Below are positions 1 to 42,989 of a stretch of DNA of 42,989 nucleotides, one piece after another. Under the pieces are notes generated by a model, which made no database searches, was not told where the DNA came from, and was given only the letters and a program-made list of their open reading frames with translations. The DNA is from Leptospiraceae bacterium (GTDB lineage: Bacteria > Spirochaetota > Leptospiria > Leptospirales > Leptonemataceae). Each line of letters opens with the position of its first letter. Positions within the stretch are counted from its first letter, which is position 1. The stretch covers positions 1 to 42,989 of the forward strand of contig JAOACE010000019.1 of assembly GCA_026418015.1 (NCBI GenBank), read 5' to 3'. The position numbers and the translations under genes were made by a program.

Positions 1-144
1 AACAAGAATTTATCTTATACAAAAAAAGAAACGGGCGTTTGGGAATTACAAACAAATCAAACAAAAGAAAATACGTTATTTTTCTATTCCCAAGAACCTA
101 TCGATTTCGAACTAAAAGAATTACTGATAAAAAAAATCAATTAA
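1..144 (+). CDS. C-terminal tail of an unidentified protein (cut by window start)
   Basis: An open frame runs from base 1 to a TAA at 142-144 and encodes the last 47 residues of a protein, ending in the Lys/Ile-rich tail LLIKKIN. It has the usual AT-rich, Lys/Glu/Asn-rich composition of its neighbours. No domain can be recognised in so short a piece, so I assign no function. Its 3' end overlaps the convergent transketolase stop by 8 bases. Confidence 0.6.
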   Translation, partial: NKNLSYTKKETGVWELQTNQTKENTLFFYSQEPIDFELKELLIKKIN

Positions 145-2146
145 TAGATAACCTTTTTAGAATAAACTTTACAAAATAATCTTTGGTTAGATTAAAATGC
201 TTCATAAGGACATCGCCTGGTGCAGATGCTCCAAAATCTTTTAAACCTAAGACATTTTCTGGTTTTACATATTCATACCAACTTTGAGGATGAGCAGATT
301 CTATTGCAAAACGCAAAGCTGGATCGGTACCTAACAAAGAATCTTTGTATTTTTTGGGTTGATTACGAAATATCTCAAAACAAGGCAACGATACAACCTT
401 TACAAAGTATTTTTTCTTTTCTAATTCTTGGGCAGTCTCTATGGCAATTTCTACATCAGAACCAGAAGATAGAATAACAATAGGATTTGTATTACTATCT
501 TGTGTTTCGTAGATAATGTATCCACCTTTTTCGATATTTTTAAAATTTTTTAGATTATATTGCATCTTGATATTTTGTCGAGATAAAATGAGCGCTGTTG
601 GTGTATGAAGGTTTTTTAGTGCACTTTTCCAAGCAATCAAAACCTCGTGATAATTATAAGGTCGCCAAACATGTAAATTTGGTATTAATCTTAAAGAGGG
701 AAGTTGCTCAATGGGTTGATGGGTAGGTCCATCTTCTCCTAATCCAATACTATCATGTGTAAGGATATAAATTACTCCTAACTTCATCAAAGCAGACATG
801 CGGATTGCATTTCTACCATAATCAGAAAATATCAAAAATGTTCCACCAAATGGTCGAAAACCTCCATGCAAAAATAAGCCATTCATGATAGCAAACATCC
901 CAAATTCTCGTACACCATAATAAATATAGTCTCCATCAAAGTTATTTTGTGTGATATCTTTGGCATGTTCCCATATTGTTAAGTTTGAGTGTGTTAAATC
1001 CGCAGAACCACCAATGAGCTCTGGAAGTTTTGGTTTAATCTTATTCAATACTCTTTGAGAGGTTTTTCGCGTTGCTTCGTTTTTGATTTCTTCGTCTTTT
1101 ATTTTGTGGAACCAATGATCGATATCTTCGGGTAAGATATGATTCATTCTTCTTTCTAATTCTTTTGCTAATTCTGGGTATGCTTTTTGATAGTTTTCGA
1201 ATAATTGATTCCATTCATCTTCGTATTTTTGACCTTTTTCTCGGGCATCAAAAGCATCATAGATTTCTTTTGGAATCTCGAATGGTGGATAAGGCCATTT
1301 TAAGTATTCTTTTGTTTTTTGGCTTTCTTCTGTTCCTAAGGGAGCACCATGAACAGATTCTTTTCCTGCTTTGTTAGGAGAACCATATCCAATAATTGTA
1401 TTACAAATCAATAAACTAGGTTGGGGAGTCTTTTGTGCTTGTTTAATTGCACGAATGATTGCATTTGGATCGTGACCATCAATCGAATCAATTACATGCC
1501 AATTGTATGCTTCGAATCGTTTTTTTGTATCGTCAACAAACCAACCAGAAACATCACCATCGATAGAAATAGAATTATTATCATAGAAGACAATCAGTTT
1601 ATTTAATTGCCATTTTCCTGCAAGCGAAGCTGCCTCGTGAGAAATTCCTTCCATTAGACAACCATCACCAACAAATACATAAGTATAATGATCTATAATC
1701 GGAAAACCTTTTCGATTAAACTGACTTGATAAGATCTTTTCTGCTAATGCCATTCCTACTGCATTCGCAAAACCTTGACCCAAAGGACCAGTGGTTGTTT
1801 CTATTCCTACTGTATGTCCAAATTCTGGATGCCCAGGAGTTTTAGAATGAAGCTGTCGAAAATTTTTAAGATCTTCTATAGAAATATCATAACCAGAAAG
1901 ATGTAAGAGAGCATAGATAAGCATAGATGCATGTCCGTTCGACAATACAAACCTATCGCGATTCCACCACTTGGGGTTTTTTGGATTATGCTTTAGAAAA
2001 TCATTCCATAACACTTCTGCTATATCTGCCATTCCCATTGGTGCACCGGGATGACCAGATTTTGCTTTTTCGATTGCATCAATACTTAGAACTCTGATAG
2101 CATTAGCTAATAATTTTCTCTCTACTTTGGGTTTTACACTCATCAT
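137..2146 (-). CDS. tkt: Transketolase
   Basis: Thiamine-diphosphate enzyme of the non-oxidative pentose phosphate pathway. It moves two-carbon units between sugar phosphates in the cytoplasm. At 669 aa it is full length for the family. The N-terminal domain has SGHPGAPMGMA (about residues 30-40), the substrate-binding LSNGHASML (about 68-76), GPLGQGFANAVGMA and the ThDP/metal motif GDGCLMEG...NN. The middle domain has REFGM, TFLIFSDYGR and the THDSIGLGEDGPTHQP signature, and the C-terminal domain is complete. Two ATGs stand in tandem (2146 and 2143). An AAAGG Shine-Dalgarno lies 8 bases upstream of the first, so I keep the first. It lies downstream of mgsA on the same strand with a 103-base gap and may have its own promoter. 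Confidence 0.95.
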   Translation of the reverse strand: MMSVKPKVERKLLANAIRVLSIDAIEKAKSGHPGAPMGMADIAEVLWNDFLKHNPKNPKWWNRDRFVLSNGHASMLIYALLHLSGYDISIEDLKNFRQLHSKTPGHPEFGHTVGIETTTGPLGQGFANAVGMALAEKILSSQFNRKGFPIIDHYTYVFVGDGCLMEGISHEAASLAGKWQLNKLIVFYDNNSISIDGDVSGWFVDDTKKRFEAYNWHVIDSIDGHDPNAIIRAIKQAQKTPQPSLLICNTIIGYGSPNKAGKESVHGAPLGTEESQKTKEYLKWPYPPFEIPKEIYDAFDAREKGQKYEDEWNQLFENYQKAYPELAKELERRMNHILPEDIDHWFHKIKDEEIKNEATRKTSQRVLNKIKPKLPELIGGSADLTHSNLTIWEHAKDITQNNFDGDYIYYGVREFGMFAIMNGLFLHGGFRPFGGTFLIFSDYGRNAIRMSALMKLGVIYILTHDSIGLGEDGPTHQPIEQLPSLRLIPNLHVWRPYNYHEVLIAWKSALKNLHTPTALILSRQNIKMQYNLKNFKNIEKGGYIIYETQDSNTNPIVILSSGSDVEIAIETAQELEKKKYFVKVVSLPCFEIFRNQPKKYKDSLLGTDPALRFAIESAHPQSWYEYVKPENVLGLKDFGASAPGDVLMKHFNLTKDYFVKFILKRLSIN

Positions 2147-2249
2147 AATTTATGCCTTTATTATTACAAAATCCATTTTTTTTGGTTGATTTATGTAGAC
2201 ATCAATTTTTAGTTTTTTATAATTTGTTTGGTGTTAAAAAATAATCGTA

Positions 2250-2705
2250 TTAATTATTTCGTGGTTGTTTAAAAATCATATATTCTGGGACAATAGGTTC
2301 ATATTCACTTTTGAATAATGGACTAGAAATTAAAAAATCTGCTGTGGAACGATTACATGCAACAGGAATGTTCCAAACCATTGCAATACGAAGCAATGCT
2401 TTAATATCGGGATCATGGGGTTGTGGCTCTAAGGGATCCCAAAAAAAGAACAGTATATCTAATTGTTTTTCTGTTATCATTGCGCCTATTTGTAAATCGC
2501 CACCTAATGGTCCACTTTGCAATTTATAGACTTTTAGTTTGGTGTGTTTTTCTATTATACTTCCCGTAGTTCCTGTTGCATACAGAATATGTTCTGATAG
2601 TGAACCTTCGTTAAACAAAACCCATTCAAGCAAATCCATTTTCTTTTTATCGTGAGCAACCAGAGCAATCCTTTTTTGCTTTGGCATTGTTTTATTTTTA
2701 TCCAT
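2250..2705 (-). CDS. mgsA: Methylglyoxal synthase
   Basis: Converts dihydroxyacetone phosphate to methylglyoxal and phosphate, a bypass of lower glycolysis when phosphate is short. The 151 aa align along their whole length with the E. coli enzyme as I remember it: VAHDKKK with His18 and Lys22, YATGTTG phosphate loop (42-48), SGPLGGD with catalytic Asp70, FFWDPL with Asp90, [10 protein letters not shown] with His97 and Asp100, and WNIPVACN. All catalytic residues are present. It is transcribed divergently from the 4,6-dehydratase gene at 2778. No clear Shine-Dalgarno precedes the ATG and a TTGACA box lies only 29 bases upstream, so the transcript may be very short-leadered or leaderless. The N-terminal six residues could be extra, with a second ATG at codon 7. 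Confidence 0.95.
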
Positions 2706-2713
2706 AAGGTATA

Positions 2714-2739
2714 CTTATAAAGGGAATTTTTATTGTCAA
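2714..2739 (-). promoter_or_regulatory. Possible mgsA promoter (TTGACA ... TATAAG)
   Basis: On the minus strand a perfect TTGACA (2734-2739) is followed by TATAAG (2714-2719). The 14-base spacing is shorter than the usual 16-18, which weakens the call. If correct, transcription would begin almost at the mgsA start codon, which fits the lack of a Shine-Dalgarno there. Confidence 0.3.
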
Positions 2740-2757
2740 TTGAATCTATTTTCAATT
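2738..2757. promoter_or_regulatory. Inverted repeat in the mgsA / dehydratase divergent region
   Basis: AATTGAA (2738-2744) and TTCAATT (2751-2757) form perfect 7-base arms around a 6-base centre. They sit between two divergent genes and abut the putative mgsA -35 box. It could be an operator, but A/T-only repeats of this size arise easily in such AT-rich DNA. Confidence 0.2.
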
Positions 2758-2777
2758 TTTAGTTATGGAATAAATTT

Positions 2778-3764
2778 ATGAATAAAAAAATTCTTATCAC
2801 TGGTGCTGGTGGTTCTATTGGTTCTGGTCTTGTTAAAAAATTGATTCAACATAACTATCATAATCTAGTTTTACTCGATAATTCTGAATATTTGCTATTT
2901 ACTATTGTACACCAGCTAAACTATCGATATAAATCTTATTTAGCGGATATTCGCGATAAAGAACGCATAAAAGAAATCCTCGAAAAAGAAAAACCGGATA
3001 TTATCTTTCATACAGCTGCATTAAAACACGTACCTTTACTAGAAGAAAATCCACAAGAAGCCATTAAGACAAATGTTTTAGGAACATTAAATTTAGTACA
3101 ACTTGCAAAAGAATATTCGATAAAAAAGTTTATTTTTATTTCTTCGGATAAAGCGATTAAACCAACGAGTATTATGGGAGCATCAAAAAGAATAGGGGAA
3201 ATGATCTGCCAATATTATAAAAAACATACGAATTCGATCTTTGTATCTGTTCGCTTTGGTAATGTTTTAGGAAGTTCTGGAAGTGTAATACCTATTTTTA
3301 AAGAACAGATTGAACGCGGTGGACCAGTAACTGTAACCGATCCCAATATGAAGCGTTTTTTTATGTCTATTGATCAAGCTTGTGAATTATTGATCTCTAC
3401 GATGGAAATAGCCCAACAAGAAGATGACATCTTTTTTCTCAACATGGGAGAACCCATCAACATTTATGAACTCGCTAAATACATGATTCTTTCTTATGGA
3501 AAAATGCCCGAAAAAGATATACAAATCAAAATTACTGGACTGCGTCCAGGCGAAAAACTTTACGAAGAGATCTACGATAAAAAAGACGAATCCATTAAAC
3601 CAACAACCATAGAAGGAATACAAAAAGTCGTTTTAAATGGTGTTCCCGAGAATTTATTCGATATTTTGAATCAATTGTTTTATGCAAAAGATACAGAAAG
3701 TATCAAAAAATACATCAAGCAGTTAATTCCTGATTTTCCTATAAACAATAACAAAAAAAATTGA
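2778..3764 (+). CDS. Short, soluble UDP-sugar 4,6-dehydratase (CapD/FlaA1/WbpM-like)
   Basis: Extended short-chain dehydrogenase/reductase, 328 aa, predicted to remove water from a UDP-sugar such as UDP-GlcNAc to give a 4-keto-6-deoxy sugar for glycan synthesis. The NAD(P)-binding GAGGSIGSG lies at residues 9-17. ADIRD (56-60), HTAALKHVPLLEENP (78-92) and TNVLGT (98-103) are typical of the family. The active-site block holds Ser122/Ser123, then Met133 and Lys137 in MGASKR, so the usual catalytic Tyr is Met, as I recall for WbpM-type enzymes. RFGNVLGSSGSV and the C-terminal TGLRPGEKLYEE confirm the family. It lacks the N-terminal membrane domain of WbpM. The nearest same-strand neighbour is a lipoprotein gene 34 bases downstream; the partner transferases are not adjacent. 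Confidence 0.85.
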   Translation: MNKKILITGAGGSIGSGLVKKLIQHNYHNLVLLDNSEYLLFTIVHQLNYRYKSYLADIRDKERIKEILEKEKPDIIFHTAALKHVPLLEENPQEAIKTNVLGTLNLVQLAKEYSIKKFIFISSDKAIKPTSIMGASKRIGEMICQYYKKHTNSIFVSVRFGNVLGSSGSVIPIFKEQIERGGPVTVTDPNMKRFFMSIDQACELLISTMEIAQQEDDIFFLNMGEPINIYELAKYMILSYGKMPEKDIQIKITGLRPGEKLYEEIYDKKDESIKPTTIEGIQKVVLNGVPENLFDILNQLFYAKDTESIKKYIKQLIPDFPINNNKKN

Positions 3765-3798
3765 CAGAAGAAAATTAACATTATTTTGGAAAATCACC

Positions 3799-4116
3799 AT
3801 GAAAAAAAAATATAGAATATTTTTGTTATTAATAATATTATTAGTTTTTTCGTGTAAAGAAAAGAAAACAGAAGAAACACAAGAATTCCAAGAAATCTGT
3901 AAAAAAGTAGCTCAATGCGATAATCAGTTCAAAAATTTTAGCGATATAGAAAAACATTGTTTAAGTTTTTTTATAAAATTAAAAAATAATAAATCCGAAG
4001 CATTGAATCCCATTATACAGTGCATAAAAAATGCTCCCTGTGATTCGTTAAGCTTTCAATCCTGTACGATTGAATACATGAAAGAATTACAAAATATGAA
4101 GCCAGCAACAAAATAG
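3799..4116 (+). CDS. Small Cys-rich lipoprotein
   Basis: 105 aa. A positively charged start (MKKKYR) and an Ile/Leu-rich core end in LVFSC, a lipobox with Cys19. Ser before the Cys is common in spirochaetal lipoproteins. After acylation the mature chain would have six further cysteines (in CKKVAQC, KHC, IQC, APC and QSC), enough for three disulphides in a small helical domain, so an exported, oxidised location is likely. I recall similar small Cys-rich lipoproteins in Leptospira but cannot name the family with certainty. TGGA 9 bases upstream may serve as ribosome binding site. The stop lies one base from the stop of the convergent glycosyltransferase. Confidence 0.75.
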   Translation: MKKKYRIFLLLIILLVFSCKEKKTEETQEFQEICKKVAQCDNQFKNFSDIEKHCLSFFIKLKNNKSEALNPIIQCIKNAPCDSLSFQSCTIEYMKELQNMKPATK

Positions 4117-4117
4117 T

Positions 4118-5254
4118 TTATCTTTCGTATTTTTGTAAAATTTCTACCATTTTTTTGGCAGAGTTTTTATAATCAAAAAATCGTAGATTTTGATTCTTGA
4201 TTTTTTTCTGGTGTTTTTTGTTGGAATAAAATAGAATTGCATCTTTCCATTCGATTGGATTCATTGGATTTTCTATGTATGTGACACCATCAATCCATCT
4301 TCCTATCTCTTGGAAGATTTCGATCTTGGAAATAATTTGATGTTTTTTAAAATATGCTGCTTCTAATATAGGTAAGCCAAAACCTTCGTAAGTACTAGGA
4401 AATAAAAACAACAAACAATTTTCGTAAAGCCAAAATAATTCATCGACGGAGGGAGCTTCGATAAAAAATATATTTTCTGAACGAAATTGGTTTTTTGACA
4501 ACTGTTGTAGTGTTTCGTTCATCCTCCATCCTGGTTTTCCTGCTATTATTAGTGGAGGTAAGTAGGTATATTCTTTTTTTGCTTCTATATAAGCTCGAAT
4601 GATGGTTTCGAAATTTTTTCGCGGTTCTAATGTTCCTACACTTAAAAAAAACTCATTTCCCAGCGGCATATTTAAAGGCTTTTTTCTATTTATGGGGGGT
4701 TCTATAATTCCTGGATAGATTACATGATAGTTCTTATTTTTAATATCATCAGAATCCTGAAAAATTCTTAAAATTAAGTTTTTGGTGGTTTCTGATAAGC
4801 ACAAAATTTCATCAGCATTGATTAGTGAATTTAATGTAAACAATTTTAAATATTTTTGATTCCAGAACTTCATTGTTTTGGGAGCTACCCAAGCACTTAA
4901 ATCGTGTATGTTTAAAATAGCTGGAATAGCAACCTGATGTTTATATTGATAAGGCAAAAGAAAAAGCGTACTCCAAAAGACATTCGGTGAATATTTTTTT
5001 AAAAGTAATGGAACCTTTCGATGAAACCAAAGAGGACCCAATTTCTGATACAATATTGAAGTTTCGATAGAAATATCAACATCACCCTCCAAAAGATCGA
5101 CATAATCCGGATGGATTTTTTTATTTGTTAAAAAAATCCATTTCCAGTTTTTTTGTTTTGTAAGTTCTAATACTTCTTTTAAGATATGATAAAGATATAC
5201 AGCATTACCAGTTCCAGGATAGGACAATGGTCTTACATCGACTGCAATTTTCAT
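4118..5254 (-). CDS. GT4-family glycosyltransferase
   Basis: 378-aa GT-B-fold retaining glycosyltransferase that would add a sugar from a nucleotide donor to a lipid- or glycan-linked acceptor at the cytoplasmic face. The N-terminal domain starts MKIAVDVRPLSYPGTGNAVYLYHIL, typical of the acceptor domain. YPGI at the domain junction, FFLSVGTLEPRKNFETIIRAY and PPLIIAGKPGW mark the C-terminal Rossmann domain. The donor-binding E-x7-E is present in STYEGFGLPILEAAY. No membrane segment is seen. It is a single minus-strand gene between two plus-strand units, with no visible operon partner and no strong Shine-Dalgarno. The sugar cannot be deduced; a mannosyltransferase is the commonest annotation for this type. 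Confidence 0.88.
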   Translation of the reverse strand: MKIAVDVRPLSYPGTGNAVYLYHILKEVLELTKQKNWKWIFLTNKKIHPDYVDLLEGDVDISIETSILYQKLGPLWFHRKVPLLLKKYSPNVFWSTLFLLPYQYKHQVAIPAILNIHDLSAWVAPKTMKFWNQKYLKLFTLNSLINADEILCLSETTKNLILRIFQDSDDIKNKNYHVIYPGIIEPPINRKKPLNMPLGNEFFLSVGTLEPRKNFETIIRAYIEAKKEYTYLPPLIIAGKPGWRMNETLQQLSKNQFRSENIFFIEAPSVDELFWLYENCLLFLFPSTYEGFGLPILEAAYFKKHQIISKIEIFQEIGRWIDGVTYIENPMNPIEWKDAILFYSNKKHQKKIKNQNLRFFDYKNSAKKMVEILQKYER

Positions 5255-5347
5255 AAAAAAACCAAATTTTTTTGTTTCTTTATCAAGAAAATCAGAATAT
5301 TATGTTGCAAAATAAAAAACCGTTTATTGTTTGTTTTTTTAATAGAT

Positions 5348-6130
5348 ATGAACAACGAAAATAGAAAAAACCATAAAAAAAAAATAGAAAGACCTCTCTT
5401 AGCATTCGAAAATATGGAATTCTTAACAAGCGAAGAAGCAAGGCCAATAAGAATTCTTTCGGAATACTTATATCCTTTAAAAAAATTTAGAGACTTTAAC
5501 ATAACAGATACAATTATATTTTATGGTTCAGCTCGCATACCTGCACCAGAAACCATAGAAGAACACAAGAATTCCAAAATCGTTGAACTTGTAAAATATT
5601 ACGAAGAAGCAAGAGAATTAGCCAAGAGAATTACTCTTTGGTCAAAAAGTGTTGCAATTAAACACAAAAGGCGATTTATTATTTGTAGTGGAGGGGGACC
5701 AGGAATTATGGAAGCATCGAATCGCGGTGCACACGAAGCGGATGGAATTAGCATTGGATTAAATATTGAACTACCCAAAGAACAAATACCTAATCCCTAT
5801 ATAACGCATGAATTAAATTTTGATTTTCATTATTTTTTTACGAGAAAATATTGGTTTTTGTATTATGCCCGTGCTTTGATTGCATTTCCCGGAGGCTATG
5901 GTACATTGGATGAATTGTTCGAAACTTTAACATTGCAACAAACCAAAAATATCAAAAATACAGTTCCTGTTTTTTTGTATGGAAAAGATTTTTGGAATCG
6001 TTTGATCGATTTTGATTTTTTAGTCGAATATGAGTTAATCTCCCCAGAAGATAAAAACCTATTCGAGATTGTAGATTCTGTTGACGAAGCATTCGAAAAA
6101 ATCATACAAAAACTAGAAAAAACATTGTAA
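5348..6130 (+). CDS. LOG-family protein (putative nucleoside 5'-monophosphate phosphoribohydrolase)
   Basis: 260 aa. The family fold is Rossmann-like, and characterised members cleave AMP or modified AMP to base plus ribose 5-phosphate. Here IIFYGSARIPAPET (56-69), CSGGGPGIMEASNRGAHEADG (113-133) and the signature PGGYGTLDELFE (181-192) with Glu189 are intact, so activity is plausible. It is longer than the usual 180-200 aa forms, with a 50-residue N-terminal extension and a helical insert at about 70-105. The frame is open further upstream, but that part reads like translated intergenic DNA and overlaps the divergent glycosyltransferase, so I start at ATG 5348 despite a weak ribosome binding site. 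The stop overlaps the next start by one base (TAATG), implying translational coupling. Confidence 0.85.
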   Translation: MNNENRKNHKKKIERPLLAFENMEFLTSEEARPIRILSEYLYPLKKFRDFNITDTIIFYGSARIPAPETIEEHKNSKIVELVKYYEEARELAKRITLWSKSVAIKHKRRFIICSGGGPGIMEASNRGAHEADGISIGLNIELPKEQIPNPYITHELNFDFHYFFTRKYWFLYYARALIAFPGGYGTLDELFETLTLQQTKNIKNTVPVFLYGKDFWNRLIDFDFLVEYELISPEDKNLFEIVDSVDEAFEKIIQKLEKTL

Positions 6131-8112
6131 TGGCAAAAATACCAGAATTTTTAAACTTAGTAAAAGAATCCGAAGCTTCTATTCGAGGTTCGCAAGTAAC
6201 AGAAAAAGTACATTATACTATTTACAAAAAAATTCAAAGTTTAAGTAATATCTCTTCTATTAGGAATGGTGCTGTTTATACATTAAATATATCGATTAAA
6301 GAATTAGAACCTTTAAACTTACCCAGAACATCGTACTTAAACGTCCTAAAAAACTTAATCAATGATAAACTAATAGCTCAACTAATTATTTTTCATTTTA
6401 TCGAAGAAACCAAAGAACTAAAAATTTCCTCTTGTTATATTTCATTACCTATCACTGTTAGTGAGGACAACACAACTCAACATCTTTATTCAGAAATCCT
6501 TCAATTTTCTATTAAAAGTATTAAAAAATACATAGAAAGTAAGCCTTTTATAACAAAACAAGATTTACTCAAAGATTTTGAATTAGACATAAAATCTTTA
6601 CACAAACCTCCTATTGATAAATTACCAAATACATTATATGATCCAACTTTTTATATTGTTCCTTCGATATTTGACATCAATCCAGAACCCGAAGTCTTAA
6701 CTACTATAAAAAAAGATCTAAGAAATGAACTTATAAGGCAAAAAATTTTCATCGAATTGTTTGAATATGGATTAATGCCTTATCGAGAAGAAGAAATCCC
6801 GATTCGTTTCGAATCCGCGGATGAATTCATGCGAAGTAAAGTAATACAAAAATATAAAAGTGAACCTAATGTTAAAATCGAAATAGACGCTATTTTACTC
6901 GAAGAATCTGCTTATTATATGGATCCTTTTGCTCAAAAAACAACAGAATTTTCGAAAAAATTGGCGGAGTCATTAAAAAAACAAATGCTTTCAAAAAGTA
7001 ATACTGTAAGGTTTGCAGGGATGCTTCCGGTAGAAATTGTGATAAGTACTGCAGAAATTACTAACAATATTTATCAAAATCAATATAAAAACGAATTATA
7101 CAAGCAAATCCAGTTTTATTTAGATAAATTAAAATCCTTAGCACATCAAGAAATAGAAGAAGTGGTAATGTATATTTATCAAGATGATTTAGAGCAAATC
7201 AACCCCAAAGTAATAGAAACATTAAAAAACTCCAACGAAGTGATGTATTTAAAATGGAATTTAAAAAACGACATTGTTCACATTTTTGCTTATAAAGAAT
7301 CTGAAATTTTTCATAAGATTGTTTCGCAATTATTAGAACGAGTACGCATCGAACATTGGAAAATCTTAGCTTTAAAGTTCTTGATTGAACAATACGAACA
7401 TGAATACCCAAATCTTTTTGAAGATCGTGATTTTCGCGAATCTTATGGTAGGTTGCTTCGAAAGGTTTACATTGATTATATGCCTTGGTATTTTAAGATT
7501 TTGATTTATATTAACTTTCCTTTTTTTCAAGATGTTGCATTTCGCATAGCAAAAGAAAAAATTCTACAAGAACAAAAAATATTAGAAGAAAAAAATAATC
7601 AAAAACTAGAAGAAAAAAAACAACAAGAAATCCAAGAGAAAAAAGAAAAATTATCCAAAGCAAAGGATATTGATACTTTAATACGAATTATGGACAAAGT
7701 GCAACAATATTTTTCCCAAGGAAAAATTCCTTTTATCAACCAAATTTTATTAGAATTTCCTGGTTGGGAAGAAAAGGATTTTCTCGAATATTTAAAAAAA
7801 CAAAACTTTGTATTATTTCCCATCAAAAACGAAAAAGTTATCCTATACCCAAAAAACTTTAACTGGAAGATCTATGCAAAAAGACTAGAACAAACGATTA
7901 GTCAAAATTTAAACCAAATCAATCAAAACCCACAAATTGAACAAAATAAATTAGAACTAGTGAAAATTCGTTCTTTTATTGACTCTCAACAAAAAGGAAA
8001 TAATGTAATAGAACCTACGGAAGATCCTTATTCTAAGCTCAGTAAAATTATCAGTAAAGAAAAACAAGGAAAAAATATCCCCGAAGATTTGCCCGATGAA
8101 ATTGAAATTTAA
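6130..8112 (+). CDS. Unknown 660-aa protein with a C-terminal coiled coil
   Basis: I do not recognise this protein. It has no signal peptide or membrane segment and should be cytoplasmic. Residues 1-460 look mixed alpha/beta. A hydrophobic aromatic stretch around 445-465 (YMPWYFKILIYINFPFF) is followed by a strongly charged Glu/Lys/Gln helix (about 472-516, repeats of LEEK/QEKK) that should form a coiled coil. A second small folded region (about 517-590) contains PGWEEKDFLEYLKKQNFVLFP, which resembles a helix-turn-helix-sized unit. The tail is polar. The start overlaps the LOG gene stop by one base, and the RsbW-like ATPase follows after 73 bases, so a shared task is likely. Composition matches the neighbours. 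Confidence 0.75.
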   Translation: MAKIPEFLNLVKESEASIRGSQVTEKVHYTIYKKIQSLSNISSIRNGAVYTLNISIKELEPLNLPRTSYLNVLKNLINDKLIAQLIIFHFIEETKELKISSCYISLPITVSEDNTTQHLYSEILQFSIKSIKKYIESKPFITKQDLLKDFELDIKSLHKPPIDKLPNTLYDPTFYIVPSIFDINPEPEVLTTIKKDLRNELIRQKIFIELFEYGLMPYREEEIPIRFESADEFMRSKVIQKYKSEPNVKIEIDAILLEESAYYMDPFAQKTTEFSKKLAESLKKQMLSKSNTVRFAGMLPVEIVISTAEITNNIYQNQYKNELYKQIQFYLDKLKSLAHQEIEEVVMYIYQDDLEQINPKVIETLKNSNEVMYLKWNLKNDIVHIFAYKESEIFHKIVSQLLERVRIEHWKILALKFLIEQYEHEYPNLFEDRDFRESYGRLLRKVYIDYMPWYFKILIYINFPFFQDVAFRIAKEKILQEQKILEEKNNQKLEEKKQQEIQEKKEKLSKAKDIDTLIRIMDKVQQYFSQGKIPFINQILLEFPGWEEKDFLEYLKKQNFVLFPIKNEKVILYPKNFNWKIYAKRLEQTISQNLNQINQNPQIEQNKLELVKIRSFIDSQQKGNNVIEPTEDPYSKLSKIISKEKQGKNIPEDLPDEIEI

Positions 8113-8185
8113 TTTTCCCAAAGCAAATTAAAATTGACATAATTCTTGATTTTTTTTTACGTAATTCAATGGGGGTTTAAAGTCT

Positions 8186-9130
8186 ATGGAAAACACACTC
8201 ACGATAGAAGATTTACAGAAAAGAATCCAACAATTAGAGAAAGAAAATAAACTCTTAAAAGAAGAATTAGATTATATTAAAGAATCTCCTTATTTACAAA
8301 AGTCTATTAGCAAGATTGTTTACGAAGCTACTATCAACAGAGAAGAGGTAATCAAAAACGAATTTGGAAAAAGAATTAACGAAAAACATGGCACAATGTA
8401 CGAAATCAAAACCCAAGCATATCGTTTTGCACATCTATTAGGGATTGACCCAGTTTCTGTTCGACTAATGGTTACCGAAGCAATTCAAAACCTAATAGAA
8501 CATGGTTATGGGAAATACGCAATTGTAACACTAGAAATGCAAAATGATGTGATAAATCCCTATATTATGTGTAGTTTTAAACATGAAATGCCACCAGGAA
8601 AATTCTACACATTAAAAGAAATCGAAGAAAATGCGTTAAAAGGTGATGCTACCACAGCATTTTTTGATTTTGAAAATAGTCGCGGTAGAGGCGAATATTT
8701 AATGAAAGAATTAACAGACGAAAGAAGAATCATTAATGGTATTGAGATCAATCCTGATGGAAAAAAGATCCGTTATTTTAAAAGAGTTTTGATCAAGTAT
8801 AAAGATCCGCAAGGTCCAAAAGAAAAAATTACTTTCTCGGAATTAAAAAAAGAAATCGATAAATTAGATATTGATGATGTTGTTTGTTATTTTCATGTTC
8901 ACCATATTGAATCTGAACCAACTGCAGTTACAATTGCAACATTACGTTCAAGTGCACCCAAAGTAGCCGAATTAATGAAGCAACATGGTTTTCAAATTAT
9001 CGAAGAAGAACCTTATTATAGGACATTGTTTACTACCTTCAAAACAGATAAAAAAATTAATAAAGAAGATTTGCTAAACCTTTTTGCAAAAGTACGTTAT
9101 ATTGTTCAACACGAATTCGATAATAAATAA
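8186..9130 (+). CDS. RsbW-like GHKL ATPase with N-terminal coiled coil and extra C-terminal domain
   Basis: 314 aa, three parts. Residues 7-33 form a Leu/Glu/Lys coiled coil. Residues about 60-205 look like a HATPase of the anti-sigma/serine-kinase type: N-box TEAIQNLIEHG with Glu98 and Asn102, and the nucleotide-lid Gly motif SRGRGEYLMKELTDE (165-179). The D-x-G-x-G (G1) box is not obvious, as in many RsbW-like proteins. Residues about 210-314 form an additional alpha/beta domain that I do not recognise (FHVHHIESEP, LRSSAPKVAELMKQHGF). RsbW relatives bind and phosphorylate anti-sigma antagonists, but no STAS antagonist or sigma gene is nearby, so the partner is unknown. GGGGG lies 12-16 bases upstream of the ATG. 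It sits between the 660-aa unknown and a glycosyltransferase. Confidence 0.75.
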   Translation: MENTLTIEDLQKRIQQLEKENKLLKEELDYIKESPYLQKSISKIVYEATINREEVIKNEFGKRINEKHGTMYEIKTQAYRFAHLLGIDPVSVRLMVTEAIQNLIEHGYGKYAIVTLEMQNDVINPYIMCSFKHEMPPGKFYTLKEIEENALKGDATTAFFDFENSRGRGEYLMKELTDERRIINGIEINPDGKKIRYFKRVLIKYKDPQGPKEKITFSELKKEIDKLDIDDVVCYFHVHHIESEPTAVTIATLRSSAPKVAELMKQHGFQIIEEEPYYRTLFTTFKTDKKINKEDLLNLFAKVRYIVQHEFDNK

Positions 9131-9140
9131 AGAATAGTTT

Positions 9141-10112
9141 ATGCAAAAAAAACCTTATTTAATTGCAACAGCAAGCGACAAAAAATATGGCGATTTTTTA
9201 ATCGAGGAATGGTTAGAATCTATTCTTAAAAATGTAAATTTAACAAAAATACAAATATTCGTGTTGGATTATGGATTAACCAAAGCTCAGAAATATTACT
9301 TAGAAAATCATGATGTTATTGTATATCCCTGCAAAAGGGACGGGCATGTTGTTAACATTCGTTTTAGAGATTTACATAATTTTTTAGTTCAAAACTATTA
9401 TGAACAAATCTTAACATGTGACGGTGGAGATATCATTTTTCAGGATGATATTTCGCATCTCTTTGAAGAAAACAAAAATGAATACAGAGCAGTTTGCGAG
9501 GATCTTGCACCATTCTTTGATTATTTTATCAATTCTGATTACTTTTATAAAGAAGATTTAAAAGATATAAAAGAAACTCTTTTATTAAAACGAATGATCA
9601 ATGCAGGTTTTGTATTGGCACCATACGAGAAAATGAAGCATTTGTGCGAAGTTCTTGTTAGTAAGACCAAAGATGCGACTAAATTTGGTCCAGATCAAAT
9701 TTTGGTAAACTATGTATTACATAAGGAAGGATTTATTATGCTGCCTACAAAATATAATTTTGTGCCAGTAACCTCTTTGACTGAATTTTACATTCAAAAC
9801 AGTATCTTTTACGACAAAGATGGAAATATCATACCTGTGGTTCATAATGCAGGAAATTTGGATTTTTTACGTCCAATTGAAAATTTCGGTTATAATAAAG
9901 ATCATAATATCTTGAAAGAAGATGTTTTAAAAACACTTAGAACCTTCTATTCTTCGTTATATGTAATCAATAAACCTAAAAAAGAAATCATGATTATTTC
10001 TAAAAAAGTAGAAAATTTTTTTAATAGCGTAAAAGAAAACATCACCGAAGAACAAAAAAAACAGTTTTTAAACATCGTTAAAAGCATCGAATCTATCACA
10101 AAGAAAAAATAA
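9141..10112 (+). CDS. GT-A fold glycosyltransferase, GT8-like
   Basis: 323 aa. Features of a GT-A retaining transferase are visible: an N-terminal strand/loop YLIATASDKKYGDFLIEEWLESI, a mid-region RFRDLHNFL, a metal/nucleotide-binding acidic motif CDGGDIIF (Asp94 and Asp97, the D-x-D equivalent), NAGFVLAPYEKM, the FGPDQILVNYVL block seen in GT8-type enzymes, and VVHNAGN near the end of the catalytic domain. The last 60 residues are charged helix. No signal peptide. It follows the RsbW-like gene by only 10 bases and is probably co-transcribed. A generic glycosyltransferase call is safer than a named sugar. Confidence 0.7.
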   Translation: MQKKPYLIATASDKKYGDFLIEEWLESILKNVNLTKIQIFVLDYGLTKAQKYYLENHDVIVYPCKRDGHVVNIRFRDLHNFLVQNYYEQILTCDGGDIIFQDDISHLFEENKNEYRAVCEDLAPFFDYFINSDYFYKEDLKDIKETLLLKRMINAGFVLAPYEKMKHLCEVLVSKTKDATKFGPDQILVNYVLHKEGFIMLPTKYNFVPVTSLTEFYIQNSIFYDKDGNIIPVVHNAGNLDFLRPIENFGYNKDHNILKEDVLKTLRTFYSSLYVINKPKKEIMIISKKVENFFNSVKENITEEQKKQFLNIVKSIESITKKK

Positions 10113-10121
10113 TTTTTTTGT

Positions 10122-10139
10122 AAGATGCGGAAGATGCGA
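10122..10139 (+). repeat. 9-bp tandem repeat (two copies)
   Basis: AAGATGCGG (10122-10130) is followed directly by AAGATGCGA (10131-10139), in the non-coding gap after the glycosyltransferase. Its G content stands out from the surrounding A/T. No function can be inferred from two copies. Confidence 0.5.
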
Positions 10140-10218
10140 CATAACATAAATTATCGGAAGTTGAATTTATTTGATATTTTTTTTAATAAAAATTTTCTAA
10201 AAAGCATATTTATATAAT

Positions 10219-10728
10219 ATGAAGAAACAACATTTTTTTACGTATAAAGAATGTAAAACATCGATAAATATTACAACTTTTCATTACGTGTATTTGATTT
10301 ACTTATCAGAAACACGATTTAACGGGAATTTAACTTTGACGATTGATTATCTTTTAAGAAAATATTTAGCATATCTTTATAAAATTAGCCTCGCACCAAC
10401 AAAAAGAACTTTAACTGCAACCTATCAACCAAGAACAAAAAACTATATTATACGAAAAATCAATATACAGCCGACATATTGGTCAAAACTCTACGAACTC
10501 AGGTTTCTTCTAGGATTTTCGATGAGTTTTATCATTCGTATCATGTTAGACTGGGAGATGCAAGATGCACAAATTTCCATTGATCCTATATTTATTAGAC
10601 CCCCTTTAACATTTGAGGATGAAGAAACACATTCTCGTATCCAAATTGGGGATAATTATTCATCTTATAATAGAGTGAATCATTCAAATTTAGAGGTTTA
10701 TAGCGAGTTCTTGTGTCCTGCGGCATAA
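10219..10728 (+). CDS. Small DUF1564-like protein (leptospira-type)
   Basis: 169 aa, no signal peptide. The pattern LLRKY...PTKRTLTATYQP...KINIQPTYWSKLYELRFLLGFSMSFIIRIMLDWEMQ resembles the DUF1564 proteins that are multicopy in Leptospira: a basic YQ-x-R segment, an F/I-x-P-x-x-W motif, then a helix of the type GxSxxxIxxxLLD. I matched this from memory only. The shape would suit a ribbon-helix-helix-like nucleic-acid binder, but no function is established that I know of. It stands alone, flanked by non-coding DNA on both sides (106 and 166 bases). The start at ATG 10219 has no Shine-Dalgarno. The C-terminal 40 residues are polar and probably disordered. Confidence 0.6.
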   Translation: MKKQHFFTYKECKTSINITTFHYVYLIYLSETRFNGNLTLTIDYLLRKYLAYLYKISLAPTKRTLTATYQPRTKNYIIRKINIQPTYWSKLYELRFLLGFSMSFIIRIMLDWEMQDAQISIDPIFIRPPLTFEDEETHSRIQIGDNYSSYNRVNHSNLEVYSEFLCPAA

Positions 10729-10840
10729 AAATAATATTTTTTTGTTGACTTAATAAATATTTTATAAATTTTACTTATATTTTAAATCTCACCCTTCCCC
10801 TATCCCGCTATTCTATTGTACATTTAGTTTTATATATTTT

Positions 10841-10864
10841 ATTTATAAAAAAATTTATAAAAAA
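10841..10864. repeat. 12-bp tandem A/T repeat
   Basis: ATTTATAAAAAA occurs twice head to tail (10841-10852 and 10853-10864), directly beside the terminator hairpin. On the minus strand it gives a T-rich tract after the htpG hairpin. Confidence 0.4.
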
Positions 10865-10891
10865 ACACGGATTTTAGAATATCCGTGTTTT
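10862..10891 (-). terminator. Intrinsic terminator for htpG, probably bidirectional
   Basis: A perfect 11-base stem (AAAACACGGAT at 10862-10872 with ATCCGTGTTTT at 10881-10891) encloses an 8-base loop. On the minus strand it begins 3 bases after the htpG stop and ends in a run of seven T. On the plus strand it also ends in T and could stop transcripts from 10219-10728. It is the strongest hairpin in the window. Confidence 0.9.
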
Positions 10892-10894
10892 AAA

Positions 10895-12760
10895 TTAAAC
10901 ACGTTTTTCAATAAAAAGAAAGATTTCTTTTGCATAATTCTGCATTTCTTCTGGAGAAACCAATGCCTGAGAAATTCTCGTTAAATGATAGATTTGTTTT
11001 GCTAATTCTAATTTTTCTGGTTTTATTTCTTGACCTTCTGTTAGAATTATATCTGGCTTTCCTAATTTTTGTATTAAGGGATTCTTTAAGTTTAGTAACA
11101 AAGTGTGATGTTCCGGAATAGTAAATTTATCCTTCTCTCCATAAAGTACTGCTAATTCCGAAACACGTCTATACGTTTCTGGTAGAAGAATCATCGCTGG
11201 AATTTCGTCTGTTTTTAGTTGTTCTGCGCGAACAATAATTTTAGTATTGTTCAAAGCTTTTCTAAAAATATCCTCTACCCTATCTTTGAGGGTTTTAGAA
11301 TCACTATCTATGATTTTACTTTCTTTTTCGATTGCATGATCCGAAATCTCAGCATCAACCCTTACGAAATGTACATTGTGTTCTTGCATCTCCAAAAAAG
11401 AAGAAAAATGTGCATCGATCAACTTATCTAAATAAATAATTTCTATTCCTTGTTTTAATAGCAGTCGAACCGCTGGACCTTGGGTTTTTAAATCTGTCGC
11501 GTAATAGATCTTATTATCAGTTTTTGTTTTGTTGTGATCGAGATATTCCTGTATCGTTTTGAATTTTCTGTTATCTAAGTTTTCTTCTACGATGGTTTCG
11601 AAAAGCAATGCTTCTTTTGCATTTTCGTAGAATTTCGAATCCTCCATCATTCCATATTTTACGAAGGGTGCTATATCTTTCCAAATCTTCTCGTAATATT
11701 CGCGGTTGTTTTTACATTCTTCAACGAGCTTGTCAGCCACTTTTTTAACAATGTGTGTTGCTATTTTTTTGACTTCTGGATCTTGTTGTATGTAAGAACG
11801 CGAAACATTCAACGGTAATTCTGGCAAATCCAAAACACCTTTAAGTGCAGTCAAAAATTTAGGGATAATTTCTTGTGCTTCGTCTGTAACAAAAATTTGT
11901 TTGCAGAAAACTTTTACATAATTTTGGTTTAAATCCATCTCGTGTTTTAACTTAGGAAAATACAGAATGCCTTGTAGTCGAAAAGGATAATCTGTATTCA
12001 AGTGAATATAAAATAAAGGATCACTATCTAACGGATACAAATATTTATAAAAACTAAGATATTCTTCCTTCGATACTTCGTTAGGTTTTTTTAACCATAG
12101 AGGTTTTTGATAATTTACTTGTAATCCATCAAGCTTAATAGGGATAGATAAAAAATCACAATATTTACGAATAAGATTTTGAAGGGTGATTTTATCCAAA
12201 AACTCGTTTTTAGCTTCGTCGTTTAAATGTAAAATAATTTCTGTTCCTCTATTAATCCTTTCGCCTTTTCCAATAAAATATTCATCACTTCCATCGCTTA
12301 CCCAATAGACAGGTTCTGCTTCCAGTTGATAACTTCTGGTATGGATTTCTACTTTATCTGCTACCATAAAAGAAGAATAAAATCCTAACCCAAAATGACC
12401 AATTATATCCACAGAACTTTGATCTTTTAAGTATTTCTGAGCGAATTCTTGTGCACCAGAAAATGCAATTTGTGCAATGTATTTTTCTACTTCTTCTTTG
12501 GTCATTCCAATTCCATTATCAATAAAATGAAGGGTCCCTTTCTCTTTGTCGAATTTGACCTCTATAAAAAAATCTACTTGATCCGATTGATAAATTTCTT
12601 CATTTAGCATGATACGTTTTAATTTTTCGATTGCATCAAAGGCATTAGAAATCAGTTCGCGAATAAAAATTTCTTTTTCGGAATATAACCATCTTTTTAT
12701 GATGGGTAAAATATTTTGAGTATTAATACCAATCTTGCCTTTTTGTAATTGGGTTTCCAT
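10895..12760 (-). CDS. htpG: Chaperone HtpG (bacterial Hsp90)
   Basis: ATP-dependent cytoplasmic chaperone dimer that remodels stress-damaged clients together with DnaK. 621 aa, the normal length. The GHKL ATPase domain has the N-box RELISNAFDAIEKLK, DNGIGM and GHFGLGFYSSFMVADKV. The middle domain contains LPLNVSRSYIQQDPEVKKI with the conserved Arg region, and the C-terminal dimerisation domain ends IFLFIEKRV. A GTG at 12766 is also in frame, but AGGAG abuts that GTG and lies 5 bases before ATG 12760, so ATG 12760 is the start. A CIRCE-like repeat and a good promoter lie upstream and a strong terminator downstream, so it is a single-gene, stress-regulated unit. Confidence 0.97.
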   Translation of the reverse strand: METQLQKGKIGINTQNILPIIKRWLYSEKEIFIRELISNAFDAIEKLKRIMLNEEIYQSDQVDFFIEVKFDKEKGTLHFIDNGIGMTKEEVEKYIAQIAFSGAQEFAQKYLKDQSSVDIIGHFGLGFYSSFMVADKVEIHTRSYQLEAEPVYWVSDGSDEYFIGKGERINRGTEIILHLNDEAKNEFLDKITLQNLIRKYCDFLSIPIKLDGLQVNYQKPLWLKKPNEVSKEEYLSFYKYLYPLDSDPLFYIHLNTDYPFRLQGILYFPKLKHEMDLNQNYVKVFCKQIFVTDEAQEIIPKFLTALKGVLDLPELPLNVSRSYIQQDPEVKKIATHIVKKVADKLVEECKNNREYYEKIWKDIAPFVKYGMMEDSKFYENAKEALLFETIVEENLDNRKFKTIQEYLDHNKTKTDNKIYYATDLKTQGPAVRLLLKQGIEIIYLDKLIDAHFSSFLEMQEHNVHFVRVDAEISDHAIEKESKIIDSDSKTLKDRVEDIFRKALNNTKIIVRAEQLKTDEIPAMILLPETYRRVSELAVLYGEKDKFTIPEHHTLLLNLKNPLIQKLGKPDIILTEGQEIKPEKLELAKQIYHLTRISQALVSPEEMQNYAKEIFLFIEKRV

Positions 12761-12779
12761 ATTCACTCCTGATAGATTT

Positions 12780-12807
12780 TTTATAAAATTTACTAAATAT
12801 TTAGCAA
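12780..12807 (-). promoter_or_regulatory. htpG promoter (TTGCTA-16-TATAAA)
   Basis: On the minus strand TTGCTA (12802-12807) and TATAAA (12780-12785) are 16 bases apart, a sigma-70-like pair with 4/6 and 5/6 matches. The -35 box lies inside the proximal arm of the inverted repeat at 12801-12827, so a bound repressor would block RNA polymerase. The start site would fall around 12773, just before the AGGAG ribosome binding site. Confidence 0.6.
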
Positions 12808-12827
12808 TTAAAGATTGTATTTGCTAA
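12801..12827 (-). promoter_or_regulatory. CIRCE-like operator upstream of htpG (putative HrcA site)
   Basis: TTAGCAATT (12801-12809), nine bases, then ATTTGCTAA (12819-12827). The arms match each other at 8 of 9 positions. The classical CIRCE element is TTAGCACTC-N9-GAGTGCTAA. Here the outer TTAGCA and TGCTAA are perfect on both sides and the N9 spacing is exact, while the inner triplets differ. HrcA represses groE and dnaK operons through CIRCE; the position over the -35 box of htpG supports the same role here. hrcA itself is not in the window. Confidence 0.65.
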
Positions 12828-12845
12828 TAACAAAAAATAAAACTA

Positions 12846-13982
12846 TCATTGATTTGTCAACACTTTTTTGTATAATTTTAGTGTTTCTTTTCCAGTATTT
12901 TCGTAGTGGAATTGTTGCACATGTTTTTGGTTGAATTGAGCAAAACGTTTTCTAAGCTCAGGCTCTTGAATCATTTTTTTTAAATGAAGTGCCAATGCCT
13001 CAGGATTTTGCGGAGGCGATAACAAACCACCTTTTTGATGTACGACGATTTCGGGAATTCCACCGCCTGCTGTTGCAACAATGGGAAGTCCCATAGCCAT
13101 AGCATCTAGTAAAGATGTACCAAGTCCTTCTTCCTTCGAAGACATTACAAAAACATCAAATAGATGGTATAAATCAAAGACATCGTTTCTATATCCTAAA
13201 AATAGAACTTCGTCTAATTGCAATTCGTCTTTTAAACGAAGTAAGGATGATTTTAATTCCCCATCACCAACAATCAGAAGCTTATAAGCAGGAAGGGATT
13301 CTTTTTTTAGAAGAGACATCGCTAAAAGTAAGGTTCGATGATCTTTGTGATCTACCAATGCAGCAACATTTCCTAGAATGATTTCGTTGGTAATCCCCAT
13401 AGATTTTTTTAGTTGATCTATTTTTTCTTTACTGGCTTGATTCTTAAAACGATTTAAATCAATCCCCGAGTAAACAACATGAATCTTTGATTCTGGTATA
13501 CCATCGGCAATCAAAATCTCTTTTACCTTTTGAGATATTGCAATATAAGAATCGATGAGTTCAGAAAAATATTTCTTTGAAGTTATTTGATTGATCCATT
13601 CCCACCGACTCTTTCTAATAGAAAAGTCTACTCTTCGCGAAACAAACAATTTAAAAGAATATTTTTTTCTTAATGTAAATTTTTTTGCTAATAGAGCAAT
13701 ACTATGTGCTCGCGCAGTATGGGCATGAAGAACATTTATCTGATGTTTTATGATAAACTCAGACAATTTATTGGCAGAGAATATATCCCATTCTCCCAAC
13801 ACTCTTAACGGAAAAACAGCAATTTCTTCTTTTTTGCAACGATCTTCTAGAACAGAATTTGGATAGCAACAAACATATTGTTGTACATCTTTTTGTGTTT
13901 TTAAAAACTGGGCTAAATAAAGGGTTTGTTGTTCTCCTCCCCGCCAACCTTTTGTGGGATTTAAGTGTAAGACGCGAATCAT
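12846..13982 (-). CDS. GT4-family glycosyltransferase
   Basis: 378 aa. The N-terminal domain MIRVLHLNPTKGWRGGEQQTLYLAQFL has the acceptor/donor Gly-Gly loop (residues 13-19), and LHAHTARAHSIALLA is typical. VVYSGIDLNRF marks the domain linker. The C-terminal domain has ILGNVAALVDHKDHRTLL, LLIVGDGELKSSL, VLFLGYRNDV and SSKEEGLGTSLLDAMAMGLPIVATAGGGIPEIV. The second acidic residue of the usual E-x7-E is Asp, which is common in this subgroup. The frame is open upstream to 14225, but that part overlaps the sugar kinase gene in another frame and has no family similarity. ATG 13982 overlaps the kinase stop as ATGA, giving tight coupling. Probably lipopolysaccharide or capsule sugar addition; the sugar is not deducible. 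Confidence 0.9.
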   Translation of the reverse strand: MIRVLHLNPTKGWRGGEQQTLYLAQFLKTQKDVQQYVCCYPNSVLEDRCKKEEIAVFPLRVLGEWDIFSANKLSEFIIKHQINVLHAHTARAHSIALLAKKFTLRKKYSFKLFVSRRVDFSIRKSRWEWINQITSKKYFSELIDSYIAISQKVKEILIADGIPESKIHVVYSGIDLNRFKNQASKEKIDQLKKSMGITNEIILGNVAALVDHKDHRTLLLAMSLLKKESLPAYKLLIVGDGELKSSLLRLKDELQLDEVLFLGYRNDVFDLYHLFDVFVMSSKEEGLGTSLLDAMAMGLPIVATAGGGIPEIVVHQKGGLLSPPQNPEALALHLKKMIQEPELRKRFAQFNQKHVQQFHYENTGKETLKLYKKVLTNQ

Positions 13983-15010
13983 AAGGAATTTTTGATAATT
14001 TTTATTATATCTTTTGAATAATCGCGAAGTAGTCTTGCACCTTGGATTTGAACTACTTCCGATGCCAAAAAATTGCCAATCTTTGCAGACTCTTCTGGTG
14101 TATAGCCATGAGTTAATCCAAAGATCACTCCACCAGCAAATGTATCGCCTGCTCCTGTTGTATCTAATGGCTTTACAGGAAATCCACTCACTAATTTCGC
14201 TTGATGATTTTTGATAACATAACATCCCTTTTCGGAAGCTGTTAAAAAGATCGAATTCGAAAATTGTTTTAAATCTTCTATAATTTCTTCTTCGTTAGAT
14301 TTTTCGGTAAAGAAATATCCTTCGTCTAAATTCATAAAAACAATAGAAAAATCTTGATCTTCCATCAATTTTAGAAAATCTTTTTTATATTGTTGAACGA
14401 CAAAACCATCAGAAAAAGTAAAACCGACAGGAATTTGATTTTTTTTGGCAATATCGATTGCTTTTAGTGCAGCATTTCTTGTCTTTTCGTTAAGCCACAA
14501 ATAGCCTTCGATATAGAGCATCTGAGACTTTTTTATTATATCTTCTTGGATGTCTTGTTCTGTTAATAAGACAGAAACCCCTAAATGAGTAGACATAGTT
14601 CTTTCTGCATCGGGGGTAACAAGTACAACACAAGTAGCAGTAGAACCATGATCTTCCCCTAAGGGACGAACATCAAAATCCACACCAGCTTCTAATAGGT
14701 TTATACGATAAAATTCACCATAAGGATCTAAGGCAATCTTCCCAGTATAAAAAGCTTTTCCCCCAGCTCGCGAAACAGTAATCATCGTATTTGCAGCAGA
14801 GCCACCTGATGTCATCTGTAATTTTAAGTTTCGACTTTCGATTTGGTTGATGAGTAACGCCTGTTCTTTTGCCGAAGCAAGAGTCATATGTCCCTTAGGT
14901 AAAGATAATTCGTTTAGAAATAGGTCATCGATAAAAATCAACAAATCTACAATTGCATTTCCTATACCATAAACATCATAAGGTTGATTTCCTCTAAAAA
15001 CTACATCCAT
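13979..15010 (-). CDS. PfkB-family sugar/nucleoside kinase, adenosine-kinase-like
   Basis: 343 aa, ribokinase fold. The N-terminal YDVYGIGNAIVDLL (11-24) and SGGSAANTM (68-76) with GKIALDPYGEFYR (90-102) form the substrate region. The C-terminal PfkB signature PLDTTGAGDTFAGG (281-294) contains the anion hole and catalytic Asp289. The opening YGIGNAIVD and overall length are those of bacterial proteins annotated as adenosine kinase, but ribokinase-like activity on another sugar is equally possible. No membrane segment. It precedes a GT4 gene with a 4-base ATGA overlap; the link between a kinase and a glycosyltransferase could be sugar-phosphate supply or simple operon packing. No strong Shine-Dalgarno before ATG 15010. 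Confidence 0.85.
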   Translation of the reverse strand: MDVVFRGNQPYDVYGIGNAIVDLLIFIDDLFLNELSLPKGHMTLASAKEQALLINQIESRNLKLQMTSGGSAANTMITVSRAGGKAFYTGKIALDPYGEFYRINLLEAGVDFDVRPLGEDHGSTATCVVLVTPDAERTMSTHLGVSVLLTEQDIQEDIIKKSQMLYIEGYLWLNEKTRNAALKAIDIAKKNQIPVGFTFSDGFVVQQYKKDFLKLMEDQDFSIVFMNLDEGYFFTEKSNEEEIIEDLKQFSNSIFLTASEKGCYVIKNHQAKLVSGFPVKPLDTTGAGDTFAGGVIFGLTHGYTPEESAKIGNFLASEVVQIQGARLLRDYSKDIIKIIKNSL

Positions 15011-15061
15011 TTAGATAATTTTTTTTTCGCATATACTACGACAACCCATTCATGAATTTTT

Positions 15062-15715
15062 TTATTGTCCTACGCAAAGTAAGGCATTAGAACTATCGCA
15101 AGATGGGGAACTTATATCACTATACCACTTACTATCTTTACTATTTGAACTACCAACTCTACCTATATTAGAAGTTGTGTAATCTGTCCAATTATTACAG
15201 TGAGCTGAAGGTGAAATTGTCCAATCGCTAGCCAATCCAGTCCAGTAAGGGTAATATGAACCTGCTAAAATAGATTCTGCAATATTAGTCGTCACAATCC
15301 CTGCGCTATTCGTTGTAAACAAATATAATATTCCATTGGGTCGATAATAATCGGTATTGGGTTTAAATACCCAATCAACGTTTTCGTTGGGATCTATACA
15401 ATTCGATGTACTACAAGCTCTACGATTTGTTCCATCTACAATCATCGCTTTGTATGTATTATTATCTGGTTTGTTAGCGTCATTATTACAAATAAAATCT
15501 GCTCTTTGTATTCCATTAGTACCAGGTACACCCGTACCACCACCGATATCTCCTACAAATTTCTCCGCCGTCACAAAAATTTTTAATCGCCGTTGATCCT
15601 TTAATAATTTTAATATCATTCCAGTTGGTGTTGTTGGGTCTAAAGGACTTTCTTTAAACTCAAAACAACTCCATGTCAAAAGCAATATTATGAGAAAAAT
15701 TAATTTTTTTCTCAT
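15062..15715 (-). CDS. DUF1554-domain lipoprotein (leptospira-type)
   Basis: 217 aa. A short signal ends in the lipobox LTWSC with Cys17, so the protein should be lipid-anchored, probably to the outer membrane. After a linker, residues about 45-217 match the DUF1554 domain as I know it from Leptospira: IFVTAEKFVGDIGG, GIQRADFICNNDANKP, YKAMIVDGTNRRAC, DWVFKPNTDYYRP, and the end TNIGRVGSSNSKDSKWYSDISSPSCDSSNALLCVGQ. Six cysteines beyond the lipobox suggest three disulphides in a lectin-like surface fold. In Leptospira such proteins are surface-exposed candidates of unsettled function. It is transcribed away from the LtaS-like gene, 51 bases upstream of the kinase gene. Confidence 0.88.
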   Translation of the reverse strand: MRKKLIFLIILLLTWSCFEFKESPLDPTTPTGMILKLLKDQRRLKIFVTAEKFVGDIGGGTGVPGTNGIQRADFICNNDANKPDNNTYKAMIVDGTNRRACSTSNCIDPNENVDWVFKPNTDYYRPNGILYLFTTNSAGIVTTNIAESILAGSYYPYWTGLASDWTISPSAHCNNWTDYTTSNIGRVGSSNSKDSKWYSDISSPSCDSSNALLCVGQ

Positions 15716-15820
15716 AAAATCAATCTATCATAGTATAAAATATAAATCAAGAACTTTTTTAGTAATCTATCTTATTTTTTTTTATTCGACGCTTGTTTGA
15801 ATACAGAAAATTTGTCATTA

Positions 15821-17893
15821 ATGATCTATACTATCGTTCCCAAAGAAAAAAAGGACTGGATAAAACATTTTTTTTTATTTTGGGGGCTTTTTTTAGTTCT
15901 ATTACAAATCCAGCGAATGGTATTTTATTTTTTTTACGTGGATACAACTACCAAAGATAGTAATTTTTATTCCGAAGTCTTTTGGGCTTTTATTACAGGA
16001 TTTCGTTTTGATTTAGCTGTATTACCCATAGTTTTCTTATGGTATGATGTTTTATTGTTTTTTTTCTATTTACTCTTTATCTATCGCATAATAAAACCAA
16101 AAACTTATCAAATATTCGCATTAATTTTATTTTTTATCGAATGGTATGTGATGATTCACATTGCATTAGCCAATGTTTCTAGTATTTTAAACTATGGTGT
16201 TAACAACAAACATTTAGGTTGGGAATATTTTGCGTATTTTCGTGATCTTCCTCTTTTTATAAAAAGTATCTATTCCAAAAACCCAGAAATCATTCTTAGT
16301 TTGTTTTTTTTATTATTTTTATGGATGGGATTAGGAATTTATTTTATCCGAAAGGCTTTGAATATCCAACATACCTATCCATCGAATCAATTTAAAATAA
16401 GTCAATTTGTTTTGTATCTTATGATCAACGTTATTGCATTTCGCGGTGGAATACAAACGAACCCTATAAGACCAGCAGATGCCCTAACATCGAAAAATAC
16501 ATTTATCAACAACCTACGTCTAAACGGAATCTTTACGATTATGCATGATTTTTCGGATCAAAAGGATTTTAAAGAATTTTTTCCTCCCGAAGAAAATATT
16601 CGTTTTATCCAAAGCTTTTTTCAAGAACCAGATCCTTTTGTTGATCCAGAATATCCTTTATTAAGATACATGAATCCAAGAAAAATGGATTTTTATCATT
16701 TTAAGAGCGAGTTATCCAAAACAAAAACAGAATATCGTTATAACATGATTGTGATAGTATTAGAATCTTGGAGTGCAAAATTTCTTGAACCATACAACCC
16801 AAACTTTAAAGATGTTGCACCAAATTTTAACCGAATCAGTAAGCAAGGATTAATTTTTCGACATGCTTATGCCTCTGGTGGACGAAGTGCAAACGGTATT
16901 TTTAGCATTCTTTCTGGCATTCCAGACCGTGCAGGTAGAACCATCTTTCGCTCCAATCAAGTCTTTAATCGTTTTGGAAGTCTTCCTTATCTTCTAAAAG
17001 AAAAAGGATATACCACGATTTTTGCCCATAGCGGTGATCTAAACTTTGACAACCTTAAAACTGCTCTACCCCACTTTGGTTTCGAAATTCTCATTGGAAA
17101 AGAAGAAATGGAAAAATCAAAAAAATATTTGAATACTTGGACGATGGGATATTTCGACGAAGATCTTTATGATATCTCCTTAGAAACTATCAAAAAACAA
17201 AAGCAACCCTTTTTTTTGATGATCTTTACATCCAATAACCATCATCCTTACACTGTACCAGATAAACGGTTCGAAATATTCCCCGAATCCGATCCAGAAG
17301 CAAAATTTAAAAATTCTTATCATTATGCGGATTATGCCCTTGGAAAATTTATCGACAATTTAAAAAAAAGTAATATCATTAAAAATACAATTGTGATGTT
17401 CGTAGCTGATCATACTCATCATACAAACTTAAACTATTACGAAGATCGTCAAATTCCTTTTTTGATCTATTCTCCGAATTTAATTCAACCACAAGTTCGC
17501 TATGATGTAGTATGCCAATTAGATATTCTTCCTACTATATTAGCGATGACTGGTGGAAATACCTTTTATAGCTCCATCGGTAGAGATTTAACCCTTCCAA
17601 AAGAAGATTCATTTGCATTTTTTGCTGGTGGTTCCGATACCGATATTATAGGTATGATTCAACATCCTTTTATCTATTATCATTATTTTCATAGTCCAGA
17701 AAAATATCTTTTTAGAATTGATCAAGAAATCACTTATAATAACATAGCAAGGGAATATCCAGAGGTAACACAAAAGATGGATTATGTAACAAAGAATTTG
17801 TATCAAATTTCGCGGTATTTAGAAAACAAAAACCAGATTTTCCCCGAAGAAGTTATATTAAACGAATTAAAGAAAAAATGGATTAAGGAGTAG
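15821..17893 (+). CDS. LtaS-like membrane phosphotransferase/sulfatase-fold protein
   Basis: 690 aa. About five hydrophobic helices fill residues 1-205 (WGLFLVLLQIQRMVFYFFY, FRFDLAVLPIVFLWYDVLLFFFYLLFI and others), followed by a large periplasmic alkaline-phosphatase-superfamily domain. IVIVLESWSAKFLEPY supplies the first metal ligand (Glu), ASGGRSANGIFSILSGIP the nucleophile region, and MFVADHTHHTN the Asp/His ligands. The nucleophile position, normally Thr in LtaS and EptA families, is Ser356 here, and there is no C/S-x-P-x-R sulfatase motif. It should move a phospho-group (phosphoglycerol or phosphoethanolamine) onto an envelope glycan or lipid. An in-frame TTG at 15797 would add eight residues; ATG 15821 is preferred, though neither has a Shine-Dalgarno. 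Confidence 0.85.
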   Translation: MIYTIVPKEKKDWIKHFFLFWGLFLVLLQIQRMVFYFFYVDTTTKDSNFYSEVFWAFITGFRFDLAVLPIVFLWYDVLLFFFYLLFIYRIIKPKTYQIFALILFFIEWYVMIHIALANVSSILNYGVNNKHLGWEYFAYFRDLPLFIKSIYSKNPEIILSLFFLLFLWMGLGIYFIRKALNIQHTYPSNQFKISQFVLYLMINVIAFRGGIQTNPIRPADALTSKNTFINNLRLNGIFTIMHDFSDQKDFKEFFPPEENIRFIQSFFQEPDPFVDPEYPLLRYMNPRKMDFYHFKSELSKTKTEYRYNMIVIVLESWSAKFLEPYNPNFKDVAPNFNRISKQGLIFRHAYASGGRSANGIFSILSGIPDRAGRTIFRSNQVFNRFGSLPYLLKEKGYTTIFAHSGDLNFDNLKTALPHFGFEILIGKEEMEKSKKYLNTWTMGYFDEDLYDISLETIKKQKQPFFLMIFTSNNHHPYTVPDKRFEIFPESDPEAKFKNSYHYADYALGKFIDNLKKSNIIKNTIVMFVADHTHHTNLNYYEDRQIPFLIYSPNLIQPQVRYDVVCQLDILPTILAMTGGNTFYSSIGRDLTLPKEDSFAFFAGGSDTDIIGMIQHPFIYYHYFHSPEKYLFRIDQEITYNNIAREYPEVTQKMDYVTKNLYQISRYLENKNQIFPEEVILNELKKKWIKE

Positions 17894-17911
17894 TAAATGG
17901 ACTTAATAACT
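17881..17911 (+). repeat. Direct repeat, copy 1 (end of LtaS-like gene, RBS and start codon)
   Basis: 31 bases that recur at 17948-17978 with two mismatches (17894 T against C; 17907 T against A). The unit covers the last codons of the upstream gene (Ile-Lys-Glu-stop), an AAGGAG ribosome binding site and ATGGACTTA. This copy opens a frame that ends after 12 codons. Confidence 0.9.
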
Positions 17912-17935
17912 TGTCGTAATGTGTATTATAATTAA
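17897..17935 (+). other. 12-codon mini-ORF made by the duplication (possible leader peptide)
   Basis: ATG 17897 with AAGGAG six bases upstream reads MDLITCRNVYYN and stops at TAA 17933-17935. It shares start and ribosome binding site sequence with the next gene and lies 28 bases before that gene's start, so ribosomes should load on both. It may be only a scar, or it may act as an upstream ORF that lowers or couples translation of the 405-aa protein. Confidence 0.35.
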
Positions 17936-17947
17936 TAATATAGAATA

Positions 17948-17978
17948 GATTAAGGAGTAGCAAATGGACTTAAAAACT
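17948..17978 (+). repeat. Direct repeat, copy 2 (functional RBS and start of the 405-aa gene)
   Basis: Second copy of the 31-base unit, 67 bases after the first, 29/31 identical. It contributes the working AAGGAG and the ATG at 17964. Confidence 0.9.
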
Positions 17979-19181
17979 GCTTATAGAAATTATATCGATT
18001 ATGAAGATAAACAAGCTGAGGAGTTTCTGATTTATGAACTTTACAAACAAACTCAATACTGGCTAAAACACGGAGAACCAGACCTTAATTTTTTGTTTGA
18101 ATTTCTCGAACTCTCAGTAGAATTCGAAGAAGAACCTTTTGGAATTAAAAACCTGTTATATTTAGGGTTAAAAGAATTGATCGAGGCCCTCGACTATTAT
18201 AATTTATTCGAAAAAAGTTCTAGTACTCTGGAAAAGCATCTCAACCAAGCATTGATGTCTTTTTTAGCTTGGATTGACGAACCCACTTACAGAAAAATGA
18301 AGAACACCCATTTCTCAGAGTCGGATTTTTATATTTATGAAATTATCGGTGGTGAATTTCCTCACGATTCTGCACAAACATTTTTAAAAACAACCACAGA
18401 AGTAGATGTGTGGATTGTCATTAAATACTTAGAAGAAATTACTGATCAAAGCACTGTAATAGAAATCATCGAATCATTACTGCATAATTTAAAGGTTTTG
18501 CCAGATAAATACATGCTCATTGCTTATTTTATCTTACGCTATCCTGATTTGGTAAAACAAGTGTATCATTCGAATTCGAAAAAAGACGTTGCTTTTTTTT
18601 CTCTTCCTGCGGATATACACTACGAGAAAATCTATTCAATTTTTAAAGCTAGCGAAGAATTTTTATTCTTTGGAGAATTAAGAATGAATTTCTACGAAAA
18701 AATCAAAAATCCTAAACACGAAAGTATTGTTCTTTTAGCTCTCTTAACCATGTTCGAAATCACCAATACAAACTTAACACCAGCTTGGATAGAAGTATTC
18801 GAACGTTCCATTGGCAACCTATGGTCTTATAAATATCGTTCCTTCAATCGACCTAAAAAACACCAATTATTACCAGAATTTGCTGCCAATATCATTGCAT
18901 TTTTATCCGAAGAAGAACAAAAATACATCTACGAAACATCCAAAATTTTTATTATATTTTTCGAAAACATCCATCGATATAGTAAGCAAACCTTCGAAGA
19001 AATCTCCGATCTCCTTTCTTTGAATACAAATATCTTCGAAGAAGAATTACAATTTCATTTGTATTTAGCAGAACGTTCTCCTTTGATATTTAAACGATTA
19101 GAAGTATGTGCTTCGAAAATCTACAAAAAAATCATAAGAAAACGCAATACTTTTGAACTCATCGATGCTGAGGAATTCTAA
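17964..19181 (+). CDS. Unknown helical protein, 405 aa
   Basis: I do not recognise this protein. It has no signal peptide or clear membrane helix, is rich in Glu, Leu, Phe and Tyr, and should be nearly all helical, perhaps HEAT/TPR-like: repeated patterns such as LNFLFEFLELSVEFEEE, VWIVIKYLEEITDQSTVIEIIESLL and EYIYETSK-type helices follow one another. The C-terminal part ends in basic KKIIRKRN. A strong AAGGAG lies six bases before ATG 17964. The start region is the second copy of a direct repeat. The Nudix gene follows after 2 bases, so the two are co-translated and probably share a transcript with the LtaS-like gene. Confidence 0.7.
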   Translation: MDLKTAYRNYIDYEDKQAEEFLIYELYKQTQYWLKHGEPDLNFLFEFLELSVEFEEEPFGIKNLLYLGLKELIEALDYYNLFEKSSSTLEKHLNQALMSFLAWIDEPTYRKMKNTHFSESDFYIYEIIGGEFPHDSAQTFLKTTTEVDVWIVIKYLEEITDQSTVIEIIESLLHNLKVLPDKYMLIAYFILRYPDLVKQVYHSNSKKDVAFFSLPADIHYEKIYSIFKASEEFLFFGELRMNFYEKIKNPKHESIVLLALLTMFEITNTNLTPAWIEVFERSIGNLWSYKYRSFNRPKKHQLLPEFAANIIAFLSEEEQKYIYETSKIFIIFFENIHRYSKQTFEEISDLLSLNTNIFEEELQFHLYLAERSPLIFKRLEVCASKIYKKIIRKRNTFELIDAEEF

Positions 19182-19183
19182 AC

Positions 19184-19597
19184 ATGATACAAAATGGCGA
19201 ATTTCAAATAACATTAAAATTATTACTTTGGGATAAAAACTATTTTTTGTATTTAAAAGATCGACATACTGGTTTTGGAGATTTACCAGGAGGCAGAATT
19301 ACAAAAGAAGAGCACTATAACTGGTTCTCTGCTCTCGAAAGAGAAATCCAAGAGGAATTAGGATCAATTGAATACAAAATTCAACCAGATCCTGTTTATG
19401 TTTTTCCTCATTTTGTTAGTAAAGATCAAAAAGACGCAGTAGCAATTCTTTTCGAAGGTTATTATTTAGGAGGAAAAATAGAAATCTCAGATGAACACGA
19501 AGAATATCTTTGGCTACATAAAAATACTTCTTTAGAAGATTATTTCTCGGATACCATGCTTCTAGGTCTAAAAAACTATTTTAACAAAAGAAAATAA
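19184..19597 (+). CDS. Nudix hydrolase
   Basis: 137 aa, single Nudix domain that would hydrolyse a nucleoside diphosphate linked to another group. The Nudix box is present as GDLPGGRITKEEHYN followed by LEREIQEELGS, but two extra residues lie between the first Glu and the REIQEE helix compared with G-x5-E-x7-REUxEExGU. The metal-binding Glu residues of REIQEE are intact. FVSKDQKDAVAILFEGYYLGG and EHEEYLWLHK complete the fold. No substrate-specific motif is evident. The gene begins 2 bases after the 405-aa protein and is followed after 3 bases by the secreted hydrolase, so the three form a tight set. Confidence 0.88.
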   Translation: MIQNGEFQITLKLLLWDKNYFLYLKDRHTGFGDLPGGRITKEEHYNWFSALEREIQEELGSIEYKIQPDPVYVFPHFVSKDQKDAVAILFEGYYLGGKIEISDEHEEYLWLHKNTSLEDYFSDTMLLGLKNYFNKRK

Positions 19598-19600
19598 TTT

Positions 19601-20491
19601 ATGAAATTTTATATATTTATTTTATTATTTTTGCTTAATATTTTTTCTCTATATGCATACGAAAAAGAAAAATGTTATAGAATCGATGATATTCAGAATT
19701 TTATCGAACATCATCCCAAAAAAACCAATAAAAATGAACTTTTATTAGTTCAGTTAACGATTGATAAAGTAAACATTGACGTATACATACCCAAATTAGA
19801 TCAAAAAAACTGTTACAAAAATTTATTGGTACTTCCTGGTTGGAAGTTTTCTAAAACGCGTTGGTTTAACGAAACAAGGTTAAAAGAATTTATAAAAAAA
19901 TATCAATATATAGCAATTGCACCAGAAATGAACACAACTGTTTATGAATCCCAATATTTCCGAGAAACCAAATTCAAATGGCACGAAAAACCAGGTATGC
20001 AATTTATAGAGAAGGATCTCATACCTTATCTGAATCAATTTCATTTTTTAAAGAATGATTTTTATAATATGGGATTGGGGCTTTCTACGGGCGCAAGAGG
20101 TATTGTGCTCATTAGTTCAAGAAATCCCCGACTTTTTTATGCTATTGCAGCACTTTCCGGAGATTACGATCAGACTTTAACACCAAACGATAATTTAATG
20201 CGACTTACTTATGGAGAATACCATCAGTTTAAAGAACGCTGGCATACCTTCGACAATCCCATATACAATTTTAAACAAAGCGGTATCAACACCCATTTTT
20301 ATTTAGGACATGGAAAAAAAGACAATGTTGTCAGTTACGAACACTCCCTTCATCTTTACAATTTTTTAAAGAGCTTGAATTCTTCCAAAACTATTACATT
20401 AAACCTTTGCGAAGATTGTAAGCATGATTTTTTATATTGGGATAAAGAGATCGATAGTGTTTTTACCTTTTTCGAAACGACCATCAATTAA
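19601..20491 (+). CDS. Secreted alpha/beta hydrolase, esterase-D-like
   Basis: 296 aa. A signal peptide (MKFYIFILLFLLNIFSLYA, likely cleaved near residue 19) directs it to the periplasm or beyond. The alpha/beta-hydrolase triad is visible: nucleophile Ser162 in GLGLSTGARG, Asp241 in GHGKKDNVV and His275 in CKHDFLYW. NLLVLPGWKFSKTRWFNE holds the oxyanion strand. This arrangement resembles esterases of the EstD/Fes type, so an acyl or glycan ester is a likely substrate. Four cysteines in the mature chain (Cys25, Cys71, Cys270, Cys273) could pair. The 3' end overlaps the convergent ArsC/Spx-like gene by 4 bases. Confidence 0.8.
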   Translation: MKFYIFILLFLLNIFSLYAYEKEKCYRIDDIQNFIEHHPKKTNKNELLLVQLTIDKVNIDVYIPKLDQKNCYKNLLVLPGWKFSKTRWFNETRLKEFIKKYQYIAIAPEMNTTVYESQYFRETKFKWHEKPGMQFIEKDLIPYLNQFHFLKNDFYNMGLGLSTGARGIVLISSRNPRLFYAIAALSGDYDQTLTPNDNLMRLTYGEYHQFKERWHTFDNPIYNFKQSGINTHFYLGHGKKDNVVSYEHSLHLYNFLKSLNSSKTITLNLCEDCKHDFLYWDKEIDSVFTFFETTIN

Positions 20492-20835
20492 AAAAGATTC
20501 ATAACGTCTTTTCCCATTCCATAGAGATCTTTTGATTTATCTACGACAACTGGTCTTTTGATGAGTTTTGGGTTTTCTACTAAGAGTTTTAGAATATCGT
20601 CCTTTTTAAGTTCTTTGATTTTATCTTTTAGGTTTAATTCGCGATATGTAGAACTCGATTTATTGATTAAATCTTCTGGTAGAATTTGCAATTTTTTGAT
20701 CAATTGATTTAAGATTGTTTTAGAAGGTGGATTTTGAGTGATATCAATAAATTTATATTCAATGCCCTTTTCTTTTAGGTATTTTTCTACTTTTCGCGAT
20801 GTATCGCATTTTTGATAACCATAAAATTCTACCAT
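20488..20835 (-). CDS. ArsC/Spx-family thioredoxin-fold protein
   Basis: 115 aa, complete for the family. EFYGYQKCDTSRKVEKYLKEKG gives the active-site Cys10 followed by D-T, as in YffB/ArsC proteins, with a single Cys rather than the Spx CxxC. NPPSKTILNQLIKKL, KSSSTYRELNL and the conserved KRPVVVDKSKDLYGMG near the C-terminus (LIKRPVV) complete the ArsC fold. No arsenic gene lies nearby, so a glutathione- or thiol-linked reductase or a regulatory role is as likely as arsenate reduction. It is divergent from ppx, with an inverted repeat (20875-20893) between the two. Confidence 0.85.
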   Translation of the reverse strand: MVEFYGYQKCDTSRKVEKYLKEKGIEYKFIDITQNPPSKTILNQLIKKLQILPEDLINKSSSTYRELNLKDKIKELKKDDILKLLVENPKLIKRPVVVDKSKDLYGMGKDVMNLF

Positions 20836-20874
20836 AAATTCAGGTTTTTTTATATTTTTTATTTATCAAGGATT

Positions 20875-20893
20875 TTTTAGAAAATATCTAAAA
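20875..20893. promoter_or_regulatory. Inverted repeat between arsC-like gene and ppx
   Basis: TTTTAGA (20875-20881) and TCTAAAA (20887-20893) are perfect 7-base arms with a 5-base centre in the 97-base divergent gap. It may be an operator. The arms are mostly A/T, so chance is possible. Confidence 0.25.
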
Positions 20894-20932
20894 TTGGTTG
20901 TTAATCCATCTTTTTATTTTTTTTAGGAAATC

Positions 20933-22438
20933 ATGTTAAACCGACCAATTGCAGCAATCGATATGGGCACGAATTCTTTTCACATGATAATTGCAAAGAA
21001 AGAAAACAACCAAGTTCAAGTATTAGATCGAGAAAAGGTAGTTGTTCGATTAGGTGAAGGTGGAAGTGATTACGATTATATAACACCCAACGCAGAAAAA
21101 CGAGCCATAGAAACTTTAAAAGCCTTTAAAGTCATTGCAAAAAAATACAATGCAGTCATACAAGCTGTTGCTACCTCTGCGGTTCGAGAAGCAAAAAATC
21201 AAAAAGAATTTCTATATAAAGTTTACAAAGAAACTGGTATAAAAGTTAAAGTAATTCCTGGTCAAGAAGAAGGCAGGTTGATCTATTTAGGAGTACTACA
21301 AATCGTCCCCGCTTATGAACAACATGCACTCGTAGTTGACATTGGTGGTGGTTCTACCGAAATCATATTAGGCTATAAGGCAAATCCTTTATTTATCCGT
21401 TCTGTTAAGTTAGGTGCTGTACGATTAACAGAACGATTTTTTCCTAATGGGATCCTAAATCCAATAAAAATCAAGGAAGCAGAAAATTACGTAAAAAACT
21501 TTATTATCGATACATACGAAGAATTTAAAAATCAAAATTTATCTTTTGAAGTTGCAATTGGATCTTCTGGTACAGCAAAAACCGTTGTAGAATTAATCCA
21601 TCAAAACAAAAAAAATGAATTTAGTTATTTAGAACTCCTCGATCTCTGGGAAAAAATTTCTCGATACGAAACACCAGAAAAAAGGCAAAAGAAACTCGAT
21701 ATAGACGAAAATCGTGCAGACATCTTGCCTGCTGGTGTAATAATCTTAAAACAAATCTTCGAAACTTTTAAAATCAGTAAAATGGTTTTTTCTCCTTATG
21801 CATTACGCGAAGGTGTTCTTTACGAATTACTCTACAGAAAAAACAAGAAAAACGATCTAAAAGAAATCCGAAGAAATTCTTGCATCAACTTATTAAAGCG
21901 ATTTAACCAAGAAATTCTTTTGAACACAGCAAATGTCTCTTTAAAAATATTAAAATATATTGGCAAAGAATATCCCGAATTATTATCCCACAAAGAATTA
22001 TTAGAATATGCTTCTTTATTACACAATATTGGGGTTGCTATTGCACATACCAGTCACCATAAACATAGCTATTACATTATTTCTCAAACAGAATACCTTT
22101 TAGGTTTTACCAAAAACGAAATAGAATTAATTGCATGCATTGCAAGATACCACAGAAAATCTTTCCCAAATAAAAAGCATTCTGAATTCGAAACCTTAAC
22201 GCCCACAGAACAAAACCTAGTAGAGTTCTATGCGGGAATTCTACGAATTGCTATTGGTCTTACCAGAACTCATGTTGAACCAGAAATAGAAATAGAAAAA
22301 AAAGAAGATCATTATATTTTTTATATTATAACAAAAAATCCATCGGATGCAGAACTTCTTTGTAATATGGCGCAATTAAGAAAAGAACTTCTCGAAAACA
22401 AACTACAAAAAAGGATTGTGTTTTACAGCACGCGATAA
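20933..22438 (+). CDS. ppx: Exopolyphosphatase / guanosine pentaphosphate phosphohydrolase (Ppx/GppA)
   Basis: 501 aa. The actin-fold Ppx/GppA domain fills about residues 1-300: AAIDMGTNSFHMIIA (7-21), AVATSAVREAKN (78-89), PGQEEGRLIYLGV and VVDIGGGSTEIILG (134-147). The C-terminal part (about 320-480) looks like the HD-type region of long Ppx/GppA proteins (YASLLHNIGVAIAHTSHHKHSYYII, IARYHRKSFP). The enzyme removes terminal phosphate from polyphosphate or pppGpp and so affects the stringent response; sequence alone does not settle which. AGGA lies 5 bases before ATG 20933. It ends 10 bases from the convergent acpS stop. Confidence 0.9.
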   Translation: MLNRPIAAIDMGTNSFHMIIAKKENNQVQVLDREKVVVRLGEGGSDYDYITPNAEKRAIETLKAFKVIAKKYNAVIQAVATSAVREAKNQKEFLYKVYKETGIKVKVIPGQEEGRLIYLGVLQIVPAYEQHALVVDIGGGSTEIILGYKANPLFIRSVKLGAVRLTERFFPNGILNPIKIKEAENYVKNFIIDTYEEFKNQNLSFEVAIGSSGTAKTVVELIHQNKKNEFSYLELLDLWEKISRYETPEKRQKKLDIDENRADILPAGVIILKQIFETFKISKMVFSPYALREGVLYELLYRKNKKNDLKEIRRNSCINLLKRFNQEILLNTANVSLKILKYIGKEYPELLSHKELLEYASLLHNIGVAIAHTSHHKHSYYIISQTEYLLGFTKNEIELIACIARYHRKSFPNKKHSEFETLTPTEQNLVEFYAGILRIAIGLTRTHVEPEIEIEKKEDHYIFYIITKNPSDAELLCNMAQLRKELLENKLQKRIVFYSTR

Positions 22439-22448
22439 TCTTTAAATT

Positions 22449-22826
22449 TTAATCTTCCAATATAACCACTGCTACACTGAAATTCTCGGAATGGGTAATA
22501 GAAAAATGGGTATTTTTTACCCCTTTTTGTTGAGCAATTTCTGCAATTTTGCCTTTTAAAACTAAATTCTTTTTCCCAAAGTTTTTCCCAGCAACTTCTA
22601 TATCTTTATACAATAGACCAATCCTATGACGAATATTTAAAGTTTTGATTACAGCTTCTTTAACAGCAAAACGTGCTGCTAAGTGTGGTATAGGATCAGA
22701 CTTACTCAAAGAATATTCGATTTCGTCTTGATGAAAATATCTCTCTAAAAACTTTTTACCGTGAGTTCGATAAATTTTTTCTATTCGTTGATGTTCAATG
22801 ATATCGATTCCTACCCCTAAAATCAT
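22449..22826 (-). CDS. acpS: Holo-[acyl-carrier-protein] synthase
   Basis: 125 aa, family length. It transfers 4'-phosphopantetheine from CoA to acyl carrier protein. Metal-binding Asp8 in ILGVGIDIIEHQRIE and Glu57 in ARFAVKEAVIKTL are present, as is the C-terminal SITHSENFSVAVVI. Its ATG overlaps the stop of cdaR as ATGA, so it is the last gene of the dapA-dapB-cdaA-cdaR-acpS set. No terminator hairpin was seen after it; the convergent ppx stop is 10 bases away. Confidence 0.95.
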   Translation of the reverse strand: MILGVGIDIIEHQRIEKIYRTHGKKFLERYFHQDEIEYSLSKSDPIPHLAARFAVKEAVIKTLNIRHRIGLLYKDIEVAGKNFGKKNLVLKGKIAEIAQQKGVKNTHFSITHSENFSVAVVILED

Positions 22827-23845
22827 CTGATTAAATGCTCCTGTAATCCCTTTTCTAATTGATTCATCGGTATTTTTTTCTTTATTCTAAATTGCAACCC
22901 AACTGTTAAGGGTTCAATTTTTAGAATTTCTAGTTCTTGTATTTCTATTTTTGGTTTTACCACTACTGGCAAATCGGGAATATAATTACTTGGTATTATA
23001 CTTTCGGAAGAATTATCTACTTCTACGGGACAAAAGGTTTCTGCAACAAAAGAATCTGCTGTAAGAAAATATTTCGAAATATAGAATACTTTTACTTTTT
23101 GTTCGTTTGCAATTTCTAAATTCCCTAAATTATTTTTACAGTTAAGAGGGATTTCCAATTCGAACAAGTTAAATCCTTGGGGAAGTTGGTTAATTTTTTC
23201 TTGAAATTCTTCTTCTGAATAGTACCTTAATTCTAATTGCACCTCGAAGGGTTGATTTTCTACTAACTTGGTAAATTTAGGCATTTGCTGAAACATTACT
23301 TTTCCATAGAAGATAGAAGAATTGGCAGAAAGTTTTAAAGGCATCAATTTTAAGTTGAATTCTCGATTTATGGTGGATTCTGGACCCTCTACTGTTATAG
23401 AGGTTGGATTAAAATTCCAATAATAGAGTTTTTTATTCTGAGGTAAATCATAAATCGGTTGTATAGGAAATGTTTTTCTTTTTTTATTATCAAGTTGAAT
23501 TTCTATTTCGGAATATTCTAGATGAATTTGCAACGATGGTGGTGGTGGAGGAATTAATTCTAAACGAAATTTATTTAGACCCGCGGTAGGACCAGTATTG
23601 ATCATATACAGTTTAAAGTTCGAAGGATCAATAGCCAACAATTCTTCTGGTCCAGAAAACTCTACTTTAATAAATGCAGGCGGTTCTTCTCTAAATACGA
23701 GATGATTAGGTATTGTGGGAGTTTCTACGCGAATAAAAAATGTTTTTGTTGCAGTTTTTGTATACTGAACGTAATAATAAAATATGATTGCTATAATAAG
23801 ACTTCCTAATTTTGCTTGCCATCGATGTTGAAAAAATTTTAACAT
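22823..23845 (-). CDS. cdaR: YbbR-domain protein, CdaR-like regulator of diadenylate cyclase
   Basis: 340 aa. One N-terminal membrane helix (about 12-28, GSLIIAIIFYYYVQY) anchors a long extracytoplasmic beta-rich region with several YbbR-type repeats: VEFSGPEELLAIDPSNFKLYM followed by GLNKFRLELIPPPPPSLQI, then SITVEGPESTINREFNLKLMPLKL and further weaker repeats. YbbR/CdaR proteins bind CdaA and adjust c-di-AMP synthesis. It follows cdaA with a 2-base gap, the same order as cdaA-cdaR in Firmicutes, and is coupled to acpS by ATGA. It is divergent in sequence but the context makes the call firm. Confidence 0.85.
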   Translation of the reverse strand: MLKFFQHRWQAKLGSLIIAIIFYYYVQYTKTATKTFFIRVETPTIPNHLVFREEPPAFIKVEFSGPEELLAIDPSNFKLYMINTGPTAGLNKFRLELIPPPPPSLQIHLEYSEIEIQLDNKKRKTFPIQPIYDLPQNKKLYYWNFNPTSITVEGPESTINREFNLKLMPLKLSANSSIFYGKVMFQQMPKFTKLVENQPFEVQLELRYYSEEEFQEKINQLPQGFNLFELEIPLNCKNNLGNLEIANEQKVKVFYISKYFLTADSFVAETFCPVEVDNSSESIIPSNYIPDLPVVVKPKIEIQELEILKIEPLTVGLQFRIKKKIPMNQLEKGLQEHLIR

Positions 23846-23847
23846 AA

Positions 23848-24603
23848 TTAACTCTTTTTATTCATCAACTCTAAGATTTTTTCTTTAAGTTTTTCTTTAG
23901 GAATAGGAGAAAACATTTGCCCATTATGCATGATGCTGATCTCTCCCGTCTCTTCTGATGTTACGATTACAATGGCATCTGTTTCTTCTGCCATTCCCAT
24001 TGCTGCTCTATGTCTTGCACCATGAGTAGTCTTTAATAAAGGAGAATCCGAAACAGGTAAAAAACAAGCCGCGGCAATAACGCGATCCTTTTCGATGATC
24101 ACTGCTCCATCATGTAGTGGATTCTCTTCGTAAAAAATTGTCAAAAGCAGTTCTTTCGAAACCAATGCATCTAATTTAACAGATCGTTCGATAATGTATT
24201 CTGGCTTCATATCTTGTAAAATACAAATCAACGATCCAACCTGATTTTTTGCAAGTTCTACTACCGCTTCTACAATCTTATCTAAATGCTGAATTTTTTT
24301 TGGGTTGATCCAGTTAAAGATAGGCATGTTACCAATTTCGCCCACTAATCTTCGTAATTCTGGTTGCAACAGAACAATAATACCAAAAACCAAGTATGCA
24401 CTTAAATTTTTGATAATCCAAGAGATGGTTTCTAAATGAAGTTTTCTTGATATTACATCAAACACAAGAATAATTACAATAGCAAAAAGTAATTGCATTG
24501 CTCTTGTTCGCGTTAATAAAACATAGATTCGATACAATAAAAATGCAACAATAAGGATATCAAGAACAACAAAAAGGTTTATTTTATTCAAAATCAAACT
24601 CAT
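23848..24603 (-). CDS. cdaA: Diadenylate cyclase CdaA
   Basis: 251 aa. Makes c-di-AMP from two ATP at the inner membrane. Three N-terminal helices (about 10-30, 36-52, 66-80) are followed by the DAC domain with both catalytic motifs: DGA at 165-167 (NPLHDGAVII) and RHR at 197-199 (THGARHRAAMG), then EETDAIVIVTSEETGEISI. The length and layout are those of CdaA/DacA, not DisA. Its start overlaps the dapB stop as ATGA. c-di-AMP controls osmolyte and potassium transport and wall homeostasis in other bacteria; here it is tied to lysine/diaminopimelate genes instead of the usual glmM. Confidence 0.95.
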   Translation of the reverse strand: MSLILNKINLFVVLDILIVAFLLYRIYVLLTRTRAMQLLFAIVIILVFDVISRKLHLETISWIIKNLSAYLVFGIIVLLQPELRRLVGEIGNMPIFNWINPKKIQHLDKIVEAVVELAKNQVGSLICILQDMKPEYIIERSVKLDALVSKELLLTIFYEENPLHDGAVIIEKDRVIAAACFLPVSDSPLLKTTHGARHRAAMGMAEETDAIVIVTSEETGEISIMHNGQMFSPIPKEKLKEKILELMNKKS

Positions 24604-25400
24604 AGATTGCTAATACCTAAAACATCGTTCATAGAATAGAGTCCTGGCTTTTGGTGTATTAACCACTTTGCAGCTACCAGTGCTCCTCTTGCAAAGATGT
24701 TTCTGGATGTTGCTTTATGAGTGATTTCGATTCGCTCTCCCTCGGAAAAAAAGTATACAGTATGTTCGCCTACTACATCTCCCCCTCGAATCGCGTGAAC
24801 ACCAATTTCTTTTTTAGGTCGTTCCCCAACAATTCCTTTTCTACCATAGATAACATCATTTTCTTTAAACCCATACATCTGTAAAACAATGTCTTTGAGT
24901 CGAACTGCTGTTCCCGATGGTGCATCCTTTTTTTTAGAATGATGGATTTCGGTAATTTCTACTTCGAATTCTCGTAGTAGTTTTGCAGCTTGTTGCACTA
25001 AAAAGAATAAAACGTTCACTCCTAACGACATATTCGGAGAAATCAAAACAGGAATCTTTTCTTTATATTGTTGAATCAGATCGAATTGTTCTTTTGTAAA
25101 ACCAGTCGTTCCAATTACTATGGATTTTTTGTAAAATTCACAAACTTTTAGGACTTCTGTTGTATTTTCTGGTTGAGTAAAATCGATTAAAACATCAACA
25201 TCTTTGATGGATTCTCTGTTAGATGTAAGAAAAACATTCATGGGTTTCTGATGAAGCAATATACCATAGTCTTGGTTTAAATCTTTATGTTGGGGATGCT
25301 CTAAGGCTAATACAACCTGAATTTCTTTATCTTCTAATGCTAATCCAGCAATCGTTTTTCCCATTCTTCCCAGTGCGCCAGAAATACCAATTCGAATCAT
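24600..25400 (-). CDS. dapB: 4-hydroxy-tetrahydrodipicolinate reductase
   Basis: 266 aa. Second step of the diaminopimelate/lysine branch, NAD(P)H-dependent. The N-terminal [15 protein letters not shown] is the dinucleotide-binding loop. [16 protein letters not shown] and [12 protein letters not shown] lead to the catalytic [18 protein letters not shown] with the His-His and Lys residues. The C-terminal [30 protein letters not shown] is complete. ATGA overlaps connect it to dapA upstream and cdaA downstream. Confidence 0.97.
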
Positions 25401-26281
25401 TCATCTACCCCCGTTTTTTCGATGACTTTTTTTAAACGTTCTACCTTTTCCGCGCTCATTTCGCATAAAGGTAATCTTAAAGTAGGTTCACACAAACCTA
25501 AAATTCCTGCTGCGGTTTTTACTGGGATTGGGTTTGTTTCCCAGAACATTGCATTCATAAAATCAAACAAACTATAAAAGATCTGATTTGCCTTCTCGAA
25601 ATCACCCGATAGATAATAATCCATCATCTTAACCATGCGTTTAGGATAGATATTCGATGCAACAGAAACAACGCCTTGTCCACCAATTCCCATCACTGCT
25701 GGCGTAATGTTATCATCTCCGGAAAGTATGGTTAACTTAAAGTTTGTGTATTTTAGAATCTTTGCCATTTGGTTTAAATCCCCCGATGCTTCTTTAACAG
25801 CCACAATGTTGGGTACTTCTGCTAAACGCACAAAGGTTTCTGGCTCAATATTTACAGCAGTCCTACCTTTTATGTTATACAAAACAACAGGCACCGAAGA
25901 GTTTTGAGCGATGGTTTTAAAGTGTCTATACAATCCTTCTTGGGTTGGTTTATTGTAATAAGGATTTACCAACATCACAGCATTAACACCTGCGTCACAA
26001 GCAGCTTTCGTCATCTCGATGGCTTCTTGGGTAGAATTGGAACCTGTTCCAGCAATTACAAGCGTACGTCCTCTTACAAATTCAACCGTTTTTTTTATGA
26101 GCTCTATGTGTTCTTGATGTGTCAATGTAGGAGATTCGCCCGTTGTGCCACAGGGAACTATCCCAGCAACCCCAGCCTCAATTTGCATTTCTATCAGTTT
26201 TTGATAAGCATCATAATCAATTTTACTTCCATCCTTGCTAAAAGGCGTTATAATAGCTGTAAATAAACCTTGAATTTTCAT
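25397..26281 (-). CDS. dapA: 4-hydroxy-tetrahydrodipicolinate synthase
   Basis: 294 aa TIM-barrel aldolase that condenses pyruvate with aspartate semialdehyde. Schiff-base Lys163 (VAVKEASGD), Tyr135 (LYNIKGRT), Thr46 (CGTTGES), Tyr109 and Arg140 are all present. The usual Pro after YN-x is Lys138, a small deviation next to the active site. AAGGT lies 6 bases before ATG 26281. It is separated by 65 bases from the membrane-protein gene upstream and is joined to dapB by ATGA. Diaminopimelate feeds peptidoglycan synthesis as well as lysine. Confidence 0.97.
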
Positions 26282-26346
26282 ATTGACCTTATCAAATATA
26301 AAAACGTTAATTACAAGTTTTTTTTGTTCAACTTAGAAAATTAATA

Positions 26347-26793
26347 TTAAAAGTATTTTATAAAATATTTCTGAATTATCTGATTTACAAAAGGATTGTC
26401 TTTAACAAACTGAATTAACCAAAACATCAGCGTTATAACAACAAAAATTTTGATAAAATCCAAAGCCTTTTTTTCTTTTGCAGAAAAAAAAGAATAGATC
26501 AAAATAATAGGCCAAAAAAAATACAAAAAAAAATCTATATAGTTAAAAATATTTAAAATTTCTTTTAATATTTTTTTTAAATATTCTAGATAATTTGCAG
26601 TAAGTTGATTCAATTCTTCGACTAAAAAAGGATAATGTAAAAGCACAAAAAATATAAATAAAAGTAGTAGAATGAACCTCCAAACAACGCTAAATCCAAA
26701 ATGAAAAAGATGTAAAATAGAAAAAATTCCCCATACAATTACAAATAAAAATAAAATACCGCGAAATTGTAATAAAAAACTACTTAATTCCAT
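26347..26793 (-). CDS. Small integral membrane protein, unknown
   Basis: 148 aa, very rich in Phe, Leu and Ile, with four likely transmembrane helices (about 8-29, 34-54, 86-103, 111-130) and a charged loop between helices two and three (about 60-80). No family is recognised. An AAAAGG ribosome binding site stands 4 bases before ATG 26793. The gene overlaps the pdxA stop by 10 bases, so it is translated with pdxA. Nothing indicates a substrate. Confidence 0.7.
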   Translation of the reverse strand: MELSSFLLQFRGILFLFVIVWGIFSILHLFHFGFSVVWRFILLLLFIFFVLLHYPFLVEELNQLTANYLEYLKKILKEILNIFNYIDFFLYFFWPIILIYSFFSAKEKKALDFIKIFVVITLMFWLIQFVKDNPFVNQIIQKYFIKYF

Positions 26794-27779
26794 AAACCTT
26801 TTAGGTGAATTTCTATGGCATTGTACATACTCTGGAAATCTGCTATTTCTTTAAAAGCAATATCAAAAGCTGTGCCGTGATCTGGACTTGTTCGCAAAAA
26901 GGGCAAACCAAACGTAAGATTAATCCCTTCTTTGCCGTTTAAGGTTTTAAAAGGAATTAAGCCTTGATCATGATAACAAGCAAAGATCAAATCGTAGTTT
27001 TGTAATCTATCTGGAATAAATAAAGAATCCGCAGAAATAGGACCATCGATGGGAATTCTATTGCGCTTTAATTTTTCTATAAAAGGTTTGATAAATTCAA
27101 TTTCTTCTTTGCCAATTAGTCCATTATCGCCTGCATGAGGATTTAAACCACAAAATGCCCAACGTTTTTTAAAAATATGTTTATTGTATAACGCTTTTAA
27201 TAATTTTATTAATTGAGGATCTTGTAATTTTTTGTATAGTTCCTTTGATACTTTTTTTATAGGTATATGTTCTGTTAGAGGAATGACAGAAAAATAATTC
27301 GAATACATAATCATCAGAACGTGGGTTTTAAATTCTTTTGCTAAAAAGCCCGTATGTCCAGAAAAGTTGGGTTGATTTTTTCCAATCCACTCTTTGGATA
27401 CTGGTGCTGTAACTAATCCTTTACAACCATAGAGTTTGATCAAATTTACTGCTTCTTTTAACGCCAGAAAGGCAAGCTTACCTGATTGTTGTGTAGGATA
27501 GGTATGATTATAAAGCCCCACCTGATAGATAAACAATAAATTCTTTTCTGGAATGGATAAATCTTTTAGAAGAAAAAATTCCTTTTCGCTCCATTTTTTG
27601 TTGTTAATTACATAGATTTGCCAGTCCATCAATTGAGTAAATAGCTTTTCGAGCTCTTCGCTCGAAGAATTAAAAATATAAAAAATCTTTAAATTTTGAT
27701 AATTCTTCCCTAGCTGATATAAAGACTTTCGAATGATTTCTGGTCCTATACCCGAAGGATCGCCACCAGTAATAAACAA
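26784..27779 (-). CDS. pdxA: 4-hydroxythreonine-4-phosphate dehydrogenase
   Basis: About 331 aa from the chosen start, like the 329 aa E. coli enzyme. It oxidises 4-phosphohydroxy-L-threonine in pyridoxal phosphate synthesis. Family motifs follow in order: GGDPSGIGPEII, GCKGLVTAPVSKEWI, FSGHTGFLA, CGLNPHAGDNGLIGKEE, GPISADSLF, CYHDQGLIPFKT and FLRTSPDHGTAFDIA. Metal-binding His residues are present. There is no ATG. The frame is open to a TTG at 27860 inside the bactofilin gene, but homology begins at Phe-Ile-Thr-Gly-Gly, so TTG 27779 is the most likely start; its ribosome binding site is weak (AAAAG). The start remains the least certain in this operon. Confidence 0.93.
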   Translation of the reverse strand: MFITGGDPSGIGPEIIRKSLYQLGKNYQNLKIFYIFNSSSEELEKLFTQLMDWQIYVINNKKWSEKEFFLLKDLSIPEKNLLFIYQVGLYNHTYPTQQSGKLAFLALKEAVNLIKLYGCKGLVTAPVSKEWIGKNQPNFSGHTGFLAKEFKTHVLMIMYSNYFSVIPLTEHIPIKKVSKELYKKLQDPQLIKLLKALYNKHIFKKRWAFCGLNPHAGDNGLIGKEEIEFIKPFIEKLKRNRIPIDGPISADSLFIPDRLQNYDLIFACYHDQGLIPFKTLNGKEGINLTFGLPFLRTSPDHGTAFDIAFKEIADFQSMYNAIEIHLKGLWN

Positions 27780-27798
27780 ATATTCTTTTAAGATTTTA

Positions 27799-28230
27799 TT
27801 AACCTGATTTTTTGCCAAATAACTTCTCTTCGGATAAATTGTCTTTATCGTATTCTGCAAAGATATAATCTTTCGCAGAATGTTTTAAATCATTGGATAT
27901 CATACAACGGCCTTCTAAAATCACACCATTTTGGATCACCAATTCCGGAGTAGTAATATCTCCTAAGATTCTTGCCGTAGGCATCAACATGACACGATTT
28001 TTAGCATAGATATTTCCAATGACAATTCCTTCTACAATGACGGTTGACGCAGTGATATTTGTCTTTACTTTACCTGTTGGACCGATATAAAGTTGATCAG
28101 CTTGTAAGGATTTTCCTTCGAATTTTCCATCTATCTTTAAGGAACCATTGATATAAAAACGACCGCTAAAATAGGAATTCTCTCCAATCGTGGAGTTTGT
28201 TACATCTACTGTTGGTTTTACAATTGCCAT
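27799..28230 (-). CDS. Bactofilin
   Basis: 143 aa polymer-forming cytoskeletal protein. The core (about 15-115) shows the right-handed beta-helix repeats of the family: NSTIGENSYFSGRFYINGSLKIDGKFEGKSL, then VIVEGIVIGNIYAKNRVMLMPTARILGDITTPELVIQNGVILEGRCMI. Bactofilins polymerise without nucleotide beneath the membrane and help place wall enzymes, shaping the cell body (helical pitch in Leptospira, as I recall). An AGAGGG site precedes ATG 28230. It follows the 269-aa protein by 27 bases and precedes pdxA. The N-terminus lacks a long hydrophobic segment. Confidence 0.93.
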   Translation of the reverse strand: MAIVKPTVDVTNSTIGENSYFSGRFYINGSLKIDGKFEGKSLQADQLYIGPTGKVKTNITASTVIVEGIVIGNIYAKNRVMLMPTARILGDITTPELVIQNGVILEGRCMISNDLKHSAKDYIFAEYDKDNLSEEKLFGKKSG

Positions 28231-28257
28231 ACTACCCTCTTTATGTGAAATTTTTCA

Positions 28258-29067
28258 TCAGAATTTTTTTTGTTTAAAATCTGGTAAATTGATTTTTTTT
28301 AAGATAAACTGAATTAAATCAACAAATTCTGTAAGAGCAGAACGAATCGAATAGCCATTAAGCCAGGTTGCTTCTTCGAACTGTGGATTAAAAGTAATTG
28401 TATCGTTTGGATTTTTGATGATAGAACCTCTTTTATCTAAATCTTGGAGTAACCTCACCAAAAAGTCTTTTAGCTTTTTTAAAAATTCATTGGTATTGAT
28501 TAAAAAAAGACGGATTTGTTTATTCTTCATTTTGTACAATTGATCACGAAAATCCGGTGATTCTGCTAATGCATAATCCTCGATTGTCTCTAACAAGGAT
28601 TTTAATTCTCTTTGTATTTCGTCAAACCCTAAACGTATCGATTGCCTTTCCTGAGAATGAGTAAAATCCAATTGAATATGTTGCTCTGTTAAAACCGGCC
28701 AGAATTCCCTTTGGATAATTTCTAACGCACTTGCAAGAAAATTAATCTCTGGATCATTACAATGAGGTGATGCTTTTTTTAAAGGTATTTTAACATCCCA
28801 AGATTGCTCAATGGTTTCTTCGGTTGTTTTACTTTGTGTTGGTACATCATAACTAAAGGTTTCTTGAAAGATCCTTTTTTCAAGTTGTTCGATGGTTTCT
28901 TTTAGAGGATCAAAATCTGGAACATAGCTTTGTAGTTTTTTTAAGTATTTATAGAGATCTTTCTTTACGCGTTCTACTTGTTCTTTATTAGGCGATGTTT
29001 TAATAATAAGTTGCATACTTTTAATAAATTTTATTAGTTTTGCAATTTCTTCTTTATTTGTATTCAT
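28258..29067 (-). CDS. Unknown helical protein next to bactofilin, 269 aa
   Basis: I do not recognise it. No signal or membrane helix. The N-terminal 75 residues are charged helix (KLIKFIKSMQLIIKTSPNKEQVERVKKDLYKYLKKLQSYV). Residues about 100-260 are a second helical domain with WDVKIPLKK, EIIQREFWPVLTEQHIQLDF, FDEIQRELKSLL and a C-terminal LNGYSIRSALTEFVDLIQFILKKI. AAGGTGG, overlapping the stop of the upstream gene, gives a strong ribosome binding site. Position between a 460-aa unknown (8-base gap) and bactofilin (27-base gap) suggests a cytoskeletal partner; that is inference from context. Confidence 0.75.
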   Translation of the reverse strand: MNTNKEEIAKLIKFIKSMQLIIKTSPNKEQVERVKKDLYKYLKKLQSYVPDFDPLKETIEQLEKRIFQETFSYDVPTQSKTTEETIEQSWDVKIPLKKASPHCNDPEINFLASALEIIQREFWPVLTEQHIQLDFTHSQERQSIRLGFDEIQRELKSLLETIEDYALAESPDFRDQLYKMKNKQIRLFLINTNEFLKKLKDFLVRLLQDLDKRGSIIKNPNDTITFNPQFEEATWLNGYSIRSALTEFVDLIQFILKKINLPDFKQKKF

Positions 29068-29075
29068 GTTCCACC

Positions 29076-30458
29076 TTATAAGTTAACAATATTAGATAAT
29101 TCGTTTTGTTTGATTTGTAAATATCTTTTATTCATAATATCGATATTGGGGAAGTCTTTGTATAAATGTTGCATCCTAAAAATCACTAAGGGATGTGGAT
29201 TGCCTTTATAAAGCTTTAAACTTATAAAAGGCTGGTATCTTTCGTAAAAAAGAGCAACAATTGCTTTAAAAAAAGGATCAAAGCCAGCATAGAACAAAAC
29301 CATTTTCCTATATTTATAAATTATATATAAAATTATCTCGAATAATTCCTTTTCTTGTAGAGTCTTCTTTTCGAAGTAGCTTTTTATGATATTTTCTCTT
29401 AACGATAGATTCTTCATAACTTCTTCTAAGATTTGCCAAATGTATTTTGTATCTACACTATAATCATTCAGTTTCTCTTGCCATTCTATACCTGTCAACA
29501 TTATTTCTTCGAAATAGGTATGTAAGATTTTATAGTAATCATACAAATTAAACTCAAAAATCAAATTTTTTATATATTCGTTTTTATGGTTAAGATCATC
29601 GATTTTAGGGTCTACAAAAAAATGTATCTTTTCGTAAGCTTCTTCTTTAGAATAAAAAATAAAATCTTTGTGGTGTAAGTATTTTAATGCTTGGTATTTA
29701 TGATGCCTAATAAAAATAATGCTAAATTTAAGACTCCAGCTATCGAAATACTCTTGGGAAAATCGAAATCCATCATTTTTTTTTGTCCACAAAAAAAACT
29801 GAAATGCAGTATAGATATTTCCAGAAACCAAAAAGTTGATCAAAAACCAATTGTTGAATAAAATCTTTCGGTAATCATCAAAGTGCTTCGACCACTCACT
29901 ATAAGAATGTTTGAGTTGATCGGAAAAATAGAGTTTTTCTTTTAGAACATCAAAATTCTTCTTAAAAAAAAGCAAAAATAATGTATCGCTATTAAACATA
30001 GAAACAATCATTTCGGAATAGAAATTTTCAAAAAAACTTTCGTACGTTTGGTAATCCTTCGATTCTTTTGATAAAAAATAGCTAACTAAAAATATAAAAG
30101 AATTTTTTAATCGTTTTTTATGATACTCAATAAAAATATTGAAGATTTTTCTGCTACATCCAAGAAACAAATAATACCTAACCATAGGAATGATGATATC
30201 TTGATGTTTAAAACTGTCTTCTAAGTGAAGGTAAAAAAAATCGAAAAATTCCTCTGCTTGTTTTAACTTTCCTTCGATAAATGCTAAAGAAAATGATGCA
30301 TAAGGTTTAAAAAATATACTGATATCTCGGTTTAAAATATAATCCATACTTTTAATAGGCGATGTAACGAGTAAGTCGAATAGTTCTTCGTCTAATCTTA
30401 AAAATGGTTTTAATTCTTTGTTGTAATTTTGATAAATTTCTAAAAAATTTTGTTCCAT
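29076..30458 (-). CDS. Unknown helical protein, 460 aa, first gene of the bactofilin-dap-cda run
   Basis: I do not recognise it. It is rich in Phe, Tyr, Lys and Ile and appears to be a continuous alpha-helical, TPR-like solenoid with repeats of the type HHKYQALKYLHHKDF and FFDFFYLHLEDSFKHQDIIIP. No signal peptide or transmembrane segment. There is no Shine-Dalgarno before ATG 30458, and a good promoter lies about 12 bases upstream, so the message may be nearly leaderless. It heads the minus-strand series leading to bactofilin, pdxA, dapAB and cdaA and is divergent from the lytic transglycosylase. Confidence 0.72.
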   Translation of the reverse strand: MEQNFLEIYQNYNKELKPFLRLDEELFDLLVTSPIKSMDYILNRDISIFFKPYASFSLAFIEGKLKQAEEFFDFFYLHLEDSFKHQDIIIPMVRYYLFLGCSRKIFNIFIEYHKKRLKNSFIFLVSYFLSKESKDYQTYESFFENFYSEMIVSMFNSDTLFLLFFKKNFDVLKEKLYFSDQLKHSYSEWSKHFDDYRKILFNNWFLINFLVSGNIYTAFQFFLWTKKNDGFRFSQEYFDSWSLKFSIIFIRHHKYQALKYLHHKDFIFYSKEEAYEKIHFFVDPKIDDLNHKNEYIKNLIFEFNLYDYYKILHTYFEEIMLTGIEWQEKLNDYSVDTKYIWQILEEVMKNLSLRENIIKSYFEKKTLQEKELFEIILYIIYKYRKMVLFYAGFDPFFKAIVALFYERYQPFISLKLYKGNPHPLVIFRMQHLYKDFPNIDIMNKRYLQIKQNELSNIVNL

Positions 30459-30469
30459 TATACATGAAC

Positions 30470-30498
30470 TATATATTTTCTTATTTTATAAATATCAA
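30470..30498 (-). promoter_or_regulatory. Promoter of the 460-aa gene and downstream operon
   Basis: On the minus strand TTGATA (30493-30498), 17 bases, then TATATA (30470-30475): 5/6 and 4/6 matches with ideal spacing. A start near 30463 would leave about 5 bases before the ATG. This is the best -35/-10 pair I found apart from htpG. Confidence 0.55.
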
Positions 30499-30515
30499 TT
30501 ACTTTTTATTTACGA

Positions 30516-32849
30516 ATGAAGGATAAAAAGTATTTGAAATATTTTTACGATATAACGATAAAAAAAGTGTGGTTTAAAAGATTTTTTATTTTGTTCGTAT
30601 TCCTTTATTTGAATCAAATACTATGGGCAATCGATACAGAACTTTTATATTATTTTCGTTCTTCTCAATGGAAAGAAATCATCAATTTTTTTAAAAAACA
30701 GAGTCCAAAAACAAAAGAGCATCATTTTGTCTTTGCAAAAGCCCTAGAAAAAGAAAAAAAATCCAACAATCAAAATGGCGAAGTAATTCGTCTATATCTT
30801 CTCTCCGCTGGCATTGATTGTAAAGATAATTTTACCACATGCCTTAATACTTATAAAAATGTAGAAGGAATTCTTAATAATCTATCGCTACTTAAAGCTC
30901 AAAATATTGCAAAAGAGCAAAACCAAACCTCTTTACAACTACAAATCTTGTTTAAAGCTGATTTTAACCAAAACGATGTTATTACAAGAGCTTTATTTCG
31001 CGAAATGACACAACTCGTTTATAATCATTTTGATAGCTTATCGCAAAATCAAAGAGATTATTTTTTTTATTTAATCGAAAATAGAAAGAATCTTCTGTCT
31101 CCTTTAAGTAGCTATTACATAGCAAAGTTATACGATAAGCTAAACCAAAAAGATAAATCGATTCAATTTTATTTTCAAGCTGCTTTAAGCACAACCTCCG
31201 AAAATACCTTAAACCTCATTGCAAACGAATTAAAAGATAACATTTCTTCTATTCCTTATAATTATTATCGAAATTTTACTGTCTTTTATCAAAGTGATCC
31301 ATTCAGAAAAGCGTTAAAGCAATTCAGCAATAGTAAAATTCTACAAACTACCAGCGATAAAACCATTTTTTACGATGGTAAATATTTTATTCAATTGAAA
31401 GATTGGCAGTCCCTTTATCAGTTAGCAAATGTTGGATACAGTTTTCTTTCTCAAAACCCCGAAATTTTAGAAAACTGGCTCCAAGATTGTTATAAACAAA
31501 AAGAATACGATACTATATTAAAAATCATCAACGTTTTTAAACATGTAAAATATTACCAAGAAAACCTTTGGAAAATCTATCTTTATACCCTTAAAGAATT
31601 TACAGAAAAAGATAACAAATATAAAGAAACCTACTTTAACGAAATCTTAGAATATTTAAATTACTTTCATTATGATATCGATGGATATGATCTTTTAATT
31701 GGATTTTTGATTGTACAAAAGAACCCCGATAACTTAGAAAAATTCACTTTCGAAGAAAAGAAATATTGGGAAGAAGCTTTTAAAAAAATTCCCCATCAAA
31801 CAGAAGCTGGAAGGTTTTTTTATTGGTTGTATTATTATTATAAATATTTTATAAAAAATTATGAACTTTCCAAAATAGTAGAAGAAAATTTTTATTATTA
31901 TGCTCCTGGTAGCTATTACATACAAGTTATTTGGGACGAAATAAAAAAAAATCCAAGAGACTTTAAATCGCATTGGAATCAAGTAAACTCTCTTACAGAT
32001 TATTACAAATGGATTGTTTACCATGGTTATAAAGACGAAGCATTGATGTTTTTAAGTACAAAAAGACTCAGCTATTTTTACAACCCAAAAGCATTAGAAC
32101 TCCAAAATGTGCTAACTTCTTCGAATATTTATATACCAGAAGAGATTATTTTTTTATTCCGATATGGAGAATACCAATTCGGTTTTGACTTATTTAAAGA
32201 ATATTATAAAAATCGTTCAACAAAAATTGATTATCTAAAATATTTAGTCATCGCTGGACAAAAAAGCGAAAATCGATTTATCGAAGTTCATTTTTTAAGA
32301 CAATTGATTCGAGCATTAAATATTCCCGAAGACCCTTTTACTCTACCCCCTTATCTTTTAAGTCGATTGTATCCAAGACCTTATAGAGAACTAGTAAAAA
32401 AATACGAAAAAGAATACAATATTTCCGAAGATGCCCTATATGCATTGATGCGACAAGAGAGTATGTTTCGAGAAGATGCAATAAGTCGTTCTGGTGCAAG
32501 GGGATTAATGCAAATTATGCCTAAAACAGGTGCCTGGCTTACATCGAAATTAAAAATCAATGATTACGATTTACTCCATCCAGAAACATCGATTCAATTA
32601 GGTGCTAAATTCTTTTCGGATTTATTGAAAAAATACAACAACGATTTTCGATGGGCAGCTGTTGCATACAACGGAGGACCAGGCAACTTAGAAAAATGGA
32701 AGAAAAAGTATTACCATAATGACTTTAATTATTTTTTGGAAATCCTGCCAGTAAAAGAAAGCAGGAATTATTGCAGAAAAACCTACCAGAATTATCTACA
32801 CTATAAAATATCGAGAATTTTGTATGATGAAGGTATTAGAAGTTTTTAA
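30516..32849 (+). CDS. slt: Soluble lytic murein transglycosylase (Slt-type)
   Basis: 777 aa. A signal/anchor segment (about 22-38, ending ILWA) exports it. The long central part (about 40-620) is helical, like the U-shaped superhelix of Slt70 but larger. The C-terminal SLT domain starts around 628: EDALYALMRQESMFREDAISRSGARGLMQIMP with catalytic Glu648, then WAAVAYNGGPGNLEKWKK and ESRNYCRKTYQNYLHYK. It cleaves the MurNAc-GlcNAc bond to form 1,6-anhydro ends during wall turnover. No Shine-Dalgarno is obvious before ATG 30516. It is divergent from the bactofilin/dap operon, so wall synthesis and turnover genes sit back to back. MBOAT follows after 58 bases. Confidence 0.92.
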   Translation: MKDKKYLKYFYDITIKKVWFKRFFILFVFLYLNQILWAIDTELLYYFRSSQWKEIINFFKKQSPKTKEHHFVFAKALEKEKKSNNQNGEVIRLYLLSAGIDCKDNFTTCLNTYKNVEGILNNLSLLKAQNIAKEQNQTSLQLQILFKADFNQNDVITRALFREMTQLVYNHFDSLSQNQRDYFFYLIENRKNLLSPLSSYYIAKLYDKLNQKDKSIQFYFQAALSTTSENTLNLIANELKDNISSIPYNYYRNFTVFYQSDPFRKALKQFSNSKILQTTSDKTIFYDGKYFIQLKDWQSLYQLANVGYSFLSQNPEILENWLQDCYKQKEYDTILKIINVFKHVKYYQENLWKIYLYTLKEFTEKDNKYKETYFNEILEYLNYFHYDIDGYDLLIGFLIVQKNPDNLEKFTFEEKKYWEEAFKKIPHQTEAGRFFYWLYYYYKYFIKNYELSKIVEENFYYYAPGSYYIQVIWDEIKKNPRDFKSHWNQVNSLTDYYKWIVYHGYKDEALMFLSTKRLSYFYNPKALELQNVLTSSNIYIPEEIIFLFRYGEYQFGFDLFKEYYKNRSTKIDYLKYLVIAGQKSENRFIEVHFLRQLIRALNIPEDPFTLPPYLLSRLYPRPYRELVKKYEKEYNISEDALYALMRQESMFREDAISRSGARGLMQIMPKTGAWLTSKLKINDYDLLHPETSIQLGAKFFSDLLKKYNNDFRWAAVAYNGGPGNLEKWKKKYYHNDFNYFLEILPVKESRNYCRKTYQNYLHYKISRILYDEGIRSF

Positions 32850-32907
32850 AGAAAAATCAATTGACCCAATGGTTTAACAGAAATTTTTAGAATTCAATTC
32901 TATAAAT

Positions 32908-34377
32908 ATGAATTTTACATCATTTCATTTTTTGGTATTTTTTTTGATTACCTTGTTTGTAGGGCATTTACTTAGAAACGAAACAAGAAAACTACGGATT
33001 TTCTTATTGATTGCATCGTATTATTTCTATGGTGCATTTAAACCAGAATATTTAATATTGATTTTACTTTCTACATTATATGATTATATAGCAGCATTAG
33101 GGATAGAATCATCCAGAAATAAAAGACACGATAAAAAAATTTATAAAATATTATCAAAATTATCGGATAAAACATGGCTAACTATTTCTTTAATATTAAA
33201 CTTATCTCTATTAGGTTTTTTTAAATACACAAATTTTGGTTTAGAAGTAATCAATGATGTATTTCAATTGAACCAAACCCCCTTTTATCTTACACCATTA
33301 GACATCATTCTTCCTGTGGGGATTTCTTTTTATACCTTTCAGAGTCTTTCTTATACTATTGATGTTTACAGAGGTATTTTAAAAGCTCGCGAAAGTTTTA
33401 TCGACTTTGCTTTGTATGTGACATTCTTTCCACAACTAGTTGCAGGCCCTATTGTTCGCGCAACCACTTTTTTTGAACAAATGGATCAACCAAAAGCTAT
33501 TACTTTCGAAGATTACAAAACGGGGTTTGCTCTTATTATAAGTGGTTTTTTTCGTAAGCTTGTATTAGCAGATAACTTGGCTCCTTTGGTAAATGCAGTG
33601 TTTGCAAACCCTCAAAATTATCATTATATCGATCTTTGGGTTGCATCCTTAGCATTTGGCTGGCAAATTTACTTTGATTTTGCTGGTTATACAGATATTG
33701 CAAGAGGTGTTGCTAAATTCTTTGGTTATGAATTCGAAATCAACTTTGCTTATCCAATGGCTGCAAGAAACATTACCGAACATTGGAAGAGATGGCATAT
33801 TTCCCTTACAACATGGTTAAGAGATTATCTTTATATTCCCTTAGGTGGTAGTAAGGTAAGCCCAGCTCGCGTCTATTTAAATATTTTTATTGTTTGGCTT
33901 GCAACAGGGATTTGGCATGGAGCGGCTTATCATTTTATTGCATGGGGAATTTGGCAGTATGTAATGATTGTTGTCCATCGAATTTACGATCAATCGAGTC
34001 TACAAAAATTTCTACACACGAAAATTCCTTTATTATGGGAAGTAATAGCAAGAATTATTTTGTTTTTCTGTTTAAATTTTGGTTTTATTTGGTTTAGAGC
34101 AGAAAACATGCAAAAAGCGAACTTTATGATAGGCAGGTTATTTGGTTTCGAAGACATTACAAGTTCTTTTAAGTTCGCAAGTTGGTATCCAAAAATGATC
34201 TATACAGATTATTTGATTTTATTAATTCTATTATGGATTTATGAATTTTACATGAATAAAAATAACATCGAAATAGAAAAAACCAAACGTTTAACATTAT
34301 CATTATCTTTACAAGTTTGGATGATTTTGATTTTTTCTTCGCCCGATACCATCAACTTTTTGTATTTTCAGTTTTAA
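32908..34377 (+). CDS. MBOAT-family O-acyltransferase (AlgI/DltB-like)
   Basis: 489 aa polytopic membrane protein with 10-12 hydrophobic helices. The family motifs are intact: ILPVGISFYTFQSLSYTIDVYRG, FVTFFPQLVAGPIVR-type (VTFFPQLVAGPIVR), FDFAGYTDIARGVAKFFGYE, NITEHWKRWHISLTTWLRDYLYIPLGG and ATGIWHGAAYHFIAWG with catalytic His337. It would acetylate an exopolysaccharide, LPS or wall glycan. AlgI homologues normally act with an SGNH or AlgX/DltD-like partner, often adjacent; none lies here. A short palindrome (AGAATT-C-AATTCT, 32889-32901) precedes the ATG. A DUF2505-like gene follows after 44 bases. Confidence 0.92.
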   Translation: MNFTSFHFLVFFLITLFVGHLLRNETRKLRIFLLIASYYFYGAFKPEYLILILLSTLYDYIAALGIESSRNKRHDKKIYKILSKLSDKTWLTISLILNLSLLGFFKYTNFGLEVINDVFQLNQTPFYLTPLDIILPVGISFYTFQSLSYTIDVYRGILKARESFIDFALYVTFFPQLVAGPIVRATTFFEQMDQPKAITFEDYKTGFALIISGFFRKLVLADNLAPLVNAVFANPQNYHYIDLWVASLAFGWQIYFDFAGYTDIARGVAKFFGYEFEINFAYPMAARNITEHWKRWHISLTTWLRDYLYIPLGGSKVSPARVYLNIFIVWLATGIWHGAAYHFIAWGIWQYVMIVVHRIYDQSSLQKFLHTKIPLLWEVIARIILFFCLNFGFIWFRAENMQKANFMIGRLFGFEDITSSFKFASWYPKMIYTDYLILLILLWIYEFYMNKNNIEIEKTKRLTLSLSLQVWMILIFSSPDTINFLYFQF

Positions 34378-34421
34378 AAATATTGTGGACATAAGAAAAA
34401 ATAAAATTATTAGGTTGTTGT

Positions 34422-34931
34422 ATGAAGACAATAGAAATTGTTCAAGAATTTAACGTTCCCTTAGATATTTTATTAAAAGCTAGGCAAGAACGATATAAAC
34501 ACTTAGATAAATTTCCAGAATTAAAAAATGTTCGTATTGTAGAAGAAAAACAAGATGGCAATATTCTACACCAAGTCCGACACATTGCCATAGGCGCTTC
34601 TGCTCCACCTATACTTGCCCAAGTTTTACCAAAAGGTGCAGATACCCTATTAGAAGAATCGGATTTTTATCTAGATACCAACATACATAAGTTTACAGTT
34701 ATGCCTAGCGATAGAAACGATACATTATTTCGAATTGACGGAGAATCTCTCTACGAAAGAAAAGACGAAAATACCTCAGTAAGAAAATACAAAATCAACA
34801 TCACGAGTAAAGTTATGTTTATCGGTGGTGCAATAGAAGTTGCAATAGCAGAAATCTATGTAAATTCCCTTAAAAAAGATCAAGAATCCATCAAACATTT
34901 TATAGAAATGTTGCAAAAAGAAGAGCTATGA
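34422..34931 (+). CDS. DUF2505/SRPBCC-like protein
   Basis: 169 aa without signal or membrane segments. The order of predicted strands and the closing helix ([28 protein letters not shown]) suit the START/SRPBCC fold, and the start [34 protein letters not shown] looks like DUF2505. Such proteins have a hydrophobic pocket for a lipid-like ligand. I matched this from memory only. AGG 7 bases before ATG 34422 serves as ribosome binding site. The stop overlaps the argB start as ATGA, so both are made together, although no metabolic link is obvious. Confidence 0.7.
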
Positions 34932-35833
34932 TCAACCAAGAAATATCCCCCAACACGCGAGCAGAAATTTTATTAGAAGCATTACCATACATACAAAAAT
35001 TCCACCAAAAGATTGTAGTAATCAAATATGGTGGTGCTGCAATGAAAGAACCTTTATTAAGGGATTCTTTCGCTCAAGATGTTGTTTTATTAAAATATAT
35101 TGGCATTCATCCTGTAATTATCCATGGTGGAGGACCACGAATCAATCAACTATTAGGAAAATTAAACATTTCTTCGAAGTTTATAGACGGTCATAGAGTA
35201 ACAGACGAAGAAACGATGGAAGTAGTAGAAATGGTTTTATCCGGTCATGTGAACAAAGAAATTGTTTCTTTAATTCAAAAAAATGGTGGTAAAGCTATTG
35301 GACTTTCTGGTAAAGATGCGAATTTAGCAATCGCTAAGCCATTAATCTTAAAAAAAGAAGAAAATGGACAAACAAAAGAAATTTTTCTTGGTCAAGTAGG
35401 AACGATCGAAAAAGTTCATCCAGAGATTTTGTTTGATTTAATCCAAAGTGGTTATATTCCCGTAATTGCTCCAGTAAGTCCTGATAAAGATGGTAAAAGT
35501 TTAAATATCAATGCAGATAATATGGCAGGAGCAATTGCAGGAGCTCTAAAAGCAGAAAAACTCATTTTATTGACAGATACTGCGGGAGTCTTACACAACA
35601 ACAACGTAATAACAAGACTTACTCCTCTACGGATTCGAGAACTTATTCGCGAAGGGGTTATCCAAGGTGGTATGTTGCCCAAAGTGCAATGTTGCTTAGA
35701 TGCATTAGATCAAGGTGTCCATAGAACCCATATTATTGATGGTAGAGTACCACATTCTATTTTAATTGAATTATTTAGCTACCAAGGTATAGGAACAATG
35801 ATTTCGTTGGATTCCGAAGCAAGTGATTTTTAA
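34928..35833 (+). CDS. argB: Acetylglutamate kinase
   Basis: 301 aa amino-acid-kinase-fold enzyme, second step of arginine biosynthesis. [13 protein letters not shown] holds the ATP/phosphate-binding Lys and Gly-Gly, [14 protein letters not shown] the second glycine loop, and [16 protein letters not shown] with [11 protein letters not shown] the nucleotide and substrate sites. The C-terminal [38 protein letters not shown] has Lys and the conserved end. The N-terminal helix before the kinase core suggests an arginine-inhibited hexameric form, a family inference. It is coupled by ATGA to the DUF2505-like gene; apt follows after 41 bases. Confidence 0.96.
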
Positions 35834-35874
35834 AAAGATCTTGTAAAATACGAAATTAAAAAAAACCTGAATTT

Positions 35875-36423
35875 ATGCATTCAGTAGATTCTAACTATAT
35901 AAAAAACATCATTCGTACAATTCCTGATTGGCCCGAAAAAGGTGTAATGTTTCGCGATATAACACCTTTATTTCAAGATGCAAAAGCATTGCGCGGTTTT
36001 ATGGATGCATTTATTCAGAGATATATCGATAAAGATATCGACGTAATAGCTGGAATTGATGCTCGTGGTTTTTTGATTGGTGTAACGGTTTCTTATGCCC
36101 TCAATATTTCTTTTGTGCCCATCAGAAAAAAAGGCAAACTTCCTTGGAAAACGATCTCTAAGGAATATGAACTCGAATATGGAAAAGAAGAAATCGAAAT
36201 CCATATCGATGCGATTAAAAAAGGCGATCGAGTTGTAGTAATGGATGATTTGATTGCAACAGGTGGTACAATGATTGCTGGCATTGAGCTTGTGCGTCAA
36301 CTAGGGGGAGAAGTTGTCGAAGCAGCTGCCATTGTGGACTTACCTGACTTAGGTGGTTCCAGAAAGATTTACGAATTAACCAAAGTTCCTGTATTTACCA
36401 TTTGTGCATTCGAAGGTCATTAA
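35875..36423 (+). CDS. apt: Adenine phosphoribosyltransferase
   Basis: 182 aa. Makes AMP from adenine and PRPP for purine salvage. IPDWPEKGVMFRDITPLFQD is the adenine/flexible N-terminal region, GIDARGFLIGVTVSYAL and FVPIRKKGKLPWKTISKEYELEYG follow, and VVVMDDLIATGGTMIAG is the PRPP-binding signature. Full length. The 3' end overlaps the GTG start of the small secreted protein by 20 bases. Confidence 0.97.
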   Translation: MHSVDSNYIKNIIRTIPDWPEKGVMFRDITPLFQDAKALRGFMDAFIQRYIDKDIDVIAGIDARGFLIGVTVSYALNISFVPIRKKGKLPWKTISKEYELEYGKEEIEIHIDAIKKGDRVVVMDDLIATGGTMIAGIELVRQLGGEVVEAAAIVDLPDLGGSRKIYELTKVPVFTICAFEGH

Positions 36424-36808
36424 GCTGATTATATTTTTTTGGTTTTGTAGTTCTATCTTTTCTAACCCAAAGATAGAACTTCCTTCTTACGAAGAAGGAA
36501 AAAAAGTCCTTCAAATACTCTTAAAAAAATATTTTCCTATTCCAGAATACCAAGAAGAAAATCAAAACTGGGAAATCCTAGAATACAAACAAAAAAGAAT
36601 CTTAAAAAAAGTTTATAATAATTCTTTTATATATTATTATCGATATAAGATAAAGATTCCTGTTTACGAAAAAAGAAACGAAAACTATGTTTTAACAGAT
36701 TATCGTACAGAAGAAGTCTGGCTCCGTGTAGCAAAAGATTCTTCTTGGAGCCTGACTTTTTTAAGAGAAGATTTATTACCCGGCAATTTTCCCATTTTCG
36801 TTGAGTAG
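36404..36808 (+). CDS. Small secreted protein, unknown
   Basis: 134 aa. GTG 36404 gives MHSKVIKLIIFFWFCSSIFS, a good signal peptide with cleavage before Asn21, so I accept the GTG although it overlaps apt by 20 bases. The mature part (about 114 aa) is rich in Tyr, Lys and Glu, lacks cysteine and probably forms beta strands (SFIYYYRYKIKIPVYEKRNENYVLTDYRTEEVWLRVAKDSSWSL). No family is recognised. Its last 33 bases overlap the convergent M3 oligopeptidase gene. Confidence 0.6.
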   Translation: MHSKVIKLIIFFWFCSSIFSNPKIELPSYEEGKKVLQILLKKYFPIPEYQEENQNWEILEYKQKRILKKVYNNSFIYYYRYKIKIPVYEKRNENYVLTDYRTEEVWLRVAKDSSWSLTFLREDLLPGNFPIFVE

Positions 36809-38857
36809 ACGAAATTTTCTTAATAAGGATTTTACATCGGGTTCTCTTCCGCGAAATGCCTTGTAAAGTTCTAAGGGATCTTCTGTATTCCCTTTTTCTA
36901 GGATATATTTTTTAAATTTTTCTGCTACCTCTTGACTAAAAATTCCCTTTTCTTTAAAGTATTCGAAAGCATCTGCTTCTAATACCTCTGCCCATTTATA
37001 AGAATAATAACCAGCAGAATATCCACCAGCAAAAATATGCGAAAATCCCGTAGAGATACATACATTATCGGGTTCTGGAAATAATCGCGTTTTTTCTGTA
37101 ATTTTTTTTTCGAAATCAACCACATCTTTTATTAGAGAAGGATCCGTCGTATGATAGTACAGATCTAAATAACCATAGTTGAGTTGAGTTAGAAATTGTA
37201 TCCCTGCATGAAAATTTTCTGAACGTTTGATTTTTTCGATTATTTCGTAAGGAATCTTTTCTTGTGTTTGGTAATGTCTTGCAAAAAGATCCAAGGTTTC
37301 TTTTTCTTTTACCCAATTCTCCATGATTTGCGAAGGAAGTTCCACAAAATCCCAATATACGTTCGTACCTGCTAAACTTCTATAATGAACCTTAGATAAA
37401 AGTCCATGTAATGCATGTCCAAATTCATGAAACAAGGTTTTTACTTCTTCTAAGGTGAGTAGAGAAGGTTGATCTTTTGTTGGCTTGGTAAAATTACAAA
37501 CAATTCCTACATGAGGCCTTACAATCTGATTCTTGAATAAACCTTGCTCGCGAATCGAAGTCATCCAAGCACCACTTTTTTTGGTTTCGCGCGGAAAAAG
37601 ATCAAAATAAAATAATCCTATGTAATCATCTTTTTCGTATACTTCGTAAACTTTGACTTCGGGATGATACACTGGGACATCAAACCGCTCTTTAAAAGAT
37701 AAATTATAGAGCTTTTTTGCAACCAGAAAGATTCCATCAAGGACATTCTCTAAGGGAAAATAGGGACGAAGAACTTCTTGATCAATATCATACAAATATC
37801 GCTTGTATTTTTCTGCATAATATCGATAATCCCAAGGTTGAAGTTCTTTCTTTAGATTATATTCCTGATAGATCCATTTTTCTAGTTCTTCCTTTTCTTT
37901 TAGAGCATAATCTTTTACATGAACATACAATTCATCGAGAAATTTTTTTACGTTTTCTGGAGATTTTGCCATTCGCTCTTCTAGCATATACTCTGCATGA
38001 TTTTTATAACCTAATAGATTTGCTCTTTGGTGTCTTAATTCCAGAATTCTTTTTATGACAGGTCTATTATCTGTTTCGCCTCCTAATCCTCTGGAACGAA
38101 AAGCCAAATACATTGTCTTTCTTAAATCTTCTTTTTCGCAATAAGTGATAAAAGGTAAATATTCAGGCATTTGGAGGGTAAAGACCCATCCATCTTTGTT
38201 TCTTTTTTGTGCATTTTCTTTTGCAGTTTGGATTAAGTTATTTGGTAAACCTTTTAGATCGTCGGGATCGGTTATATGCAATTCGAAGGCATTGGTAGAT
38301 TTTAATAGATTTTCGGAAAATTTCGGGGACAATTTTGACAATTCTTCGTCTATTTCGCGCAATCGTTTTTTCTTTTCTTCGTCTAATAAAGCACCATTGC
38401 GTTTAAAATTTTTCCAAATCAATTCCGTTAGACGAAATTGTTCTGAGTTATTTATACCATTTTTTGTCTTATAAACATAATCTATTTTTTTAAAGAGTTC
38501 TGCATCTAAGTATATATCGTTGGAATGTTTTGCTAAAAAAGAAGAAACATCTGGTGCAATCCTTTGTATATCTTCGATACATTCTGCACTAAATAAAACA
38601 TAGTATACAGAAGAACATTCATAAAGCTCTTGATCAGCTTGTTCTAATGCTAATACTGTATTTTCAAAATTTGGCTCTTCGGTATTTTTTTTGATTTGAT
38701 GGATTCGATCTAAAGCAATCTTTTTATAATATTCTAGTGCTGGTAAAAAATCTTTTCCTTTTCTTTCGATGATGGTTTTAAAGTCGATAGGAAGATTCGG
38801 TTCTAAGTTGAGTAAAGGGTTTTCATTTAATGTATCTAAATAATAATTTTTTTCCAT
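36776..38857 (-). CDS. prlC: M3-family oligopeptidase (oligopeptidase A / PrlC-like)
   Basis: 693 aa zinc metallopeptidase of the cytoplasm that degrades short peptides, including cleaved signal peptides in E. coli. The zinc motif is HEFGH at 477-481 in LFHEFGHALHGLLS, with the third ligand in the following VELPSQIMENWV (Glu). SGAWMTSIR and PHVGIVCNF precede it, and FSHIFAGGYSAGYYSYKWAEVLEADAFEYF follows near the C-terminus, as in family members. The frame is open to a TTG at 38878, but ATG 38857 (MEKNYYLD) gives the usual N-terminus. No signal peptide. It is convergent with the small secreted protein and divergent from the YhhN gene. Confidence 0.93.
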   Translation of the reverse strand: MEKNYYLDTLNENPLLNLEPNLPIDFKTIIERKGKDFLPALEYYKKIALDRIHQIKKNTEEPNFENTVLALEQADQELYECSSVYYVLFSAECIEDIQRIAPDVSSFLAKHSNDIYLDAELFKKIDYVYKTKNGINNSEQFRLTELIWKNFKRNGALLDEEKKKRLREIDEELSKLSPKFSENLLKSTNAFELHITDPDDLKGLPNNLIQTAKENAQKRNKDGWVFTLQMPEYLPFITYCEKEDLRKTMYLAFRSRGLGGETDNRPVIKRILELRHQRANLLGYKNHAEYMLEERMAKSPENVKKFLDELYVHVKDYALKEKEELEKWIYQEYNLKKELQPWDYRYYAEKYKRYLYDIDQEVLRPYFPLENVLDGIFLVAKKLYNLSFKERFDVPVYHPEVKVYEVYEKDDYIGLFYFDLFPRETKKSGAWMTSIREQGLFKNQIVRPHVGIVCNFTKPTKDQPSLLTLEEVKTLFHEFGHALHGLLSKVHYRSLAGTNVYWDFVELPSQIMENWVKEKETLDLFARHYQTQEKIPYEIIEKIKRSENFHAGIQFLTQLNYGYLDLYYHTTDPSLIKDVVDFEKKITEKTRLFPEPDNVCISTGFSHIFAGGYSAGYYSYKWAEVLEADAFEYFKEKGIFSQEVAEKFKKYILEKGNTEDPLELYKAFRGREPDVKSLLRKFRLLNENGKIAG

Positions 38858-38886
38858 ATAAGCAAAAAAACAAAACAAGAATAAGA

Positions 38887-38901
38887 GTCAATAGTATTGA
38901 C
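38887..38901. promoter_or_regulatory. Perfect 15-bp palindrome between the M3 peptidase and YhhN genes
   Basis: GTCAATA-G-TATTGAC. Each arm carries TTGAC, so -35-like boxes face outward (TTGACA at 38897-38902 on the plus strand, TTGACT on the minus). No well-spaced -10 was found for either. The location in a 74-base divergent gap fits an operator serving both genes. Confidence 0.4.
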
Positions 38902-38931
38902 AAGATTGTTGTTATAAATAGATGTTTTTTT

Positions 38932-39561
38932 ATGATAAAAAACACCTTACTTTTAACTGTTGGTATAACTGGAGGAATTCTATATATATTCCTAAACCAC
39001 ATTTTTGGGTCTTTTCTATTGGATTTTTTGATAAAACCCCTGCCCATTTGGTGTTTGGCAATTTATACTTATCAAAAGAAAAATGCTTTATTAACCGTTG
39101 GTTTGTTATTCGGCTCTTTGGGAGATATTTTTTTAACCAATTCCGAAGAGGTTTATTTTAAGCTAGGACTAAGCAGTTTTTTGATAGGTCATATTTTTTA
39201 TATAATTTATTTTATAAAATATTTTAAATTTAATTTTAAAGGACTTTTAATTTCTTTGATAATTCTATTTGCTTCTATCGGAGTTAGTTATTGGATTATA
39301 CCGAACTTACAACAGGATTTAAAAATCCCCGTTTTAGTATATATTTTTGTGATTACTACAATGGCTATAACGACCAACTTTTATCAATATTGGAATATTT
39401 ACGCAGTTGTTGGTGCAGTTTTATTTCTAATCTCCGATAGTATGATTGCCATCAATCAATTTGTTCAACCATTTCCCTATGCACAATTAGGAATTATGTT
39501 GTTTTACTATTTAGGTCAGTGGGGTATTGCTTATGGTGGATGTAGAAAAATAATAGATTAG
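38932..39561 (+). CDS. YhhN/TMEM86-family membrane protein (putative lysoplasmalogenase)
   Basis: 209 aa from ATG 38932. About seven or eight transmembrane helices cover the whole chain. The family positions are visible: LLFGSLGDIFL with its Asp, GLSSFLIGHIFYIIYF, and VVGAVLFLISDSMIAINQF with the second Asp. Eukaryotic TMEM86B and some bacterial YhhN proteins hydrolyse the vinyl ether of lysoplasmalogens; whether this organism has plasmalogens is unknown. The frame is open upstream to 38830, but that region overlaps the divergent peptidase gene and lacks family similarity. A hairpin begins at the stop codon. Confidence 0.85.
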   Translation: MIKNTLLLTVGITGGILYIFLNHIFGSFLLDFLIKPLPIWCLAIYTYQKKNALLTVGLLFGSLGDIFLTNSEEVYFKLGLSSFLIGHIFYIIYFIKYFKFNFKGLLISLIILFASIGVSYWIIPNLQQDLKIPVLVYIFVITTMAITTNFYQYWNIYAVVGAVLFLISDSMIAINQFVQPFPYAQLGIMLFYYLGQWGIAYGGCRKIID

Positions 39562-39580
39562 GCGGCGAATTACCGCCTAA
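39558..39580. terminator. Convergent hairpin between YhhN and DUF4399 genes
   Basis: TTAGGCGG (39558-39565) and CCGCCTAA (39573-39580) make a perfect 8-base G/C-rich stem with a 7-base loop. It starts within the YhhN stop codon. The T-rich stretch is not immediate on either strand (ATTATTTTTT from 39591 on plus), so it is probably a modest bidirectional terminator for the two convergent genes. Confidence 0.65.
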
Positions 39581-39591
39581 CGATATAAAAA

Positions 39592-40035
39592 TTATTTTTT
39601 CTCTTGTGCTTTTGACTCTTCTTTGGATTCTTTTACAACTACTTTAATCTTTTTTGCAAGTGGTTGACCATAAGATTTATGTTCGCCATCAGCAAATTGA
39701 GCTGTTAAAGTATGTTCTCCAGCTGGTAGGTTGATTTCTATTTCTGTTTCGCCTTTTGCTAGATGAATATTTTTTTCATCAGATGGGATAACTTGGCCAG
39801 CTTCGATAAAATCTGGACCATCAACTAAAATAATAAAGTGTCCAGTTCCCTCTTTTACTTCTCCTGCAGGAGCTACTTGCATTCCTGTTACTTGTAATTT
39901 CACTTTTACTGGACTTACAACTTCTGCACCATCTTGTAATTCCACAAAGCTAACGCTTTTTTCTACTTTTTGTTCTTTTTTGCAAGTTACTGCAAAAACC
40001 AAACTTAGTATTAATAGTAATGTGATTCTTTTCAT
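39592..40035 (-). CDS. DUF4399-domain lipoprotein
   Basis: 147 aa. Signal and lipobox FAVTC with Cys18 predict a lipid anchor. The mature domain matches DUF4399: VSFVELQDGAEVVSPVKVKLQVTGM, EGTGHFIILVD, IHLAKGETEIEINLPAGEHTLTAQFADGEHKSYGQPLAKKIKVVV. The function of the family is not known to me; it looks like an immunoglobulin-like beta sandwich. The C-terminal 12 residues are Glu/Lys repeats. It lies 53 bases after pyk on the same strand and ends at the hairpin at 39558-39580. Confidence 0.85.
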   Translation of the reverse strand: MKRITLLLILSLVFAVTCKKEQKVEKSVSFVELQDGAEVVSPVKVKLQVTGMQVAPAGEVKEGTGHFIILVDGPDFIEAGQVIPSDEKNIHLAKGETEIEINLPAGEHTLTAQFADGEHKSYGQPLAKKIKVVVKESKEESKAQEKK

Positions 40036-40088
40036 AAGACCAGTTTTTAATAAATGAATTTAATTACAATCAAATTATTACAAAATTA

Positions 40089-41549
40089 TTACTGAAAAAC
40101 TCGAATCTGAACACTTGTAACCTTTTCTCCGCCAGCTTCTATATCGGATAAAACAACGATAGGATCGCCTGGTAAAACTCGGCTTCTTTCTTTAAGTTTT
40201 TGGAATGCTCTTCGAATGGTGGTCTCGGGATCCTTCGAAAATTCCATCAAAAAGGGAACAACAGAACGAACCAACCACAACTTTCTTCGGGTACTCGACA
40301 TATTCGTAAATGCATAGATAATAGCTTTCTTGGGTCGAAAAGATGCAACTTGTTTGGCAAATGCACCCCGTCTTGTAATTACTACAATAGCCGGAGCTTG
40401 AATACTATCTGCTAATTGACATGCACTTTTTGCAAGGTTTTCTCTTATAGAAGTTGCTTCTCTTTCTAAGTGAAAGTTCAAACTCTTTTCTTTTTCGATT
40501 CTTCGGGCAATTTTATCCAACATAGTAACGGCTTTTACAGGATATTTTCCTACCGCAGTTTCTCCCGAAAGCATGATGGCGTCTGCTTGCTCGTACACAG
40601 CATTGGCTACATCTGTAACCTCTGCTCTTGTGGGCATAGGATTTTCTATCATAGATTCTAACATATGGGTAGCAACGATTACGGGTTTTCCTTTTTTTAT
40701 GCATTTGCGAACCATTTCTCGCTGTACAACGGGCAATTCTTCTATCTCAATTTCTACGCCTAAATCTCCTCGTGCTACCATGATTCCATCTGCTTCTTCG
40801 AGAATTTCGTCGAAATGTTCGATACCTTCTTGATTTTCTATTTTTGCAATGATCTGAGCATGACCATCAGCTTTTTCGATAATTTCTCTTGCTTGTCTTA
40901 CATCATCTGCACTTCGAACAAAAGATAATGCTATAAAATCAATGTCATGTTCTACTGCGAACAAAATATCTTTTTTGTCTTTTTCTGTAATAGAAGGCAA
41001 ATTTACTCTTACACCTGGTAGATTAATATGTTTACGCGAACCCAACTTTCCACCTTCTAAAACTTTACACCTTAAAGTACCAAATTCTTCGTTTTTATCG
41101 AGTACTTGTAAGTTAATAAGTCCATTATCGACGGTTATCTTGTCACCTTTTTTTAAATCTTTGATAATATCTTTATAATTTACGAAAACACTTTTTTCTT
41201 CTACGTTTATATCGGGAATAACTGTAAAAGTAAAGATTTCTCCTACATTTAAATGTAGGGTATCTCCTACTTCTCCGGTTCGAATCTCTGGACCTTGCAA
41301 ATCCATCAAAATCGCAATAGGATGGTTAAGTCTTCGGTTTAATCCCTTAATTGCTTTGATCACTTTAAGATGAGATTCTTGCGTTCCATGGGACATGTTG
41401 ATTCGAGCTAAATTCATCCCAGCTTTTGCGAGCTGCTCAATCATTTCTGGCGTATTGGTTGCTGGCCCTAGGGTACAAATAATCTTTGTATGACGAAAAT
41501 CTCTTCGCTCTAATCGAATATCGGTGATGGTTTCTATTAGTTCTTTCAT
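40089..41549 (-). CDS. pyk: Pyruvate kinase
   Basis: 486 aa from ATG 41549. Converts phosphoenolpyruvate and ADP to pyruvate and [88 protein letters not shown] and [47 protein letters not shown] are all present, covering the active site with its Lys, Glu and Asp. The C-terminal allosteric domain is complete ([16 protein letters not shown]). A TTG at 41561 is in frame, but ATG 41549 matches the family. It starts 16 bases after the gmd stop, an unusual partner for a glycolytic enzyme. Confidence 0.97.
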
Positions 41550-41565
41550 ATTTAATGTCAAAATA

Positions 41566-42594
41566 TCATCGATTTAACTCTTGTGCTACTCTTTTTAAAT
41601 CAGCATCTACCATAATTTCTACTAATTTTTCGAAACTCGTTTTAGGTTGCCACCCCAATACTCTTTTTGCTTTTGACGCATCTCCTATCAAAAGTTCAAC
41701 TTCTGCTGGACGATAAAATTCCTTTGAGGTTTCTACAATCACTCTACCAGATCTTCTATCAATCCCTTTTAGGTTATCATCTTTTCCTTCCCATTCTAGA
41801 TCAAAACCAGCAAAATAGCAAGCTTTTTCCACAAATTCTTTTATGCTATGAGTTTCTCCTGTTGCAAGAACATAATCATCGGGCTCTTTTTGTTGAAGCA
41901 TCATCCACATACCTTCTACATATTCTTTAGCATAACCCCAATCTCTTTTCGCATCTAGGTTTCCCAAGACAATTTTATCTCTTAACCCGAACTTGATCTG
42001 AGCCAAATTGTAAGTAATTTTTCGCGTTACAAATTCAAGACCTCTAAGAGGAGATTCATGGTTAAAAAGAATTCCAGAACAAGCGAACATATTATAAGAT
42101 TCGCGATAGTTAACAGTAATCCAATGTCCAAAAACCTTCGATACACCATAAGGACTTCTAGGATAAAAAGGCGTTTTTTCGTTCTGAGGAATAGCTTGAA
42201 CCTTTCCAAACATTTCGCTTGTTGAGGCTTGGTAAAACTTTGCATCGGGTTTTATCAACCTTAATGCTTCTAACAAGCGAACAACGCCTAATGCATCTAC
42301 ATCAGCTGTTAATAAAGGTTGTTCAAAAGAAGTGGCAACAAAGCTTTGTGCTGCTAAATTGTATACCTCGTCTGGTTGAATTTTTTGTATAGTACGAAAG
42401 ATATTGTCAAACTCCAAAAGATCCATGTACACCACTTCGATTTCGTTTTCGATTCCTAATTCTTTGAGTCTCCAATTCGAAGAATCTCCACTTCTTCGAT
42501 CTGCTCCAACTACTCTATAACCCTTTTCTAACAAGAATTTGGATAAATAAGCTCCGTCTTGTCCGCGAATTCCTGTAATTAATGCTACCTTCAT
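41566..42594 (-). CDS. gmd: GDP-mannose 4,6-dehydratase
   Basis: 342 aa extended SDR. Makes GDP-4-keto-6-deoxymannose, the precursor of GDP-fucose, GDP-rhamnose and related sugars. [21 protein letters not shown] (6-26) is the NADP loop, with Gly8, Gly11 and Gly14. [15 protein letters not shown], the catalytic STSEMFG (124-130), Tyr149 and Lys153 in [15 protein letters not shown] and [20 protein letters not shown] are all diagnostic. It begins 2 bases after the upstream ugd gene, so the two nucleotide-sugar genes are co-transcribed. No reductase or epimerase that would finish the sugar is inside the window. Confidence 0.97.
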
Positions 42595-42596
42595 TT

Positions 42597-42989
42597 TTAT
42601 CTACCTATGGAGTAATATTCAAAACCCATTTGGACTAATCGATTCTTATCATATATATTTCTACCATCGATGATAATGGGGAGTCGCATCTTGCTTTTTA
42701 CTTTGCTTAAATCGATGTGAATAAACTCATCCCATTCTGTTAAGATCAACAACGCATCCGCATTTTCTACTGCGGAATAGGGATCATTTGTATAATGAAT
42801 GTTTTCTTTTTCTGGAAAGATGCTTTTAAAATTATCCATTGCTTTGGGATCGTACAAAAACAAATTGGCTTTTAAGCGGTCTAATTCTTTTATAACATCA
42901 ATGGAAGGTGCTTCTCGGATATCATCGGTATTGGGCTTAAAAGCTAGTCCCCATACAGCAATATTTTTTTCTTTGCTGATCCATAAAAC
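42597..42989 (-). CDS. ugd: UDP-glucose 6-dehydrogenase, C-terminal part (cut by window end)
   Basis: The frame is open to the last base of the window. The visible 130 residues are the C-terminal UDP-binding domain: [26 protein letters not shown] with its Gly-Leu-x-Phe-Lys signature, [37 protein letters not shown] and the end [27 protein letters not shown]. The enzyme oxidises UDP-glucose to UDP-glucuronate with NAD, and the catalytic Cys domain lies outside. The stop is 2 bases before gmd, forming a nucleotide-sugar operon for envelope polysaccharide. Confidence 0.95.

Follow-up and report, generated by a model that had tools for sequence, protein, structure and literature searches.

An HrcA operator of the CIRCE type probably controls htpG in a Leptospira-related genus

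In HrcA/CIRCE class I regulons of the Bacillus subtilis type, the operons hrcA-grpE-dnaK-dnaJ and groES-groEL stand under promoters that carry the inverted repeat TTAGCA-N15-TGCTAA, and htpG of B. subtilis is under a different, positive control. The repressor HrcA is stimulated by GroE (PMC8533110). In Clostridium acetobutylicum, an HrcA site has been predicted for htpG (CAC3315), with support from expression data (PMC3828012), and in Geobacter sulfurreducens htpG has been assigned to sigma-32 (PMC545781). The motif derived from HrcA ChIP-seq in W. chondrophila, TAGCA-N15-TGCTAA, indicates that the outer blocks suffice; the accessible part of that report gives groES/EL, dnaK, grpE, hrcA and a few others as targets and does not mention htpG (PMC4989314). 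Our literature search, for which subscription journals were mostly beyond reach, found no paper on the genus described here.

The window, by which we mean the whole stretch of 42,989 nucleotides analyzed, belongs to the genome of a Leptospiraceae bacterium (G000) and contains an htpG gene with a CIRCE-like repeat upstream. The gene was identified by the NCBIfam HtpG equivalog profile (599.7 bits, cut-off 371) and by Pfam HSP90, and its product is 88% identical to HtpG of Leptospiraceae bacterium KatS3mg129. The locus comprises the following features:

10895..12760, minus strand: htpG (Hsp90), with its ATG at 12760
12766..12770, minus strand: AGGAG, probable ribosome-binding site of htpG, read from the sequence
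12801..12827, minus strand: probable CIRCE-type HrcA operator of htpG
12846..13976, minus strand: group-1/4 glycosyltransferase, the upstream gene, outside the switch
12855..12860, minus strand: TTGACA, probable -35 element, 27 nt upstream of the operator and within the last codons of the glycosyltransferase gene

The plus strand at 12801-12827 reads TTAGCAATT-AAAGATTGT-ATTTGCTAA, which corresponds to TTAGCAAAT-ACAATCTTT-AATTGCTAA on the htpG strand, 40 nt from the ATG. A sequence-only reading of this DNA had claimed perfect outer blocks with CIRCE spacing and inner triplets that depart from consensus, and both points are borne out: TTAGCA and TGCTAA are perfect and set in the 9-N9-9 geometry of CIRCE, and the inner triplets are AAT and ATT, not the typical CTC and GAG. 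The true symmetric arm is 7 bp long (TTAGCAA/TTGCTAA), with a paired ninth position in addition. From base composition, a perfect TTAGCA-N15-TGCTAA is expected about 0.005 times per window, 0.34 times per genome and about 1e-5 times per 100 bp before a given gene, and the three found genome-wide lie far above the genome expectation. We also scored the window with a matrix built solely from the hrcA and groES sites of the genus, the htpG sites being excluded. The htpG site obtained the top score, 23.0 bits; the runner-up reached 13.4 bits, and 20.5 bits was the highest value in 100 Markov windows.

We compared the region upstream of htpG in the four genomes that represent the genus (G000-G003), at least some of which are metagenome assemblies. 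The repeat is kept by these close relatives: it is perfect in all four and lies 19-41 nt from the start codon, and GGAGG-type ribosome-binding sites likewise precede htpG in the three other genomes. Between pairs of genomes, identity is 12/12 in the outer arms, 6-11/25 in the 25-nt upstream flank and 2-5/9 in the 9-nt spacer. The upstream neighbor is a glycosyltransferase gene in G002 and G003 as well and an aminotransferase gene in G001, where the site is kept despite this different upstream gene. Judged by these alignments, the htpG operator is a site conserved against a diverged background. A repeat that arose by chance, or that was inherited without a function, is extremely improbable: although some 0.3 perfect sites are expected anywhere in an AT-rich genome of 2.9 Mb, only about 1e-5 are expected in the 100 bp before one gene, and the repeat is perfect in four genomes despite diverged flanks and spacer, an altered distance to the ATG and, in one of them, a different upstream gene.

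The arms would be able to form a 7-bp stem 40 nt before the ATG, and the repeat might then act chiefly in RNA, either as a thermometer-like hairpin in the 5′ leader, with an effect on stability or translation, or as a terminator of the upstream gene. We regard this as very unlikely, since shuffled sequence folds just as well (z -0.21), the stem leaves the ribosome-binding site uncovered, and our search gave no terminator-like site. Moreover, what is conserved in the arms is the letters themselves and not merely the pairing, and these letters agree with the hrcA and groES operators.

These sister operators were located by scanning the whole 2.91-Mb assembly of G000 for TTAGCA-N15-TGCTAA, which yielded exactly three perfect sites, before htpG, groES and hrcA only. 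Besides the htpG site, the operators are:

C16:140210: perfect site preceding groES-groEL
C16:140294: one-mismatch site, second groES operator, 84 bp from the first
C27:75072: perfect site preceding hrcA-grpE-dnaK-dnaJ, with dnaJ recognized by translation

The groES and hrcA/dnaK operators of the genome share the form of the htpG site. The genome does not lack the repressor gene either: hrcA was detected by profile search at 127 bits (cut-off 22) and encodes the single HrcA-family protein found. Another repressor with a CIRCE-like specificity might use the htpG site, but the chance of this is extremely small, given that the same site stands before hrcA itself and groES, which are classical HrcA targets, and that searches for the HrcA family and sigma-32 returned one HrcA-family protein and no sigma-32 above the curated cut-off.

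As candidates for further HrcA targets, we considered the sites with at most one mismatch. The second groES site apart, these are no commoner than matches to a reversed control pattern (10 versus 13), and we therefore treat them as chance. The reversed control, AATCGT-N15-ACGATT, has four perfect matches in G000 (C6:25188, C17:174389, C17:337723 and C24:5325) versus about 0.3 expected, at the same base composition. In three of the four genus genomes (G000, at C16:140210-140320, L012 and L053; G002; and G003), groES has a pair of HrcA operators spaced by about 83-84 bp, an arrangement that could permit looping or double repression. The TTGAC element lies between the paired operators, 33-35 nt before the gene-proximal one.

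The repeat thus has the arms and spacing of an HrcA operator, in a genome with hrcA, with the same operator at the classical targets groES and hrcA and with a location at a chaperone promoter that is conserved in 4/4 genomes of the genus. We consider it highly probable (about 0.9) that it is an HrcA operator, the genus form of CIRCE, which would control htpG together with the groE and dnaK operons. The extension of the HrcA regulon to Hsp90 in this lineage, which the sequence-only reading had put forward, appears strongly supported. According to the mechanism we propose, HrcA, aided by free GroE, would occupy the operator at normal temperature and block htpG transcription from the promoter with TTGACA 27 nt upstream, the operator lying over the transcription start. 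Under heat or protein stress, unfolded protein would titrate GroE and HrcA would be released, such that htpG would be induced jointly with groES-groEL and hrcA-grpE-dnaK-dnaJ. HrcA binding, repression and the start site at htpG are inferred, and the proposed release of HrcA through GroE is taken from work on other species.

The promoter assignment draws on the whole genus. TTGAC occurs 25-33 nt upstream of the htpG operator in all four genomes; over the htpG, groES and hrcA promoters of the genus taken together, it is present in 12/12 at a distance of 25-35 nt, measured at groES from the gene-proximal operator, where chance would give about 0.02 per site. On the htpG strand, we recognized no clear -10 element. 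Because the conserved upstream TTGAC and the usual promoter spacing place the start at the first bases of the operator, transcription probably starts within it; in C. jejuni, too, HrcA footprints extend over the start site (PMC7464140). An alternative promoter proposed earlier, TTGCTA-16-TATAAA, does exist as a string on the minus strand of G000, but it is not conserved, and the conserved TTGAC lies upstream of it. As a promoter it is impossible in G001, where the gap between operator and ATG is only 19 nt and the ribosome-binding site occupies its place.

The htpG operator had also been described as diverged, which is correct relative to the canonical consensus but not relative to its own genome, where the groES and hrcA sites are equally shifted. 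Half-sites of the genus at groES and hrcA read TTAGCAAT(C/T/A/G), and the second groES site reads TTTGCAATT. At position 7 of the half-site, all HrcA sites of the genus have A in place of C, and the groES and hrcA operators likewise lack CTC. Since all HrcA sites of the genus share this shifted inner triplet, the htpG operator is not diverged as regards its own regulator; it is best read as an ordinary local operator, though no other in the set scores as weakly. In G000 and G003, the htpG sites have the lowest matrix scores of the genus (23-24 bits vs 25-31 bits), and repression of htpG may for this reason be weaker. As in W. chondrophila, specificity would lie in the outer blocks and the inner triplets would be free (PMC4989314). 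A scan with the strict TTAGCACTC consensus would miss all HrcA sites of this genus.

The shift at position 7 can be set beside the sequence of HrcA, for which a sequence search retrieved one solved structure, 1stz. When Ala or Gly precedes the P-H of the wing (genus g1, G008, g2 and G015), position 7 is always A or G in both half-sites of the hrcA operator. A Ser at this place goes mostly with CTC, the exceptions being G007, G009, G011 and G014, which have A or G in at least one half-site. Our reading of the HrcA tree is that Ser was replaced by Ala or Gly beside the wing of the wHTH domain about twice in the family, and the co-occurrence with position 7 is suggestive of a link between the HrcA wing and the form of the operator. 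It is possible, though we would not favor it, that repressor and operator drifted together in this clade, with Ser changing to Ala/Gly and position 7 from C to A/G at all sites, and that htpG was recruited afterwards. If true, a heat-shock repressor would here have changed its specificity along with its whole regulon, and cases in which this can be traced are rare.

Outside the genus, the htpG operator is absent from the 350 nt searched in each of 23 further genomes of the order with htpG, sister genus included (at most 9/12 outer bases). The best matches, 6-9/12, were considered as possible diverged operators and taken as chance level. In eleven class-mates, the best match before htpG is at most 10/12, a value reached in G030 and G035. 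Across a 198-genome sample of the phylum, no perfect site near htpG was found outside the genus among the matches listed, contigs and coordinates being compared by eye. In the HrcA tree, the sister of the genus is G008 (99% SH-aLRT), in which TTGACA precedes htpG and the operator is absent. Because the site is present in 4/4 genomes of the genus and in 0/23 others of the order, including the sister genus, htpG very probably joined the HrcA regulon on the branch to this genus.

Compared with the B. subtilis-type regulon, whose two operons are targets here as well, this genus differs in that htpG is also a predicted target and in the A for C at half-site position 7. The implied novelty of HrcA at htpG holds for this genus but is reduced by the precedent in C. 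acetobutylicum, where htpG is likewise assigned to the HrcA regulon beside groESL and hrcA-grpE-dnaKJ (PMC3828012). The two belong to unrelated phyla, and because the relatives sampled here showed no such site, the gain in this genus was probably independent. Membership of the HrcA regulon thus seems to be set lineage by lineage: the usual core in the order is groES plus hrcA, to which genera variously add htpG (this genus), hsp20 or clpB. What this adds to a well-known system is modest: the mechanism is the established one, and the practical gain is that the regulon can be predicted better in a Leptospira-related lineage that has received little study.

Elsewhere in the class, members of other families have a perfect CIRCE site before hsp20 (G024 and G026, by similarity also G029) or before clpB-like genes (G024 and G038; loci L126, L127, L130, L078 and L132 for the two groups together). 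These sites are likely lineage-specific additions to the HrcA regulon. Sites of CIRCE geometry whose position 7 is A or G also occur at G018:C48:8376 (L124), G004:C29:97612 (L122) and G015:C256:44927 (L119). An ORF that looks patatin-like directly follows the L124 site; at L122 and L119, no convincing chaperone gene emerged from the ORF scan, and L122 may be groES in a shifted frame. Finally, the HtpG proteins of this order (window 10895-12760, L013-L022) score about 140-195 bits against Pfam HSP90; in the other families of the class, HtpG mostly reaches 370-460 bits. Because the scores of this order are so far below the others, they suggest two distinct HtpG types in Leptospira-like bacteria.
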